From the NCBI GenBank assembly GCA_024207135.1, contig CP042428.1, forward strand, positions 3,038,001 to 3,102,000: a DNA stretch of 64,000 bases, written 5' to 3'. Under the pieces are notes generated by a model that saw only the letters and a list, made by a program, of their open reading frames with translations, searched no databases and was not told the origin of the DNA. The translations under genes were made by a program, and so were the position numbers. Shown piece by piece: positions 1 through 64,000 of this stretch (its first letter is position 1; each line of letters opens with the position of its first letter). Origin of the DNA: Arthrobacter sp. C2 (lineage in GTDB: Bacteria > Actinomycetota > Actinomycetes > Actinomycetales > Micrococcaceae).

Positions 1-982
1 CCGAGCGCAGCGAAACGCCCTTTTCCTTCGCGGCCATGGCGGTGCGCTCATAGATCGGCGGCACGGCGCAGTACACGGTGGCCGGGGACTTCTTCATCGC
101 GGCCAGGACCAGGTCCGGGTCGAACTTCGGGAAAAGCACCAGCAGGCCCTGCTTCTTCACGCCGAAGGTCAGGTAGAGGGTCATGCCGAAGGCGTGGAAC
201 ATCGGCAGGATCGCGTAGAGGATTTCCTTGCGTTCCTGGGCCCCGGCCATCCACGCCTCGCCCTGCAGGGCGTTGGCATACAGGTTGAAGTGGGTGAGCA
301 TGGCGCCCTTGGGGTTGCCCGTGGTTCCGGAGGTGTACTGGATAACCGCCAGGTCTTCCACGCCCGGGCGCGGATGCGCGGCATCGAGCCGCTCGGCCTT
401 GAGCAGGTCCTTCCAGGGCATGGTCCCCGGTGCCGCCGCGGTCAGTGCGGCCTTGGATGCGCGCAGTTTCTTCAGCGGCAGGTTCAGGGCCAGGCGCTTC
501 ACGGCGGGGAACGCCTCGAGCAGGTTGACCGAGATGACGGTGTCGATGCGCATGTCCTGCGGGAACTGGCGCACGGAATCGGCGGCCTTGTCCCAGGCGA
601 TGACGATGCGGGCCTGGTGGTCCTCGAATTGGTGGCGCAGTTCGCGGGAGGTGTACAGCGGGTTGTGCTCCACGACCACCGCGCCCAGGCGCAGCACCGC
701 GTAGAACGCGATGACGTGCTGCGGGCAGTTGGGCAGGATCAGCGCGACCCGGTCCCCGGCGCGGACCCCGAGCAGGCGCAGGCCCTCGGCGGCGCGTTCC
801 ACCTGCTCGCCGAGCTCCCGGTAGCTGGTGCGCCGGCCGAAGAACTCGGTGGCGGGACTGTCGCCGGCCTCGGCGACGGAGCGCTCGAACATCGCGCTCA
901 GCGATTCGGTGGGCAGCTCGATCTCGGCCGGGACGCCCGGCTGGTAGTTCTTGGTCCAGGGGTGCGTGGCGCTGTTCTCCAT
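1..982 (-). CDS. Long-chain fatty acid-CoA ligase (AMP-forming), N-terminal part
   Basis: This is the first 327 codons of an ANL-superfamily acyl-CoA synthetase, which activates a carboxylic acid with ATP to an acyl-adenylate and then to the CoA thioester. The gene runs off the left edge, so the C-terminal lid domain is not seen. The start is the ATG at 982; two other nearby ATGs are out of frame. The AMP-binding signature YTSGTTGNPKGA is at about residues 216-227, followed by a histidine-rich MFHAFGM stretch typical of the family. The N-terminus (RTSYREL, GDRVALILPNCPQ) is also canonical. The acyl specificity cannot be read from this part; fadD-type is likely from overall resemblance. It lies next to panD on the same strand but a gap of about 45 nt separates them. 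Confidence 0.88.
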   Translation of the reverse strand, partial: MENSATHPWTKNYQPGVPAEIELPTESLSAMFERSVAEAGDSPATEFFGRRTSYRELGEQVERAAEGLRLLGVRAGDRVALILPNCPQHVIAFYAVLRLGAVVVEHNPLYTSRELRHQFEDHQARIVIAWDKAADSVRQFPQDMRIDTVISVNLLEAFPAVKRLALNLPLKKLRASKAALTAAAPGTMPWKDLLKAERLDAAHPRPGVEDLAVIQYTSGTTGNPKGAMLTHFNLYANALQGEAWMAGAQERKEILYAILPMFHAFGMTLYLTFGVKKQGLLVLFPKFDPDLVLAAMKKSPATVYCAVPPIYERTAMAAKEKGVSLRS

Positions 983-1028
983 GGTTCCATCATGCCGCTT
1001 TTCACGGCAGGGGAACTACCCGGGCCCT

Positions 1029-1451
1029 TTAGGCGTCGGCGAAGATGGCGAACGGCGGGGTGTGGAGGCCGTCGGCGAGCGCCTCGGCGGGGTCGGTTCC
1101 CAGCGCGCGGATGGCGTTGCTTTCATCCACGTGCACCACGGAGGGCTTGAATGCGCGGGCCTCGGCGTTGGTCATGGAGGCGTAGGTGATGATGATGACC
1201 AGGTCGCCGACATTGACCAGGTGGGCGGCGGCGCCGTTGATGCCGATGACGCCCGAGCCGCGTTCCCCGGCGATCGTGTAGGTCTCCAGCCGGGCGCCGT
1301 TGGTGACATCGACGATCGAGACCAGTTCCCCGGGCAGGATGTCCGCAGCGTCGAGCAGGTCCGCGTCGATGGTGATGGATCCGACGTAGTGCAGGTCCGC
1401 ATGGGTAACCGTGGCGCGGTGGATCTTGGACTTGAACATGGTGCGCTGCAT
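1029..1451 (-). CDS. panD: Aspartate 1-decarboxylase precursor
   Basis: PanD makes beta-alanine from L-aspartate for pantothenate and CoA synthesis. It is a 140-residue pyruvoyl enzyme that cleaves itself between Gly24 and Ser25; the sequence reads [13 protein letters not shown] with the serine at exactly residue 25 when translation starts at the ATG at 1451. This matches the E. coli numbering and is why the longer upstream start was rejected. An AGGAG ribosome binding site sits just before this start. Lys9 and the GERGSG stretch are the expected conserved elements. No panB or panC is seen nearby. Confidence 0.95.
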
Positions 1452-1859
1452 AGGGGGATCTCCTGGAGGGGGTTGTGCAAGGGCCGGCATTCATCCTTGG
1501 ATGCCTGCCCCGGGACGCCGGCTTGGTGCAGTGGGTGTTCCGGCGCCTAAGACATTCTAGACGGCACCCCCCACGGTTGTCTGTGACGCATTTGGGGTGC
1601 CGGTGCGGCCAGGAAGCCTGGTCTGCCGCCGGCGGCCCGCGGCGCACGCCAACGCACGGGCCCGGGTCCGCGAACAGCTGGAGGCACCGGTCCCAGCGGC
1701 GGCGTGTCCCCCAAGGACGGTCGCCGCCTTGTCAGGTCCTGCGATCAATTCAACGTCGATTGTTTACATAGTGAGCATCAACCCATACTATGAGTTGAGC
1801 GAAGTGGTGCAGCTCACCATCAAGGCAAATTCCTCCCTCCTTCACGATCGGAACAACTC
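1452..1859. other. Intergenic region between panD and the permease operon
   Basis: These 408 nt lie upstream of both the minus-strand panD and the plus-strand permease. No credible small gene was found. The right end holds the promoter described separately. The half-sites GTGAGC (1771-1776) and GCTCAC (1813-1818) form a widely spaced inverted pair around the expected transcription start and could belong to an operator for the IclR regulator encoded at the far end of the operon; this is inference. Confidence 0.4.
1763..1791 (+). promoter_or_regulatory. Sigma-70-type promoter of the permease/CoA-transferase operon
   Basis: TTTACA at 1763-1768 and TACTAT at 1786-1791 are separated by exactly 17 nt. 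They lie about 70 nt upstream of the permease ATG. No other good pair was seen in the intergenic region. Confidence 0.55.
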
Positions 1860-3305
1860 ATGTCAGAAACTGCGATTCTGATCAACACTGCGGTGGCCGT
1901 CCTGGCCACCGTGCTGCTGATCGTTAGATTCAAGGTCAATCCAGTCATCGCCCTGGTTCTCGGTTCCCTGTACCTGGGCCTGTCGACCGGACTGGGCATC
2001 ACCAAGACCATCGAGACCATCACCGGCGGCTTCGGCGAGATCATGGTCGAGGTCGGATTGCTGATCGCCTTCGGTGTGCTGATGGGCTCGATCCTGAATG
2101 AGACGGGTGCCATCAGACGCCTGGTCGAGCACCTTCTTCGCGTATTCGGCCCCAAGGCCCTTCCCTACACGATGGCCCTGGCCATCGGCACCGCGCTGCA
2201 GTCGATCTTCCTTGATGTGCTGCTGGTCATCTCCGCGCCGTTGGCCCGGCGCATGGCGCCGAAAATCGGCAAGCTCGGCACGGCCCGCATGGCTGCGGCC
2301 ATGGCCATCGCGCTGGAGTGCGGCATTGTCTTCATGGTTCCCGGTGTTGCCTCGCTGGCCCTGGCCGGCCTGCTCGGCGTCCCCCTGGGAAAAATGCTGA
2401 TCTTCGGGTTCCTTGTCGTCGTGCCTACGATCATTATTTCCATTGCCATCATGACGTTCCTGTTCAAGCGCGGATTCTGGAAAGCGGACCGCGATGAGCA
2501 ACACATCTTCGAGGAAGAGGACTTCCCGCAGGCCCAGCCAAGCGAGCCCCACGGTCCCGGCGCCTACGGGATTTCGTCCACGACTGCCGGCTCCGGGCCC
2601 GAAGCCACGGAGCCGCGGCAGACCCCGGGCACCGTGGCCGTGGCCGAAGACACGCAACGCGAAGCCCCCCTGCTCCTGCTCTTCACCCCCCTGCTTCTCT
2701 CGCTGGCCCTCATTGCCGGCGGCGCACTGGTGGAGATCCTCGGTGCGGAAATCGCCGCGCTGCAATTGATGGGCAACCCGGTGGTCGCGCTGCTAATCGG
2801 CCTGATCGGCACCACCCTGGTTGGCCGCTACACCGTCGGCCAAAAGAGCGTCGAGAACGCCATTGCCTCGGGCTTCAAGGAAAGCGGCCAGATCCTGCTG
2901 CTCACCGGTGTGGGCGGTTCGCTGGCTGCCACCGTCGCAGCCGCGGGGCTCGGCGACATCCTGGGTGGTTTCTTTTCGGCGAGCGCCGTGGCCCCGCTGC
3001 TGGTGGTCTGGGGAATCGCCGCCATCCTGCACATCGCCGTGGGATCCGTGACCCTCTCCGCCATCACTGCCGCTGGCCTGCTCGCACCGATCGCACCGGT
3101 CCTGGGAATCGACCCGGTGCTCATCGCCCTGGCCGCCGGCGCCGGCTCGCTGTTCATGGTCCACGTCACCTCGAACACCTTCTGGCTGCTGCAGTCGCTG
3201 CTGGGCCAATCGGTCAGGGGCGCACTGAAGACCGTCACCTTCGGGGTCTCCGTTGCCTCGGTCGTGGCCATGCTCGTGGTCCTGGTCCTGTCCATCTTCA
3301 TCTAG
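1860..3305 (+). CDS. GntP-family hydroxyacid/gluconate permease
   Basis: This 481-residue integral membrane protein belongs to the gluconate:H+ symporter family (GntP/GntT/DsdX), which imports gluconate, D-serine, glycerate or related hydroxy acids. Many hydrophobic segments are visible. The N-terminal half carries SIFLDVLLVISAPLARR and LECGIVFMVPG motifs; the C-terminal half has VHVTSNTFWLLQSLLGQS, typical of the family end. An unusually long hydrophilic, Pro/Gly-rich loop (about residues 205-275) separates the halves. It is the first gene of a five-gene operon, 35 nt before a CoA-transferase gene, so its substrate is probably the acid that is then activated to a CoA ester. Confidence 0.88.
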   Translation: MSETAILINTAVAVLATVLLIVRFKVNPVIALVLGSLYLGLSTGLGITKTIETITGGFGEIMVEVGLLIAFGVLMGSILNETGAIRRLVEHLLRVFGPKALPYTMALAIGTALQSIFLDVLLVISAPLARRMAPKIGKLGTARMAAAMAIALECGIVFMVPGVASLALAGLLGVPLGKMLIFGFLVVVPTIIISIAIMTFLFKRGFWKADRDEQHIFEEEDFPQAQPSEPHGPGAYGISSTTAGSGPEATEPRQTPGTVAVAEDTQREAPLLLLFTPLLLSLALIAGGALVEILGAEIAALQLMGNPVVALLIGLIGTTLVGRYTVGQKSVENAIASGFKESGQILLLTGVGGSLAATVAAAGLGDILGGFFSASAVAPLLVVWGIAAILHIAVGSVTLSAITAAGLLAPIAPVLGIDPVLIALAAGAGSLFMVHVTSNTFWLLQSLLGQSVRGALKTVTFGVSVASVVAMLVVLVLSIFI

Positions 3306-3340
3306 CACTCCCCCTTCGAACACCCAAGGAAGTCCACCCA

Positions 3341-4585
3341 TTGCCTGAAAAAGATATTGCCCCCCTGGCCGGAGTCCGGGTCCTGGAACTCGGCAACTAC
3401 ATTGCAGCCCCGACCGCCGGCCGCCTGCTGGCCGACTTCGGCGCCGAGGTCATCAAGGTCGAGCGCCCCGGAACCGGAGACGAGCTGCGCAACTGGCGGC
3501 TGAAAAAGGGCAGCGTGTCCATGCTGTACCGCACGATCAACCGCAACAAGAAGTCCGTGGTGCTGGATTTGCGCAGCGACGCCGGGCGCGCGGCGGTCCT
3601 GGAACTGGTCAAGCAGTGCGACATCCTGCTGGAGAACTTCCGCCCCGGCACCCTGGAGAAGTGGGGCCTGGGCCCCGAGGTCCTCAACGAAGCGAACCCC
3701 GACCTGGTGATCACCCGGATCTCCGCCTTCGGCCAGACCGGCCCGCTCTCCGAACGCCCCGGATTCGCCGCGGTCGCCGAGGCCTTCAGCGGATTCCGCA
3801 ACCTGGTGGGGGATCCCGACCGCGCCCCGGTGCGCGTCGGAGTCTCGATCGGCGACTCGATCGCGGGACTCTATGCGGCCTTCGGCTCAGTCATGTCCCT
3901 CTTCCAGCGCGAGACCCGCCGCGGCACTGCGGTGACGGTGCCGCTGGGCGAACGCGTCATCGACGTGGCCCTGCACGAAGCCATGTTTTCCATGATGGAA
4001 TCCCTCATCCCCGACCTCGGGGCCTACGGCGACAAGCGCACCCGGGTGGGCGGCCGGATGGAGGGCATCGCCCCGTCCAACGCCTACGTCTGCAAGGACG
4101 GCGCCAGCATCGTGGTGGCCGGCAACGGGGATGCGATCTTCCGCCGCTACATGGAAACCATCGGGCGCCCCGACCTGGGCAACGACCCGACCCTGCAGTC
4201 CAACGCCGAACGCTGGGAACGGCGCATCGAACTCGACGCGGCCATCGGAGTGTGGACCGCGATGCTGCCCTCGGCCGAGGCGCTTCGGATGCTCGACGCC
4301 GCCGGAGTCCCGGCAGGTCCCATCTACACCGCCGCGGACATCGTCAACGAACCGCAATACACCGCCCGCAACATGATCCAGTCCTTCGACGTCTCCACGG
4401 GCGAGGAGATCATCGAGGGCGTCGGGTTCCCCGGCATCGTCCCGGTCATCGGCGGCACCTCGCTGCCGATCCGCACCCTAGGCCCGGACCTCGGCGAACA
4501 CACCCAGGAGGTGCTCGGCGGCCTCCTGGGCATGGACGCAGACGAAATCGCCAACGCATCAAACCCCGAGAGGACCCCGGCATGA
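3341..4585 (+). CDS. Type III CoA-transferase (CaiB/BaiF family)
   Basis: This 414-residue enzyme should move CoA from a donor thioester to a carboxylic acid. The start is a TTG preceded by AAGGAAG. The N-terminus (LELGNYIAAPTAGRLLADFGAEVIKVE) is the usual family III opening. The catalytic aspartate is in GDSIAGLYAAFGS, at Asp172, matching Asp169 of formyl-CoA transferase. Known relatives act on oxalate, carnitine, itaconate, malate-like and mesaconate-like acids. The stop overlaps the next ATG by four bases, so it is translationally coupled with the lyase. The acid is not identified by sequence. Confidence 0.9.
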   Translation: MPEKDIAPLAGVRVLELGNYIAAPTAGRLLADFGAEVIKVERPGTGDELRNWRLKKGSVSMLYRTINRNKKSVVLDLRSDAGRAAVLELVKQCDILLENFRPGTLEKWGLGPEVLNEANPDLVITRISAFGQTGPLSERPGFAAVAEAFSGFRNLVGDPDRAPVRVGVSIGDSIAGLYAAFGSVMSLFQRETRRGTAVTVPLGERVIDVALHEAMFSMMESLIPDLGAYGDKRTRVGGRMEGIAPSNAYVCKDGASIVVAGNGDAIFRRYMETIGRPDLGNDPTLQSNAERWERRIELDAAIGVWTAMLPSAEALRMLDAAGVPAGPIYTAADIVNEPQYTARNMIQSFDVSTGEEIIEGVGFPGIVPVIGGTSLPIRTLGPDLGEHTQEVLGGLLGMDADEIANASNPERTPA

Positions 4586-5544
4586 ACCACACCCTTGAAC
4601 CCCGCGCCGTGCTGCGCGACGTGACCCTGCGCGACGGCCTGCAGCTGACCGGCAAGTTGCTGTCCACAGAACGCAAAGTGGAAACCGTGCGCGAAATGAT
4701 CCGCCTGGGCGTGCCGGAAATCGAGCTGGGCTCCATGGCACGGGCGGACCTGGTTCCGCCCATGGCCAACACCCTTGAGGTCGCCGCGGCGCTGACCGCC
4801 GAGGAACTGGAGAAGTGCTGGATCTGGGTCGCCACCCCCGGACACGTCGCCAAGGCAGCGGCGGCCGGCATCCGCAACTTCCAGTACTGCCTCTCGGCCT
4901 CCGACGCCCACAACCAGGCGAACATCGGACGCAGCACCGAGGCCAGCCTCGCCGCCCTGCCGCAGGCCATCGAGTACGCGCGGGCCGTGGACGGCCGCAT
5001 CCAGCTGTGCATCGCCACGTCCTTCACCTGCCCCTTCGACGGACAGGTGCCCGAGCAGCGGGTCCTGGACATCGCCAACGACCCGCGCGCGGAGGGAACC
5101 TGCGACATCGTCATCTGCGACACCCTGGGCCAGGCGGTCCCCGCGCAGGTGGCAAGCCTGATCTCACGGGTCCGCGACGAGACCCCGGCACGGCGCATCG
5201 TCTACCACGGCCACGACACCTGGGGCCTGGGCGTTGCCAACACCCTTGCCGCCATCGGCGCCGGAGCCGGTGTGGTGGATGGGGCCCTGGGCGGGCTGGG
5301 CGGCTGCCCATTTGCCCCCGGCGCCAGCGGCAACACCTCCAGCGAGGACATCCTCTTCGCCACCCGGCCCGAATGGCTAGATCCACAGGCCTTCGCCGGG
5401 CTGGTGGAACTCTCCGAGGACCTGCTGGAGGAGCTCGGCGAGCCCAACCGCTCAAAGTCGGCCCAGGGGGCGCGGTCCAATGCCGCGGCCTTCGAGTGGG
5501 TCATCGTCTCGGACCGGGCCCCAGCCTGCGAGGGTGCGCTGTAG
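4582..5544 (+). CDS. HMG-CoA lyase family enzyme (acyl-CoA retro-aldolase)
   Basis: This 320-residue TIM-barrel enzyme belongs to the HMG-CoA lyase branch of the DRE-TIM family. It shows the Arg17-Asp18 pair in TLRDGLQ, the metal ligands His209 and His211 in YHGHDTWG, and the signature Cys242 in GGLGGCPFAPGA. Such enzymes cleave 3-hydroxy-3-carboxymethyl type acyl-CoAs to acetyl-CoA plus a keto acid. The start at 4582 overlaps the CoA-transferase stop (ATGA). Because the next two genes handle hydroxypyruvate and glycerate chemistry, the keto product here is probably hydroxypyruvate and not acetoacetate; this is inference from context. Confidence 0.87.
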   Translation: MNHTLEPRAVLRDVTLRDGLQLTGKLLSTERKVETVREMIRLGVPEIELGSMARADLVPPMANTLEVAAALTAEELEKCWIWVATPGHVAKAAAAGIRNFQYCLSASDAHNQANIGRSTEASLAALPQAIEYARAVDGRIQLCIATSFTCPFDGQVPEQRVLDIANDPRAEGTCDIVICDTLGQAVPAQVASLISRVRDETPARRIVYHGHDTWGLGVANTLAAIGAGAGVVDGALGGLGGCPFAPGASGNTSSEDILFATRPEWLDPQAFAGLVELSEDLLEELGEPNRSKSAQGARSNAAAFEWVIVSDRAPACEGAL

Positions 5545-6533
5545 TGGGGGCACGGATCCTGCTCACCACGCCCCTGCCGGAGCCCGCGCCGTCAATGCTG
5601 GCCTCGGCCGGGGAACTGACCGTCCTGGATGCACCGCCCACCTACTCCGAACTCGATGCGCTGTGCGCGAGCGGGGACTATGACGTGGTGCTCACCCAGC
5701 TGCGCGACAGGATCGATGCGCCGCTGTTGGCCCGGGCCCGGCTCAAGGGCATCTCCAACTACGCGGTCGGCTACAACAACATCGACGTTGCCGCGGCCAC
5801 CAAGCACGGGATCGCGGTGGCCAACACCCCCGGGGTGCTCACCGACGCCACCGCCGACATCGCCATGCTGCTGGTCCTGGGCACCGCGCGGCGCGTCGTC
5901 GAGGCGGACAGGCTCGTCCGCGAGGGACGCTTCACCGGCTGGGAACCGGAGTTGATGCTCGGCTCCGACGTCTCCGGCAAGACGCTGGGCCTTGCCGGGT
6001 TCGGGCGCATCGCCCGGGCCACGGCCAGGCGGGCACTGGGATTCGGCATGGAAATCCTCTTTGCCCCGCGCCCACCCGGGGACCGGGTTGTCAGCCAGGA
6101 AGAGCTGGGCGAGTTCGCCGGCAAGGTGCGCCAGGTTCCCTGGTCCCAGCTGGTGGCCTCCAGCGACTACCTGTCCCTGCATGTTCCGCTGAACGCCGGC
6201 ACGCACCACCTGGTGGACGCGGACGTGCTGGAACGGATGAAGAGGACGGCCATCCTCATCAACACTGCCCGCGGTCCCATCGTCGATGAGGAGGCGCTGG
6301 TGCATGCTCTGTCCACGGGGCAGATCACCGGCGCCGGGCTGGACGTGTTCGAGAACGAGCCGCAGCTGGCAGAAGGGCTGGCACAGCTGCCCAACACCGT
6401 GCTGCTGCCGCACGTGGGCAGCGCGACGGTGCCGGTGCGCGCCGAAATGGCGCGGCTGAGCGCTCTGAACGCCATCGCCATGGCCACCGGGCAAGTCCCC
6501 GCGCACCCGGTGAACCCGGAGGTCTACGCATGA
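5544..6533 (+). CDS. D-isomer-specific 2-hydroxyacid dehydrogenase (hydroxypyruvate/glyoxylate reductase type)
   Basis: This 329-residue NAD(P)-linked dehydrogenase interconverts 2-keto acids and D-2-hydroxy acids. The GTG start at 5544 overlaps the lyase TAG stop by one base. It has the AGFGRIARA nucleotide-binding motif (about residues 151-159), the catalytic Arg243 (TARGPIVDE), Glu272 (NEPQ region) and His290 (PHVGSAT). The N-terminal SNYAVGYNNIDV segment is typical of glyoxylate/hydroxypyruvate reductases. Followed directly by glycerate kinase (ATGA overlap), so D-glycerate is the most likely product. Confidence 0.9.
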   Translation: MGARILLTTPLPEPAPSMLASAGELTVLDAPPTYSELDALCASGDYDVVLTQLRDRIDAPLLARARLKGISNYAVGYNNIDVAAATKHGIAVANTPGVLTDATADIAMLLVLGTARRVVEADRLVREGRFTGWEPELMLGSDVSGKTLGLAGFGRIARATARRALGFGMEILFAPRPPGDRVVSQEELGEFAGKVRQVPWSQLVASSDYLSLHVPLNAGTHHLVDADVLERMKRTAILINTARGPIVDEEALVHALSTGQITGAGLDVFENEPQLAEGLAQLPNTVLLPHVGSATVPVRAEMARLSALNAIAMATGQVPAHPVNPEVYA

Positions 6534-7516
6534 GCGTGCTCATCGTCCCGGACAGCTTCAAGGGGACCTTCAGCGCGGCCGAGGTCGCCGGGCACATCGC
6601 CGCCGGCGTGCGGCGTGCCGGCGGGACGGCGCTGGAACTCCCGGTCGCCGACGGCGGCGAGGGAACCTTCAACGCGCTGTGCGCGGCACTCGGCGCGGTG
6701 CCGGTCCGGGTTCGGGTTCGCAACCCCTGGGGAGAACCGGTCACCGCAACCCTCGGCCTGGCAGGTTCCACCGCCGTGGTCGAGCTGGCGCAGGCCTCCG
6801 GGCTGCATGTCCCCCATTCCGGGGACCGCGATCCCTTCGCCGCCGACACCTACGGCACCGGCCAGCTGATCGCCGAGGCCGTGGCCCGCGGCGCCCGGCA
6901 GATCCTGGTGGCGGCCGGTGGATCGGCCACGACCGACGGCGGGACCGGCGCGGTGCGCGCCATCGAGGAGTCCGGGGGCCTGCGCGGCGCGGAAATCACC
7001 GTGCTCTCGGATGTCACCACGCTATTCCTGGATGCGGCACGGATCTTCGGCCCGCAAAAGGGCGCGGACCCGGCCACCGTGGAGCTGCTGGCCGAAAGAC
7101 TGAGGCAGCAGGTGAGCTCCTTCCCCCGCGACCCGTCCGGGACACCCGGAACCGGAGCCGCGGGCGGTTTTTCCGGCGGCATGTGGTCGCATTACGGTGC
7201 CAAGCTCGTCTCCGGAGCGGAGTTCGTGCTCGACGCGGTGGATTTCGACCGGCACCTGACCCGGGCCACCGCCGTGGTGGTCGGCGAGGGCCGGCTCGAC
7301 GGACAGACCATGGGCGGAAAGATCATCTCGGTGATCCTGCAGCGCGTGGCTGCGCGTGCACCCCGCGTGCCGGTCTTTGCCGTGGTGGGATCGCTCGGCG
7401 AGGACCTGGGTGCGGCCCGGGACTTCTTTGCCGACTTGATGGTGGCCTCGGCTCCGGCGGACATGGACAGGGCCGGTGTCCAGGTCCAGGCCGCGCTGCG
7501 GCAGCCGGCCAGCTAG
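6530..7516 (+). CDS. Glycerate kinase (GarK/GlxK family)
   Basis: This 328-residue kinase phosphorylates D-glycerate, giving 2-phosphoglycerate in the GarK/GlxK class. The N-terminal PDSFKGTFSAAEVA, the GGSATTDGGTGA motif around residues 130-141 and the C-terminal GEGRLDGQT motif are all diagnostic. It is the last gene of the operon and feeds carbon into lower glycolysis. Its stop overlaps the end of the convergent IclR gene by four bases, so there is no room for a terminator between them outside the coding sequences. Confidence 0.93.
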   Translation: MSVLIVPDSFKGTFSAAEVAGHIAAGVRRAGGTALELPVADGGEGTFNALCAALGAVPVRVRVRNPWGEPVTATLGLAGSTAVVELAQASGLHVPHSGDRDPFAADTYGTGQLIAEAVARGARQILVAAGGSATTDGGTGAVRAIEESGGLRGAEITVLSDVTTLFLDAARIFGPQKGADPATVELLAERLRQQVSSFPRDPSGTPGTGAAGGFSGGMWSHYGAKLVSGAEFVLDAVDFDRHLTRATAVVVGEGRLDGQTMGGKIISVILQRVAARAPRVPVFAVVGSLGEDLGAARDFFADLMVASAPADMDRAGVQVQAALRQPAS

Positions 7517-8316
7517 CTGCGCGAGGCCACGGTTTCCCCGGGGAACCGTCCGCCAATGAGCCGGGTCATGCGCTCGGCGGTCTCCAGCAGCGGCTCGATC
7601 CACCCCTCGCACACGGAGCGGGGCATGCGCATCGTCGGGCCGCTGATGGTCACCGCAGCGACGAGCCCCGCCGCCGCATCGAACACCGGAGCCGAGAGGC
7701 CCGAGGCGCCGCTTTCCCGTTCCCCGGTGGTGATCGCAAAGCCGTCCGCGCGCGTGCGGGAAATCGCGTCGCGAAGATCCTCGGTGCTGGTGATGGTCGC
7801 GTCGGTGAAGTGCTCCAGCGGGGCATCCAGCACCGTGCCCAGCAGGTCGGGGTTCCAGGCCAGGAGCACCCGCCCGGCGGATCCGGCATGAAGCGGCGCC
7901 AGCTTCCCGAGGTGCATTTCGCGGCGCAGCGCATGCCTGGTTTCGGCCATTCCCACGCACACCCGGTACTGCTGCTCGGCGCGGAAGAGGCAGGCAGTTT
8001 CTCCCGTGGTGTCCCGAAGGTCCGCCAGCAGCGGGTTGATCACGTCAAGGATTTCCTTGCCGCGCGTGGCCGGGGCGGCCCAGTAGGCCATCTTCATGCC
8101 GATGCGGAAGGCGTCGCCGTCCCGATCCAGGAATCCCTGGCCGACCAGGTTCGCCACCAGGCGTTGCACCGTGGAGGTGGGCATTCCGGTGCTTTCCCGG
8201 ATGTCCGAGAGAGTCAGGACCGGCTGGCGAAGCGAGAATGAATCAAGGATTGCGCTGATCTTGCCCAGCACGAGCAGCGGGTTCTGGTTTTTCGTTGGAG
8301 CTTCGGCCTTCGACAT
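7513..8316 (-). CDS. IclR-family transcriptional regulator
   Basis: This 267-residue protein has the N-terminal winged helix of IclR regulators (LTLSDIRESTGMPTSTVQRLVANLV) and the C-terminal effector domain (about residues 95-260, including DGFAITTGERESGASGLSAPV). IclR proteins usually control a neighbouring catabolic operon in response to a small organic acid. Its position, convergent with glycerate kinase, makes the permease-to-kinase operon the obvious target. The binding site was not proven. Confidence 0.92.
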   Translation of the reverse strand: MSKAEAPTKNQNPLLVLGKISAILDSFSLRQPVLTLSDIRESTGMPTSTVQRLVANLVGQGFLDRDGDAFRIGMKMAYWAAPATRGKEILDVINPLLADLRDTTGETACLFRAEQQYRVCVGMAETRHALRREMHLGKLAPLHAGSAGRVLLAWNPDLLGTVLDAPLEHFTDATITSTEDLRDAISRTRADGFAITTGERESGASGLSAPVFDAAAGLVAAVTISGPTMRMPRSVCEGWIEPLLETAERMTRLIGGRFPGETVASRS

Positions 8317-8670
8317 GAATTTGACGCTAGACCATCGGACCGGGCGCGTCCAATCACCTTGCCTCGGGTCTCACCACCCCATTCCCTGCCCCGCCAACCG
8401 GGCCGGCATCGCGTGGATTCCCCCGCGCCGTTGTTCCGGACGGCCCCGACGACAGCATCACGGGAGCATCCGGGGATGCCCCGCCGATAGGTGTACCAAC
8501 AGGGCCTCCCTCGGCCGTCCCCGTGGTGGTTTGATTGACTGGGACGTTTCGACGCACCACGCGGTGCCCACATGGGACCGTGCCGCCATCGCCGTCACGC
8601 GGCAGGTACGCACGGGCCCGCACCGGATCCGTCCCGCAGTGAAAAACTTCCTATCGCACTACGGAGAACC
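8317..8670. other. Intergenic region upstream of the IclR and alcohol dehydrogenase genes
   Basis: These 354 nt lie between two divergent genes and must hold both promoters. No convincing -35/-10 pair with good spacing was picked out by eye and no small gene with a ribosome binding site was seen. Longer in-frame extensions of the dehydrogenase into this stretch are low-complexity Arg/Pro-rich and are not credible. Confidence 0.3.
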
Positions 8671-9714
8671 ATGCTTCAAGTCAACGCCTACGCCGCACCG
8701 TCCGCGACGGAAGACCTCGTCCCCACCCGCATCGACCGCCGCGAGGTCGGGGAGCACGATGTGCTGATCGGTGTCAAGTACTCCGGGATCTGCCACTCGG
8801 ACATCCATACCGTGCGCGGGGAATGGGGCCCGCAGCAGTACCCGCTGGTTCCGGGCCACGAGATCGCCGGGATCGTCACCGAGGTCGGAGCCGCGGTCAC
8901 CCGGCACGCCGTGGGCGACCGTGTGGGTGTTGGCTGCATGGTCAACTCCTGCCGCGAGTGCGTCCACTGCCGCGCCGGCGAGGAGCAGTACTGCCTGTTG
9001 GGCAACACCGGCACCTATGGTGCCACGGACGTCGACGGCACCATCACCCAGGGCGGCTACGCCACGGCCGTGGTGGTGAACGAGGACTTCGTGGTGAACA
9101 TCCCCGCGGCCCTCGAGCTCGACGTCGCCGCTCCACTGCTGTGCGCCGGCATCACCACCTACTCGCCGTTGCGCCACTGGGGCGCGGGCCCGGGCAAGAA
9201 GGTCGCGGTCATCGGGCTCGGCGGGCTCGGGCACATGGCGGTGAAGATCGCCCACGCCATGGGAGCCGAGGTCACCGTGCTGTCGCGGACGCTCAAGAAG
9301 CAGGAAGACGGCGTGAAGCTCGGTGCCCAGAACTACTTCGCCACGGAAAACCCCGAAACCTTCGAGGTGCTCGCCGGATCCTTCGACCTGATCATCAACA
9401 CCGTCAGCGCAGGCATCGACATCAGTGCCTTCCTGCAGCTGCTGAGTCTCGACGGCACCCTGGTCAACGTCGGTGCCCCGGCCGAGCCGCTGCCGGTCAA
9501 CGTGTTTTCGCTGATCACCGGCCGGCGTTCGTTTGCCGGCTCCATGATCGGCGGCATTCGCGAGACCCAGGAGATGCTGGACTTCTGCGCCGAGCACCGG
9601 ATCGCCGCCGAGGTGGAGGTCATCGCGGCCCAGGACATCAACAAGGCCTACGAGCGGGTGCTCGCCTCGGATGTGCACTACCGCTTCGTGATCGACACGG
9701 CCACCCTGGCCTAA
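8671..9714 (+). CDS. Zinc-dependent alcohol dehydrogenase (cinnamyl-alcohol dehydrogenase/YahK-like)
   Basis: This 347-residue medium-chain dehydrogenase/reductase should oxidise alcohols or reduce aldehydes with NADP(H). Catalytic zinc ligands are Cys41 (GICHSD), His63-Glu64 (PGHE) and Cys158 (LLCAGITTY). Structural zinc cysteines are at about 94, 97, 100 and 108. The Rossmann motif is GLGGLGHMA at 182-190. The ATG at 8671 has GGAGAA just upstream; it replaces a longer start 99 nt upstream that lacks family similarity. It is monocistronic. Confidence 0.92.
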
Positions 9715-9821
9715 ACCGCGCCGCGCGCGGATAGCCGACCTTCCCCACGCTCCCTTGGTGCCACCCGCAGCGCGGCACCAGGGGGCCAGTGGGTGCGCCA
9801 CGTCCATGGCATGATGGCGAC

Positions 9822-10094
9822 ATGGAACCGGACCCGCACGACAAGACCCGCGCCGAGCTGCACATACTTGAAGCCATGGTGCAGGCCTTCGAGCGGCGCG
9901 AAGAAGTGTTCTCCGCCATCGAAATAGCCCAAACCCAGGACGAGGCCCGCACCGCGGTGGCCAAGCTGCTGAGCATGGACGAGCTCCAGGCACGCGCCGT
10001 GCTTGATATGCAGGCCAGGCGGTGGACGCAGGGCGAACAGCGCATTATCACCGACCACATTACGATGCTGCGATCCGAGGTTGAACCAACCTAG
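9822..10094 (+). CDS. Small protein resembling the GyrA/ParC coiled-coil segment
   Basis: This 90-residue protein looks like a stand-alone copy of the stretch of DNA gyrase subunit A near the coiled-coil and C-gate. ELHILEAMVQAFERREEVFSA aligns with the GyrA pattern of HILEGL..AL..IDEVI, and LSMDELQARAVLDMQARRWT aligns with LSEIQAQAILDMQLRRLT. The breakage-reunion tyrosine domain and the beta-pinwheel domain are absent. It ends by overlapping the stop of the convergent ThiF-like gene. It could bind gyrase or DNA, or be a repurposed helical bundle; the function is unknown. The true gyrA should lie right of the window, beyond gyrB. Confidence 0.7.
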   Translation: MEPDPHDKTRAELHILEAMVQAFERREEVFSAIEIAQTQDEARTAVAKLLSMDELQARAVLDMQARRWTQGEQRIITDHITMLRSEVEPT

Positions 10095-11287
10095 GTCCGC
10101 ACCCGGCTTTCCGCCCTCAGCCAGGCATCGATCCCGCCATCCAGGTGGGCCACATCGGTGTAGCCGGCCGCGACCAGGGCTTTGAGCGCCTGTCCCGAAC
10201 GCACGCCTGACTTGCAGTGCACCACCAGCGGTACGCCGCGCGGAATCAGCTCCAGCGCGGTCCCGTCCTTGATGCCGGCCAGCGGAACCAACACGGCTCC
10301 TTCGATGCGCGCAATCTCGAACTCGACCGGCTCGCGCACATCGAGCAGCACGAAGTCCTCCTCCCCCGCTTCCCGTCTGCCCAGCCGTTCGGCCAGGCCG
10401 TCAACGGAGACCAGGGCATCGTCCGCGACAGCTTCTTCTTCACTTGCGCCGAGCCCGCAGAACATCTCGTAGTCGACCAGTTCGGTGATCGGCTCCGCCT
10501 CCGGGTCCTTGGCGATGCCCAGCTCGCGCCAGCGCGAAGAAAGCGCGTCAAAAACCAGAAGCCTGCCCAGCAATGTTTCACCGACCCCGGTGATCAGCTT
10601 GACGGCCTCGGTGACCATCATCGCCCCGATCGAGGCGCATAGCATCCCGAAGACCCCGCCCTCGGCGCAAGACGGAACCGTGCCCGCGGCCGGCGGCTCC
10701 GGGTAAAGGTCGCGGTAGTTCGGCCCGTGCTTGGCCCAAAAGACGCTCACCTGTCCGTCGAAGCGCAGGATCGAACCCCACACATAGGGTTTGCCCATCA
10801 GCGCCGCGGCGTCGTTGACAAGGTAGCGCGTGGCGAAGTTGTCCGCACCGTCCAGGATCATGTCATAGCCGGCGAAGATCTCCAGGGCGTTGGTGGAATC
10901 CAGGCGCACCGGATGCAGAACCACCTCCACACCCGGGTTGAGCTCGGCAATCGAGTCGCGGGCCGAGTCCAGCTTGGTGCGGCCGATATCGGCCACCCCG
11001 TGGATCACCTGCCGCTGGAGGTTGCTCAGTTCCACCGTGTCGTCGTCGATGATGCCCAGCGTTCCCACGCCGGCGGCCGCCAGATACAGCAATGCGGGCG
11101 ATCCCAAGCCGCCGGCACCGATGACCAGCACCTTGGAGTTGCGCAACCGGCGCTGTCCCTCCAGCCCGATCTGGGGCATGAGGGCGTGGCGGGAGTAGCG
11201 TTCAAGCTCCTCGCTGGAAAGCGCCGGTCCCGGTTCCACCAACGGCGGCAACGGAAGAATGCTGTTTTTGACAAGAGCTTGTGTCAA
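10091..11287 (-). CDS. thiF: ThiF/MoeZ-type adenylyltransferase with C-terminal rhodanese domain
   Basis: This 398-residue E1-like enzyme adenylates the C-terminal glycine of a sulfur-carrier protein (ThiS or MoaD) and adds sulfur from its rhodanese domain. The ATP site is GAGGLG (57-62) with DGADN at about 147-151. Cys207 (PSCAEGG) is the conserved E1-type cysteine. The rhodanese active-site Cys358 is in HCKSGVRSG. Zinc CxxC pairs seen in MoeB are missing, as in actinobacterial MoeZ. The start is a TTG. A 142-nt gap separates it from the upstream fusion gene. That gap contains an imperfect palindrome centred on GTTAAC (about 11307-11321), so the gene may have its own promoter. moeZ is an equally valid name. 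Confidence 0.88.
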   Translation of the reverse strand: MTQALVKNSILPLPPLVEPGPALSSEELERYSRHALMPQIGLEGQRRLRNSKVLVIGAGGLGSPALLYLAAAGVGTLGIIDDDTVELSNLQRQVIHGVADIGRTKLDSARDSIAELNPGVEVVLHPVRLDSTNALEIFAGYDMILDGADNFATRYLVNDAAALMGKPYVWGSILRFDGQVSVFWAKHGPNYRDLYPEPPAAGTVPSCAEGGVFGMLCASIGAMMVTEAVKLITGVGETLLGRLLVFDALSSRWRELGIAKDPEAEPITELVDYEMFCGLGASEEEAVADDALVSVDGLAERLGRREAGEEDFVLLDVREPVEFEIARIEGAVLVPLAGIKDGTALELIPRGVPLVVHCKSGVRSGQALKALVAAGYTDVAHLDGGIDAWLRAESRVRT

Positions 11288-11429
11288 TGGGACCTACCTT
11301 GCTCGACATTGTTAACGATGTGAAATGATTTTTCATTTGGGCACGGAAAAGTATCGACCATCGTTGCCAATGACCAATTTGGCGAGCATCAATGGATATC
11401 CAGCTTGGCCCGAAACGGCTATGCAGCCA

Positions 11430-12089
11430 TCATTCGACCTCGCGGCCCTCTTCCGTGCAGATGCAGAAGCGGTTTCCCTGGGCATCGGTGGCCACCACGA
11501 ACCTGGGTGCCGCCCCGGTCTCGAGGCTCGCCCCGGTGGCTTCCAGTCCGTCGAGGATCGACGCGCTTTCGCTGAAGGGCACGGTGATGTCCAGGTGCAA
11601 GCGGTTGGCGTTGGGCGTGGTGGTTTTCTGGAACCAGAGGCCCGGCCCGCGCCCGAAGGGATCGGTGATGCTGCCGTCTTCCTGCCGCTTGTAGCCCAGG
11701 GCCAGGCGCCAGGACTCCGAAATGGCATCCACGTCGTCGGTGTCGATGGCGATTTCCACGGTGTGCAGGAGCTCGGGCTTCGCGTCGGCCCCCGCGCTGG
11801 TCGCCTCGGCGGAAATCGACCGGGCCAGCGCAGCGTCGCGTGCGGTCACCTTGCTGCCGGCGTCGTGCGAGGTCAGCGTGATGAACAACGTGTTGTAGCG
11901 CCAGTCGATGTCCGGGTGGTGGTTGGCTTCCTGCGCCAGGGCCCCGATGGTGGCGAACAATGCCAGCGCCGAGGCCGAGGACTCGCACTTCAGCGCGGTG
12001 CGCAGCGCGCCTTGGCCGTAGCGCCACTGCGGCAGCGCGGTGAGGTTGGCATGGACTTGTTCCGTGGTCAGAACGTCTTTTGCGGGCAT
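11430..12089 (-). CDS. Pterin-4a-carbinolamine dehydratase-like domain fused to a VOC (glyoxalase-like) domain
   Basis: This 219-residue protein combines two folds. Residues 1-100 match pterin-4a-carbinolamine dehydratase, with the HHPDIDW motif at 57-63 and His75 in TLTSHDAG. Residues 108-219 resemble a vicinal-oxygen-chelate domain (VEIAIDTDD, WRLALGY, RLHLDITVPF). The ATG at 12089 has AAGGAG just upstream. It lies 25 nt after thiG on the same strand, so it is probably co-transcribed with the thiamine genes. No aromatic amino acid hydroxylase is nearby, so a role in pterin recycling is not supported here. The link with thiamine is unexplained. Confidence 0.8.
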   Translation of the reverse strand: MPAKDVLTTEQVHANLTALPQWRYGQGALRTALKCESSASALALFATIGALAQEANHHPDIDWRYNTLFITLTSHDAGSKVTARDAALARSISAEATSAGADAKPELLHTVEIAIDTDDVDAISESWRLALGYKRQEDGSITDPFGRGPGLWFQKTTTPNANRLHLDITVPFSESASILDGLEATGASLETGAAPRFVVATDAQGNRFCICTEEGREVE

Positions 12090-12114
12090 GATGTGCTCCT
12101 TCGAGTTCCGGTTC

Positions 12115-12948
<834 letters not shown>

Positions 12949-12965
12949 TCAAATACGGGGGTGTT

Positions 12966-13205
12966 TCAGCCGCCCTGGACGGCGGTGACGATCTCGATGT
13001 CGTCATTGAGTTCGAGTGCCGTGGCCGACCACTGGCTGCGCGGGACGATCCCGGAGTTGCGGGCGACCGCAACGCCGAGCCGGCCGCCGTCAGCGGGCTT
13101 GCCGGTGGGAAGCAGCTCGCGGCCGGTGACCGTCGCGACCAGCTGGGACAGCGTGGTGCCGGCGGCCAGCGGGTGGGTGGCGCCGTTGAGTTGGATGGTG
13201 CTCAT
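12966..13205 (-). CDS. thiS: Sulfur carrier protein ThiS
   Basis: This 79-residue beta-grasp protein carries the sulfur for the thiazole ring as a C-terminal thiocarboxylate. It ends in the required Gly-Gly (VQGG). Residues 1-30 (IQLNGATHPLAAGTTLSQLV) and VAVARN are typical. The ATG at 13205 overlaps the thiO stop by four bases. Confidence 0.94.
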   Translation of the reverse strand: MSTIQLNGATHPLAAGTTLSQLVATVTGRELLPTGKPADGGRLGVAVARNSGIVPRSQWSATALELNDDIEIVTAVQGG

Positions 13206-14437
13206 GGAATCTCCTGGGGTTGCAGTGCGGGCGAGAAGCGGTCGGGGCGGAAGCGGTCCCAGGCGGGATCGCGCACCCCTGCCAGCAATTGGGTGGTGAT
13301 GAGGGCGGCTATGGGGGTCAGCAGCACGCCGTGCCGGAAGAACCCGGTGGCGATGACCAGCCCGGGCACCTCTGTTCCGTCGCTTGCCGCGACGCGGCCC
13401 AACAGCGGCGCGTTGTCCGGGGTTCCGGGGCGGGCGCGGGCGGTGGTTTCGATGAGTTCGAGTTCCGCGACAGCGGGCAGCAGCACCTGGGCGTCGCGCA
13501 GCAGCTGGTGCACCGATCCGGCATTGACGCCGGCCGAGCCGTCCTCGCGGGAGCTGGCGCCGATGACCACGGTGCCGTCGTTGCGCGGAACCACATAGAC
13601 CGGCAACCCGCGGACCATCCCGCGCAGCGTGGCGGTGCACAGCGGTTGCAGGTGCGCGGGGACGCGCAGCCGCAGGATGTCCCCGTGCACCGGGCGCAGC
13701 TGCAGAACCAGCCCCTCGGGCAGGCCGCCGAGGCCCGCGGCACCCATTCCGTTGGCGACGACGACCTCACGGGCGCGGACAACCCGCCCGTCATCCAGCA
13801 GCACCCCGCAGGTCCGGGACCGGGTGTCGAACGGGTCCTCGTGCAGCAGGGCGGTGGCCCGGGCACGCACCACGGTGTGGTCCTGGCCCTCCGCCCCGGC
13901 GGCGACCAGCCGGGCCTCGATGGCGGCGGCCACGGCCCGGGGGTCGACCTGGTGGTCATGGGCGATCAGGTGGGCGGCGCCAAGGTTCGGGGAGAGCAGC
14001 GGTTCGCGTTTCCGGGCCTCGCGGATGGTCAGCGGCGCCACGTCGAGCCCCTGGCGAGTTTGGGCCTCGCGCAGGTCGGCAAGCGCCGTGCGGTCCGCGG
14101 CATCCGCGCCCAGGGCCAGCGTGGGCGTGGAGCGGAACCCGGTCTCCGGGTACCCGTCTTCGGCCAGTGCCTGGATGAAGCCGGGCCAGAGCGCCGCGGA
14201 GGCCAGGGTCAGCGGGAGCAGGTTTTCTTCCTGGTAGTGCAGCTCGCTGACCGGCGCCAGCATGCCCGCCGCGGCGAAGGTCGCCCCGGTTCCGGGGGCC
14301 GGGTCGATGAGCGTGACACTATGCCCGGCACGCTGGGCTTGAAGGGCGATGCCCAGGCCGATGATTCCACCGCCGATGACGGCCACGTCGGTGGACAAGT
14401 CGTGTGCATTTAGGGGGTCGGGCACGGTGCACGACAT
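13202..14437 (-). CDS. thiO: Glycine oxidase ThiO
   Basis: ThiO is an FAD enzyme that oxidises glycine to iminoglycine for the thiazole synthase in aerobic bacteria. The protein has 411 residues, with the dinucleotide-binding motif IGGGIIGLG at 21-29 and the DAO-family elements further on (HGDILRLR, VIATGFFRHGVLL). The ATG at 14437 was chosen because GAAGGAG lies just before it and it directly follows the TPP riboswitch; the longer open frame runs through the riboswitch. First gene of the minus-strand thiamine operon. Confidence 0.93.
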   Translation of the reverse strand: MSCTVPDPLNAHDLSTDVAVIGGGIIGLGIALQAQRAGHSVTLIDPAPGTGATFAAAGMLAPVSELHYQEENLLPLTLASAALWPGFIQALAEDGYPETGFRSTPTLALGADAADRTALADLREAQTRQGLDVAPLTIREARKREPLLSPNLGAAHLIAHDHQVDPRAVAAAIEARLVAAGAEGQDHTVVRARATALLHEDPFDTRSRTCGVLLDDGRVVRAREVVVANGMGAAGLGGLPEGLVLQLRPVHGDILRLRVPAHLQPLCTATLRGMVRGLPVYVVPRNDGTVVIGASSREDGSAGVNAGSVHQLLRDAQVLLPAVAELELIETTARARPGTPDNAPLLGRVAASDGTEVPGLVIATGFFRHGVLLTPIAALITTQLLAGVRDPAWDRFRPDRFSPALQPQEIP

Positions 14438-14447
14438 CGAGGTCTCC

Positions 14448-14558
14448 TTCCCTACGCCGGTATGAGCCGGATCAGGTTCCACGCCCCCGGAGTTCGGGCG
14501 GCGTCTGTCGGTCGGCGCAATCGGCGCCCTCTCAGCCAGCTTTCCTGGCTCCCGCGGT
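14448..14558 (-). promoter_or_regulatory. TPP riboswitch (THI element) upstream of thiO
   Basis: Read on the minus strand, this leader has the conserved thi-box parts in order: a GGGAGCC 5' arm, GGCTGAGAGGG, a variable hairpin, GAACCTGATCCGG, CTCATACCGGCGTAGGGA. The 3' end abuts the GAAGGAG ribosome binding site of thiO, which suggests control of translation start when thiamine pyrophosphate is bound. The 5' end lies only about 20 nt from the divergent thiE start. Confidence 0.93.
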
Positions 14559-14579
14559 ACAGAAGCTAGTGTAGGGGAT

Positions 14580-15260
14580 ATGAGCCACATCACCGCCACA
14601 GATGACACCGCAGCCGTCTTGACCGCTCCGGGCATCGCCTCCGCCCGCCTGTATTTGTGCACCGATGCGCGCACGGAACGCGGGGATTTCGCCGATTTCC
14701 TGCGCGCAGCCTATGCCGGCGGGGTGGACGTCATCCAGCTGCGCGACAAGGCCCTGGACGCCGCGCAAGAGCTGGAATTGCTCGGCGTGCTGCGCGAGGT
14801 GGCCGAGCAGTCCGGCAAGCTGTGGTCGGTGAACGACCGCGCGGACTTGGCTCTGCTCTCCGGTGCACCGGTGTTCCACGTGGGGCAGAAGGACCTGCCG
14901 CTGCGCGCCGCCAGGTCCCTGGTGGGCCCTTCGGCCATCGTTGGGCTCTCGAGCCACGATGCCGCGCAGATCACCGCGGCGGCCGCCGATGCGAACACCG
15001 ACTACTTCTGCGTCGGCCCGTTGTGGGCCACCCCGACCAAGCCCGGGCGCGCCGCGGTCGGCCTGGAAATGGTCGAGCACGCCGCGTCCCTGGGCACGGC
15101 CAAGCCGTGGTTCGCCATCGGCGGGATCGACCTCCCCAACGTGGAGCAGGTCGTTGCCGCCGGTGCCTCGCGCATCGTGGTGGTGCGCGCGATCACCGAT
15201 GCCGACGATCCGACCGAGGCGGCCCGGGCATTGCTTTCCAGGTTGCCGGAACTCGGCTGA
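14580..15260 (+). CDS. thiE: Thiamine-phosphate synthase
   Basis: ThiE joins the thiazole and pyrimidine (HMP) phosphates to thiamine monophosphate. The protein has 226 residues and shows [26 protein letters not shown] and FAIGGI motifs in the expected order. It diverges from the thiO riboswitch operon. No riboswitch is seen on its own side, and the leader is very short, so its transcript may be nearly leaderless. The promoter of thiO must overlap the 5' end of this gene. Confidence 0.93.
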
Positions 15261-15380
15261 GCGGCTGCAGGCAGGATTCGGTACGGTGCAGCAGTTTTCA
15301 AGAAGCCCAAGCCGGCACCGGGGCGATAGTGTAGGCACGGGAGTTCCGCCGACGCGGAATCGGCACTAAGGGGAAAAGCG

Positions 15381-17768
<2,388 letters not shown>

Positions 17769-17786
17769 CCCGGTGCTGGCGGCCGG

Positions 17787-18254
17787 CTACTTGGCCGGCG
17801 TGCACTCGACCCTTGCACCCTGTGCCGCAGGGGTCAATACGGCGTCGATGTGCGCCGCGGGGCCCTCAAGCCTGGACGCGCTGGGCGTGATGCTCACGGC
17901 AAACACATCCCGGGCCGAAAGCGAGGTGCGTGGCAGGCGCAGCGTGGCGGTGGTTGCCGAGGTGGTCTCGACCACGGCCACCGCGTTGCGGACCGCTTTC
18001 ACCGAATACCCGGAGGCATCCACCGCGGCCCAGGTAAGGGTCAGGTCCGAATGGGAGCTGCCGTCCGTGCGGGAGCAGGACACCGTCGCGGCAACGACAC
18101 CCTGCGGTGCCCAGGCGCCGGCCGTGACGTCGGTGGAGACGGTGCCCCCCAGCGACCACAACGCCTGGGCACCGGTGGCACCAAGCCCCAGGACCACCGC
18201 CGCCGCAAAGGCGATGGCCGCCGGGCGCAGGCCCGGCACGCGCCCGGCCCTCAT
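17787..18254 (-). CDS. Exported protein of the SipW/camelysin-associated cluster
   Basis: This 155-residue protein has an N-terminal hydrophobic segment (about residues 11-30, AIAFAAAVVLGLGATGAQALW) followed by a Ser/Thr-rich beta-type domain with two cysteines (VSCSRTD and VECTPAK). It resembles small proteins processed by SipW-type signal peptidases. Its ATG overlaps the signal peptidase stop (ATGA), so the two are translationally coupled. Function unknown; a surface or matrix component is likely from context. Confidence 0.7.
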   Translation of the reverse strand: MRAGRVPGLRPAAIAFAAAVVLGLGATGAQALWSLGGTVSTDVTAGAWAPQGVVAATVSCSRTDGSSHSDLTLTWAAVDASGYSVKAVRNAVAVVETTSATTATLRLPRTSLSARDVFAVSITPSASRLEGPAAHIDAVLTPAAQGARVECTPAK

Positions 18255-18853
18255 GCCGGAACCTTGTCTGGGCCGCGGGATGCGGCGTTGTTTGTTGCCG
18301 CGCGCCGGCGGGCACGCAGACCGAGGATCATGGTGAGCACCCCGTACCCGATGAGTCCCGCCGCGGCAATCCGGCCGGCCGCGCCGCGGTCCTGGGTGCC
18401 CAGCCAATTGGCCGCGAACCCGGCATAGGGGACGGCATAGGACAGCTTTCCGCGGACCTGCACCTCGGTGACGGGCAACTCGTCGGCGACGTCGTTGTTG
18501 TCTCCCTTGGTCACCAGCGTCCGGTGGCCGTCCTGGTCGGCGGCGATGGCCTCGATGCGGTGGGTGATGACATCCGGGCGCCCGGATTCCACCTGGTAGG
18601 TCACCACGTCGCCCACCTTCAGGGATTCATGGGGTGCGGGCTTGACGACCAGCAGGGTCCCGGGACCGTAGTTCGGCTTCATGGAGCTGGTCAGCACGGA
18701 GTAGGTCTGGGATCCGGTCAGCAGCGGAACCACGACGAGCACCAGCGCGGCCAGGGCCGCGGCCACCAGCAGCACGAAGCTGGCCGCGGTTCCCGCCCGG
18801 CGCAGGGGCGTGGAAGCGGAAGAAGATCGGGGTGACGAAGGATGCCGGGTCAT
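18251..18853 (-). CDS. sipW: SipW-type (ER-type) signal peptidase I
   Basis: This 200-residue membrane protease has one N-terminal segment (about 22-45) and one C-terminal segment (about 161-179). The catalytic serine is in SSMKP (Ser57). A histidine (His98 in ITHRI) replaces the lysine of ordinary bacterial enzymes, and an aspartate is present in GDNND. This Ser-His arrangement defines the SipW/ER type that in Bacillus matures TasA and TapA. The ATG at 18853 has GAGG 9 nt upstream; a start 15 nt earlier lacks one. Flanked by three likely substrates on the same strand. Confidence 0.88.
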   Translation of the reverse strand: MTRHPSSPRSSSASTPLRRAGTAASFVLLVAAALAALVLVVVPLLTGSQTYSVLTSSMKPNYGPGTLLVVKPAPHESLKVGDVVTYQVESGRPDVITHRIEAIAADQDGHRTLVTKGDNNDVADELPVTEVQVRGKLSYAVPYAGFAANWLGTQDRGAAGRIAAAGLIGYGVLTMILGLRARRRAATNNAASRGPDKVPA

Positions 18854-18888
18854 GGCGGGGAACCTCATTGAATTCGTGGCCGGGTGGA

Positions 18889-19431
18889 TCAGGGGTCTTG
18901 GGTGGAACCCAGGACAAAGGTGATTTTCGCGCCCGCTCCCCCGAGCGTTGCGGGCGCGTTGCCGGCCAGCGTGGTGCGCAGGCACAGCACGGCACTTTTG
19001 CCCTGGGCCAGCTTCAGCTGGCTTGGTGCGGCGGCCACCGAGCAATCGGTGCCCTGGGCGCGGTAGATCTCGGTGCCGAGGTAGGCCGCCAGGGCCCCGG
19101 AAGCCCTGGGGCTCCCGACCTCCACCGTGGCCGCCAGCAACCCGCTGCCCGCGTCTGACGTGTTGGTCAGCGTCAGGGCCGTGGTGCGGGAAGTTCCGGG
19201 CAGCAGGCCGGTGGCTCCGGGGAGCGACACTTCCTGCCCGGAGACGGACAGCTGTTGCGCCGCGGCGTCCGCCGCCTTGATGGACAGGGAGAACCGGGCG
19301 GTGGTGACGGTCTGGGCTTTCGAAGCGGTCGCCGCATTCCAGGCGGCCAGCGTGCCCTGCACTGCGCCAAGGCCCAGGATGGCGGCGATGGCCAGAAGCG
19401 CCCCGGCTTTCAGTACGGTTCTTGTCCCCAT
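18889..19431 (-). CDS. SipW-dependent exported protein (TasA/CalY-like)
   Basis: This 180-residue protein begins with a hydrophobic signal (ALLAIAAILGLGAVQGTLAAW) followed by WNAATASKAQTVTTARF, resembling the alternate signal peptides that precede SipW processing sites. The mature part is rich in Ala, Ser, Thr and Gly with predicted beta strands and two cysteines. It lies between the signal peptidase and another similar protein. TasA-like fibre formation is possible but not shown. Confidence 0.7.
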   Translation of the reverse strand: MGTRTVLKAGALLAIAAILGLGAVQGTLAAWNAATASKAQTVTTARFSLSIKAADAAAQQLSVSGQEVSLPGATGLLPGTSRTTALTLTNTSDAGSGLLAATVEVGSPRASGALAAYLGTEIYRAQGTDCSVAAAPSQLKLAQGKSAVLCLRTTLAGNAPATLGGAGAKITFVLGSTQDP

Positions 19432-19466
19432 TGCGGTGCCCCGTCGTTCCGGATCTGCCTCGTTGC

Positions 19467-19991
19467 CTAGGGAGTGGGGCTCGTCGGGGCCTTCTGCTCC
19501 AGCTTGAAGCCGATCTTGCCCAGGTCGTTGGTGGCCTCGGCGCCCGTGGTGCCGGTGGTCGATGCCGGGAACGTCACGAGCACCGAGGCGGTGTAGACGC
19601 CGCTGGATGCCGGGAGCAGTTCAGCGGGAACGGTGGCACCGTGTCCATCGGTGAGGACCGGGTTCGCCACGCTCAGGTAGGAGGCCGTGGAACCGAGCTT
19701 GTCGGAAACGGTGAGGGAGGCACGCATTTGGTCACCCGTGAGCTTCACGGTGACGGGCTGGGAGAAGCGCAGCTCGTCTCCCGGGACCACCTTGTAGGTG
19801 GCAGGGTCGATTGCCTGGCCGGAAGCGTTGCTCCAAGTCCCCTGGCCCGCTGTCAGCTGCAGGTCGCCGGTGACGATCTTCCCGGCGTTGGCTTCAACCG
19901 TGGTGTTCCAGACGGCGAGTGTTCCGCCTCCGCCAAGCAGCAGGGCCACGCCGAGGCCGGTTGCGAGTGCGCCTTTGGTCATCTTGTTCAT
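19467..19991 (-). CDS. Alternate-type signal peptide protein (SipW substrate)
   Basis: This 174-residue protein has an N-terminal signal reading TKGALATGLGVALLLGGGGTLAVWN, the form seen in actinobacterial proteins named for an alternate-type signal peptide. The mature region contains GDLQLTAGQGTWSN and a YLSVANPVLTDG stretch. It is the first gene of the four-gene cluster. The ATG at 19991 has GAGGA about 7 nt upstream; the longer frame has none. Probably exported, cleaved by the neighbouring SipW-type peptidase and displayed at the surface. Confidence 0.75.
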   Translation of the reverse strand: MNKMTKGALATGLGVALLLGGGGTLAVWNTTVEANAGKIVTGDLQLTAGQGTWSNASGQAIDPATYKVVPGDELRFSQPVTVKLTGDQMRASLTVSDKLGSTASYLSVANPVLTDGHGATVPAELLPASSGVYTASVLVTFPASTTGTTGAEATNDLGKIGFKLEQKAPTSPTP

Positions 19992-20231
19992 GGTGCAATC
20001 CTCGAAGAGTCCTGCGCCGGCCCCAGCGGCCGGTGCAGGATCAACTCTCCGGGTTGAACTGCAAGGAAGGGAGCATCTTTTTTGCAAACTTGCGCCAAGC
20101 TTTCCGCAGGCGGCTCAAGGGCCTTCGGGCCACTCTTGAGGTTTTGCCGCCGGTGCAGCGCAGGCTCAACAAAGCATGCACAAAGTTGCGTTTCCCCTGC
20201 GTCGAGCTGTGGGTTGCGCGAAATCCGCGGA

Positions 20232-20465
20232 TCAGCGGTTGGCGGTTGCGATGACCTCGTCGGGTGCCTGGGTTCCGGCAGCTTCGTGCGCGGCAAGTAC
20301 CTTCCGGGCGCGCTCGCGCTTCAGCTTTTCCTTCGGGTCGCGGTGCGGGGGAAGCTCGGCAGGGCCGAAGAAGAAGAACCCCACGAACTGCAGGCGCCAC
20401 AGGGCGCGGTAGACGAGGCTCAGCCCGGTGGTGTCCTTGACGATGGGCAGTCTCTTGTCGCTCAT
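20232..20465 (-). CDS. Small conserved-looking protein of unknown function
   Basis: This 77-residue protein has a hydrophobic centre (LVYRALWRLQFVGFFFFGPAEL) and a charged helical second half (KEKLKRERARKVLAAHE). I do not recognise a named family. An AAGAGA sequence lies upstream of the ATG. It is downstream of the OhrR-like gene on the same strand, with a 144-nt gap that contains palindromic sequences, so it may be a target of that regulator. Confidence 0.6.
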   Translation of the reverse strand: MSDKRLPIVKDTTGLSLVYRALWRLQFVGFFFFGPAELPPHRDPKEKLKRERARKVLAAHEAAGTQAPDEVIATANR

Positions 20466-20548
20466 GGTGTTCGGTCTCTTTCTGTGGGGATCCGCGCTGC
20501 TGCTGCGTGGCGGATTCTCCGCGGACGCGCGGCTGTCACCTTCAATTG

Positions 20549-20571
20549 TATTCGAACGATTGGTGCACCAA
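20549..20571. promoter_or_regulatory. Candidate MarR-type operator palindromes
   Basis: The gap between the OhrR-like gene and the small gene has TTCGAA within TATTCGAACGAT and a perfect 12-bp palindrome TTGGTGCACCAA at 20560-20571. MarR-family proteins bind comparable short palindromes. The assignment to this regulator is inference. Confidence 0.35.
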
Positions 20572-20609
20572 CTAATTGGCCAGGCGCTCCTCCCGACCGA
20601 ACGAGCGAC

Positions 20610-21062
20610 CTAGTGCTGGGACCTCGTGGCGGCAGCAATGAGCTTCTTCATGGTTCCGTGCAGCGCATTGAGCTCCTCGGCGTCAACGTCCAGGCGCCGC
20701 ATCATTTCCTTGGGGATCTCGAGGGCCACCTCGCGCGCGGCCCTGCCCTTCTCGGTCAGGACGACCTGCAGGATCCGCTCGTCGGTGGCGCTCCGGCTGC
20801 GTTGCACATAGCCCAGCGCCTCGATCCGCTTGACCAGCGGCGAGAGCGTTCCCGGGTCCAGGTGAAGCAGCGCGCTCAGTTCCTTGATCGACAGCGGCTC
20901 GTGTTCCCACAGGGTCAGCATGACCAGGTACTGCGGGTGGGTCAGGCCCAACGGTTCAAGGACCGGCCGGTAGGCCGCAATCACGCTGCGCGAGGCCAGC
21001 GACAGGGCGAAACAGACCTGGTTCTCCAAGGCCAGCGGGTCTGCCAGCACTTTGTCGCTCAC
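20610..21062 (-). CDS. MarR-family regulator, OhrR-like
   Basis: This 150-residue winged-helix regulator starts at a GTG with AAGGA upstream. Residues 12-18 read LENQVCF, the hallmark of OhrR proteins, where the cysteine (Cys17) is the peroxide sensor. The DNA-binding region is LSIKELSALLHLDPGTLSPLVKRIE. OhrR normally represses an ohr peroxidase gene; none is adjacent, so the target here is uncertain. The gene starts 38 nt from the GNAT gene end on the same strand. Confidence 0.85.
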   Translation of the reverse strand: MSDKVLADPLALENQVCFALSLASRSVIAAYRPVLEPLGLTHPQYLVMLTLWEHEPLSIKELSALLHLDPGTLSPLVKRIEALGYVQRSRSATDERILQVVLTEKGRAAREVALEIPKEMMRRLDVDAEELNALHGTMKKLIAAATRSQH

Positions 21063-21099
21063 GTTGTTCCTTGCTGTCGACGATACTTGGGCCCTTCCA

Positions 21100-21645
21100 T
21101 CATAGATACAGTGCGGGATCCCGGTCCCCAGCGGCCCAGTCCCCGGCGGAAAGCGCGAAACGTCGGTACACGCCGGGAACGCCCAGGTAGTCCTCCGTGC
21201 ACCCCGTGCCGGTGGACCTGAAGCCGAGTCCGCGCAATATGCGCAGCGAACCAGCATTCGCTTCCAGTGCCTCGGCCCAGATTTCATCCAGGCCCAACCG
21301 GACAAAACCGTGCTCCAGGGCCGCGGCGGCGGCCCTGCGCCCCAGTCCCCTGCACCACAGCCGGCGTTCACCGATCAAGAACCCCAGTTCGCGACGCCGC
21401 GGCTCGATGCCGTGCAGGTCCACGTAGCCGACCAGGCCTCCGGAAAACTCGACTCCGAGCCGCACCAGGTCGGCCGGGGGATCGAGCACGATGCCGCGCT
21501 GGAATTCCAGGTGGGCCCGCGGCTCCAGGTCCGTCGACCATCCCGCGGCGCGGCAAAACTCCGGGTCCGCTGCCCATTGCGCCATGGTGGCGGCATCGGA
21601 AAGCACCAAGCCACGCAGCGATATTCGGTCCTCGCATCCACCCAT
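21100..21645 (-). CDS. GNAT-family N-acetyltransferase
   Basis: This 181-residue protein resembles RimJ/RimL-type acetyltransferases: ISLRGLVLSDA at the start, GLVGYVDLHGIEPRRRELGFLIG as the core sheet, GRRAAAAALEHGF as the acetyl-CoA pyrophosphate loop, and EALEANAGSLRILRGLGF as the usual closing motif. Substrate unknown. Divergent from the sugar-nucleotide synthetase gene. Confidence 0.82.
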   Translation of the reverse strand: MGGCEDRISLRGLVLSDAATMAQWAADPEFCRAAGWSTDLEPRAHLEFQRGIVLDPPADLVRLGVEFSGGLVGYVDLHGIEPRRRELGFLIGERRLWCRGLGRRAAAAALEHGFVRLGLDEIWAEALEANAGSLRILRGLGFRSTGTGCTEDYLGVPGVYRRFALSAGDWAAGDRDPALYL

Positions 21646-21761
21646 GGAGCCACTCTACGTCCATGCCCCAACAGCCCCGCACCCATTGGTCTTGCAGTTG
21701 TCGCCTGCCGTTAACCTGAATGCGGCCAACTGGTTGATTCGCGCCGATAGCGTCTTTGGTT

Positions 21762-22985
21762 GTGAGCACGAACAGTGAAGCAAAAACCCTGGTCATCATC
21801 CCGGCACGTGGAGGATCGAAAGGGATCAAGCTAAAAAACCTGCGCAGGATCGGCGGCCAAACCTTGTTGGCACGGGCCATTGAATCCGCGTTTGCCACGC
21901 CGTCAGTTCTCGACGTCGTGGTCAGCACGGACCACCCGGAGATCAAGGCCGAGGCCCTGGCCCACGGTGCGACAGTCATCGACCGCCCGGCAGATATCGC
22001 CGGTGATACCGCAAGCAGCGAATCGGTGTTGTTGCACGCCCTGGGCACCCTGGACGTACTCCCCCAAATCACCGTCTTCATCCAATGCACCTCGCCGGTC
22101 ATCGACCCGGCGGACCTGCAGGGGGCCATCACCACGGTCGCCAGCGGAGCGGCGGACGTGAGCTTCGCGGTGGTCCCGGACCACGGGTTCCACTGGAGCT
22201 GCGACGAGACCGGTGTTGCCCATGCCAGCGGCCACGACGCCGCCCGGCGTCCGCGCCGGCAGGACCGCGAGCCGCGCTTCCGCGAAACCGGGGCGTTCTA
22301 CGTCATGGACACCGCCGGGTTCCTGGAGGCGGAGCATCGCTTCTTCGGGTCCCTGGCCCTGGCCCGGGTTCCCGAGGAGCACGGCATCGACATCGACACC
22401 GAGGCGGACCTGGAGTTGGCCCGCTGGCGGCTGTCAGGCAACACGCCCGCCGCAGGGATCGACGTGGACGCACTGGTCACCGACTTCGACGGCGTCCACA
22501 CCGAAGACACCGCCTACCTCAGCCAGGACGGCACCGAAGCGGTGCGCGTCTCCCGTTCCGACGGCATGGGCATCTCCCTGCTGAAGAAGGCCGGAATCCA
22601 CCTGCTGATCCTTTCCACCGAAACCAACCCCGTGGTCACCGCCCGGGCCGCCAAGCTTGGCGTGGACGTCGCCCAATCCGTGACGGACAAGGCCACCGTG
22701 CTGAACCAATGGATCGCCGAGCGCGGCCTGGACCCGGCACGCGTCGCCTACCTGGGCAACGACGTGAACGACCTGGACGCCATGAGCCAGGTCGGCTGGC
22801 CGCTGACCGTGGCCGACGCCCGCGATTCGGTCCACGCCGCGGCCCGGCACCGGCTTTCCACCAACGGCGGCCACGGCGCGGTCCGCGAGGCGGCCGACCT
22901 CATCCTGGCCGGCATCACCACCCCAAGCACCGTGGCGGCCTCCGCCCCGGCATCCGGGCCCCTGGAACCATCCCTGGCCCACTAG
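21762..22985 (+). CDS. neuA: CMP-nonulosonate synthetase fused to a KdsC-type HAD phosphatase
   Basis: This 407-residue protein has two domains. Residues 8-225 are an acylneuraminate cytidylyltransferase, with IPARGGSKGIKLKN at 13-26, QCTSP near 108-112 and IDIDTEADL at 209-217. Residues 230-395 are a HAD phosphatase of the KdsC/Neu-9-P type, with DFDGVHTED at 241-249 and YLGNDVNDL near its end. Together they could dephosphorylate a nine-carbon sugar acid 9-phosphate and couple it to CMP. The same domain order occurs in vertebrate CMP-sialate synthetases. A GTG at 21762 or a TTG six bases upstream may be the start; neither has a clear ribosome binding site. Confidence 0.88.
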   Translation: MSTNSEAKTLVIIPARGGSKGIKLKNLRRIGGQTLLARAIESAFATPSVLDVVVSTDHPEIKAEALAHGATVIDRPADIAGDTASSESVLLHALGTLDVLPQITVFIQCTSPVIDPADLQGAITTVASGAADVSFAVVPDHGFHWSCDETGVAHASGHDAARRPRRQDREPRFRETGAFYVMDTAGFLEAEHRFFGSLALARVPEEHGIDIDTEADLELARWRLSGNTPAAGIDVDALVTDFDGVHTEDTAYLSQDGTEAVRVSRSDGMGISLLKKAGIHLLILSTETNPVVTARAAKLGVDVAQSVTDKATVLNQWIAERGLDPARVAYLGNDVNDLDAMSQVGWPLTVADARDSVHAAARHRLSTNGGHGAVREAADLILAGITTPSTVAASAPASGPLEPSLAH

Positions 22986-23072
22986 GCCCCACAGTTTTCC
23001 ACCAATCCTCACCGAGACCTTCACCCATTCAATCCCCGAACGGTCCGGCAAACGATGAAAGGCAAGTCCCCC

Positions 23073-23966
23073 ATGACTATCACCACCACCGAAACCGCAC
23101 CCGTCGCCATCGGCGAGCAGATCCTGGGAACCGGCCAGCAGGTCTACGTCATTGGCGAGATCGGCATCAACCACAACGGCGACATGGAGATCGCCAAGCA
23201 GCTCATCGACGTCTCCGCCAAGGCCGGCGCCAACGCCGTGAAGTTCCAGAAGCGCACCCCGGACATCTCCACGCCGATGGACATGCGCGACAAGATCCGC
23301 TCCACCCCGTGGGGCGACATGACCTACCTGGACTACCGCTACCGCGTCGAGTTCGATGCCGCCCAGTACAAGGAACTGATCCGCTACGCCGCCGCACAGG
23401 GCCTGCACGCCTTCGCCTCCCCGTGGGACGTGCCCTCGGTCGAATTCATGGAAGAGCAGGGCGCCGTGACCCACAAGGTCGCCTCCGCCTCGGTCACCGA
23501 CCTCGAGCTGCTCAAGGCCCTGGCCGAGACCGGCAAGCCGATCATCCTCTCCACCGGCATGTCCACGATCGAGCAGATCGACAAGGCCGTGGAAACCCTC
23601 GGCACCGACAAGCTGGTCATGATGCACGCAACCTCCACCTACCCGCTGCCTCCCGAAGAGGCCAACCTGCGCATGATCACCACGCTGCAGGAGCGCTACC
23701 AGGTGCCGGTCGGCTACTCGGGCCACGAGCGCGGCCTGCAGATCTCGCTGGCTGCCGTCGCCCTGGGCGCCGTCACCGTCGAGCGCCACATCACCCTTGA
23801 CCGCACCATGTGGGGCTCCGACCAGGCCTCCTCGCTGGAGCCGAAGGGCTTCGAGGCACTGATCCGCGACATCCGCATCCTCGAGCAGGCCATGGGCGAC
23901 GGCGTCAAGAAGGTCTTCCCGGGCGAGCTGGCACCGCTGTCCCGCCTGCGCCGCGTCGACGCCTGA
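23073..23966 (+). CDS. neuB: NeuB-family nonulosonate synthase lacking the C-terminal SAF domain
   Basis: NeuB condenses phosphoenolpyruvate with a six-carbon sugar to make sialic acid or a relative. This 297-residue protein has the TIM barrel with VIGEIGINHNGDMEIAKQLI near 26-45, VKFQKR near 56-61, STGMSTIEQID and GYSGHERGLQIS. It ends soon after the barrel (SRLRRVDA); the antifreeze-like SAF domain of about 60 residues found in most NeuB proteins is missing. The ATG at 23073 has AAAGG upstream; the ATG 18 nt earlier overlaps that site. The substrate could be mannose 6-phosphate (giving Kdn 9-phosphate) given the phosphatase fused to the synthetase next door. Confidence 0.88.
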   Translation: MTITTTETAPVAIGEQILGTGQQVYVIGEIGINHNGDMEIAKQLIDVSAKAGANAVKFQKRTPDISTPMDMRDKIRSTPWGDMTYLDYRYRVEFDAAQYKELIRYAAAQGLHAFASPWDVPSVEFMEEQGAVTHKVASASVTDLELLKALAETGKPIILSTGMSTIEQIDKAVETLGTDKLVMMHATSTYPLPPEEANLRMITTLQERYQVPVGYSGHERGLQISLAAVALGAVTVERHITLDRTMWGSDQASSLEPKGFEALIRDIRILEQAMGDGVKKVFPGELAPLSRLRRVDA

Positions 23967-23994
23967 TCCTCAGCCTTTCCGCATAGCATCAGGA

Positions 23995-24032
23995 CCGTTG
24001 GGGTGTCCGCCTTCCGGCGGGCACCCCAACGG
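23995..24032. terminator. Strong hairpin between neuB and the glycosyltransferase gene
   Basis: A 17-bp stem (left arm 23995-24011, right arm 24016-24032) with one G-T pair and a TTCC loop. There is no T tract after it, so it may be a processing or stability element, or a weak terminator, that lowers expression of the downstream glycosyltransferases. Confidence 0.55.
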
Positions 24033-24094
24033 CATTGGGCGGCCAAGCGCCGCCGACCGGCTTTCCCAGACTTAAGGACCATCCCGAGATCCCC

Positions 24095-25120
24095 ATGCCT
24101 TCCACCACCGAGATTCCCCCCGCCGTGTCCCGCATCCCCGGGCGCATCAGCGTCATCATCCCCGCGATGAACCAGCAGGATTTCATTGGCGACACCCTGG
24201 CGTCCCTGGCCCGTCAACAACTGAAGGGACGGGACCTGGAAGTCCTGGTGGTCGATGACGCCTCCACCGATGCCACCGCGGCGATCGCCGCGGAGTTCGG
24301 CGCACGTGTCCCGGGCCTGAAGATCATCACCCACGCGGCCAACCGCGGGGTGTCCGCCGCCCGCAACACCGGGCTGGAAAACGCCAGCGGCGAATTCGTG
24401 GTGTTCCTGGATCCCGACGACTGGTTTGCCCCCAGACACCTGGCGCAGCTGGCCGAAGGGCTTGAGGAACTGGACGTGGACTACGTGCGCTGCGACCACG
24501 TGCGGGTGACCGGCGGGAACCGGACCCTGTACCGGGCGCCGCAGGCGAACCGAAACGTCGTGTTGGACCCGGCCGAGGACATCTCGCCCATCCACACCGC
24601 GACCATGATCGACTACCCGCTGGTCTGGGCGGGCATGTACCGCGCCGAGGTGCTGAGCTCCGCCGCGCCGCGCTTCAACGAGGAGCTGCGCACCTGTGAG
24701 GACCGGCCCTGGCTCTGGGAGCTTGCCCTGAAGGCGAAAAGCTACGCGGTGCTCAACGCCCACGGGATCTTCTACCGGCGCGGGCTGCCCGGCTCGCTCA
24801 CCCAGGTCTTCGACGACCGCCAGCTGGACTTCCTTGACGCCTTCGCCGGGATCCTGGACATGGTGCTGGGCGACCCGGCGCACGAGGCCCACGGGCCCAA
24901 GGCGTTGCGCCAGTTCCTCGCCATTTCCTGCCACCACCTGGGCCGCTCTGCCCAGTTCCCTCCCGCCCTGCGCCAGTCCCTGCGCGAGGGCATTGCGCAG
25001 CGGCTCGCAGCCATACCCGCGCCGCTGCTGGATGACGGGTTGGCCCAAATCGACGCCAAGCGCCGCAAGACATTGACCGGCCTGCTGGCCTCCGCCGCGG
25101 CCAAGGGGAAAAGCAAATGA
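24095..25120 (+). CDS. Family 2 glycosyltransferase
   Basis: This 341-residue GT-A enzyme opens with ISVIIPAMNQQDFIGDTLASL, has VVDDAST near residue 53-59 and the metal-binding FLDPDDWF motif near 108-115. It also has CEDRPWLWELALKAK, resembling teichoic-acid-type and capsule transferases. The stop overlaps the next start (ATGA). It probably adds the linking or spacer sugar in the polymer made by this cluster. Confidence 0.85.
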   Translation: MPSTTEIPPAVSRIPGRISVIIPAMNQQDFIGDTLASLARQQLKGRDLEVLVVDDASTDATAAIAAEFGARVPGLKIITHAANRGVSAARNTGLENASGEFVVFLDPDDWFAPRHLAQLAEGLEELDVDYVRCDHVRVTGGNRTLYRAPQANRNVVLDPAEDISPIHTATMIDYPLVWAGMYRAEVLSSAAPRFNEELRTCEDRPWLWELALKAKSYAVLNAHGIFYRRGLPGSLTQVFDDRQLDFLDAFAGILDMVLGDPAHEAHGPKALRQFLAISCHHLGRSAQFPPALRQSLREGIAQRLAAIPAPLLDDGLAQIDAKRRKTLTGLLASAAAKGKSK

Positions 25121-26472
25121 TCCAACTTGTCCAGGCTTCCGCCTACTTCCAGGTCGTCTCGCTGGCAGCGATGGTCGATGCGGGCCTGCTCCCGGACGCC
25201 GACCGCCGCGTCCTGGTGCTGGCCAACGGCAGCCAGATGCCCGAAATCACCACCCCGCTGCGGGAGAACCCGGGGTTCGATGCCCTGGCCGCGCGCTTCG
25301 ACGACGTGGTGGACCTCGGCGAGCTGCTGTGGCCGCGCCGCCCCGGGCAATTCAACCCCCGGAACGAGGAGCTTCCGCTCTTCGAGAAGCTGTTGCGCCA
25401 CCGCTGGGACCTCGGCGAGGAGCAGGTTTCCCTGGTGCTCGAATCCATCCAGGTGAACCCGGCCCAGGCAATGGCCCGGATCTTCTTCGACGCCCCGATC
25501 TCGGTGCACTCGGACGGACTGATGTCCTACGGCCCCACCCGCAACAAGCAGTCGATGCAGATGCTCCAGCGCCTGCGCGAGACCATCCACATCGACCTGG
25601 TCCCGGGCCTGGAGCCCATGCTGCTGCTCGAGGCCCCGGTGCAACGCAAGGTCCTGGGCCTCGAGTCGCTGGCCGCCGTCTTTGCCGAACTGGCAGCGGG
25701 CCTGGATCCCGCCGAGCTGGATCTGCCCCCCGGCGCCGCCCTGGTGGTGGGCCAGTACCTGGGTTCGCTGGGCATCCTCGACGCGGCCGCGGAACTCGAG
25801 CTGCACCACGGCATGCTGCTGGCCGCCCGCGAGGCCGGGGCGTCGGAAGTGGTTTTCAAGCCGCACCCGAGCTCGGGGCCCACGGCCGCGCTGCAGCTGC
25901 GGGCCCGCGCCGAATCCCTGGGCCTGAGGTTCCGGATCCTTCAGACCGACCTGCTGGCCGAAACCGTCATCACGCTCATGAAGCCGCTGGTGGTCATCTC
26001 CTGCTTCTCCACGGCACTGATGAGCGCCAAGTACATGCTCGGCACCCCCGTCATCGCCGTGGGCACCGGGGAGCTGCTGCAGGAACTGAGCCCCTACCAG
26101 AATTCCAACCGCATCCCCGTCTCGATCGTCGATGCCCTGCTCGTCCAGAAGCTCCGAACGCCCGCCGAAGCGGGGCCGAACGACGAGCTCACGCCCCTGT
26201 TGCGCGCGGTCGCCTACTGCATGCAATACGAGAACCTGCCCGGGCTGCGCGAGGAGGCTGCGGCGTTCCTGGAGGCGAACTATTCGCGTTTCGGCGCCCA
26301 CTTCAAGCGCCGCCGGCTGGCCGCACTGGATCTTCCCCCGCACTGGGCGCACCCGCGGCGGCGCCGCCACTGGGGCCGCCGGCTGCAGCGCCGCGCGCTG
26401 CGCGTCGGGACCCGCTCGCTGCAGCGCCTGGCACGCACGCTGCAGGAGGGAGCCTCCCGTGCCTCACGTTGA
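25117..26472 (+). CDS. Polysialyltransferase-family protein
   Basis: This 451-residue protein resembles bacterial alpha-2,8-polysialyltransferases. It has a DG-type motif in VHSDGLMSYGPTRN (about 130-143), the HP motif in VVFKPHPSSGP (His250-Pro251) and the serine/threonine motif CFSTAL (296-301). These are the three conserved elements that bind CMP-sialic acid in the family. A basic C-terminal tail (RRRRHWGRRLQRRALR) may hold it at the membrane. It is in an overlapping operon with two more glycosyltransferase-like genes. Confidence 0.8.
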   Translation: MIQLVQASAYFQVVSLAAMVDAGLLPDADRRVLVLANGSQMPEITTPLRENPGFDALAARFDDVVDLGELLWPRRPGQFNPRNEELPLFEKLLRHRWDLGEEQVSLVLESIQVNPAQAMARIFFDAPISVHSDGLMSYGPTRNKQSMQMLQRLRETIHIDLVPGLEPMLLLEAPVQRKVLGLESLAAVFAELAAGLDPAELDLPPGAALVVGQYLGSLGILDAAAELELHHGMLLAAREAGASEVVFKPHPSSGPTAALQLRARAESLGLRFRILQTDLLAETVITLMKPLVVISCFSTALMSAKYMLGTPVIAVGTGELLQELSPYQNSNRIPVSIVDALLVQKLRTPAEAGPNDELTPLLRAVAYCMQYENLPGLREEAAAFLEANYSRFGAHFKRRRLAALDLPPHWAHPRRRRHWGRRLQRRALRVGTRSLQRLARTLQEGASRASR

Positions 26473-27487
26473 GTACCGGGCGGATTCCGCCGTGGCCCGG
26501 CCCCGCTTCGGCCACGCCGAGGTCTGGGTCGAATCCCCGCTGCAGCTGCTCTCCGCCATCGAGGCGCACGGGGCCGGGCTGCTGGGCACTTCCAGCCGCA
26601 TCCACCCGCGCGGGGGCACCACGACGCTGGATGCCACGCTGTCCACGCTGATCGCCCAAGCCCCGGCGGGCGTGGAGTTCGCGCCCTCCACGCAGGTGCC
26701 CCCGGCCCCGGGATCGGCCGGCGCGCGGCGCTGGGTGACCGGGGACGCGTACTCGGGCCGGGTCCAGCGCGCCCTGCTGGGCCACATCGCGGTGCAGGAA
26801 ATCGTGGTCATCGACGACGGGCTGGCCACGCTCGGGCTGATCCGGGCGCTGGTGGCGAGCGAACCGACGGCGCTGGTGCGCCCGCGCTCCAATCCCAACC
26901 CTGCGCGCCGCGCGCTGGGGGTTGCCAGCTGGTACCGGCTGCGCGCCCTGGCGCGGGCCGGCCGGCTGCTGGTCTTCACCGCCCTGCCGGTGGATCCGGA
27001 GGTGGCGCGCAGGTTCCGCGACCTGGGCGGACACCTGGAATCGCACCGCTTCGAGTGGCTGAACACCCAGCCGGTGGCCGAGCGGATCGCCGAACCCACC
27101 GTGGTGGTCGGCTCCGCGATGGCCGCCGACGGGCTGATCCACCCGGACCCGTACTTCCGCTGGCTGCATTCGCTGACCTTGGACGGGCCGGTCGCCTATT
27201 TCCCCCATCGCCGCGAGTCCCCGGAATTCCTCGAGCTGCTGGCCGCGCACCAGAAGATCGCGGTGCGCGAGCACACCATCCCCATCGAGATGCGGCTGCG
27301 CGCCCTGCGCCGCGGCCAGGTGGTCCGTGCCCTGCCCTCCACCGCACTGCCCTCGTTGCGGCTGTTGCTGGGCGGATCGGGCGTGCGGATCATCGGCAAG
27401 CAGGTTCCCGGAGCCTGGTGGAAGCCCGCCGCCACGGAAGAACTTCGTTCCCACCTATCCTCGTCCCTGGAGCTGCTGCCCACATGA
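26459..27487 (+). CDS. Polysialyltransferase-like/GT52-like protein
   Basis: This 342-residue protein starts at a GTG 14 nt inside the previous gene, with AGGAGGG about 8 nt upstream. It reads WVESPLQLLSAIEAH at the start, close to the SPLQ opening of GT52 and polysialyltransferase-like enzymes, then VIDDGLATLGL, GSAMAADGLI, YFPHRRESPEFLELL and ALPSTALPSLRLLL. These match the acidic, HR/HP-like and Ser/Thr motifs in order. The donor should be the CMP-sugar made by the upstream synthetase. Activity not established. Confidence 0.72.
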   Translation: MPHVEYRADSAVARPRFGHAEVWVESPLQLLSAIEAHGAGLLGTSSRIHPRGGTTTLDATLSTLIAQAPAGVEFAPSTQVPPAPGSAGARRWVTGDAYSGRVQRALLGHIAVQEIVVIDDGLATLGLIRALVASEPTALVRPRSNPNPARRALGVASWYRLRALARAGRLLVFTALPVDPEVARRFRDLGGHLESHRFEWLNTQPVAERIAEPTVVVGSAMAADGLIHPDPYFRWLHSLTLDGPVAYFPHRRESPEFLELLAAHQKIAVREHTIPIEMRLRALRRGQVVRALPSTALPSLRLLLGGSGVRIIGKQVPGAWWKPAATEELRSHLSSSLELLPT

Positions 27488-28716
27488 ACACACCCGCTTC
27501 CAGGCCCAGCATCGTTGCGGTGGCCGACTCGGATTCCTACCTCAAGCTCGCCTGCACCACGCTGGATGCACTGGGGCCGGACTGGGACCGCCGCGTGGTG
27601 CTGGTGCGCACCCCCATCGCCCCCACGCCCGAGCAGGTCGCCGCGGCCACGGCGGGCACCTGCTTCCAGGACGTGCATATCCCGGTGCTGCCGCGCGCCG
27701 CCCTGGACTACCGCTCGCTGGATGCGCACATCATCTTTGCCGCGGCCACCGGACCGGTGGTCAGCGAGCTCTTCACCAAGCTCCTGCGCTCGAGGGCCAC
27801 CACGGTGCGTCCCTCCGCACTGATCTCGGCGTTGCCCGGCGTCGCCTACCCGGCAACCACCAAGGGCTGGGCCTACCGGCGCAGCGGAGATGCGTTCATC
27901 GTGCATTCCCATGCCGAGGCCCGCGAATTCCTGCAGCTGGCCGAGGCGGAAACCGGACACCGCCCCGACGTGCTGGTCTCCAAGCTGCCGTTCCTGAAGA
28001 CCGCGGGGTTCCCGCAGCCGGCGCCAATCCCCATCGACACCGTGGTGTTCGCGGCCCAGGCCAAGGTCCCGGTGCAGCGGGCCGAGCGCGAGGAGATCCT
28101 GTTGGCCCTGGAACAGGTGGCCAGGCTGAACCCGGCGGTGCGGGTCGTGGCCAAGCTCCGTGCCCGGGCCGGCGAACCCCAGACCCACCTCGAGGCCCAC
28201 CCCTACGACAGCCTGTGGGAGGAGCTGGTCGCCGCGGGGAAGGTCGGGAACGGGCATGTGGAGTTCGTGACCGGTCCCATGGAGAACTCGCTGGCTCCCG
28301 GGTCGGCATTGCTGACGGTCTCTTCCACCGCGGCCCTGGAGGCGGTGGACCGCGGGCTGCCGGTGTTGGTGCTGACCGACTTCGGGCTCAATGATGCGAT
28401 GCTCAACTCGGTTTTCCGTGGTTCGGGCCTGCTCGGAACCCTAGATGACGCGGCTTCGTTGCACTTTTCTTTCCCGAATCGTGCGTGGTTGCGCGAGAAC
28501 TACTTCCACCGTCGCGGCCCGGAGTTCGCCTCGGCCCTGGCGCATTACGCGCAGCGCGCCGCGAACCAGACATTGACCACGTCAGATGCGCAATTGGCAA
28601 TGGTGAAGGAGGTCGCTTTCCGGCAGCGGGTCCGCACCACCTTGCCGCGTCCGGCGCTGGCAGTGCTGTTGCGGATCCGGCGTTGGTGGCTGAGCGAACG
28701 GGGTTCCCGGACCTGA
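27484..28716 (+). CDS. DUF6716-like putative glycosyltransferase
   Basis: This 410-residue protein starts with an ATGA overlap. It begins IVAVADSDSYLKLACTTLDAL, a pattern I associate with DUF6716 proteins linked to surface polysaccharides, and has VSSTAALEAVDRGLPVLVLTDFG, which resembles the acceptor-end Ser/Thr motif of GT-B transferases. The C-terminus is basic. It ends the nonulosonate cluster. Family assignment is from memory and moderate confidence. Confidence 0.65.
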   Translation: MNTPASRPSIVAVADSDSYLKLACTTLDALGPDWDRRVVLVRTPIAPTPEQVAAATAGTCFQDVHIPVLPRAALDYRSLDAHIIFAAATGPVVSELFTKLLRSRATTVRPSALISALPGVAYPATTKGWAYRRSGDAFIVHSHAEAREFLQLAEAETGHRPDVLVSKLPFLKTAGFPQPAPIPIDTVVFAAQAKVPVQRAEREEILLALEQVARLNPAVRVVAKLRARAGEPQTHLEAHPYDSLWEELVAAGKVGNGHVEFVTGPMENSLAPGSALLTVSSTAALEAVDRGLPVLVLTDFGLNDAMLNSVFRGSGLLGTLDDAASLHFSFPNRAWLRENYFHRRGPEFASALAHYAQRAANQTLTTSDAQLAMVKEVAFRQRVRTTLPRPALAVLLRIRRWWLSERGSRT

Positions 28717-28845
28717 TCGGGGGCCCGCCCGCACCCTCGCGGCACCCGTTGGGGAATAACCGGCACGGCTTCTCACTTAGCATTGAAAGTGTGCCGGGCG
28801 GCGGGTCTTCCCCTGCCTGGAAGTTTTTGATTTTGAGGAGACAAG

Positions 28846-29931
28846 TTGTCGGAAAATCCGATTCGGGTTGCAATCGTAGGCGTGGGCAACTGCGCCACGT
28901 CGTTGGTCCAGGGTGTCCAGTACTACCGTGACGCGGACCCGCAGGCCACCGTTCCCGGACTGATGCACGTCCAGTTCGGCAAGTACCACGTCAACGACGT
29001 GCAGTTCGTTGCGGCCTTCGATGTGGATGAGAAGAAGGTCGGACTGGATTTGGCCGACGCCATCCTTGCTTCCGAGAACAACACCATCAAGATCGCCGAT
29101 GTTGCCACCACGGGCATCACCGTGCAGCGCGGCCACACCCTTGACGGCCTGGGCAAGTACTACCGCGAGACCATCACCGAATCCTCCGCCGATCCGGTGG
29201 ACATGGTTGCGGCACTGAAGGACGCCAAGGTCGACGTGCTGGTTTGCTACCTGCCTGTCGGTTCCGACGCGGCGGCCAAGTTCTACGCCCAGGCATGCAT
29301 CGACGCCGGCGTGGGCTTCGTCAACGCCCTGCCGGTGTTCATTGCCGGAACCAAGGATTGGGCCGACAAGTTCACCGCTGCGGGTGTCCCGATCGTGGGC
29401 GACGACATCAAGTCCCAGATCGGCGCCACCATCACCCACCGCGTGATGGCCAAGCTGTTCGAGGACCGCGGCGTGGTCCTGGACCGCACCTACCAGCTGA
29501 ACGTCGGCGGCAACATGGACTTCAAGAACATGCTTGAGCGCGACCGCCTGGAATCCAAGAAGATCTCCAAGACCCAGGCCGTCACCTCCAACACCTCGGC
29601 CAAGCTGGAAGCGGACGACGTGCACATCGGCCCGTCCGACTACGTCGCCTGGCTCGATGACCGCAAGTGGGCGTTCGTGCGCCTTGAGGGCCGCAACTTC
29701 GGCGACGCCCCGGTGTCCCTGGAGTACAAGCTCGAGGTGTGGGATTCCCCGAACTCCGCCGGCGTCATCATCGATGCCGTGCGCGCCGCCAAGATCGCCC
29801 TTGACCGCGGCATCGGCGGACCGATCCTCTCGGCGTCGTCCTACTTCATGAAGTCCCCGCCGGAGCAGTTCAACGACGACATCGCCAAGGAAAAGGTCGA
29901 GGCCTTCATCCGCGGCGACATCGAACGCTAA
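28846..29931 (+). CDS. ino1: Inositol-3-phosphate synthase
   Basis: Ino1 converts glucose 6-phosphate to myo-inositol 3-phosphate, the first step toward phosphatidylinositol and mycothiol in actinobacteria. This 361-residue protein has the NAD motif VGVGNCATS (11-19), [21 protein letters not shown] and [12 protein letters not shown]. The TTG start at 28846 has GAGGAGA just upstream. A strong hairpin follows. Single-gene unit. Confidence 0.95.
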
Positions 29932-29961
29932 GCACTTCGCGCCCCGCATCCCGGGGGCCAC

Positions 29962-29997
29962 ATGCCGAAGCCGCCACCTCTGTGGTGGCTTCGGCAT
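29962..29997. terminator. Bidirectional terminator hairpin between ino1 and fhs
   Basis: A 16-bp stem (29962-29977 with 29982-29997, one G-T pair) and a CTCT loop lie between the converging ino1 and formate-THF ligase genes. The bases just outside are modestly AT-rich. It can serve both strands. Confidence 0.75.
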
Positions 29998-30053
29998 TTA
30001 AGCTTGCTCTTGCGGGTTTCAGGGCACCTCGCCGTTGCTGCGCTGCAGGTGCC

Positions 30054-31739
30054 CTATGACAGGCCCACTGCGTTTCCGTTTTCGTCGACATCCATGTGCA
30101 TGGCGGCCGGGATCTTGGGAAGGCCAGGCATGGTCATGATCGCCCCGGTGATCGCCACGATGAAACCGGCACCGGTCTTGGGGATGAGGTCCCGGACTTG
30201 CAGCGTGAACCCCTCGGGGGCCCCCAGGAGCGTGGGGTCGTCGGAGAACGAGTATTGGGTCTTGGCCATGCACACCGGAAGGTTGTCCCAACCGTTGGCA
30301 TGGATTTGCTCAAGCATCCGCTTGGCCCCGGCCGAGTACTCGACACCGTCTCCTCCGTAGATCTCGCGGACCACGGTCAGGATCTTGTCTTCGACAGGCT
30401 GATCCAATTCGTAGAGCGGGGCGAAGTTGCTCGGTGCTTCAATGGCCCGCAGGACCGCGGCGGCCAATTCCTCGGCCCCGGCACCGCCTTGGCCCCAGAC
30501 ATCGGCCACGGCGCATTCGATGCCGTTTGCGGCGGCCCAGTCGGTGACAACCGCGAGTTCGCCGTCGGTGTCGGCGGTGAACTTGTTCAGGCCGATGACC
30601 GGTTGGATCCCGAATTTCTTGATGTTCGAGGCATGCCGGGCGAGGTTTGCCATGCCCAGGCGCACGGCCTCGGCGTTTTCCTCCTTGAGACCGTCCCTTG
30701 CCACTCCCCCGTGCATCTTCAGTGCCCGGATGGTGGCGACCAAGACGACGGCGTCGGGGTTGCAGCCCGCATAGCGGGCCTTGATGTCCATGAACTTCTC
30801 GGCACCGAGGTCCGCGCCGAAGCCGGCCTCGGTCACCACCACGTCGGCCAGCGAGCGGGCGGTGTTGGTGGCTATGGCCGAGTTGCAGCCGTGGGCGATG
30901 TTGGCGAACGGGCCTCCGTGGATGAAGGCGGGCGTGCCGGCCATGGTCTGGACAAGGTTGGGTTTGATCGCTTCCTTGAGCAGCATGGCCATGGCGCCGG
31001 CGGCGCCCAAGTCATCGACCGTGACCGGGGTCTTGCCGTAGGTGTACCCGATGGTCATGCGGCCGAGCCGGGCGCGCAGGTCCTCGAGGCCGTTGGCCAG
31101 ACAGAAGACCGCCATGACCTCCGAGGCCACGGTGATCTCGAAACCCGTTTCCCGCGGGACGCCTTCGGTCGGGCCGCCAAGGCCGATGACGATGTTGCGC
31201 AACGCGCGGTCGTTCATGTCCAGGACGCGCTTGAACGTGATGCGGCGAGGATCAATGCCCAGTGCATTGCCTTGGTGCAGGTGGTTGTCGATCAGCGCCA
31301 TCAACAGGTTGTTCGCGCTGGTGATCGCGTGGAAGTCCCCGGTGAAATGCATGTTGATTTCATCCATGGGCAGGACCTGCGAATATCCTCCGCCTGTGGC
31401 TCCGCCCTTCATACCGAAGATCGGTCCCAGGGACGGTTCGCGCAGGGCAATCATGGTCTTGGTCCCGGTGGCGGCCAGTGCATCCCCCAGGCCCACCACC
31501 ATGGTGGACTTCCCTTCACCGGCAGGGGTTGGGGAAATGCCGCTGACCAAGACCACTTTTCCTGGCTTCACGCCGCGTGCCGTCAAGAGTGCCGGGTCAA
31601 CCTTGGCCTTGTACCGGCCGTAGGCCTCGAGGGCGTCCTCCGGGATACCCGCCGTCGCTGCGATTTCGGAAATGGGCTTGAGCACGGCCCGTGAGGCAAT
31701 CGCTAGATCACTCATGTCGGTTTCAGGCGTCGCTGTCAT
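30054..31739 (-). CDS. fhs: Formate-tetrahydrofolate ligase
   Basis: This 561-residue enzyme makes 10-formyl-THF from formate, ATP and tetrahydrofolate. The ATP loop is [12 protein letters not shown] at 69-80. [25 protein letters not shown] and [15 protein letters not shown] follow as expected. The protein is full length. It is transcribed alone toward ino1 and shares a terminator with it. Confidence 0.96.
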
Positions 31740-31866
31740 CGTGTGTCCCCTATCTGGATTCCCGGTATTCGGGGGATGAGGAAGACCAAGGTTTTTGGTT
31801 TTCCTTGATTCCCCTTCAAGCTATCACCGCAATGCTGCAAACGTCCCGAATGCGGGCCGTGGGGGG

Positions 31867-33393
31867 CTAATCGGAGCGTGCCTCCACACGATATCCGGAG
31901 ACCGTGTCGGCGAAACCAAGAACAACATGGCTTCCTTCGCCACCCTGGGCGTCAATGGCGCCGGCACTGACGCCTTTGGCCTTCTTCCCGTCCGCTCCGC
32001 ACGGGAAGAGCAGCGTCCCTCCGGTTCCGTCCCGTGGCTTGGAGTAATTTGCCCCATCGGTGCAGAGGAAGCGTTCCCCCGGGGCGACGATCCGGGTCTC
32101 TCCCGTCTGGGTGTCGAGCAGTGTGGGCTTCTTTTCCTTGGCCAGGAGCAGGCTCGCCCCGCCGTCGTCCGGGGCATGGGCAACATCGACGTCGGTGACC
32201 ACCACATAGCTTTTGGTCTTCCAGATGACTTTCCCGGTGCTCGGGTCGTAGCCCTCAAGGTGCAGTTTTCCGTTCTCCAGCCTGCTCGTGGTCTTTTTGG
32301 ACTCCTTCAATATGCCCGAATCGAATACGCACCTGACGGGAAAGGATTTTCCGCCATCAAGCACCGTGTGTGTTGTGCCCATGGGAGGCAGACAGAAGGT
32401 AGTGGCGCCCTTGGCCTTCCACAAGGTCTTGCCGCTCTTGGCGTCGAGGCCGATCATCATTTCCTGCCTGAAGTCCGACTCCCGGGCAACAACGTTGCCC
32501 TTTTTGTCCTTGGTTTCCTTGTAATTGCGACCGATCCAGCCTGCGAAGACCCCGAGCTTTTCCGAATAGTCCATAGTCCACCCCTGGCCAGGTGTGTGGG
32601 CCGGTCCCATCACCTTGGCCAACGACAGGCCCCACAGTTTTTTGTCTCCGTTGAGCCGCATGAGGTTGCTCTTGTTCCCGCTGTAGTGGACGTAGAGTTC
32701 CCCTCCGGAGATCGGGAAGATGGAATCCCCCAGCTTGTGCTGGGGCGTCAACGTCCGCTGGATTCCGCGGTCGAGGTCCACACGCATCCGCTGCTCGTCA
32801 TCGATCTCCGGCTTGAGGGAGAGATAGCACATGTCTTTGCCGTCCGGACAGGCCTCCGGCCTGGACCTGACCAGCTGTGCGGGGCCCTGGTAGAGCACCT
32901 TTCCGGAAACGACATCCACGGCAACCGGCTTGGTCCAGACATCGCCGCCCCAGCCATCGCGTGGTTTCGACTTTTGCAGGAACAATGCCACGTTCCTGCC
33001 CTTTTCGGTCTTGCTGAGTTCCACTCCCATGTTCACGCCACTGGGCACCCACCCCGGATCCACCGGCACCCTCCAGAGTTTCTTCCCGGTGGCACCCTTC
33101 AACCCGGTCAGTTCGAGCCCCTTCGTGCCTTCAGAGAGCACTACCGCTACCCCCTTGACCACCCGAGGGCGGTCCAGCACCTTCATCTTCACGCTCCACG
33201 AGGGCTTGACCATCATGATCCGGCGTTCGGCCTGTTCGACCGCAGCATCCTGCCCAGGAGCCGGCGGTGCAGCAACGCCGGATTCGGCGGCTCCCGCATC
33301 CACGGCGTCCGGTCCCTGGGTGCAGGAACCGAGCGCCAATCCAACACAACACAACCCGATTGCCACGGCATATGTCCGTTTTCCCGTCATCAT
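31867..33393 (-). CDS. Lipoprotein with PQQ-like beta-propeller repeats
   Basis: This 508-residue protein has a lipoprotein signal ending in LALGSC (Cys24). The rest shows repeated units such as GATGKKLWRVPVD, DAKSGKTLWKAKG and DPSTGKVIWKTKS, each the core of a PQQ-type propeller blade. Pairs of cysteines (CPDGKDMC, CLPP, CVFD) may form disulfides. It should sit on the outer face of the membrane. No partner genes are adjacent and the function is unknown. Confidence 0.82.
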   Translation of the reverse strand: MMTGKRTYAVAIGLCCVGLALGSCTQGPDAVDAGAAESGVAAPPAPGQDAAVEQAERRIMMVKPSWSVKMKVLDRPRVVKGVAVVLSEGTKGLELTGLKGATGKKLWRVPVDPGWVPSGVNMGVELSKTEKGRNVALFLQKSKPRDGWGGDVWTKPVAVDVVSGKVLYQGPAQLVRSRPEACPDGKDMCYLSLKPEIDDEQRMRVDLDRGIQRTLTPQHKLGDSIFPISGGELYVHYSGNKSNLMRLNGDKKLWGLSLAKVMGPAHTPGQGWTMDYSEKLGVFAGWIGRNYKETKDKKGNVVARESDFRQEMMIGLDAKSGKTLWKAKGATTFCLPPMGTTHTVLDGGKSFPVRCVFDSGILKESKKTTSRLENGKLHLEGYDPSTGKVIWKTKSYVVVTDVDVAHAPDDGGASLLLAKEKKPTLLDTQTGETRIVAPGERFLCTDGANYSKPRDGTGGTLLFPCGADGKKAKGVSAGAIDAQGGEGSHVVLGFADTVSGYRVEARSD

Positions 33394-33538
33394 GGACCCA
33401 TCCTAGAAATTCCATTGGCCCCGTCGTACAGGTTTTCCGAATCTGTGGATAACTATTTTTTCGACCGTGCCGGCAGCCATCCGACGGTGGACTTGCGGCG
33501 ATTCCGTTCCGCAACGGTGCGATGGGAGAATGAACAAC

Positions 33539-34468
33539 ATGCCCACAACACCGCCATTTGCCTTGCTTCTCGATGTCGACGGCCCGATCGCCTCGCCAGT
33601 GACCCGCGACGTCGCCCCGGAAATCATTGCGCTGCTCCTGGATCTTGCAGTCTCCGGAATTCCCGTGGTCTTCAACACGGGGCGATCAGATGATTTCATC
33701 AAGCAGCAGGTGATGGAGCCCATGATCGCGGCGGGAATGCCCTCGACGTTGAAGATCCACGCGATATGCGAGAAGGGTGCCACATGGTTCACCTTCGACT
33801 CGACAGGCGCGGACGAGGTTCATGTTGACCACGAACTGGCGGTTCCGGGGTATTACTCGGAAGAGATTCGCGAGCTGGTGGCTTCATCCTTCAGCTCGCA
33901 CATGTTTTTTGACGAGACCAAGCGCGCCATGGTCTCCGTCGAGCAGCACATCCACGCCGACAACACCGACTACCGACGCGTCCAGGCTGATTTTGACGCG
34001 GCCGCCATCAAAGCGATGACTCGTCTGGGGCTTGGTGTTGAGCGCCTCGAGCTCCGCCTGCCGGGCGCCAACAGCGGGATCGAATACCGAGTGGATCCAA
34101 CCATCATTTCCACGGACATCGAATCGGTGGCACTGGGCAAGGATCTCGGTGCCAGGCGCACCGTGGAACTCTTGGCCTCCGACGGGATTGTGCCCACAGC
34201 GTGGTTCACCGTCGGCGATTCGCGCACGGACTACGCCATGGCCGATTGGCTGGCCGCGCACGGGCATGAGGTTAGCCACGTGGATGTACGCCCGGGCGAC
34301 GGAATTCCGTCAGGAAAACCGTACCCTGTGCTCACGGCCGGAGACCTTGGCCTGGGCAACGAGGTCATCCACGACCATGCGGGGCTGGCGTTTCTGCGCC
34401 ACTGGCGCGCGCAGCTGGACCCGGGCACGGACATAGACTCGGCAGAGCCAAGCGAAACGTTCGTTTAA
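33539..34468 (+). CDS. HAD-superfamily hydrolase
   Basis: This 309-residue protein has the nucleophile motif LLLDVDGP (aspartates 12 and 14), VFNTGRSD as the second motif and a VGDSRTDYAMADWL motif near residue 225. This fits Cof-like or trehalose-phosphatase-like HAD enzymes. Substrate not identified. The ATG at 33539 was preferred over the ATG 9 nt upstream because GGGAG lies at better distance. A strong terminator follows. Confidence 0.82.
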   Translation: MPTTPPFALLLDVDGPIASPVTRDVAPEIIALLLDLAVSGIPVVFNTGRSDDFIKQQVMEPMIAAGMPSTLKIHAICEKGATWFTFDSTGADEVHVDHELAVPGYYSEEIRELVASSFSSHMFFDETKRAMVSVEQHIHADNTDYRRVQADFDAAAIKAMTRLGLGVERLELRLPGANSGIEYRVDPTIISTDIESVALGKDLGARRTVELLASDGIVPTAWFTVGDSRTDYAMADWLAAHGHEVSHVDVRPGDGIPSGKPYPVLTAGDLGLGNEVIHDHAGLAFLRHWRAQLDPGTDIDSAEPSETFV

Positions 34469-34471
34469 GAG

Positions 34472-34504
34472 GCAAAGCCCGCCGGTGAAGCCGGCGGGCT
34501 TTGC
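34472..34504 (+). terminator. Rho-independent terminator after the HAD gene
   Basis: A GC-rich stem (34472-34485 with 34491-34504) with a short TGAAG loop. The arms begin and end with AAA/TTT runs, so it can work on both strands and may also end the minus-strand small-gene transcript. Confidence 0.75.
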
Positions 34505-34596
34505 ACTGTGGGTTTCAGTTGTTTCCATGGGTCTTGCTCCTGTTCGGTGAATGAGTCGAATTCCGGATCGGCTGTGGATGCCCGATCCTAATCCAC

Positions 34597-34719
34597 TCAC
34601 CGCACGCGGAAGACCATGTCCATCGGAAGGTGGTTACGTAGTTCACGATCCCGGTTGTCCGGGTTGAACTGCGTCTGAAGCCAAGCCTTGTTCTTTGGCT
34701 TTCGGTTTTTTGCAGCCAC
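34597..34719 (-). CDS. Very small basic protein, third of three tandem small genes
   Basis: A 40-codon gene starting at GTG with GGGGAGG about 7 nt upstream, overlapping the end of the previous small gene's ribosome-binding region. The product is strongly basic at its N-terminus (AAKNRKPKNKAW) and ends VFRVR. No family recognised. Strong ribosome binding site and tandem arrangement are the evidence for coding. It lies 5 nt after the stop of the 48-codon gene and is probably translated from the same transcript. Confidence 0.55.
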   Translation of the reverse strand: MAAKNRKPKNKAWLQTQFNPDNRDRELRNHLPMDMVFRVR

Positions 34720-34724
34720 GGTGG

Positions 34725-34871
34725 TTACCTCCCCTCAACCTTGTTGGAGGTGCGGAAGGCGGCTTGTTCGGCCGGCCGAGTGGTGCGGGCGTGCAACGCT
34801 TCCGGTCCGGCGAATATGAGTTCGGCGGAGCGAGCAGCCTGGGTGGTGATCGAAGAGATCTGGGTAGACAT
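34725..34871 (-). CDS. Very small protein, second of three tandem small genes
   Basis: A 48-codon gene with GAGGAAC about 8 nt before its ATG. The product is polar and Ser/Thr/Ala-rich (STQISSITTQAARSAE at the start), without cysteines or a membrane segment. Its stop codon lies in the GGGGAGGTAACC that also serves as ribosome binding site of the next gene, an arrangement typical of translational coupling. Function unknown; it could be a leader, a precursor peptide or a regulatory peptide. Confidence 0.55.
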   Translation of the reverse strand: MSTQISSITTQAARSAELIFAGPEALHARTTRPAEQAAFRTSNKVEGR

Positions 34872-34944
34872 GACGAAAGTTCCTCAAGGATTTGGTCGAT
34901 TAATGACTCATCAGCCTCGGGAACTTTGAAAAGCTAGGGAAGTA

Positions 34945-35052
34945 CTAGCAGGGCGCCGTTCCGGAGGCGGGGGAAGTTGCTCGGGCGGTAGAGCCGCCGA
35001 AGCCATGACGGGGCACATAGAAGCCGCCGAAATTCATTGAATTAATCATCAT
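34945..35052 (-). CDS. Very small Gly-rich peptide with a Ser/Thr/Cys tail, first of three tandem small genes
   Basis: A 35-codon gene with a near-perfect ribosome binding site (AAGGAGGTGG, 5 nt from the ATG at 35052). The product opens MMINSMNFGGFYVPRHGFGG and ends STARATSPASGTAPC. The tail has a single C-terminal cysteine and a SxxSx(4)C pattern, like the labionin motif of class III lanthipeptides, but no modifying enzyme is encoded nearby. It may be a precursor peptide acted on in trans, or an unrelated small protein. Confidence 0.6.
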   Translation of the reverse strand: MMINSMNFGGFYVPRHGFGGSTARATSPASGTAPC

Positions 35053-35121
35053 TCCCACCTCCTTTTCTGGAAGAACATGCCAGAAAATCCTGGCGCCAAT
35101 ATTGTCTATTCGATCTCGATG

Positions 35122-35140
35122 TCTCATTGAGACTTCTCAA
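35122..35140. promoter_or_regulatory. Nested palindromes upstream of the small-gene cluster
   Basis: TCTCATTGAGA (35122-35132) overlaps TTGAGACTTCTCAA (35127-35140, perfect inverted 6-bp arms with a CT spacer). They lie 70-90 nt upstream of the first small gene, where a promoter or operator would be expected. No regulator is assigned. Confidence 0.4.
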
Positions 35141-35269
35141 TCACAGGTTCCACGATACACAACAATGCGCCATTACGCCACATCAATTTGGGAAAACTTT
35201 AAAGAAAGGACCCCGTTTCGGCGTGTTGCTGACGACACGCCGGAACAAGGCCCCGAAATCCTGCTCGGA

Positions 35270-36709
35270 CTACTGCTCGGTTGACTCCGGCTGCTGCGCC
35301 CACCACTCGCGAAGCACGGTTACCGCTTCGTCCCGGTCGATCGGGCCGTTGTCCAGGCGGCGTTCCAGCAGGAAGTTGTAGGCGCGTCCCACCACCGGGC
35401 CGGGCTTGATTTCCAGCAGCTCCATGATCTGCTGCCCGTTGAGGTCCGGGCGCACGGCCGCCATTTCCTCCTGCTCGCTGATCTCGACGATGCGGGCCTC
35501 GAGATCGTCGTAGGCGAAGCTGAGCCGGTCGGCCTTCTTGCGGTTGCGGGTGGTGACATCGGAACGGGTCAACCGGTGCAGGCGCTCCAGCAAGTCCCCG
35601 GCGTCGTGGACGTAGCGGCGCACCGCCGAATCGCTCCATCCGGCATCGCCGTATCCGTAGAAGCGCATGTGCAGCTCGACCAACCGGGCGACGGCCTTGA
35701 TGGAGTCGTTGTCGAAGCGCAGGGCGCGCATGCGCGCCTTGACCTGCTTGGCGCCGACCACGTCGTGGTGGCGGAAGCTGACAGCCCCGTTGGGCTCGAA
35801 CTTGCGGGTGGCCGGCTTGCCGATGTCATGCATGAGGGCCGCGAAGCGCAGCACGAAGTCGGGTCCGGGAACCGGTCCGTCGGCATCGCTTTCCAGTTCC
35901 ATGGCCTGTTCGAGCACCGTCAGGGAGTGCTGGTAGACGTCCTTGTGGCGGTGGTGCTCGTCGATCTCAAGGCGCAGGGCGGAGACCTCCGGGAGCACGA
36001 TGTCGGCCAGGCCGGTGTCCACCAGCAGGTCGATGCCCGCGCGCGGGTTGGCGCCGTTGATGAGCTTGACCAGTTCATCCCTGACCCGCTCGGCCGAGAT
36101 GATCTTGATGCGTTCGGCCATTTCCGCCATGGCAGCCCGGACGTCGGCGGCCACGTCGATTCCCAGCTGGGAGGCGAAACGTGCCGCACGCATCATGCGC
36201 AGCGGGTCGTCGGAGAAGGACATCGAGGGTGCCCCGGGCGTGCGCACCTCGCCGGCGGCCAGGTCGACGGCCCCGTTGTAGGGGTCCACCAGTTCCAGGT
36301 TCGGCAGGCGCAGGGCCATGGCGTTCATGGTGAAGTCGCGGCGGTACAAGTCGTCTTCGAGCTTGTCCCCGAAGGCGACGATGGGCTTGCGCGAGGACGG
36401 GTCGTACGCATCGGCCCGGTAGGTCGTCACCTCGATGGTGTGCTGGTCCTTGCGCAAGGCGATGGTGCCGAAGGCGCGTCCCACTTCCCAGGTGGCATCC
36501 GCCCACCCGGCCACCACGGCCAGGGTTTCGTCAGGAGAGGCGCTGGTGGTGAAGTCCAGGTCCGGGGACACCCTGCCGAGAAAGAGGTCCCGCACCGGGC
36601 CTCCCACCAGGGAGAGTTCAAAACCGGAGTCGACGAATCGCTGTCCCAGTTCAAAGATGACGGGGGGCAATAGTTCGGTGAGAACCTGGGGGGACGGTAG
36701 TTGCTGCAT
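35270..36709 (-). CDS. cca: CCA tRNA nucleotidyltransferase
   Basis: This 479-residue class II nucleotidyltransferase adds or repairs the CCA end of tRNAs. The head domain has LVGGPVRDLFLG (35-46) and the metal-binding DLDF (50-53), then RRDFTMNAMAL. A C-terminal HD domain carries HRHKDVYQHSL and LMHDIGKPATR. It diverges from the NUDIX gene, the usual arrangement at actinobacterial origins. Confidence 0.95.
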   Translation of the reverse strand: MQQLPSPQVLTELLPPVIFELGQRFVDSGFELSLVGGPVRDLFLGRVSPDLDFTTSASPDETLAVVAGWADATWEVGRAFGTIALRKDQHTIEVTTYRADAYDPSSRKPIVAFGDKLEDDLYRRDFTMNAMALRLPNLELVDPYNGAVDLAAGEVRTPGAPSMSFSDDPLRMMRAARFASQLGIDVAADVRAAMAEMAERIKIISAERVRDELVKLINGANPRAGIDLLVDTGLADIVLPEVSALRLEIDEHHRHKDVYQHSLTVLEQAMELESDADGPVPGPDFVLRFAALMHDIGKPATRKFEPNGAVSFRHHDVVGAKQVKARMRALRFDNDSIKAVARLVELHMRFYGYGDAGWSDSAVRRYVHDAGDLLERLHRLTRSDVTTRNRKKADRLSFAYDDLEARIVEISEQEEMAAVRPDLNGQQIMELLEIKPGPVVGRAYNFLLERRLDNGPIDRDEAVTVLREWWAQQPESTEQ

Positions 36710-36882
36710 AGTTCTTTAAGGGTGCCAGACTTTCTGGATAGTGCCATGATCCCGGCCACTTCAATTCGGCGTTAGCTTCCACACGCCGCCGACATCACCG
36801 CCCCGTAACGAAGACACGAATAACACGCGGAGGCCGGGCGGGGCAAGCCACGAAGCGCCGCGGAACCGATAGAGTGGTTGCC

Positions 36883-37428
36883 ATGGCCCATCCAGTTCCC
36901 AGCGCCCCGAAGCGCACGCCGTTGACTGCGTCAATGGCGCATGCGCAGGCACAGGTGAGCCCCGGGCACCACCCGCTCCCCACCGTGGAGGAAGTTTCGG
37001 CCGGCGGCGTTGTCATCGATACGTCACTTCCCAGCCTGCCGGTGGCCATCATTGCCCGGTACAACCGCGGCGGTCGGCTCGAATGGTGCCTGCCCAAGGG
37101 ACACCCCGAAGGCGTGGAAACCAACGAGGAAGCCGCCGTGCGCGAGATCGAGGAAGAAACCGGAATCGCCGGTGACATCCTGGCACCGCTGGGCTCGGTC
37201 GACTACTGGTTCACCGTCACCAACTACCGCGTCCACAAGACCGTGCACCATTTCCTGTTGCGTGCCACGGGCGGCGAACTGACCATTGAAAACGACCCCG
37301 ACCACGAGGCCGTGGACGTGGCCTGGGTTCCCCTGCTGGATCTCGGCAAACGCCTGTCCTTCCCCAATGAGCGGCGCATCGCCGATCTTGCGCGTGAAGT
37401 ACTCCCCAACTATGTCCCAGGTATCTAA
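36883..37428 (+). CDS. NUDIX hydrolase
   Basis: This 181-residue NUDIX enzyme has a full Nudix box, GHPEGVETNEEAAVREIEEETGI, near the centre. In this location relatives are annotated as MutT-like hydrolases. The ATG at 36883 was used; a GTG nine bases upstream is possible. It overlaps the start of murJ by 17 nt, so both are probably co-translated. Confidence 0.88.
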   Translation: MAHPVPSAPKRTPLTASMAHAQAQVSPGHHPLPTVEEVSAGGVVIDTSLPSLPVAIIARYNRGGRLEWCLPKGHPEGVETNEEAAVREIEEETGIAGDILAPLGSVDYWFTVTNYRVHKTVHHFLLRATGGELTIENDPDHEAVDVAWVPLLDLGKRLSFPNERRIADLAREVLPNYVPGI

Positions 37429-39145
37429 GCACCCCGCGCGCCCCGGCACGCCACCCAAGATCCCGCAAGCACCGGCCGGAAACCAGGCCCAACGCCAATC
37501 CAAGGCCTATGCCCTGATGGCCTCTGGCACCTTGGTTTCCCGCATTCTCGGATTCATCCGCACCGCGCTGCTGGCCGTTGCCATCGGCTCGAGCACCACG
37601 ATGGCCGACATCTTCGAGAAGGCGAACGTCATCCCGACGATCATCTTCATGCTGCTGGCCGGCGGCATCTTCAACGTGGTGCTGGTCCCCCAGCTCATCA
37701 AGGCTTCGAAGGCCTCCGACCGCGGATCGGCGTACACCTCCAAGCTGGTGACCCTCACCATCGTGGTGATGGGCCTGGCCACGGTGCTGCTCGTTTCCAT
37801 GGCCGGGCCGCTGATCAAGGTCCTGACCCTCAACTGGACCGAACCCATGATTGCCATGGGAACCACGTTCGCATACTGGTGCCTGCCGCAGATCTTCTTC
37901 TACGGTGTCTACGCGGTCATCGGCCAGGTGCTCAACGCCCACAACCGCTTCACCGCCTACATGTGGTCCCCGGTGGCCAACAACCTGGTGCAGATCCTCA
38001 CCATCGGCACGTTCATTGTCCTTTTTGGCGCCTACGGCGGCGGGAATGACCAGCTGGACAGCTGGACGACCTCCCGGACGGCCCTGCTGGCCGGTGGAGC
38101 CACCCTGGGCATCGTCGTCCAGGCCCTGGCCCTGTTCATGCCGTTGCGCCGCATCGGGCTGAACCTGCGCCCGGACTTTTCCTGGCGCGGCATGGGCCTG
38201 CGCCATGTGGGCAAGCTTGCCGCCTGGACCCTGGGCTCGATGATGGTCGGCAACATCGCCTCGCTGGTGAACTCCAAGTTCGTCTCGGCCGCCACCAATG
38301 CCCGTGAGGGCATGCCCTTCGGCGGCGCCGACATTCCCGGCGAGTACGCGCTGAACACCTCCCAGCTGATCACCGTGCTGCCGCACTCGATCTTTGCCCT
38401 CACCCTGGCCACGATGCTCTTCAACGAGTTCACCAAGGCCTTCCACGAGAAGCGCCGCGGGGACATCGCACCGTTGCTCTCCCGCGGTTTGCGCACCACC
38501 GCCGTGCCGATCGTCTTCGCCACTGTGGCCTTCATCGTGCTGGCCGGGCCGCTGGGCCGGCTGTTTGCCGGAAGTTCCTCCACCGCGATGCTGCAGGGCG
38601 CCGCCATCGGCCAGCTGCTGTTGCTCACCACGCTGGGGCTGCCGTTCAAGTCGATCCACTTCTTCATGATCCGGGTCTTCTTCGCCGAGGAGGACACCAA
38701 GACGCCCATGTTGATCCAGACGGTCATCGCCGTGCTGTGCGTCGTGCTGGCCTTCGGTGCGGTGCAGGTCCTGCCCGCGACGGAGATCGCCAGGGCCGTG
38801 GCCCTGATCTACGGTGGTACCAACGTGCTCTCCGCGGTGATTGCGCACGTCCTGGTCGTCCGCCGCTACGGCGACTACGGAGTCGCCCAGGTGATCGACA
38901 GCTACGTGAGGATCGGTGTGATGGCCGCCCTTTCGGGCATGGCGGGCGCCGGGGTGCTGTGGCTGCTGGGAGGCTACAGCTGGGGATTCGCATGGAGTTC
39001 CATTGGTTCGGCCATCATCTCGATTGCCGTCGTCGGTTCCGTCATGGCCGTGTTCTACATCGTCTTGCTGCGGCTGATCCGCTCCGAGGAGCTGGATAAT
39101 TTCCTCGGCCCGCTCGCCCGCCGGATCCCTGTGCTGCGGCGCTAG
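37412..39145 (+). CDS. murJ: Lipid II flippase MurJ
   Basis: This 577-residue polytopic membrane protein (MviN family) moves lipid II across the membrane. MASGTLVSRILGFIRTALLA is the typical N-terminal motif. Many hydrophobic segments follow, ending in a basic C-terminus. The start at 37412 lies inside the NUDIX gene. In mycobacteria the homologue carries an attached pseudokinase and sugar-binding-like domain; here these are on a separate downstream gene. Confidence 0.93.
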   Translation: MSQVSKHPARPGTPPKIPQAPAGNQAQRQSKAYALMASGTLVSRILGFIRTALLAVAIGSSTTMADIFEKANVIPTIIFMLLAGGIFNVVLVPQLIKASKASDRGSAYTSKLVTLTIVVMGLATVLLVSMAGPLIKVLTLNWTEPMIAMGTTFAYWCLPQIFFYGVYAVIGQVLNAHNRFTAYMWSPVANNLVQILTIGTFIVLFGAYGGGNDQLDSWTTSRTALLAGGATLGIVVQALALFMPLRRIGLNLRPDFSWRGMGLRHVGKLAAWTLGSMMVGNIASLVNSKFVSAATNAREGMPFGGADIPGEYALNTSQLITVLPHSIFALTLATMLFNEFTKAFHEKRRGDIAPLLSRGLRTTAVPIVFATVAFIVLAGPLGRLFAGSSSTAMLQGAAIGQLLLLTTLGLPFKSIHFFMIRVFFAEEDTKTPMLIQTVIAVLCVVLAFGAVQVLPATEIARAVALIYGGTNVLSAVIAHVLVVRRYGDYGVAQVIDSYVRIGVMAALSGMAGAGVLWLLGGYSWGFAWSSIGSAIISIAVVGSVMAVFYIVLLRLIRSEELDNFLGPLARRIPVLRR

Positions 39146-39288
39146 GCGCCTTCGCAGAAGGGCTTCGCGTGCCCGCCGCACCGGCGACATCGGGCTTGTT
39201 CTTCACGAAATCCCTTCCCCGGCCCGGTAACATGGAACGGGGCACCCACGAGGGTGCCGGCAACGCAAAGTAATCCCGGGAGGGAATC

Positions 39289-40863
39289 GTGTCGCAGCCC
39301 ATCGACGCTGGCGCCGTGCTTGGCGGCCGCTACCAGGTGACCGAATCGGTCTTGACCTCGGCAGACGGAGACCAGGTACTCAGTGGCATCGACCAGGTGC
39401 TCAACCGTCCGGTGAGCATCCTCGTCGGTTCAACGGCCAATGCCTCGCAGCTGGCCACGAGCGCGCGCGAAATCGCCACCGGTGAACGTTACGCCGCGGT
39501 GCAGGTCCTCGACCTCGGCATTTCCGAGGGCAACACCTATCTGGTGACCAACCTCGCAGAGCCGGCCGACCTTCTTGACCTGGTGGTCCAGGCCGACTCG
39601 CCGTACGTCGAACCGTTCTACACCGACACCCTGGGCACCGAGATCTTTGGCGTGTCCCGCTCCTCGGAGCCGGCGAGCTACGATGACGACGCCGAGTACT
39701 ACGAGGACCAGCGCGCCCAGGAACAGCAGCGTCCGGCCATGCTGGACAGGCTTCCTGAAATCAGCCTCAACGAGAAGCTGAACAACATCAAGGGTCGTTT
39801 CACCCGCGGCAAGCAGGTCCCCCCGGCCGCAGCGCCCGTCGCGCCGCCCGCCACGGTAGGTTCGAGCACCGAACAGGCACCCGTGGTGCCCGCATCGTCG
39901 GCACCGTCGCCTGCAGCCCCCGTTGTTCCCTCCCCCGAGGCCCCCGCTGCCACCATGGCAGCGCCCCTCACTCCCCCGGCTCCGCCCGTTGCCAAGCCTG
40001 CATCCAAGGTCACCCGGATGGAGCAGCCGGACCATGCCGAGGAGCCCGTCGTGACCTCGGCGGCGGCCCTGGCCGCGGCGCAGAAGTCCCGCGGTATCAC
40101 CGTCGACGAATCGGGCCAGCGCGTGCCCTCCAGCTTCCCGGTGGCGGCCCAGTCCTATTCGGAGCCGCTTGCCGACGAATACGAGGACGAGGAAGCCGGC
40201 GAGGGCGGAAAGAAAACCACACGCCTGCTGATCGGGGCATTGCTCTGCGCCGTCCTGGTGCTGGCCGTCGTTTTCGCCTACAACACCCTCGGCGGAGGCA
40301 AGCCTTCGCCCGTGGCCACCGCCACCCCCACGCAGAGCGCCACCGAATCAGGCAGCGCCAGCGGGGAAGCCTCGCAGTCTCCCACTGCCGAGGCGGTCAA
40401 GCCGAAGATCGCGGACATCACGCGCATGGTCCCCGGAAACCAGGATCTCAACTCGGACACCGACAACACGCTGGCCAAGGCCATCGACGGCAACCCGGCG
40501 AGCCTGTACAAGTCCTACTCCTACACGTCCCCGCAGTTCGGCGGACTGGCTTCCAACATGGTGTTCATCGTGGAGCTGAAGAAGCAGTCCGACATCTCCG
40601 AAATCCAGTTGGAGGGCCTCAACGGCTCCGGCGGTTCCTTCGAGATCCGCGTGGGCAAGACCAACAACCTTTCCGATGCCAAGATGGTCTCCAGCGGCTC
40701 CTTCACGGGTCCGACGGTCACCGTCCCGGTCAGCGGCGAGGACGGCGACAGCGCCCAGGGGCAATACGTGTTCCTGAACGTCACCGAGCTGCCCCGCCGC
40801 GCCTCGGGAGCCAACGCCTCACGCCCGTACGGACTGCAGATCGGCGAGTTCCGCGTCTCCTAG
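39289..40863 (+). CDS. Membrane-anchored pseudokinase-like protein with C-terminal discoidin-like domain
   Basis: This 524-residue protein has an N-terminal kinase-like remnant (AVLGGRYQVTESVLTSADGDQVLSG, without the catalytic HRD or DFG motifs), a long Pro/Ala-rich cytoplasmic linker (about 175-300), one membrane segment (about 313-335), a Ser/Thr-rich outer linker and an outer domain (about 395-524) like F5/8 type C modules (FIVELKKQSDISEIQLEGL). It matches the C-terminal part of mycobacterial MviN and probably regulates MurJ through phospho-dependent partners. GTG start with GGGAGGG upstream. Confidence 0.8.
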   Translation: MSQPIDAGAVLGGRYQVTESVLTSADGDQVLSGIDQVLNRPVSILVGSTANASQLATSAREIATGERYAAVQVLDLGISEGNTYLVTNLAEPADLLDLVVQADSPYVEPFYTDTLGTEIFGVSRSSEPASYDDDAEYYEDQRAQEQQRPAMLDRLPEISLNEKLNNIKGRFTRGKQVPPAAAPVAPPATVGSSTEQAPVVPASSAPSPAAPVVPSPEAPAATMAAPLTPPAPPVAKPASKVTRMEQPDHAEEPVVTSAAALAAAQKSRGITVDESGQRVPSSFPVAAQSYSEPLADEYEDEEAGEGGKKTTRLLIGALLCAVLVLAVVFAYNTLGGGKPSPVATATPTQSATESGSASGEASQSPTAEAVKPKIADITRMVPGNQDLNSDTDNTLAKAIDGNPASLYKSYSYTSPQFGGLASNMVFIVELKKQSDISEIQLEGLNGSGGSFEIRVGKTNNLSDAKMVSSGSFTGPTVTVPVSGEDGDSAQGQYVFLNVTELPRRASGANASRPYGLQIGEFRVS

Positions 40864-40972
40864 CCGGACCGGTCCGGGAATACCACCAAGGCATTCGCTG
40901 TTATGCCGCATAGCCCCTCTTCCCCGCGGTGTGTTTGAAACAAGACCGCACTTATGAAAGGTTTGCCCACCC

Positions 40973-41956
40973 GTGGCCACAGAAGCACAAGACGCCATCC
41001 GCAACGTCATCATCATCGGATCCGGCCCCGCGGGCTACACCGCTGCCGTCTACACGGCTCGCGCCAACATGAAGCCCTTGGTCATTGCCGGTTCGGTGAC
41101 CGCCGGCGGCGAGCTCATGAACACCACCGACGTGGAAAACTTCCCGGGCTTCCCCGAGGGCATCATGGGCCCGGACCTGATGGACAACATGCAGAAGCAG
41201 GCCGAGCGCTTCGGCGCCGAGATCCTCTTTGACGACGTCACCGCCGTCGAACTGGCCGGCAACGTCAAGGTCGTCACCCTGGGCGACGGCACCGTGTACC
41301 GCGCCCACGCAGTGATCCTGTCCACCGGCTCCGCATACCGCGAGCTCGGGCTCCCCGACGAGAAGCGACTGGCCGGCCACGGCGTGTCTTGGTGCGCGAC
41401 CTGCGACGGCTTCTTCTTCCGCGACCAGGAAATCGCCGTCATCGGCGGCGGCGACTCGGCCATGGAGGAAGCCCTCTTCCTGACGAAGTTCGCTTCCAAG
41501 GTCACCGTGGTGCACCGCCGAGATTCCCTGCGTGCCTCGAAGATCATGGCAGACCGCGCCCTGGCACACCCGAAGATCGAGTTCATCTGGGACTCCGAGG
41601 TCATCGGCATCTCGGGCGCCGAGAAGGTCACCGCCATGTCCCTCCGCAACCTGAAGACCGGTGCGGAGCAGGAAGTCGCCATCACCGGCATGTTCGTGGC
41701 CATCGGCAACGACCCGCGCACCGACCTCGTCAAGGACGTCCTCGACCTGACCGCCGAGGGCACGATCGCCGTTGACGGCCGCACCTCGAAGACCAGCCTG
41801 CCAGGCGTCTTCGCCGCGGGCGACGTCATCGACGCCTCCTACCGCCAGGCCATCACGGCAGCCGGTTCGGGATGCGCCGCCGCCCTCGACGTCGAGCACT
41901 ACCTTGCCGATGTCGAAGCCGCAGCAACCGCAAACGCAGTCTCAGTCTCCAACTAA
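40973..41956 (+). CDS. trxB: Thioredoxin reductase
   Basis: This 327-residue flavoprotein reduces thioredoxin with NADPH. FAD motif GSGPAGYTAAVYTAR at 16-30, redox cysteines Cys141 and Cys144 (SWCATCDGFFF), NADPH motif IGGGDSAMEEALFL, and GVFAAGDVID near the end. GTG start. Followed 47 nt later by trxA. A sigM gene, often upstream of trxB in relatives, is not present. Confidence 0.96.
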   Translation: MATEAQDAIRNVIIIGSGPAGYTAAVYTARANMKPLVIAGSVTAGGELMNTTDVENFPGFPEGIMGPDLMDNMQKQAERFGAEILFDDVTAVELAGNVKVVTLGDGTVYRAHAVILSTGSAYRELGLPDEKRLAGHGVSWCATCDGFFFRDQEIAVIGGGDSAMEEALFLTKFASKVTVVHRRDSLRASKIMADRALAHPKIEFIWDSEVIGISGAEKVTAMSLRNLKTGAEQEVAITGMFVAIGNDPRTDLVKDVLDLTAEGTIAVDGRTSKTSLPGVFAAGDVIDASYRQAITAAGSGCAAALDVEHYLADVEAAATANAVSVSN

Positions 41957-42003
41957 TTTTTTCCCCAGCACGGGGAAGAGAACCTTAACGAAAGGTGCAA
42001 GCC

Positions 42004-42327
42004 ATGAGCCAGACCAAAGACGTCACCGACGCAACTTTCCAGGCTGAGGTCCTTGAGGCCACCAAGCCGGTCATCGTCGATTTCTGGGCAGAGTGGTGCG
42101 GACCGTGCCGCCAGCTGACCCCGATCCTCGAGCAGATCGCCGCAGAGCACTCCGAGAAGATCGACGTCGTCAAGATCAACGTCGATGACAACCCGGCCAT
42201 TGCCGCCAAGTACGGCATCACCAGCATCCCGGCCGTCTACGTCTTCCAGGGCGGCGAGCACGTTGCCACCTCGATCGGCGCCAAGCCGAAGCCGGTCCTT
42301 GAAAAGGAATTCGCTGCCTTCCTGTAA
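42004..42327 (+). CDS. trxA: Thioredoxin
   Basis: This 107-residue thioredoxin has the active site WCGPC with cysteines at 32 and 35, and the cis-proline in SIPAVYVF. The ATG at 42004 follows GAAAGG. It forms a unit with trxB and is closed by a strong terminator. Confidence 0.97.
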   Translation: MSQTKDVTDATFQAEVLEATKPVIVDFWAEWCGPCRQLTPILEQIAAEHSEKIDVVKINVDDNPAIAAKYGITSIPAVYVFQGGEHVATSIGAKPKPVLEKEFAAFL

Positions 42328-42348
42328 GGTTCGCGACTTTTCCGTCCG

Positions 42349-42391
42349 CTCGGTGCAGCCACTCCCTCGGGATGGCTGCACCGAGCTTTTT
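42349..42391 (+). terminator. Rho-independent terminator after trxA
   Basis: A perfect 13-bp stem (42349-42361 with 42373-42385), an 11-nt loop and a following CTTTTTA. It ends the murJ-to-trxA direction of transcription before the gene-poor region. Confidence 0.85.
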
Positions 42392-44702
42392 AAGGCCCTC
42401 ACCTCCCCCAGGGTGTAGTCGTGCTCGTCAACGATGGACACTGGAACAAGCTGGACGTTTAAACAAATGAAATCATTTGTTTATAAGTGTTCTTTCGGAA
42501 AACTCTAGTTTCGCACCGTTATCACTTGCGATCGGGCCAGTTGCGATCACGATGGATGCCCATGCGTTGCTTCTCAATTGAAAGAATCCAGAGGATCACC
42601 GGAACGCAGGCGGGCCGTCTGCTTCGGGAGTATTTGATGCACCCAGTTAACCGGGCTCCGAATCGAAGGGCCGGCTTTCGCCGGCAGCAGTGCTGGCTCC
42701 GTTTGGTTCCGATACGAGGTGCGGAGCAATTTTGCCAACGTCCGCGGCTTTCGTCGACCACCCGCCGTGAATGAGATCAACGGACTGGTCCATCGCGAAT
42801 ATGTGCCGCAACCAGAGCTGGATACCTCTGAATCGACAAGGCCGTGGTCCCGGGTGCAGCTGGTCCGCTCTTGTCTCGTCAGTTGTTTTCCCGTCTCAAG
42901 GGCAGGCATGGTCCATGGTCGCGGTGCCGATGTACGTGCCATGATCATCACCAGCCGGGTTGTCTCACACCAACCATTTCGTCATTGACCGGCGTCTTCG
43001 GGCCAAAGACCATGACCGCAAATTCCGACAACGACGACGTGGTGCCGGGTGCATTCAGCGGCCTCGGGCGCGGCCGTTTTCCGGTGGCGTTTTCTGGGCA
43101 CCGCTACCGGATTGCCGAAACGGCCCGACCACGAAACCCTCCCGTTCTCGACGGCTTGCGCATGGTTTCGGGTCCTCGCTGCGCGTGGATGATTTGCGCC
43201 GGGGTCGTTCACGGAGCGCTTGTCCTCCGCCCATTACTCAGGGGCGAACCCGCGAATGTCCGGTCTCCCTAAGTGAGTAATCGTTGGCTTCGATGGAGCT
43301 TCCCATTGGGGATATTGCCATTGAAAGCAAGCCTCTCTGCTGCAGGGAACCGTTGTCCTGTCCGGATTCCAACTACCGGCAGAAGTCCAGGCAGGCCCAT
43401 TCCCCAATGTTGCCGGTTCCTGGTTTGATCCCAAACCTGTTGCGGAAGATCGTGTCCACGATCATCGCGTGCGCATAGCCACCGCAGTCTCCATCATTGG
43501 ACCCGGTTCTTCGACTGATAATGCGTAGCCGGGAACCACCGAGGCGGACAATTCTGCAGTGCCGTACCTTGGGTTACAAGGTTATTCCGGACAGCTTCCT
43601 GGAGGGATCGACCAACCACCACGCCTCAGGGAAGTGAAAATTGTGTTCCCCAGCGGTTTCGTTGCCGCCGTTGGTGGGCATGGGCTGGCAGCTACGCCCC
43701 CTTCCACGCCTGTTAGGTGTATGTCGCGGGCTCGTCGGTTGTCGACAGCTGCTGCGGCCGCCTCGAACGCTCAGAGCGGCGCCAAGGGGGAAGATTGGCG
43801 CCGTTCCCGCGGATGCGCTCCCCCAAGTCCTTGGCGATCCCTGGCAGATCTAATACTCATCTGGGTGTTCTGCGTCGTTCCGTCATCCTCGGCACCGGCC
43901 CTATTTTCGCAATGCCGGAGCGGCATCATGCTTCAGGCAGCAGTGGTTCCCGGCGCAGGCCAGTGGACACTTGCCCAACTTGGGTCCACGGCTGAACCGG
44001 GGTCGGTCCAGGCATCCCGCCTTCGCACTGCCTGAGCCCTTCGGCCACTGGACGATGCTCACTGTCCCCTGGCCCTGGCCAACCGCCTGGGCGCCAACTT
44101 TTCAACCAATCCACAGGGCAGATTCACCGTTCCACCGGGTGGCACGCGCTCGAGAAAAGGCAATCGACCTCCATCATCAGAGCAAGGACTTCGGGTCCTG
44201 ATGATCACGGCTTCCGCCGGCTTGGGTGGCCACTGGTGACAATGTCGCGCCGTTGACCCCTCGAAGCATCCTGTATTCGTCCTGGCACAGCCAGTTTCCG
44301 CGGCAGCTATCCGACTCTCCTGGACCTCTTTTGTGGTGGGCACCCGCGACTGCGAGACTTCGCGCTGTCATGATTTCCCCTTCCGGCTGCGTCTCCCCGT
44401 GATGCCACGAGCCGTCTCCGTGCCTCCTCTGGGTGCGGCCTTAGACGTGCCATCAAGTCAGACCGGGCGCAGCTGGCGGGCGAGTCTGCGGCTGCGCGGC
44501 ATCAAGCGAGGCCTCCGTTTGCGAGGGTGCGTCATTGGGCGAAAGGCAATCACTCGGAACTCCCGGACAAGAGGCCACGGGCAATTGTTTGCTAGGGCCG
44601 CCGGAGGCGCGCCAATGTCACCATCGGCGCAAGACACGATCCGGGCAGGATTCCCCAGTCGGCCGGGGACGGCTCAGGCCGACGTTTTTGAAAACACCCG
44701 GT
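42392..44702. other. Gene-poor stretch after trxA
   Basis: No convincing gene in 2.3 kb. Open frames are short, lack ribosome binding sites and do not resemble proteins I recognise. One plus-strand window (about 43339-43500, reading LLQGTVVLSGFQLPAE) has protein-like composition and may be a relic. A hand count of the line from 43501 gives 34 G or C of 60, against 43 of 60 in the coding line from 25321. cwlM (the peptidoglycan amidase-like gene often found here) is not visible. Confidence 0.6.
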
Positions 44703-44718
44703 TGTTTCACGTGAAACA
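44703..44718. promoter_or_regulatory. parS site 1
   Basis: Perfect 16-bp parS palindrome TGTTTCACGTGAAACA, the ParB binding and loading site. First of three in 183 bp. Confidence 0.95.
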
Positions 44719-44782
44719 AGCTCCCCGTAGCTTGAGAAGTGTCCAGTTTTGTCGTGAGAGGCCAGGGGTGCCTACGTCTGCC

Positions 44783-44798
44783 TGTTTCACGTGAAACA
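44783..44798. promoter_or_regulatory. parS site 2
   Basis: Perfect 16-bp parS palindrome, 80 bp (centre to centre) from site 1. Confidence 0.95.
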
Positions 44799-44869
44799 TT
44801 CTTGAGGCCCGGCCGCTATCCCCTCGGCATTCGTCGTCATCCTGAAGGATGCCTAGCCGCATTCGCCCA

Positions 44870-44885
44870 CGTTTCACGTGAAACA
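44870..44885. promoter_or_regulatory. parS site 3 (one mismatch)
   Basis: CGTTTCACGTGAAACA, differing from the consensus only at the first base. About 87 bp from site 2. Confidence 0.9.
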
Positions 44886-46875
44886 TTCGCGGGCGAAATT
44901 CGTATGTTGAGTCATCCTCGAAGAACGTTCCTGGTTGCCGAATCAATCCGGCTGGCTGTAGCGGCGGGGGTAGGTTTACCGGTCTGAGGAACCCACTGGA
45001 GCACCTCCTCGTTCATTGTTTCCTCTGCGGGGAGGAACCAGCGTCGTCGGCTTGCCTGCGGATTAGGAGACTCCTTGTTCGGAATCCCTGAGTGCGCTGG
45101 GCCTGGTTCATCACCTTCGTAGTCTGCAGCCGAGCGCACTACGGTCCGGTCATGAAGAGGACCGTACCAAGCGGGAATCCTCTACTCGTCTGCCTCGAGA
45201 TGTGGGCGCAAGGCATTTCTCCAATAGTCCCCGATCTTCTGGATGGAAAGAAGGGGCGATCGGCTTCCCCCTTCTTCTCGTGGGTCGGGCGGAGCATTTT
45301 GAGTGCCTGGAACTCAGCTATACCCCGTGGCTGAATGGGCTTCAATCCCTGCCCCGCGGAGTCCAGTTCAGGGAAATGGGCATCGGTACAGGCGATCCCT
45401 AAGCGAAAACGAAGTATGAGGTGCGGGAACTCCGGCGGACTCTCACGCCAGTGACCGGCGGGTCCCTATTCAAGAGGAGTTCTTCGTTGCGTCTGGAATC
45501 CTCACTTCGATTCATGCTTCATCCCCATCCTGGGTGTTTCGCAATTGGTACGACACTGACGATCGATTGCTCCAGGGAAGAGATGGAAACCTGATCCGAC
45601 ATATTGGTTCACGCTCGGGATGTCATCTCATCAAGTCCGGTTGAAGTTTGCTCCCACAAGCATCTAGCCCGCGGTTCCAATGGCCCGCAACAATACTTCC
45701 TTTGTGGGTGCCACCCGCACTGCTCATGTCGACACCGCGCTCGGGGGGCCTCTTTGCCCCGTCCGAGACTCCACGCGGACACGCCCCTAGCGGTGCTTCC
45801 GGTGATTCTAAGCTGAGGCATTTGGGAAGGACGGTCATCGTTCTGCCTCGTGCACCCGATTCTATCCACAGCAACGCCGGTTGCCGGTTCACCTCCCTTC
45901 CTGCACGCAGTCTTCCGGGAGCGACGTGTCCTGCACCAATGTTCCGTCATCATCTCGGTCTGATTCTTCTCCGACGATCGCGTCTGGTCATTGGTCCTCG
46001 CCAACGGCGGCTGGCAGCGCTTCGACCAGATGGGCTCCCTGCCCAGTTAGGCGGGCATTGAGTGCGCCGTGCTTGCCTGTCGTTCTTGGGTGGCAGCATA
46101 TTGTCCTTGGGAGCCGCCCACGGCGCTCTCGGACGGCATCCACGCTGCCTCTCAGACAGATTGCGAGGGTACGTCAGGGGTGATCCCTAAGCACCTACCC
46201 CGCGGGCATTCGCTCCACCTGCTGCGCGAAGGCTGGAGAAGGTGCCACTGATCGACGTCGGCGGCGTTCTGCAGTCTGTACGCACAGATGGACGGCCTGC
46301 AGCGGCTACACGTTGGCAGCCATGTCGACGCGTTCAGGGTCCCGAACATCCACCGCGAGACCTGGCTACAGACTAGTTCCGTTCAGGAATGGAGGGAATC
46401 GATGTCTGCCCGTGGAATCCCTCATTGAGCATTGCTGGCCCTCGCACCAATATCGGTGGCCCCAACGGCAACGGCGGCTGCTCCCCCAGGGCACCGGTTT
46501 CTCGTGTTCAGCTTTCACAACATTGTCCAGATCAACCGAACCGTTTGACCGAAAAGAACCATGCGTTCCGCGCCGCTCACCTCCAACTGACCAACGTCCA
46601 GGAACGCGGATTATCTCCATTCCCTGGGGCGTCTTGCGGGTCCTTACGGCCCGCCGACTTCTAAACATATTTCTGCACCCACTACGAAACTACCGAGCGA
46701 TTTCCGCTCTTTTGTCTCACGTTCGGGAAGGGTTGTTGCCGCGACCGCCCGATGAATTTTCGGACGACGGTGGGTGTGGTCGATTCCCTCCGTCGAAACC
46801 CGTTGCACGGCACGAATAGCTGTGCCGCGCTCGATGTGTTTCCTCCACCTGAGCGACGACGGGCGATTGGTAAGG
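44886..46875. other. Gene-poor stretch between the parS cluster and a pseudogene
   Basis: About 2 kb with no supported gene. All open frames are short and none has both a ribosome binding site and protein-like composition. A hand count of the line from 46501 gives only 28 G or C of 60. No IS ends, tRNA or repeats were recognised. Confidence 0.55.
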
Positions 46876-47430
46876 AGCGCGGCATGGGACACCGTCGCTC
46901 TTGTCGCAGTTGCGCAGGAACCAGATGGCCGAAGACGGCCTGTGATCGGCCGTTGGCAGATCCTCTGCGACGAGGTCTCGACGAACAAGTGGGTTCCGGG
47001 TTGCCGGAAATGGATGCCCTTCTACATGGGCGTCGGACCTACGACACTTCCGCCTCGTACTGGACTCGGTAGGACGGGAACACCGCGCAATCGCTCAACC
47101 GTGTTCCGAAGTACGTGGCCTCCCGCCAAACACCGATCCTCGAATGGCACAACTCCACTCTGCTCGGACCAGATGTCCGTGAAGCTATACATGAACTGCA
47201 TGACTGGCACGAGGACGTCCACGTCGTCGGCAGCCTCGATTTCGTGCAGATGCTCTTGACCGAGCAACTCTTCGATCGGTTGACACTCTGGGTGTGTCCC
47301 CGTCTTCTCGGCAGTCGAAAAGGCGGGGTTCGCCAATGGAGCGGTTCCGAAGAGCCTCTAACTCAGCGCACCGATTGTCGGTTCGCCCAAGGGCAGCTGA
47401 CGCACGGACACCACCTCGCCAATGGCACAT
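46876..47430 (+). pseudogene. Decayed dihydrofolate reductase/RibD C-terminal family gene
   Basis: Reading-frame pieces match this family in order but in different frames. QEPDGRRRPVIGRWQ comes first, then EMDALLHGRRTYDTSASYW in another frame, an in-frame TAG at 47070-47072, then LNRVPKYVASRQTPILEWHNSTLL and VHVVGSLDFVQMLL in the same frame as before the stop. After LLGSRKG the match moves to another frame (AGFANGAVPKSL, then SAPIVGSPKG) with more stops. At least two frameshifts and several stops make it non-functional. It shows that the surrounding region was once coding. Confidence 0.8.
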
Positions 47431-47861
47431 CTGGTGTCGGTGAGATGCCATCCGACGGGCATGAGGGCTAGGGCGCAATTTTGGAAGCCTAGGCTGTGGT
47501 CAGGTCGAAGGACCGTGAATGACGGCTACCAATCAACATTTGCGGGATTCTTTTTCGTGGAGGGAACCAGACTCGCACCTTGCCATTTGGTGCTGACGGT
47601 CTGCCTTGCCTCCCTGAACCGAACCGATACCAACAGATTCCCTTCGTAGATGGTACTCGAACTGAATCTCAAGCTTGGGAGCTACAGTTCGTATTCGCAC
47701 TCCCCCATCAATTGGATTGGTTGGTTCAGTTTCCATGGGTACGTGACCTGCCAGGGATGTACCTCTGCGTATGGTTGAAACATTGACGGTTTCATTCGGT
47801 CCAGGGTGGTCGCATGCAAACAGTAATACGTTCCATGCCAACCCCTGCGTCCACGAGACTG
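47431..47861. other. Gene-poor stretch after the reductase pseudogene
   Basis: About 430 nt with no supported gene in either strand. Confidence 0.5.
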
Positions 47862-47877
47862 CGTTTCACGTGAAACA
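47862..47877. promoter_or_regulatory. parS site 4 (one mismatch)
   Basis: CGTTTCACGTGAAACA, the same single first-base difference as site 3. It lies alone in the gene-poor region. Confidence 0.9.
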
Positions 47878-48322
47878 TTTGATCCCAGGATCCGACTAGC
47901 GTCCACGCAGTTTCATCCGGGACGCCTACGTTGCGGGCACGTCTCCCCCTGACGGCGTTGGCTGTACTCATGCGTTGAAGTGAGATTCAAGATCCTGGCA
48001 CCAATGTATTCCCAGGTCTTCCGGCTCCGCTTGCGCCCCCGTGTGGGGCGCATCCGCCGGCCCAAAGGATTTCTTTGCCGGCCCCGTCGTATCGTGCGAA
48101 CCGACGCCATCGTCAGGCTCCCAGAGATGGCGCCGTTCTTCGAGAGACCTAAACTCAACCGGAGATGGATGAGCGAGCCGCATACGCGAGGCAATACGAA
48201 CTGGCGCCGATCTATGGGTGGACCGGTGACATGCCGTCGCTCTGGGATATTCTCCCGATACAGGGTGCCAATCGACCAATGGTGGAGCCCTATGCACAAC
48301 CGACGTTGAAAGGTTACCTCGG
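47878..48322. other. Gene-poor stretch before the YCII relic
   Basis: About 445 nt without a supported gene. A plus-strand open frame from 48165 (reading DERAAYARQYELAPIYGWTG) has plausible composition but no ribosome binding site and runs antisense into the YCII relic, so it was not called. Confidence 0.45.
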
Positions 48323-48664
48323 TCAGCTTGCCGGGTCGTTTTGGAACTACCGATTCTCTTGGGCCCAGCGGCATGCGACGGCAATCATGCCTACCCATTC
48401 AAGTGTGGCTTCACGCGATGACAGGTCGAGAACGCTGTAGCCGCCATTCCGCACCTTGTGCCCAAGGTGGGCGCCCTCGGCAACGGTGCCGTCGACGGCC
48501 ACGAGCACCGGGCCGACGTCCCCATCGATCCCACCACTGAAGATGTACACGCCTGCTGTCTTGGCCTCGCCTATGACGGCAGGCGCATCGCGGACCACCC
48601 AGTCGTAGTGGTGCTCGCGGAACATCATGGCCTCACCGTCGAACGAGATCAGGTACTTTGTCAT
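48323..48664 (-). pseudogene. YCII-related (DGPF) protein gene with a stop near its end
   Basis: The open part (48347-48664, 105 codons) starts at an ATG with GAGGAAA upstream and reads as a good YCII-domain protein: MTKYLISFDGEA, VIGEAKTAGVYIFSGGI, GGYSVLDLSSREATLEW and ACRWAQENR. A TAG at 48347-48349 then interrupts it. Beyond it the same frame continues FQNDPAS and a TGA at 48323-48325, which is the usual end of this family. So a single nonsense change removed the last eight residues. The protein may still fold. YCII genes often sit beside an ECF sigma factor gene; none is intact here. Confidence 0.75.
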
Positions 48665-50799
48665 TCGGTCACTTTCCTCATCAGACACCGCCATGCCTCA
48701 ATACCGCCCTGCGAACGATTCTGATGTCCAGCGCGATTCTGGCCCTTGCACGGGAGTATGGTCAAGGAAAAACGCCCTGGCCGAGGCACAACACCTGCTC
48801 GAGTGGTACAGCATGGAAAACGAGCTATCACACGATCACCCAAAGGTGCCTCACCATGCATCGTCTTGGCGTGATCCTGATCGACAGAAGATTTGCAGAC
48901 TAATCGTGGCCAAGGTGTCCACGCCGGTGACCCGATCTGCAGCGGCTGTACGACTGTCAGACTCTGCTCGTAGTCGGCCAAATAGATGCACCCGCCAACC
49001 AGATCGACGTCCAAAACGTGGCTGGGTCAACACCAGCTCTTGGGAAATTTACGATATCAAAGGTGCGAACCACATCGGATATACCGGAACACCGCGCGGG
49101 AGCTAACAATGGCGATCTTGACGCTAGCAATACTGCCATCGTCCCCAGGTGCCTCGTGTGAAAAGGATTCTGAGTACTCGGCGCTTGGGGGACCACTCAC
49201 TACTCTCGTTGGGACTGTTGAGACGAGGCTTTCGGTAGCGCACGTGGGTCGAACGGCCAGCAGCTGTGCGGGCATCGGAAAGCACCTGGATTAGCCTCGG
49301 CCGCAGGTGGTTCCATGGTCGGGAACCGCACCACACAACTGCACCCGGAGGAGCCGAGCCCTTGGCAGGTCGGTGGCCTGAGGCGTTGCCCCTCAACCGG
49401 TGCTCAGCGGTGGGCCGACACTTGGCGTCCGGCTGCCCCGTGGCCGCCGGAGATCCTCGGGAACGCCGAAGGCCCGGCACAAGCCAGGACGCCATCGACT
49501 GCGGTCGGGGCAGGCAACATGCCGGCAGTTGCTGGCCGCCAAGGCTTGTGCCGACGGCATCCGATGAGTCACGCACGGAGCCCGCGGCGTGCCGACGCTC
49601 CCCCGCGGTCCAACGGCGTCGGCCCCGAGCGAGGTCCGAGATACTCGGCTGGAATGCCCGGCCACGTGTCGGCGGCTCGCGTGGCCGTTTGCTGGGTGCC
49701 GGCGCAAAGTCAGCGACCCCGGGTGGTTGATGTCGCCGGCCAGCCCGTCGGACGTCGCGAAGGTGCTATCCGATGCACCCAGGCGTGCTACGGCTTCGTC
49801 GCGCGCCCGCTATCGAATGCTCCGTCTTAACGGGGGCCACCGACTTTGCCGTTCGGGGGATGGCGGCTGCTTGAACGGGAGCGACTGGCTTCCAACACGT
49901 CCTGCCATGCTGAACGGCGCCGATCTTCTCGCGCCCTTTGCTACTTCAGATGCCGATCAAGATGCTCTCGTGCACGATGATGTCGATAACCACGCCGACG
50001 TCGATGCCGGAGCCGATCCGCTGGAGCCAGTCCTTCCTCAGGTACAGCGGACAGAGCACCGTCGAGCAGCAGCCGTGCTCCATGGGCTCGGGCAGCACTT
50101 GGAGACGCTTCCCGCCTGTGCGCTCCGAGAGCAGCCCATCCATCGCCGGCAGGATGGAAGCCGTATGCGCTTCCGGAAATCCACCGTGCCCATCGGCCCG
50201 GCCCGGGCAACACTTCCGTCTCAAGGCCGGGACGGCTCACTGCATCGGCTCGGACATCTACCGACGACAACGTGGCTCCCAGCAAGGCCACCGGTGGTGT
50301 CCAAGGTGGAATATTTGTGTTTTCCGGGCGTGGTCCCCACCAACAAGATCGATGGCTCCCACAGGAGCAAATATCCACGACATCTAAGGTGCCTTGCAGG
50401 GATCTCAGACAATGAAGACCTACCCAGGCTAGCGGTTCCCAATAGGACGGGATCTGGAATCAGCAGGGAGCCTCGAAGTCACCAATCCCATGAGCCCTCG
50501 GTGTCTAGAGGAGCATTTCTGCCCAGACATTGACTGCTTATCCACCAAGGCCACTCCCCAGCCCTCTCACGGGGCTCTCAGGGGCCTCAGGATGCCACTG
50601 AGGACCCGCGGGAGGGCGCAGGTGCCCTGAGCCCTCCGCCAGGCGTCTGCCTGGCCCACATGGGCGGAGGTGACGACCCGGTTGGACGGAAATGCCCGGC
50701 TTCAACCACGCGAGCGCCGCGGCTATCTGGAAACTGGCCGACTAGGATGCAAAATCGATCCCGTCGGCGCCAACGTCAGCTGGATGCCACGTTAAATCA
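48665..50799. other. Gene-poor stretch before parB
   Basis: About 2.1 kb without a supported gene. Long open frames around 49.3-50.5 kb are antisense pairs with Arg/Pro/Ser-rich products, as expected from GC-rich noncoding DNA. Around 50540-50660 there are several GC-rich inverted repeats (for example GGGCGCAGGTGCCC-like arms) that could be decayed terminators. Confidence 0.5.
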
Positions 50800-50833
50800 A
50801 GATTGCAGTGTTTCACGTGAAACACTGCAATCT
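50800..50833. promoter_or_regulatory. parS site 5 within a 34-bp perfect palindrome after parB
   Basis: The core TGTTTCACGTGAAACA is at 50809-50824. The symmetry extends to 17 bp on each side (50800-50833) without a mismatch. It lies 17 bp beyond the parB stop, so besides binding ParB it could form a hairpin that ends the parB transcript. Confidence 0.92.
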
Positions 50834-50849
50834 AGTTCGAGGGCCACGG

Positions 50850-52061
50850 CTACTTGGCTTCTGCTTCCGGCGACAAAACCCCCATGATGCGGTTCAGGTC
50901 GTCAACGCTGGCGAACTCAATGCTTACTCGACCCTTCCGGGCCCCGAGCGAGATTTTGACATTTGTATCCAACCGATCAGAAAGTGACGTTGCCAAGAAA
51001 TCGAGGCGCTCGTGGCGCTGCGTCTGCTTTGGCGCGGCCGCCTTCCGCGGTTTTTGTTGACCATCGCTCATGGCGACGGCTTCCTCCGTGGCACGCACCG
51101 ACATGCCCTCATTGACGATTCGCTGAGCCAACTTTTCAATCTCAACCACATCGGCCAGCCCCAGCAGAGCGCGCGCGTGCCCGGCGGAGATAACTCCTAC
51201 TGCAACTCTGCGCTGCACAAGAGCGGGTAGCTTCATGAGTCGAATGGTGTTGGAGATTTGGGACCTGGAGCGACCAATACGCTCCGACAGGACTTCCTGG
51301 GTGCAGGAAAACTCGCTCAGCAGCTGTTGGTAAGCGGCCGCCTCTTCGAGCGGATTGAGCTGCGAACGGTGCAGGTTTTCCAGCAAGGCGTCACGAAGAA
51401 GATCATCGTCCTGGGTTTCCCGGACAATCGCTGGAATCGTGGTCAGGCCGGCTGCCTGGGTGGCCCGCCAGCGGCGCTCACCCATGACAATCTCATAGGG
51501 CTCTTTGTCGTTCTCTCGCGACGGCCGCACGACAATTGGCTGCAGCAGCCCCACCTCGCGAATGGAATGGACCAATTCGTCCATGTGTTCTTCATCGAAG
51601 TAGGAACGGGGCTGCTTGCGGTTTGGGTGGATCTTATCAACGGCTATCTCAGCGAAACTGGCACCAGGTACGTCAACGAGGTTGTTGTCGACAGGTTCAA
51701 CCACGTCGACCTCCCCTGCTCGACCTGAGGATGCAATGAGGCCCGGCATCTGAGCACGACGCTTCTTTGCCGCAGCGGACGGAGAGGTTGTGGAGGCAGA
51801 CTTCTCGGCCGCGACTTCTTCCTCGGTCTTTCCGGGGACAAAGAACATGTCCACGGGGCGAGCCTTCTTGGCGCTCGAGGCGGTTCCCGATGCTTTGCGC
51901 TTTGGTGCTGTCAGGTCCGCGGTCTTCGCCGAGCTCGCGGTCTTCGTCTTGGATGTTTCACGTGAAACAATCTTAGGCGTTTCGTCCTCAGTCTCAACGA
52001 CAGGGCTGCTCGAAATCAACGCACCTAGACCTCGTCCTAAACCACGTCGTTTTTCCGACAT
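50850..52061 (-). CDS. parB: Chromosome partition protein ParB
   Basis: ParB is a CTPase that loads at parS and spreads to organise the origin. This 403-residue protein starts RRGLGRGLGALISS, has the ParB/Srx core (VDKIHPNRKQPRSYFDEE, then VMGERRWRATQAAGL) and a helix-turn-helix (SERIGRSRSQISNTIRLMKLP). A longer than usual Lys/Ala-rich linker (about 40-110) precedes the core. A parS site encodes residues 32-36 (VSRET). It is on the minus strand, 289 nt after parA. Confidence 0.96.
   Translation of the reverse strand: MSEKRRGLGRGLGALISSSPVVETEDETPKIVSRETSKTKTASSAKTADLTAPKRKASGTASSAKKARPVDMFFVPGKTEEEVAAEKSASTTSPSAAAKKRRAQMPGLIASSGRAGEVDVVEPVDNNLVDVPGASFAEIAVDKIHPNRKQPRSYFDEEHMDELVHSIREVGLLQPIVVRPSRENDKEPYEIVMGERRWRATQAAGLTTIPAIVRETQDDDLLRDALLENLHRSQLNPLEEAAAYQQLLSEFSCTQEVLSERIGRSRSQISNTIRLMKLPALVQRRVAVGVISAGHARALLGLADVVEIEKLAQRIVNEGMSVRATEEAVAMSDGQQKPRKAAAPKQTQRHERLDFLATSLSDRLDTNVKISLGARKGRVSIEFASVDDLNRIMGVLSPEAEAK
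51954..51969. promoter_or_regulatory. parS site 6, inside parB
   Basis: Perfect TGTTTCACGTGAAACA within the parB reading frame, read as Val-Ser-Arg-Glu-Thr. Confidence 0.95.
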
Positions 52062-52350
52062 TGGATGTTACTCCTTTTCGACACCGTTACTACCTTGACC
52101 CAAGGCAATTCTACTGGCTGGCCATTGATTGTTAAGGACGCGGCTCACGGGTGTGGCTCGCACGCCGCTGAGAAGCGATGGTTCTGCCCCTACCAACCCC
52201 CAAGGTCAAGGGGTATGCCGTGATAGAAACCGTTTCAGGACGCGGAATCCTTAAAACAACCTATTCCGAGAACATTCGGCCAAAGAATACTGTGAACCAT
52301 CACAACACCGGCCACCGATCGAACAACCTGGGTTGCTCGGTCCGGGAAAG

Positions 52351-53478
52351 CTAGCTGTTGCCTCGCTCCGCAATCTCCGCGGCTGCTTCCAAATACGAAA
52401 GGGCACCGGTGGAACTCGAATCGTACGTAATGACGGTCTGCTGGTAACTGGGAGCCTCTGAGATCCGAACGCTTCGTGGAATCAGAGCTTGGAGCACCTG
52501 GTTCGGGAAGTGTTCACGTACCTCACTGGCAACCTGTGCGGCGAGGTTCGTCCGTCCGTCGTACATGGTCAGGAGAATCGTCGAAACCGTTAGGTCCGAG
52601 TTCAAGTGCTTCTGGATCATCTCGATATTCTTCAGGAGCTGGCTCAGTCCCTCCAGCGCATAGTACTCACACTGGATTGGAATCAAAACCTCACGCGCTG
52701 CCACGAACGCATTGACCGTCAGCAGTCCCAGGCTTGGCGGGCAGTCAATGAAGACATAATCCAACCGCTCCATGCCGTTTGCATCCCGGTACTGGGCATA
52801 TTGCTCCAGTGCTCGGCGAAGCCGTTGCTCGCGAGCAACCAGGGACACCAGCTCAATTTCGGCACCGGCCAGGTGGATCGTTGCTGGCGCGACCGTAAGG
52901 TTGTCGATGTTCGGGCAGATGGCAACAACATCAGACAAAGGCATGTCATTGATGAGCACATCGTAGATGCTGTCTACGTCCGCGTGGTGTTCGATGCCCA
53001 GCGCAGTCGAGGCATTCCCCTGCGGATCGATATCGATCACCAAGACGTTGAGTCCCGCAATGGCCAAGGCGGCAGCAATGTTCACCGTGGTGGTCGTCTT
53101 GCCGACGCCACCCTTCTGGTTGCTGACCGTCATGTAACGGGTGGTATCTGGCTTCGGCAGTTTCCTCCCGCTCAGCTTTTCGCGACGCTTATGCTCGCTG
53201 GCAAGCTGGCTAGCCAATGGAGAACTATCGTCGGTGGTATCGAAAACATTTCGCACTGTCGCAGGTTCCTTCGCCACCACTATGTCCTCCCCATCGGAAT
53301 CCGTTAACTCCACGGCTTCGCTCTCATCGAGAATCGGCGCCGCGGTAAAAATTGTTTCACGTGAAACAGCTTCAACCTCAACTGAATCAATCGTTTTAGG
53401 TTGTTCTTGAGTGTTTGATGAACCAAAATTAGCGAAAAGCGCTGCAAACGGTGGAATCTTGTTAACGCTACGCTTCAA
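52351..53478 (-). CDS. parA: Chromosome partition ATPase ParA
   Basis: This 375-residue ParA/Soj ATPase has the deviant Walker A QKGGVGKTT at 121-129, followed by VLVIDIDPQGNAST and VFIDCPPSLGLLT. An N-terminal extension of about 115 residues precedes the ATPase and contains a parS-encoded VSRET at 38-42. The start is a TTG with a weak AGAGAG upstream; internal starts would remove the extension, so the exact start is uncertain. It drives origin segregation with ParB. Confidence 0.93.
   Translation of the reverse strand: MKRSVNKIPPFAALFANFGSSNTQEQPKTIDSVEVEAVSRETIFTAAPILDESEAVELTDSDGEDIVVAKEPATVRNVFDTTDDSSPLASQLASEHKRREKLSGRKLPKPDTTRYMTVSNQKGGVGKTTTTVNIAAALAIAGLNVLVIDIDPQGNASTALGIEHHADVDSIYDVLINDMPLSDVVAICPNIDNLTVAPATIHLAGAEIELVSLVAREQRLRRALEQYAQYRDANGMERLDYVFIDCPPSLGLLTVNAFVAAREVLIPIQCEYYALEGLSQLLKNIEMIQKHLNSDLTVSTILLTMYDGRTNLAAQVASEVREHFPNQVLQALIPRSVRISEAPSYQQTVITYDSSSTGALSYLEAAAEIAERGNS
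53353..53368. promoter_or_regulatory. parS site 7, inside parA
   Basis: Perfect TGTTTCACGTGAAACA in the parA N-terminal extension, again read as Val-Ser-Arg-Glu-Thr. Confidence 0.95.
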
Positions 53479-53543
53479 AACGGTTCTCTCTACTAACTCA
53501 ACAGGTGGCTTGGAGCCACCTGATACAGCCTATCGCGATTGCG

Positions 53544-54185
53544 CTAGCCTACGTTGATACGCACCACGGTCGTCGGTTCGCTGAGAATGTCTTCCCCCAC
53601 CGTCACGACCTCGGTCTTGGTTCCGCCCAGGCGGCGAATAACCTTGGCCGCCTTGTCCACTTCCTCGGCCGCGGAGCGCCCCTTGATGGCCAAAACGGTA
53701 CCCTTGCCGTGGAGCAGCGGGATGGTGAGCCCGGCAAGGTTCGTCAAGGCCGAAACCGCGCGAGCAGTGGCGAAGTCCGCATTCACGTGCTCCACTACCT
53801 GCTCGGCACGGCCCCGCATCACGGTAACGTTCTCAAGCCCGAGGTCCTCAACAACTTCGTGCAACCAGATGCAACGACGTTCCAGCGGCTCAATCAAGGT
53901 CAGCTCGAGGTCGGCGCGGGCCAGAGCGAAGGTCAACCCCGGAAGCCCCGCGCCGCTGCCGACGTCGGCAACGTGGGCACCCTCATCGATCAGATTGGCA
54001 ACGACCGCACAGTTCAAGACATGCCGCGACCACAGCCGCGGGACTTCACGAGGGCCCAACAGGCCTCGTTCCATGCCGGAGGTGGCCAGGTGCTGAACGT
54101 AGCGCTCTGCTAGCTCCAGACGGTCGCCAAACACGGTCCGGGCGGCCTGGCTCTCTTCAGCGGTAAGTTCTACTTCGTTGCTCAT
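53544..54185 (-). CDS. rsmG: 16S rRNA (guanine527-N7)-methyltransferase
   Basis: RsmG (GidB) methylates G527 of 16S rRNA. This 213-residue protein has the SAM motif VADVGSGAGLPGL and LIEPLERRCIWL, followed by VMRGRAEQV. Loss of rsmG is a known cause of low-level streptomycin resistance. It lies between khpB and parA, the usual order. Confidence 0.95.
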   Translation of the reverse strand: MSNEVELTAEESQAARTVFGDRLELAERYVQHLATSGMERGLLGPREVPRLWSRHVLNCAVVANLIDEGAHVADVGSGAGLPGLTFALARADLELTLIEPLERRCIWLHEVVEDLGLENVTVMRGRAEQVVEHVNADFATARAVSALTNLAGLTIPLLHGKGTVLAIKGRSAAEEVDKAAKVIRRLGGTKTEVVTVGEDILSEPTTVVRINVG

Positions 54186-54210
54186 AGCGTGTTGTTCCTT
54201 GGTTCCGTGC

Positions 54211-54759
54211 TTAGGAGTCGGCGCGTGAAACGACGATGTGGCGGCGAGGGCCTTCGCCTTCGGACTCGCTGTGCATGCCCAACAACCCCACGCAATCGTG
54301 AACGAGCTTGCGTTCGTAGGCGCTCATGGGATCGAGGGCCACTTCGTCGCCGGTCGCTTCGACCTTCGCGACGGCTTCCTCAGCAATACGCTTGAGCTCG
54401 CCGGCACGTCCCTGACGGTACCCGGTGATGTCCAGGACAAGGCGTGAGCGGTTGCCCGTCGCGGTCAAGACAGCCAGTCGTGTGAGCTCCTGCAGGGAGT
54501 CCAGGACCTCGCCCTTGGAACCGATCAGGCGATGCAGGGACGCCTCGTCTTCAGGCTCCCCGGCGATTGAGATATAGGTTCGTCCACCACGGACTTCAAT
54601 GTCGATGTCGCCGTCGAGATCGGCGATGTCCAGCAGTTCCTCGAGGTAGTCCGCGGCGATGTCGCCTTCTTCTTCAATGCTGCTGGCAGCATCAAGAACT
54701 TCGGTTTCCTCAGCCGGAATAGTGGTCTCAATAGCGTCGCTCTGCTCAACATTGCTCAT
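54211..54759 (-). CDS. khpB: RNA-binding protein KhpB/Jag (KH and R3H domains)
   Basis: This 182-residue protein has an acidic N-terminus, a KH domain with LIGSKGEVLDSLQEL, and an R3H domain (DPMSAYERKLVHDCVG). Jag-type proteins bind RNA and influence cell division and envelope growth. The start lies only 2 nt after the yidC stop, indicating co-translation. Confidence 0.94.
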   Translation of the reverse strand: MSNVEQSDAIETTIPAEETEVLDAASSIEEEGDIAADYLEELLDIADLDGDIDIEVRGGRTYISIAGEPEDEASLHRLIGSKGEVLDSLQELTRLAVLTATGNRSRLVLDITGYRQGRAGELKRIAEEAVAKVEATGDEVALDPMSAYERKLVHDCVGLLGMHSESEGEGPRRHIVVSRADS

Positions 54760-54761
54760 GG

Positions 54762-55727
54762 CTACTTCTTCTTCCTGTTCTTGCGCTGTGGCTGGACGCG
54801 CTGCACCTTTGGCTCTTCAACGATCGCTTCCGCAGCCTCCGCGTCGGCCTTCTTCTGCCCTATGGGGGGAAGGCCCTTGGCTGCGCGGCGCTCATTGAGT
54901 TCGCGCTCGGCCTGTGAACCCGGAGTCGGGTTGTTGCGAATGACGTAGTACTGCTGGGCCAAGGTCCACACGTTGGTGGCCGTCCAGTAGATCAAAACAC
55001 CGATCGGGAAGTTGATGCCACCGATGCCGAATACCAGCGGCAGGATGTACAACATGATCTTCTGCTGCTGCATGAAGGGGCCTTCGAGGGCTTCCTTCGT
55101 CATGTTCTTGGACATGATCTGCTTCTGCGTAATGAACTGGGAGGCGGTCATCGCCAGGATCATCACGATGGCAACAACGATTACTGCGCCATTGATCGGT
55201 CCATCTGAATTGATGGTGCCAAGGAAGGTTTCGGAAAGCCGGGCACCGAAGATCGAAGACTGGTCGAAGCTCTTGATGTGGTCGGCCGACAGCTTGCCGA
55301 CGCTTTCACCGGCGGCGCTGGCCTGGGAGGCACTGTTCAAGACGCGGAAGAGCGCGAAGAAGAACGGCATCTGGACAAGCATCGGCAAGCAGGAAGACAG
55401 CGGGTTGGTCTTGTGCTTCTTGAACAGGGCACGCTGCTCGGCAATCATCGCCTGCTGCGAGAGCTGGTCCTTCTTGCCCTTGTACTTCGCCTGGAGCTTG
55501 CGTAGATCTGGCTGAAGTGCCTGCATGGCGCGCTGAGCCTTGATCTGCTTCACGAATACAGGGATCAGTGCGGTTCGAATCAACAAAACCAGGAAGATGA
55601 TGGACAGCGTCCATGTCCAACCGGAGTTGGGATCCATGCCAATGGATGTGAACAGTTCGTGGAAGGCCCAAAGGATCCACGAGACTACGTACCGAAACGG
55701 GGTCAGTATCAGGTCAAGGAAGTTCAT
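54762..55727 (-). CDS. yidC: Membrane protein insertase YidC
   Basis: This 321-residue insertase has several hydrophobic segments and the cytoplasmic coiled-coil region (LRKLQAKYKGKKDQLSQQ). SSCLPMLVQMPFFFALFRVL is the conserved core. The C-terminus is strongly basic (QRKNRKKK), as in forms that bind ribosomes. Located between yidD and khpB. Confidence 0.95.
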   Translation of the reverse strand: MNFLDLILTPFRYVVSWILWAFHELFTSIGMDPNSGWTWTLSIIFLVLLIRTALIPVFVKQIKAQRAMQALQPDLRKLQAKYKGKKDQLSQQAMIAEQRALFKKHKTNPLSSCLPMLVQMPFFFALFRVLNSASQASAAGESVGKLSADHIKSFDQSSIFGARLSETFLGTINSDGPINGAVIVVAIVMILAMTASQFITQKQIMSKNMTKEALEGPFMQQQKIMLYILPLVFGIGGINFPIGVLIYWTATNVWTLAQQYYVIRNNPTPGSQAERELNERRAAKGLPPIGQKKADAEAAEAIVEEPKVQRVQPQRKNRKKK

Positions 55728-55742
55728 TACCGGTCATGCTCC

Positions 55743-56102
55743 TCAGGCCGCGTCTGCGGCGTCTTCGTCGGCGGGAATCGGAGGATGATTCAACACCATG
55801 ATCTTGGGGGTCTTGCCTTCTGGCCAAATCCGTCGGCCTTCGGGAACGTAATCGATCCCGCCATGGCTGAACGGATTACATCTTAAGACACGCCAGATGG
55901 TTAATCCGATGCCTTTGACGGCTCCATGAACCGTAACCGCTTCAAGGCCGTAAGCCGAGCAGCTGGGAAAATAGCGACAAACATCGCCGTAGATCGGCGA
56001 AATGATCCTGCGATAGACCATGAGGAAACCGATGATGAGGTTTCTGGGCATATCAATCAGGAACCAGAGGATCCCTGTTCTGGGCCTAGAATCCTTTTTC
56101 AC
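55743..56102 (-). CDS. yidD: Membrane protein insertion efficiency factor YidD
   Basis: This 119-residue protein has the YidD cysteines in CRYFPSCSAYGLEAV and RVLRCNPFSHGG. The GTG at 56102 overlaps rnpA by 17 nt and has AGGTG upstream. A shorter form from the ATG at 56051 (102 residues) is possible. The longer open frame beyond runs antisense-like through rnpA in another frame and is not real. Confidence 0.88.
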   Translation of the reverse strand: MKKDSRPRTGILWFLIDMPRNLIIGFLMVYRRIISPIYGDVCRYFPSCSAYGLEAVTVHGAVKGIGLTIWRVLRCNPFSHGGIDYVPEGRRIWPEGKTPKIMVLNHPPIPADEDAADAA

Positions 56103-56454
56103 GCTTCGCACCTGCCTTAGGAACAACCGAACCAAGCCCGGACCGGACTTGCTGGCTAAGCTCGTCCCAATCGATGTCCGCGGAACCAGGCAATGCCCGG
56201 AGCACGACATCGAGGCCGGTGGCATCCGCAGTGAACTGCGCGGCCAGTGCACGCATTCGTCGCTTGACGAGATTGCGCTGCACGGCATTGCCAACGGCCT
56301 TGGAAACGATAAAACCAAAACGGTTATTGCCTTGGGGTTCTTCAGAACGAACCCGTGCATATAGCACTACGTTCCGGCGCCCAGTGCGGGCGCCGGAACG
56401 TACAGTGGCTGTAAAGTCCTGCGAAAGGCGCAGTCGTTGATTCTTTGGCAACAC
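56086..56454 (-). CDS. rnpA: Ribonuclease P protein component
   Basis: This 122-residue basic protein supports RNase P RNA in tRNA 5' maturation. The RNR-type motif appears as AVQRNLVKRRMRALA. GTG start. It lies between rpmH and yidD, with overlap to yidD. Confidence 0.95.
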   Translation of the reverse strand: MLPKNQRLRLSQDFTATVRSGARTGRRNVVLYARVRSEEPQGNNRFGFIVSKAVGNAVQRNLVKRRMRALAAQFTADATGLDVVLRALPGSADIDWDELSQQVRSGLGSVVPKAGAKREKGF

Positions 56455-56529
56455 GACGTCACGCGTCGAGTCTGAAAAACAAAGAACCCACGAAAACCTG
56501 CGCTATTTCAGGACAGTAGTGCTTAATGG

Positions 56530-56667
56530 TTATGCAGAAAGTTCGACGCGACCCTTGGCGCGGCGGGTTGCCAAAATGGCACGGCCTGCACGGGTACGCA
56601 TACGAAGTCGGAAACCGTGCTTCTTGGCACGACGACGGTTATTCGGCTGAAAAGTCCGCTTGCTCAC
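56530..56667 (-). CDS. rpmH: Ribosomal protein L34
   Basis: A 45-residue protein, too short for usual ORF cutoffs. It reads [18 protein letters not shown] at the start and ends RVELSA. GTG start at 56667. L34 is a 50S subunit protein and rpmH marks the origin side of the rnpA operon. Confidence 0.97.
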
Positions 56668-57168
56668 GGTAGTAACTCCAAGACGATCATGTGATGCGCC
56701 TTGCCCGTTGCTAATAAGTAGGGAAGAACAGGCCGACGCTCGTATTCAGGTGGCCCTTGTGGACTGCTCCGCGCATTCGACAATCCGAAGACTTTCAAAG
56801 GCACCTCACAGTGCCAAAAGTGCACACATAGGACTACACAACGATAGGGGTGCAAGTGAAGGTACGTCAAATTGAGCCCATTCGCGTTCCACCCGGGCCC
56901 TGTGCACTATGTGATCTTGGTTGTGGATACCGCGGTGGATAAACGCCCAAAAACCTCGAATATCTGCTCTGACGCTTTTGTCCTGGATCTCAATTTTTAC
57001 TTGCAACCATGCAGATTTGCAAGCCTCTGAGAGATATCCACCTCAAGTTATCCACCGACTGTGCATAACGCTGTGGATGACCGCTAGAATCATCTAGTTG
57101 GGGTTCGGCAGTCGAGGGCCCCATTCGTCGCCCGTTTGGTCGATGTAACAGAACGAAGGGGCCTAATT
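56668..57168. promoter_or_regulatory. rpmH-dnaA intergenic region with DnaA-box-like sequences
   Basis: This 501-nt spacer holds divergent promoters for rpmH and dnaA. Near-consensus DnaA boxes (8 of 9 matches to TTATCCACA in either orientation) are at 56922-56930, 56934-56942, 57048-57056, 57060-57068 and 57072-57080. They lie just upstream of dnaA, consistent with autoregulation or a role as part of oriC. Confidence 0.75.
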
Positions 57169-58581
57169 GTGAGCACGGACGAGACCAACAGTGTCGGCAG
57201 TGCCTGGCGCCAGGTAGTTCGACATATCGAACAAGACGACCGTGTAACGCCCATGCAGCGTGCCTTCGCTGCCCTGGCGCAGCCCCAGGGGCTGATCGGA
57301 ACAACACTCTTGCTGGCGGTCCCCAACGAATTGACCCGTGACGTTCTCCAAACCCAGCTCAAGGACCCTCTTGAACAGTCGTTGAAGCTCGTCTTCCAAT
57401 CGGATATCCGGTGTGCGTTCAGCATCGACTCCGATTTGCTCCCGGAAGAAGCGCCGGCTCCCCCTGTTGAATTGCCGCCGGTTCCCAAGGCACGCATCAG
57501 CGATGTCCTCCCGCAGCCGTCCCCGCCGTCGAATTCCCAGGAGTTCGGCCGCCTGAACCCCAAGTACATTTTCGATACGTTCGTGATCGGCTCTTCCAAC
57601 CGTTTCGCCCATGCCGCAGCGGTGGCAGTCGCAGAAGCCCCGGCCAAGGCCTACAACCCGTTGTTCATCTATGGCGACTCCGGCTTGGGCAAGACCCACC
57701 TGCTGCATGCCATTGGCCACTACGCCCGCCACCTTTACAACGGGATCCGGGTCCGATACGTAAATTCCGAGGAATTCACGAACGACTTCATCAACTCCAT
57801 TCGTGACGACGAGGGCGCGAGCTTCAAGCAGACTTATCGAAACGTAGACATCCTGCTCATTGACGACATCCAGTTCTTGGCCAACAAGGATGCCACCCAG
57901 GAAGAGTTCTTCCACACCTTCAACGCCCTGCATAACCACAACAAACAGGTTGTCATCACCTCGGACCTCCCGCCCAAGCAGCTGTCCGGATTCGAAGACC
58001 GCATGCGCTCCCGCTTTGAATGGGGCCTGCTCACCGATATCCAGCCTCCGGAACTTGAAACCCGCATTGCCATTCTGCGAAAAAAGGCCACGGCGGAGAA
58101 TCTGTCCGCCCCCGACGAGGTCATGGAGTACATAGCCTCAAAAATCTCCACCAATATCCGTGAGCTCGAGGGGGCGTTGATCCGGGTGACTGCATTTGCC
58201 TCGCTCAACAACCAAACCGTGGACATGAGCTTGGCCGAGACGGTCCTGAAGGACTTGATCACCGACGAAGGCGCCCAGGAAATCACGCCGGCGACCATCG
58301 TTGCCCAGACTGCCGAGTACTTTAATCTCACGATTGAAGAGCTCACCAGCAAATCCAGGACCCGGACCTTGGTGACCGCACGGCAGATCGCCATGTACCT
58401 CCTGCGTGAGCTGACCGATATGTCGCTGCCAAAGATCGGCCAGGAACTGGGCGGCCGCGACCACACCACCGTGATTCACGCCGATCGCAAGATCCGTGAA
58501 CTCATGGCGGAACGTCGGGCCATTTTCAACCAGGTAACCGAGCTGACCAACCGAATCAAGCAGCGGCAGCGCGAAGGTTAA
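57169..58581 (+). CDS. dnaA: Chromosomal replication initiator DnaA
   Basis: DnaA binds 9-mer boxes and opens oriC. This 470-residue protein has an N-terminal DnaB-interacting domain, a Pro-rich linker (about 95-125), the AAA+ core with GDSGLGKTH at 169-177 and LLIDDIQFL, and the C-terminal DNA-binding domain with [11 protein letters not shown]. The GTG at 57169 has GAAGGGG 7 nt upstream. Confidence 0.97.
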
Positions 58582-59570
58582 GGACGCCAGAATTCCGATA
58601 ACCACAGGTGTGGATAAACCTGTGGATGATTAAGTGGACGACCTCGATCTTCTGCGGATAACTCCATGCTCTCCTGTGGATCCCTTAATCCACGCGGAAA
58701 GTTGTCCACCGGGGCGTGACACTGAGTGTCACCCCCAATCACATGTTGTGCACATGCATAATCGGTACGTTCCCGCGGCCGTTGACGGTTATCCACAGTA
58801 TCCACAGGGGTTATTAACACTACTAACCCCTTTCTTCCTATTCATCCAGATAACAAGTCCCCTTTTGCCGCGAGCTGCCAAGATCGACCGAATGACCCTG
58901 AATTGGGCCATTCCCCTTGGAGAGTTTTGCGCAAGGACCACGGACCGTTTCCAACTGAAATTGGCATACTCCCGAATCCCTTGCTTAGACGCGGTTCCTC
59001 TCGGTTGCAGCTGCATTTCACTTTCGTACCCAGGGGCCTTCTTCCGGCATTTTTCACCCGGGCTTTCCGACAGGCGTCCAAGAGATGAACTTCCGGGAAT
59101 GACTCGGTTGCCGCTTCCAGCTCTGTTCATGTCTCATTGATCATCAAATGTTCTGTGCCGGCCCCAGGTTCGGACAGGGCCCGCACTCCAGTTCCGCTGC
59201 GTCACAGTTGAAAACAGCGGGACCCGATTTCGTGGAAAAACCGCTTCTGGTCAGCCTGTCCTAGAGAGACCTTGCGCCTGGCTTGGAAACGTTCACTTCC
59301 AAGCCGGTCCACGGCAACGTGCAGTCTTCGGATTTCTGCGGTCCCACGATGCTGCCCGGGAACGACCACCGGGATGCTTGCTCATTGATCACCAAAAACC
59401 GGTATGCTCGAAGGCTGTGCCGTAGTTCTGCCAACCAACGCAGTCGGTTCACAAAGCAAGCTTGCAAACTCACCTTGTGCCCGGAACCAGTTCCGGGTCT
59501 CGATTTTCAGGACGCTAAGCTTGCTTCAAGTCATGTACTGTCGACTTCGTCGTGAAAGGCGGAACACTTC
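58582..59570. other. Putative replication origin oriC (dnaA-dnaN spacer)
   Basis: A 989-nt gene-free spacer. Exact DnaA boxes are at 58609-58617 (TGTGGATAA) and 58789-58797 (TTATCCACA). Near-exact ones (8 of 9) are at 58621-58629, 58653-58661 and 58798-58806, with weaker ones at about 58675 and 58702. An AT-rich stretch (GGTTATTAACACTACTAAC, about 58809-58828) follows the strongest pair and could be the unwinding element. The remaining 700 nt have no recognisable gene; short frames there lack support. Confidence 0.85.
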
Positions 59571-60701
59571 GTGAAGTTCAGCGTTGAAAAGGATGTATTG
59601 GCCGAAGCCGTATCCTGGACCGCCCGTTCACTTTCCCAACGGCCGCCTTCCCCGGTGCTCTCAGGCATCCTGATCACCGCAACGGGCGGCACCGTTTCCC
59701 TGGCCGGGTTCGACTACGAAATCTCTGCCCACCTCGAAATTGCCGCTGATGTCGCTGCCGAGGGAACGATACTGGTTTCCGGCAAGTTGCTGGCCGAAAT
59801 TTGCCGCAGCCTCCCGAACGCCACCGCGGTCATCGAGACCGACGGCACCAAGGTCACACTCACCTGCGGGCGTAGCCGATTCCACCTGGCCACGATGCCG
59901 GTGGCCGAATACCCGGAACTTCCAACGCTTCCCGAGGTGACTGGCGTTGTCGATGGCGAGGCCTTTGCCCACGCAATCAACCAGGTCATTGTTGCTGCCT
60001 CCAAGGACGACACCTTGCCGATCCTGACCGGCGTCAAGATGGAAATCGAAGACGACCTGATCACCTTCCTGGCCACCGACCGTTACCGACTGGCCATGCG
60101 CGAGGTCCACTGGAAGCCGTCGCAGTCCGGGATTTCAACTTCCGCACTGGTCAAGGCCAAGACCCTGAACGAGGTCGCCAAGACCCTGGGTTCGGCCGGC
60201 GAATTGAAGATCGCGCTGGGCGAAGGCAACGAACTCATTGGTTTCGAAAGCGGAAACCGCCGCACCACCTCGTTGCTTGTCGACGGTGACTACCCCAAGA
60301 TCCGTTCGCTGTTCCCCGAGAACACGCCGATCCATGCCACGGTGCGGACCTCCGATCTCATGGAAGCGGTCCGCCGCGTAGCGGTTGTTGCCGAACGCAA
60401 CACCCCGGTGCGGCTCTCCTTCACCGGCGGCCAGCTTTCGCTTGACGCCGGTACCGGCGAAGACGCCCAGGCCGAGGAATCCATCGAGGCGCAGATCGAC
60501 GGCGAGGAAATCACCGTCGCCTTCAATCCCGCCTACCTGAGCGAGGGCCTGAACGCCTTCGACAGCGAATTCGTGCGCTTCTCCTTCACCAGCGCCCCCA
60601 AGCCGGCCATGATGACCGCCCAGTCTTCCCTGGACGGACAGGACAGCGACCAGTACCGGTACCTGGTCATGCCGGTGCGCCTACCAAACTTGCCCAATTA
60701 G
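59571..60701 (+). CDS. dnaN: DNA polymerase III sliding clamp (beta)
   Basis: This 376-residue three-domain clamp starts at GTG with AAAGG upstream. It opens MKFSVEKDVLAEAVSWTARSL and ends YRYLVMPVRLPN, as expected. The 6-phosphogluconate dehydrogenase gene often found between dnaN and recF in related genera is absent; a terminator and 169 nt separate them. Confidence 0.97.
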   Translation: MKFSVEKDVLAEAVSWTARSLSQRPPSPVLSGILITATGGTVSLAGFDYEISAHLEIAADVAAEGTILVSGKLLAEICRSLPNATAVIETDGTKVTLTCGRSRFHLATMPVAEYPELPTLPEVTGVVDGEAFAHAINQVIVAASKDDTLPILTGVKMEIEDDLITFLATDRYRLAMREVHWKPSQSGISTSALVKAKTLNEVAKTLGSAGELKIALGEGNELIGFESGNRRTTSLLVDGDYPKIRSLFPENTPIHATVRTSDLMEAVRRVAVVAERNTPVRLSFTGGQLSLDAGTGEDAQAEESIEAQIDGEEITVAFNPAYLSEGLNAFDSEFVRFSFTSAPKPAMMTAQSSLDGQDSDQYRYLVMPVRLPNLPN

Positions 60702-60746
60702 GTTGCCTGCGGGGGAAAACACGGTTTTCTTTCCTGCCGCAACCTC

Positions 60747-60798
60747 GTGTTCGGCCGCTCCACGTCCGCTCCAAACGGAGCGGCCGAACACAACTTTT
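60747..60798 (+). terminator. Rho-independent terminator after dnaN
   Basis: A perfect 15-bp stem (60747-60761 with 60777-60791) with a 15-nt loop, followed by AACTTTT. It should separate dnaN from recF transcription. Confidence 0.85.
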
Positions 60799-60870
60799 CT
60801 TGGCGGCTTCCACCAAGCCTTTGTCATCCGATCGACGGCATCCCGCCCGATCCCATCGCAGGACGTTTAG

Positions 60871-62073
60871 GTGTATATCTCACATGTCTCTCTCACCGAC
60901 TTCCGCTCCTATGCGCAAGCCGATGTCGAGCTGGGACCTGGCACCAACGTCCTTGTAGGGTCCAACGGTGTCGGCAAGACCAACATCGTAGAAGCCATTG
61001 GCTACCTTGCAACGCTTTCGTCCCACCGGGTCACCAATGACGCACCGCTGCTGCGTTTCGGCACCGACCGCGCGCTGGTCCGGGCGAGGGTCCAGCGCGC
61101 CAAGCTGGTGACCACCCTCGAGGTGGAAATCACCGCCGGCAAGGCAAACCGGGCCAGGATCAACCGGGCCAACCCCGTGAGGGCGCGCGACATCCTCGGC
61201 ATCGTGCGGACCGTGCTCTTCGCCCCGGAAGACCTGGCCCTGGTCAAGGGAGATCCCTCGAACCGGCGCCGTTTCCTGGATGAATTGCTCGTTACCCTGC
61301 GGCCGGGAGAGGCAGCCACCCGCGGGGACTACGAGCGCGTTTTGAAACAGCGCAACGCCCTGCTGAAATCGGCACGCGCCGGCGGCAAGCTTTCCACCGC
61401 ACACGAATCCACCCTCGATGTCTGGGACACCCACCTGGCTCGGGCCGGAGCGCGAGTGCTGCGCGGGCGGCTTGAGGTGCTCAGCCTGTTGTCCCCGTAC
61501 ATGGGTGCCGCATACGCGTCGTTGGCCGATGCCAACAAGGAAGCCCGTGCGTACTACCAATGCACGGTGATGGCCGATTTCGATGCCGAGGACTCCCCCG
61601 CCGATGCCCCGGCCCGCGAGGACGGCACCTTCAGGGTGGCCCCGGCCGTGCTGCTTGACGCCACCGCGGAGGAACTCGAGGAAATGTTCCTCGCGGCACT
61701 GCTGAACACCCGTGACAAGGAACTCGAGCGCGGCATCACCCTGGTTGGGCCGCATCGCGACGATGTCCTGCTGACCCTGGGCAGCGCCCCGGCCAAGGGA
61801 TATGCCAGCCACGGAGAGACCTGGTCGCTGGCCCTGGCCCTGCGGCTTGCCGCCTACAAGGTCATGGGCGAGGACGACCCGCGCCCCGGCGCCGGACCGA
61901 TCCTGATCCTGGACGACGTCTTCGCCGAACTCGATGCCACCCGCCGCACCCGGTTGGCCTCCATCGTGGCCGGCGCCGACCAGGTGATCGTCACCGCCGC
62001 GGTCGCCTCGGACGTGCCCGAGGAGCTCGGCGGCACCTTCCTGAAGGTCAGCCCGGGAGTCGTGAGCTCGTGA
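60871..62073 (+). CDS. recF: DNA repair protein RecF
   Basis: RecF is an ATPase that loads RecA at gaps. This 400-residue protein has Walker A GSNGVGKTN at 30-38, a QRNALLK coiled segment and a Walker B LILDDVFAELD near the C-terminus. GTG start at 60871. The stop overlaps the next start by four bases. Confidence 0.96.
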   Translation: MYISHVSLTDFRSYAQADVELGPGTNVLVGSNGVGKTNIVEAIGYLATLSSHRVTNDAPLLRFGTDRALVRARVQRAKLVTTLEVEITAGKANRARINRANPVRARDILGIVRTVLFAPEDLALVKGDPSNRRRFLDELLVTLRPGEAATRGDYERVLKQRNALLKSARAGGKLSTAHESTLDVWDTHLARAGARVLRGRLEVLSLLSPYMGAAYASLADANKEARAYYQCTVMADFDAEDSPADAPAREDGTFRVAPAVLLDATAEELEEMFLAALLNTRDKELERGITLVGPHRDDVLLTLGSAPAKGYASHGETWSLALALRLAAYKVMGEDDPRPGAGPILILDDVFAELDATRRTRLASIVAGADQVIVTAAVASDVPEELGGTFLKVSPGVVSS

Positions 62074-62621
62074 GCGAGGAAAAGGACCCGCATGCCCCCG
62101 AGGCGCTGGATGCATCCCGCGCCATCCTCAACCGCATGCGCGAATCCGCAATCAGCCGCGGCGAAGCCCGGATCGACGCGGCCAAGGCCGCCAAGTTCGA
62201 GGAAAACGTCGCTGCACGCAAGGCCAAGCGGCGGGCCAGCGCCGCACCGGCGAAATACACCGACGGGCGCGACCCCCAGGAAATCGGCAACCTCTTTGGC
62301 AGGATCGTCCGTGACCGCGGCTGGAGCGCACCGGTGGCCGTGGGCTCGGTGCTCTCGCGCTGGAGCGAGCTGGTGGGCCCGCAGATTGCCGCGCACTGCA
62401 AGCCCGAGTCCTTCGAGGATTCCACCGTGGTGGTGCGCTGCGACTCCACGACCTGGGCCACCCAGATGCGCCTGCTCTCCCACGAACTGCTCAAGCATTT
62501 CGACAAGGAACTGGGCCATGGGGTGATCACCGTGATCCGGGTTCTGGGGCCGGCGGCACCCACCTGGCGGCACGGCGGACGCTCGGTCAAGGGCCGCGGT
62601 CCGCGGGACACCTACGGCTAG
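62070..62621 (+). CDS. dciA: DUF721 protein, DciA-type helicase loader
   Basis: This 183-residue protein has the DUF721 domain in its C-terminal half (VGSVLSRWSELVGPQIAAHCKPESFED, then WATQMRLLSHELL). DciA loads the replicative helicase in bacteria that lack DnaC or DnaI. The N-terminal half is a charged extension. The GTG start overlaps recF. Confidence 0.88.
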   Translation: MSEEKDPHAPEALDASRAILNRMRESAISRGEARIDAAKAAKFEENVAARKAKRRASAAPAKYTDGRDPQEIGNLFGRIVRDRGWSAPVAVGSVLSRWSELVGPQIAAHCKPESFEDSTVVVRCDSTTWATQMRLLSHELLKHFDKELGHGVITVIRVLGPAAPTWRHGGRSVKGRGPRDTYG

Positions 62622-62879
62622 GAAAACCAAAACGCGTAGCTGGCCCACTGGCGCGCTCACAGCGCCCAAACCACATAGCCCCCCACTTGAGGCCGAACCA
62701 ATCGCTCCTAAGTATGGTTGGCGGCCATTGGCGGCATGTTGCCGCCGGTCAATGTCCGATTGTTTTGGCGATACGCGGTAGAATTGGTACAGGCGTTTTG
62801 TCAGTGCGACAAGACGCTGGTTCATGATCGGGCACCTTCGGTGTTCGGCCTTCCACTGTTTGAGGAGTCTGTAGCACCT

Positions 62880-64000
62880 GTGTCTACCGATAACACCACA
62901 CCCCAGGAACCAATCGATTCCGTCCAGGTCGACGAATCCCCCGCTGCCCCGCCGGCGGAAGAGCATGTCAACGGGAGGGTGGAACACACCTACGGCGCCC
63001 AGGACATCACGGTTCTTGAGGGCCTCGAAGCGGTGCGCAAGCGCCCCGGCATGTACATCGGTTCCACCTCGGCGCGCGGCCTGCACCACCTGGTCTACGA
63101 AGTCGTGGACAACTCCGTCGACGAGGCCCTGGCCGGGCACTGCGACCACATCCAGATCGCCCTGCGCGAAGACGGCGGCGTCCGCGTGGAAGACAACGGC
63201 CGCGGCATCCCCGTGGACATCCACCCCACCGAGGGCAAGCCCACCGTCGAGGTCGTCATGACCATCCTGCACGCCGGCGGCAAGTTCGGCGGCGGCGGCT
63301 ACGCGGTCTCCGGCGGCCTGCACGGCGTGGGCATCTCCGTCGTCAACGCCCTCTCCTCGCGCGTGGACACCGAGATCCGCCGCCAGGGCCATGTCTGGCG
63401 CATGTCCTTCGCGGACGGCGGCAAGCCCCAGGGCACCCTCATCGAGGGCGAGGCCACCGAGGCCACCGGCACCATCCAGACGTTCTACCCGGACGCCTCG
63501 ATCTTCGACACCATCGACTTCGACTTCGAGACCCTGCGCGCCCGCTTCCAGCAGATGGCCTTCCTGAACAAGGGCCTGCGCATCACCCTCACCGACGAGC
63601 GCGTGCTGGCCGAGGACGGCGACGAGATCGCCACCGACGAGGACGAAGCCAACGACGCCGCACCGAAGCACCGCGTGGTGGACTACCTCTACAAGGACGG
63701 GCTGCTGGACTACGTCAAGCACCTGAACTCCTCCAAGAAGGTCGAGCTCGTCCACGAGGACGTCATCGCCTTCGAATCCGAGGACACCTCCAAGGGCATC
63801 AGCGTCGAGGTCGCCATGCAGTGGACCAACTCGTACTCCGAGTCGGTCCACACCTACGCCAACACCATCAACACCCACGAGGGCGGCACCCACGAAGAGG
63901 GCTTCCGCGCCGCGATGACCTCGCTGATCAACCGCTACGCGCGCGAGAAGACGATCCTGCGCGAAAAGGACGAGAACCTCACCGGCGACGACATCCGCGA
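62880..64000 (+). CDS. gyrB: DNA gyrase subunit B, N-terminal part
   Basis: The gene runs off the right edge after about 373 codons. It starts at GTG with GAGGAG upstream. After an acidic N-terminal extension of about 40 residues, the GHKL ATPase motifs are seen: [39 protein letters not shown] and [19 protein letters not shown]. GyrB supplies the ATPase for negative supercoiling. A promoter region of 258 nt precedes it; no clear -35/-10 pair with 17-nt spacing was seen. Confidence 0.97.

Follow-up and report, generated by a model that had tools for sequence, protein, structure and literature searches.

A candidate ribosome-sensing leader ORF upstream of two conserved small proteins in Micrococcaceae

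What are three very small genes doing in a row on the minus strand of an Arthrobacter chromosome, each preceded by its own ribosome binding site (SD) and none resembling a known family? The ORF listing of the window (the whole 64,000-nucleotide stretch of contig CP042428.1 from Arthrobacter sp. C2 that was analysed) gives ORF1 with 35 codons (MMINSMNFGGFYVPRHGFGGSTARATSPASGTAPC, 34945-35052), ORF2 with 48 (34725-34871) and ORF3 with 40, starting with GTG (34597-34719). Their upstream neighbour is pcnA, the gene for CCA tRNA nucleotidyltransferase (TIGR02692, 727 bits against a cut-off of 439), which ends at 35270, and ORF1 starts 217 nt farther along the minus strand. A spacer of 73 nt separates ORF1 from ORF2, and the ORF2 stop codon TAA (34727-34725) lies directly 3' of the ORF3 SD, GGGGAGG (34734-34728), much as the preliminary description of this DNA had it; the nested palindromes that it placed upstream are present as well. 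The unit is longer than was noted there, as it also comprises a 5' motif (35143-35122), a fourth SD-start (34528) and a hairpin (34504-34472); nor did that description mention the competing helices open to the spacer and the ORF1 tail. Read along the minus strand, the order is a promoter-like pair, the 5' motif, the ORF1 ribosome binding site (SD1), ORF1, the spacer, ORF2, ORF3, an SD with an ATG, and the hairpin. Our best explanation, to which we assign a probability of about 0.62, is that this unit is a translational attenuator similar to those of erm and cat genes, in which ORF1 probably senses ribosomes that have started but not finished translating it, and thereby controls two new small proteins.

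The first question is whether the genes are real. The preliminary description had named unconserved frames or ribosome binding sites, or frame-breaking indels among relatives, as grounds for giving up the three genes; neither was found, and the tandem arrangement is real, with frames and SDs conserved in relatives. Among 15 genomes of the same genus (hereafter g1; g23 is Glutamicibacter, and the other g-numbers are further Micrococcaceae genera), ORF1 was found in 14 at E <= 1.7e-4, the fifteenth (G002) carrying a diverged copy, ORF2 in all 15, and ORF3 in all 15 at E <= 1.5e-7. Across 14 aligned genus loci, the SDs and the spacer are conserved at the nucleotide level. A profile of ORF2 matched 33 of 245 genomes of the family at E <= 1e-14 (15 from g1, 15 from g23 and 3 from g18) and 45 of 245 at E <= 0.01; some of the weak matches are real as judged from position and anatomy (g11, g21), and at least one, in G119 (locus L140), is not.

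Many of the Micrococcaceae genera examined, Paeniglutamicibacter and Glutamicibacter among them, carry the operon downstream of pcnA, and it lies within about 2.5 kb of that gene in 27/27 g1 and g23 genomes for which both places were listed. The same layout, in far diverged letters, occurs downstream of pcnA in g5, g8 (4/5 loci), g10 (6/7 loci), g25 and g27, and probably also in g7, g14, g20 and g28. It was not seen in the examined loci of g4, g12, g13, g15, g22 and g31; g2, g3, g6, g16, g17, g19, g26 and g29 were covered by profile searches alone, and g9 (a short contig), g24, g30 and g32 were counted neither as present nor as absent. Since pcnA is about 2 kb or more away in g21, g8 and G004, the operon probably has its own promoter. 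Outside the family, 20 loci taken downstream of pcnA in 19 further families of the same order contained no recognisable operon; one candidate (L201) among them exceeded a loose cut-off. The ORF3 profile matched 3 of 248 genomes of the order, all of them Micrococcaceae, and is insensitive, since it missed family members such as g10. A duplex energy of -15 kcal/mol was passed by 10/15 opposite-strand candidates compared with 33/86 on the sense strand; this unselective cut-off was therefore used for finding leader-like ORFs and not as a test. In one g8 locus (L145, 2500-2990), an extra short ORF (MSTFRSKCPRVQPAAF...) stands between the leader and an ORF2-like gene of about 100 amino acids that contains GELITAGNL.

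For selection on the encoded peptides, we used pairwise NG86 medians of dN/dS, with 13 sequences from g1, 15 from g23 and 3 from g18. ORF2 gave 0.33 in g1, 0.21 in g23 and 0.71 in the 3 sequences from g18, and ORF3 gave 0.20, 0.16 and 0.35 (again 3 sequences), respectively; by these ratios, ORF2 and ORF3 are proteins under purifying selection. ORF2 contains the conserved core AELIFAGPEALHAR, and ORF3 is a basic protein (median net charge of +6 over 32 loci) with a conserved C-terminus resembling P(x)EMxFRxR. As the preliminary description had stated, no known family is involved: ORF1, ORF2 and ORF3 had no match in Pfam, NCBIfam, PHROGs or PADLOC, and profiles of the ORF2 and ORF3 families found nothing in Pfam at E <= 1 or in the PDB at E <= 0.1 (best E-value 0.5 or worse). 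The AlphaFold models are of low confidence, with mean pLDDT values of 61.7 for ORF2 and 65.2 for ORF3. The preliminary suggestion that these small proteins form a new family is thus supported for ORF2 and ORF3, given their conservation across genera, the purifying selection on them and the lack of a known family, and judging from the sequences we regard them as two small proteins of a new family.

ORF1 behaves differently. Its dN/dS is 0.40 in g1, 0.90 in g23 and 1.35 in g18 (3 sequences), and in this contrast in selection the ORF1 peptide is, as far as substitutions tell, hardly constrained outside g1; within g1, it may be constrained, because the ratio is 0.40 there. The preliminary description had proposed that ORF1 encodes the core of a RiPP, likened to a labionin-forming lanthipeptide, or a peptide signal, as its product ends in SPASGTAPC, that is, SxxSx4C. 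Within the genus, a terminal cysteine is found in 14/14 leaders and the SxxSx4C pattern in 11/14, and 20 of 35 columns are invariant among 11 g1 sequences; together with the g1 ratio of 0.40, these features favour a reading in which ORF1 is itself a functional peptide (a signal, a RiPP precursor or a small protein) and any RNA pairing is secondary. Outside the genus, a single leader out of 27 (g11_L124, from G024, ending STSSAPGAC) has the terminal cysteine, and the same one alone has the pattern, two other g11 leaders ending in VLGSL. In g23 the peptide is hardly constrained, it differs between genera, and its conserved positions coincide with the pairing segments described below: the conserved nucleotides at the 3' end of ORF1 are those that pair with SD1 and with the spacer. 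The absence of a modifying enzyme or transporter beside the genes, reported before, holds for the three neighbours scanned (the CCA tRNA nucleotidyltransferase, a convergent ORF beyond the unit with a HAD-IIB match below its cut-off, and a PQQ_2 match), among which there was no labionin or lanthipeptide synthetase and no transporter. We therefore consider the RiPP or peptide-signal proposal unsupported, given a terminal cysteine in 1/27 leaders outside the genus and a dN/dS of 0.90, and a functional ORF1 peptide of any kind very improbable. The specific form of a labionin or lanthipeptide precursor was rejected, as the Ser/Cys core is not kept outside the genus, ORF1 varies in length (33 to 42 codons in Glutamicibacter) and its dN/dS is 0.90 in g23. 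By eye, the leaders of other genera share no common run of amino acids or motif, and an amino-acid-specific attenuation leader was likewise rejected, since no shared run of regulatory codons was seen among them.

If the peptide matters so little, what is conserved in ORF1? Folding of the leader gave three recurrent helices, formed by four segments of the minus strand. SD1 (AAGGAGGTGG, 35055-35064), itself a very strong ribosome binding site, pairs with segment A (CCCGCCTCCGGAAC, 34958-34971) within the ORF1 3' end. Segment B in the spacer (AAAGTTCCCGAGGC, 34914-34927; identified from folds, duplex tests and alignments) pairs either with A or with segment C (CCTTGAGGAACTTT, 34876-34889; from folds and duplex tests), which holds the ORF2 SD, GAGGA (34885-34881), 9 nt 5' of the ORF2 ATG, and is masked by B. 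Within A, positions 34971-34963 pair with SD1 and positions 34968-34958 with B, and the ORF1 stop codon sits in the loop of the alternative A:B helix. A further hairpin, TTTTCTGG...CCAGAAAA (35063-35087), lies immediately 5' of SD1 and is mostly kept in g1.

We compared the duplex energies of cognate segments, summed over 23 representatives of the 41 annotated leaders, with those of segments swapped between leaders (5000 permutations, ignoring phylogeny). Swapped segments paired as strongly as cognates in 0/5000 permutations for SD1:A, 0/5000 for B:C and 30/5000 for A:B, and the control combinations were no stronger as cognates (SD1:C, 4927/5000; A:C, 958/5000; SD1:B, 3745/5000). The SD1:A signal does not stem from relatedness alone, because cognates also beat swaps made within a genus (mean of -21.4 versus -19.4); for B:C, cognates within a genus were no stronger than swaps (-17.8 versus -17.9). 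Alignment columns were also analysed. In A:B, on 28 of 32 loci from g1, g23 and g18, 96.8% of 280 cells are paired, compared with 27-62% in slid versions, and 12 cells have changed on both sides, which 0/500 shuffles reached. These double changes are confined to 2 of 10 pairs, and 10 of the 12 cells fall in one pair that divides two genera, so that they represent few events; the number of covarying pairs and that of pair types were not above shuffles (361/500 and 368/500). In B:C, 92.0% of cells are paired and 4 have changed on both sides (4/500 shuffles), and the covariation score is exceeded by slides of +1 and +2; in this region the aligner had shifted L052. In two loci (L012 and L013), one base of B has changed from G to A (column 75 of alignment A5), and its partners in A and in C have both changed from C to U, so that in these sequences the same B base is held to two partners; a third locus, L043, is an exception, having changed in B alone. 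Similar helices in other letters occur in g5, g8, g11 and g21, though not at every locus.

No known RNA family accounts for these structures. Within the window, no Rfam family reached its gathering score (0 matches), and the 10 weak matches at E <= 5 (CRISPR-DR28, Twister-sister, 2dG-II and others) all scored below gathering and were rejected. The spacer reads CTGATGAGTC...CGAC, and a hammerhead ribozyme was considered and rejected, as neither a GAAA core nor a third stem was seen in it and Rfam reported none. The loop of the B:C stem contains GTCANTANTCGAC (34914-34895), which is nearly invariant between g1 and g23 although the three helices do not need it; the CTGATGAGTC next to it looks like one half of a hammerhead core.

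Attenuators of erm and cat genes, such as ermC and ermB, have a leader ORF with its own SD, and four segments of which 1:2 and 3:4 pair to mask the leader SD and that of the gene; the alternative 2:3 pairing frees the latter, and the position of a ribosome decides between the two. The present unit has the same anatomy, with four segments capable of 1:2, 3:4 and alternative 2:3 pairing, segment 4 carrying the SD of ORF2, and a leader ORF whose frame and SD are, by sequence comparison, conserved in 14/15 genus genomes and in other genera. By its anatomy, we would class it as a variant of the ribosome-mediated translational attenuators. ORF1 would then be a translated sensor whose peptide hardly matters outside the genus, and ORF2 and ORF3 would be the products. 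At rest, SD1:A and B:C would form and both ribosome binding sites would be masked. Ribosomes running through ORF1 would cover A, and B:C would form again. A ribosome held at the first codons of ORF1 would cover SD1 and leave A free; free A could capture B during the transcription of B, C would stay single-stranded, and ORF2 would be translated, as would ORF3, whose SD abuts the ORF2 stop. Drift of the peptide beside co-evolution of SD1 with the ORF1 3' end would follow from such a mechanism, because what is sensed would be the position of the ribosome and not a particular nascent peptide. The stalling itself, the ORF1 start as the decisive place and an inducing signal, for instance ribosome-targeting drugs, are what we infer.

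How far do folding models bear this out? In equilibrium folding of the full leader with blocked ribosome footprints, the openness of the ORF2 SD hardly varied with ribosome position in 22 leaders, mostly staying at 0 to 0.25, with g18 and g11 partly open throughout. This model result speaks against a purely thermodynamic switch, and because no dependence on ribosome position was seen at equilibrium, a switch would need co-transcriptional kinetics. We therefore also modelled the nascent RNA, using transcripts that end before C, for 18 of the 41 leaders. With a ribosome at codon 1, SD1:A was removed (1.3 pairs or fewer), and 6.9 to 15.3 A:B pairs were expected in 16/18 leaders, the value being 0.0 in g11_L127 and g21_L141; shuffled versions of B reached at least 6 pairs in 57/360 cases. 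Without a ribosome, at least 5 A:B pairs formed in 11/18 leaders; these 11 also reached that number when the ribosome stood at codon 6, a position at which SD1:A had re-formed in 18/18 (4.9 pairs or more). The gain in A:B from a ribosome at codon 1 relative to none was at least 5 pairs in 10/18 leaders. With a ribosome 11 codons before the ORF1 stop, at least 5 A:B pairs persisted in 7/18 leaders, and at seven codons before the stop A:B had fallen to 0.3 pairs or fewer in 18/18. Loss of A:B once ribosomes reach the ORF1 end is thus robust in the model, and the ORF1 start codon as the place of sensing, the weakest step of the explanation, is supported in about half of the leaders. No arrest peptide would be needed either way, which agrees with how freely the ORF1 peptide drifts.

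The same leader logic could act on transcription, with B:C serving as a terminator or a Rho-permissive state and A:B as an antiterminator. The sequence CTTTTTT comes directly after the B:C stem in most g23 loci, and in the g25 leader (L158) inspection by eye places a hairpin and then a T-rich run 5' of ORF2; moreover, passages of PMC12121999 tie a repressed uORF-controlled gene to Rho termination. The g25 element, at about 1050-1095 on the reverse strand of its locus, consists of a CCCCG..CGGGG spacer hairpin and the T-rich run and, seen by eye, is suggestive of a transcriptional version. In the window, however, nothing but CTTTCGTC comes after the B:C stem, and this stem buries the ORF2 SD in the folded g1 and g23 loci, which a pure terminator would not need to do. 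We regard the transcriptional version as unlikely, and control at the level of translation as what the attenuator more probably exerts.

By analogy of logic, the closest known systems would be the erm/cat attenuators and the toiL uORF. The likeness to erm/cat lies in the leader ORF with its SD, the four-segment alternative pairing and the proposed role of ribosome position; the difference is that erm/cat attenuators control a resistance enzyme, whereas here the leader precedes two small proteins without an assigned function, its peptide is not conserved between genera and no arrest motif was found in it. The toiL uORF of the E. coli topAI-yjhQ operon masks the downstream ribosome binding site and senses several classes of ribosome-targeting drugs, some of them by arrest at the start codon, according to passages of PMC12121999. 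In that system, stalling opens a hairpin between the uORF and the ribosome binding site of topAI, whereas here a separate helix joins SD1 to the ORF1 tail and A:B would be the freeing fold. In actinobacteria, the whiB7 uORF is likewise said in PMC12121999 to sense several classes of ribosome-targeting antibiotics. As an actinobacterial leader ORF it may be likened to ORF1 by logic, the difference being that it controls a transcription factor. A literature search confined to PMC, outside which most subscription journals and preprints lie, returned nothing that we recognised as this locus among the matches listed.

The topAI precedent also bears on what ORF2 and ORF3 might do. They could be a toxin-antitoxin or self-inhibiting pair that translation stress releases via ORF1, as topAI-yjhQ is released by toiL according to PMC12121999, and the close coupling of two small genes that follow a leader of the stress type would suit such a role. 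Set against this are the fixed place of the operon near the CCA-transferase gene, at about 2.5 kb or less in 27/27 g1 and g23 genomes, and the lack of any family match for ORF2 and ORF3, toxin or other; we find a toxin-antitoxin pair quite improbable. Under the attenuator reading, ORF2 and ORF3 would serve in translation stress. If this reading is right, the chromosomes of a bacterial family encode a sensor of ribosome movement that works without an arrest peptide and is separate from any resistance gene; its output is two undescribed small proteins, and the locus would be a compact setting in which to study the signal that ribosomes give when they are held early on an mRNA.

Upstream of SD1, a putative promoter was picked out by eye, with -35 GTGGCG (35181-35176), 18 nt of spacing and -10 TATCGT (35157-35152), together spanning 35152-35181 on the minus strand; similar hexamers, with variations, occur in other g1 loci and other genera. 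The 5' motif, TGATTGAGAAGTCTCAATGAGA (35122-35143), can form two overlapping hairpins, ATTGAG-AAGT-CTCAAT and GTCTC-AAT-GAGAC. By eye, TGATTGRGAAGTCTCAATGAGA stands at the predicted transcript start (+1) in g1 and g23, and looser variants of the motif are seen in g18, g5, g8, g11, g21 and g27. A near-palindromic motif at the predicted +1 that is conserved across genera would suit a DNA operator to which a dedicated transcription factor binds, with the leader merely fine-tuning expression. The second hairpin, scored by a mechanical rule that mis-picked one g11 locus, keeps 5/5 pairs in 31/41 loci; it has changed on both sides in g18 (ATCTC/GAGAT, in 2/3) and g11 (TTCCC/GGGAA), and it is not kept in g5, g8, g21 and g27. 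Such hairpin-preserving changes in g18 and g11 suggest, at the level of sequence, that the motif acts as RNA, which tells against the operator. At up to 3 mismatches, the motif has one copy per genome in 5/5 genomes, so that no multi-site regulon is indicated and a multi-site operator was rejected. A dedicated operator as the main control is, in our estimate, rather improbable.

At the other end of the unit, an SD (AGGAG, 34541-34537) and an ATG (34528-34526) begin a fourth ORF, ORF4, which enters a terminator-like hairpin of 14 bp (34504-34472) after eight codons and has its first in-frame stop only at 34312-34310, beyond the hairpin. Of 51 loci examined, 46 gave a hairpin with an SD-start by a mechanical rule; the ORF4 frame is open to the hairpin end in 42/46, compared with 16/46 and 26/46 for the other two frames, and in two of the four exceptions (L008 and L047) the rule seems to have picked wrongly. 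The stops lie 4 to 1575 nt beyond the hairpin, five of them within 9 nt, and in 15/17 loci of g1 and g18 ORF4 starts exactly 24 nt before the hairpin. The core pattern of the hairpin occurs once in its own genome. Both strands of the window together gave nine hairpins, two of them counted twice, and an SD-start stands immediately 5' of this hairpin and of one other. The stem is identical in 14 aligned g1 loci as well as in L041 and L050, which exceeds the needs of a stem alone, and no U tract accompanies it.

If transcription ends at this hairpin, the ORF4 mRNA would have no stop codon, as is the case for arfA and brfA according to PMC8012679. The likeness to ArfA and BrfA is a coding frame that enters a predicted terminator before its stop; the difference is that their nonstop frame is the rescue factor, whereas ORF4 is a short fourth frame, with about 8 codons ahead of the hairpin, behind two ordinary ORFs. 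PMC8012679 also states that there could be further rescue mechanisms that use small proteins, which sequence similarity might not reveal. A relation of the ORF2 and ORF3 families to rescue factors was found neither by PDB profile search (E <= 0.1) nor in Pfam (E <= 1). A missing ArfB was rejected as a case for a new rescue factor, since 14/15 genus genomes have a third ORF with an RF-1 domain, 141 to 162 codons long, presumably the size expected for ArfB; the incomplete genome G011 gave no RF-1 match. The two ends of the unit might together form a translation-quality circuit, in which the leader releases ORF2 and ORF3, the stopless ORF4 mRNA is a programmed substrate of trans-translation, so that output would also depend on ribosome-rescue capacity, and ORF2 with the strongly basic ORF3 belongs to a new lineage of proteins that act on the ribosome in its rescue, its hibernation or the control of initiation, a lineage so far seen in Micrococcaceae only; we hold this extension to be speculative and unlikely as a whole. 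ORF4 would nevertheless offer a test of purpose-built nonstop mRNAs outside arfA and brfA.

Two minor observations concern hairpins. Outside the operon, the window contains a GC-rich hairpin of 15-16 bp at 56368-56402. In five Glutamicibacter loci (L042, L043, L047, L049 and L051), the hairpin of the ORF3-ORF4 region, viewed by eye, keeps the loop CGCCATTACCG (TGCCATTACCA in L051), and the letters of its stem change on both sides.
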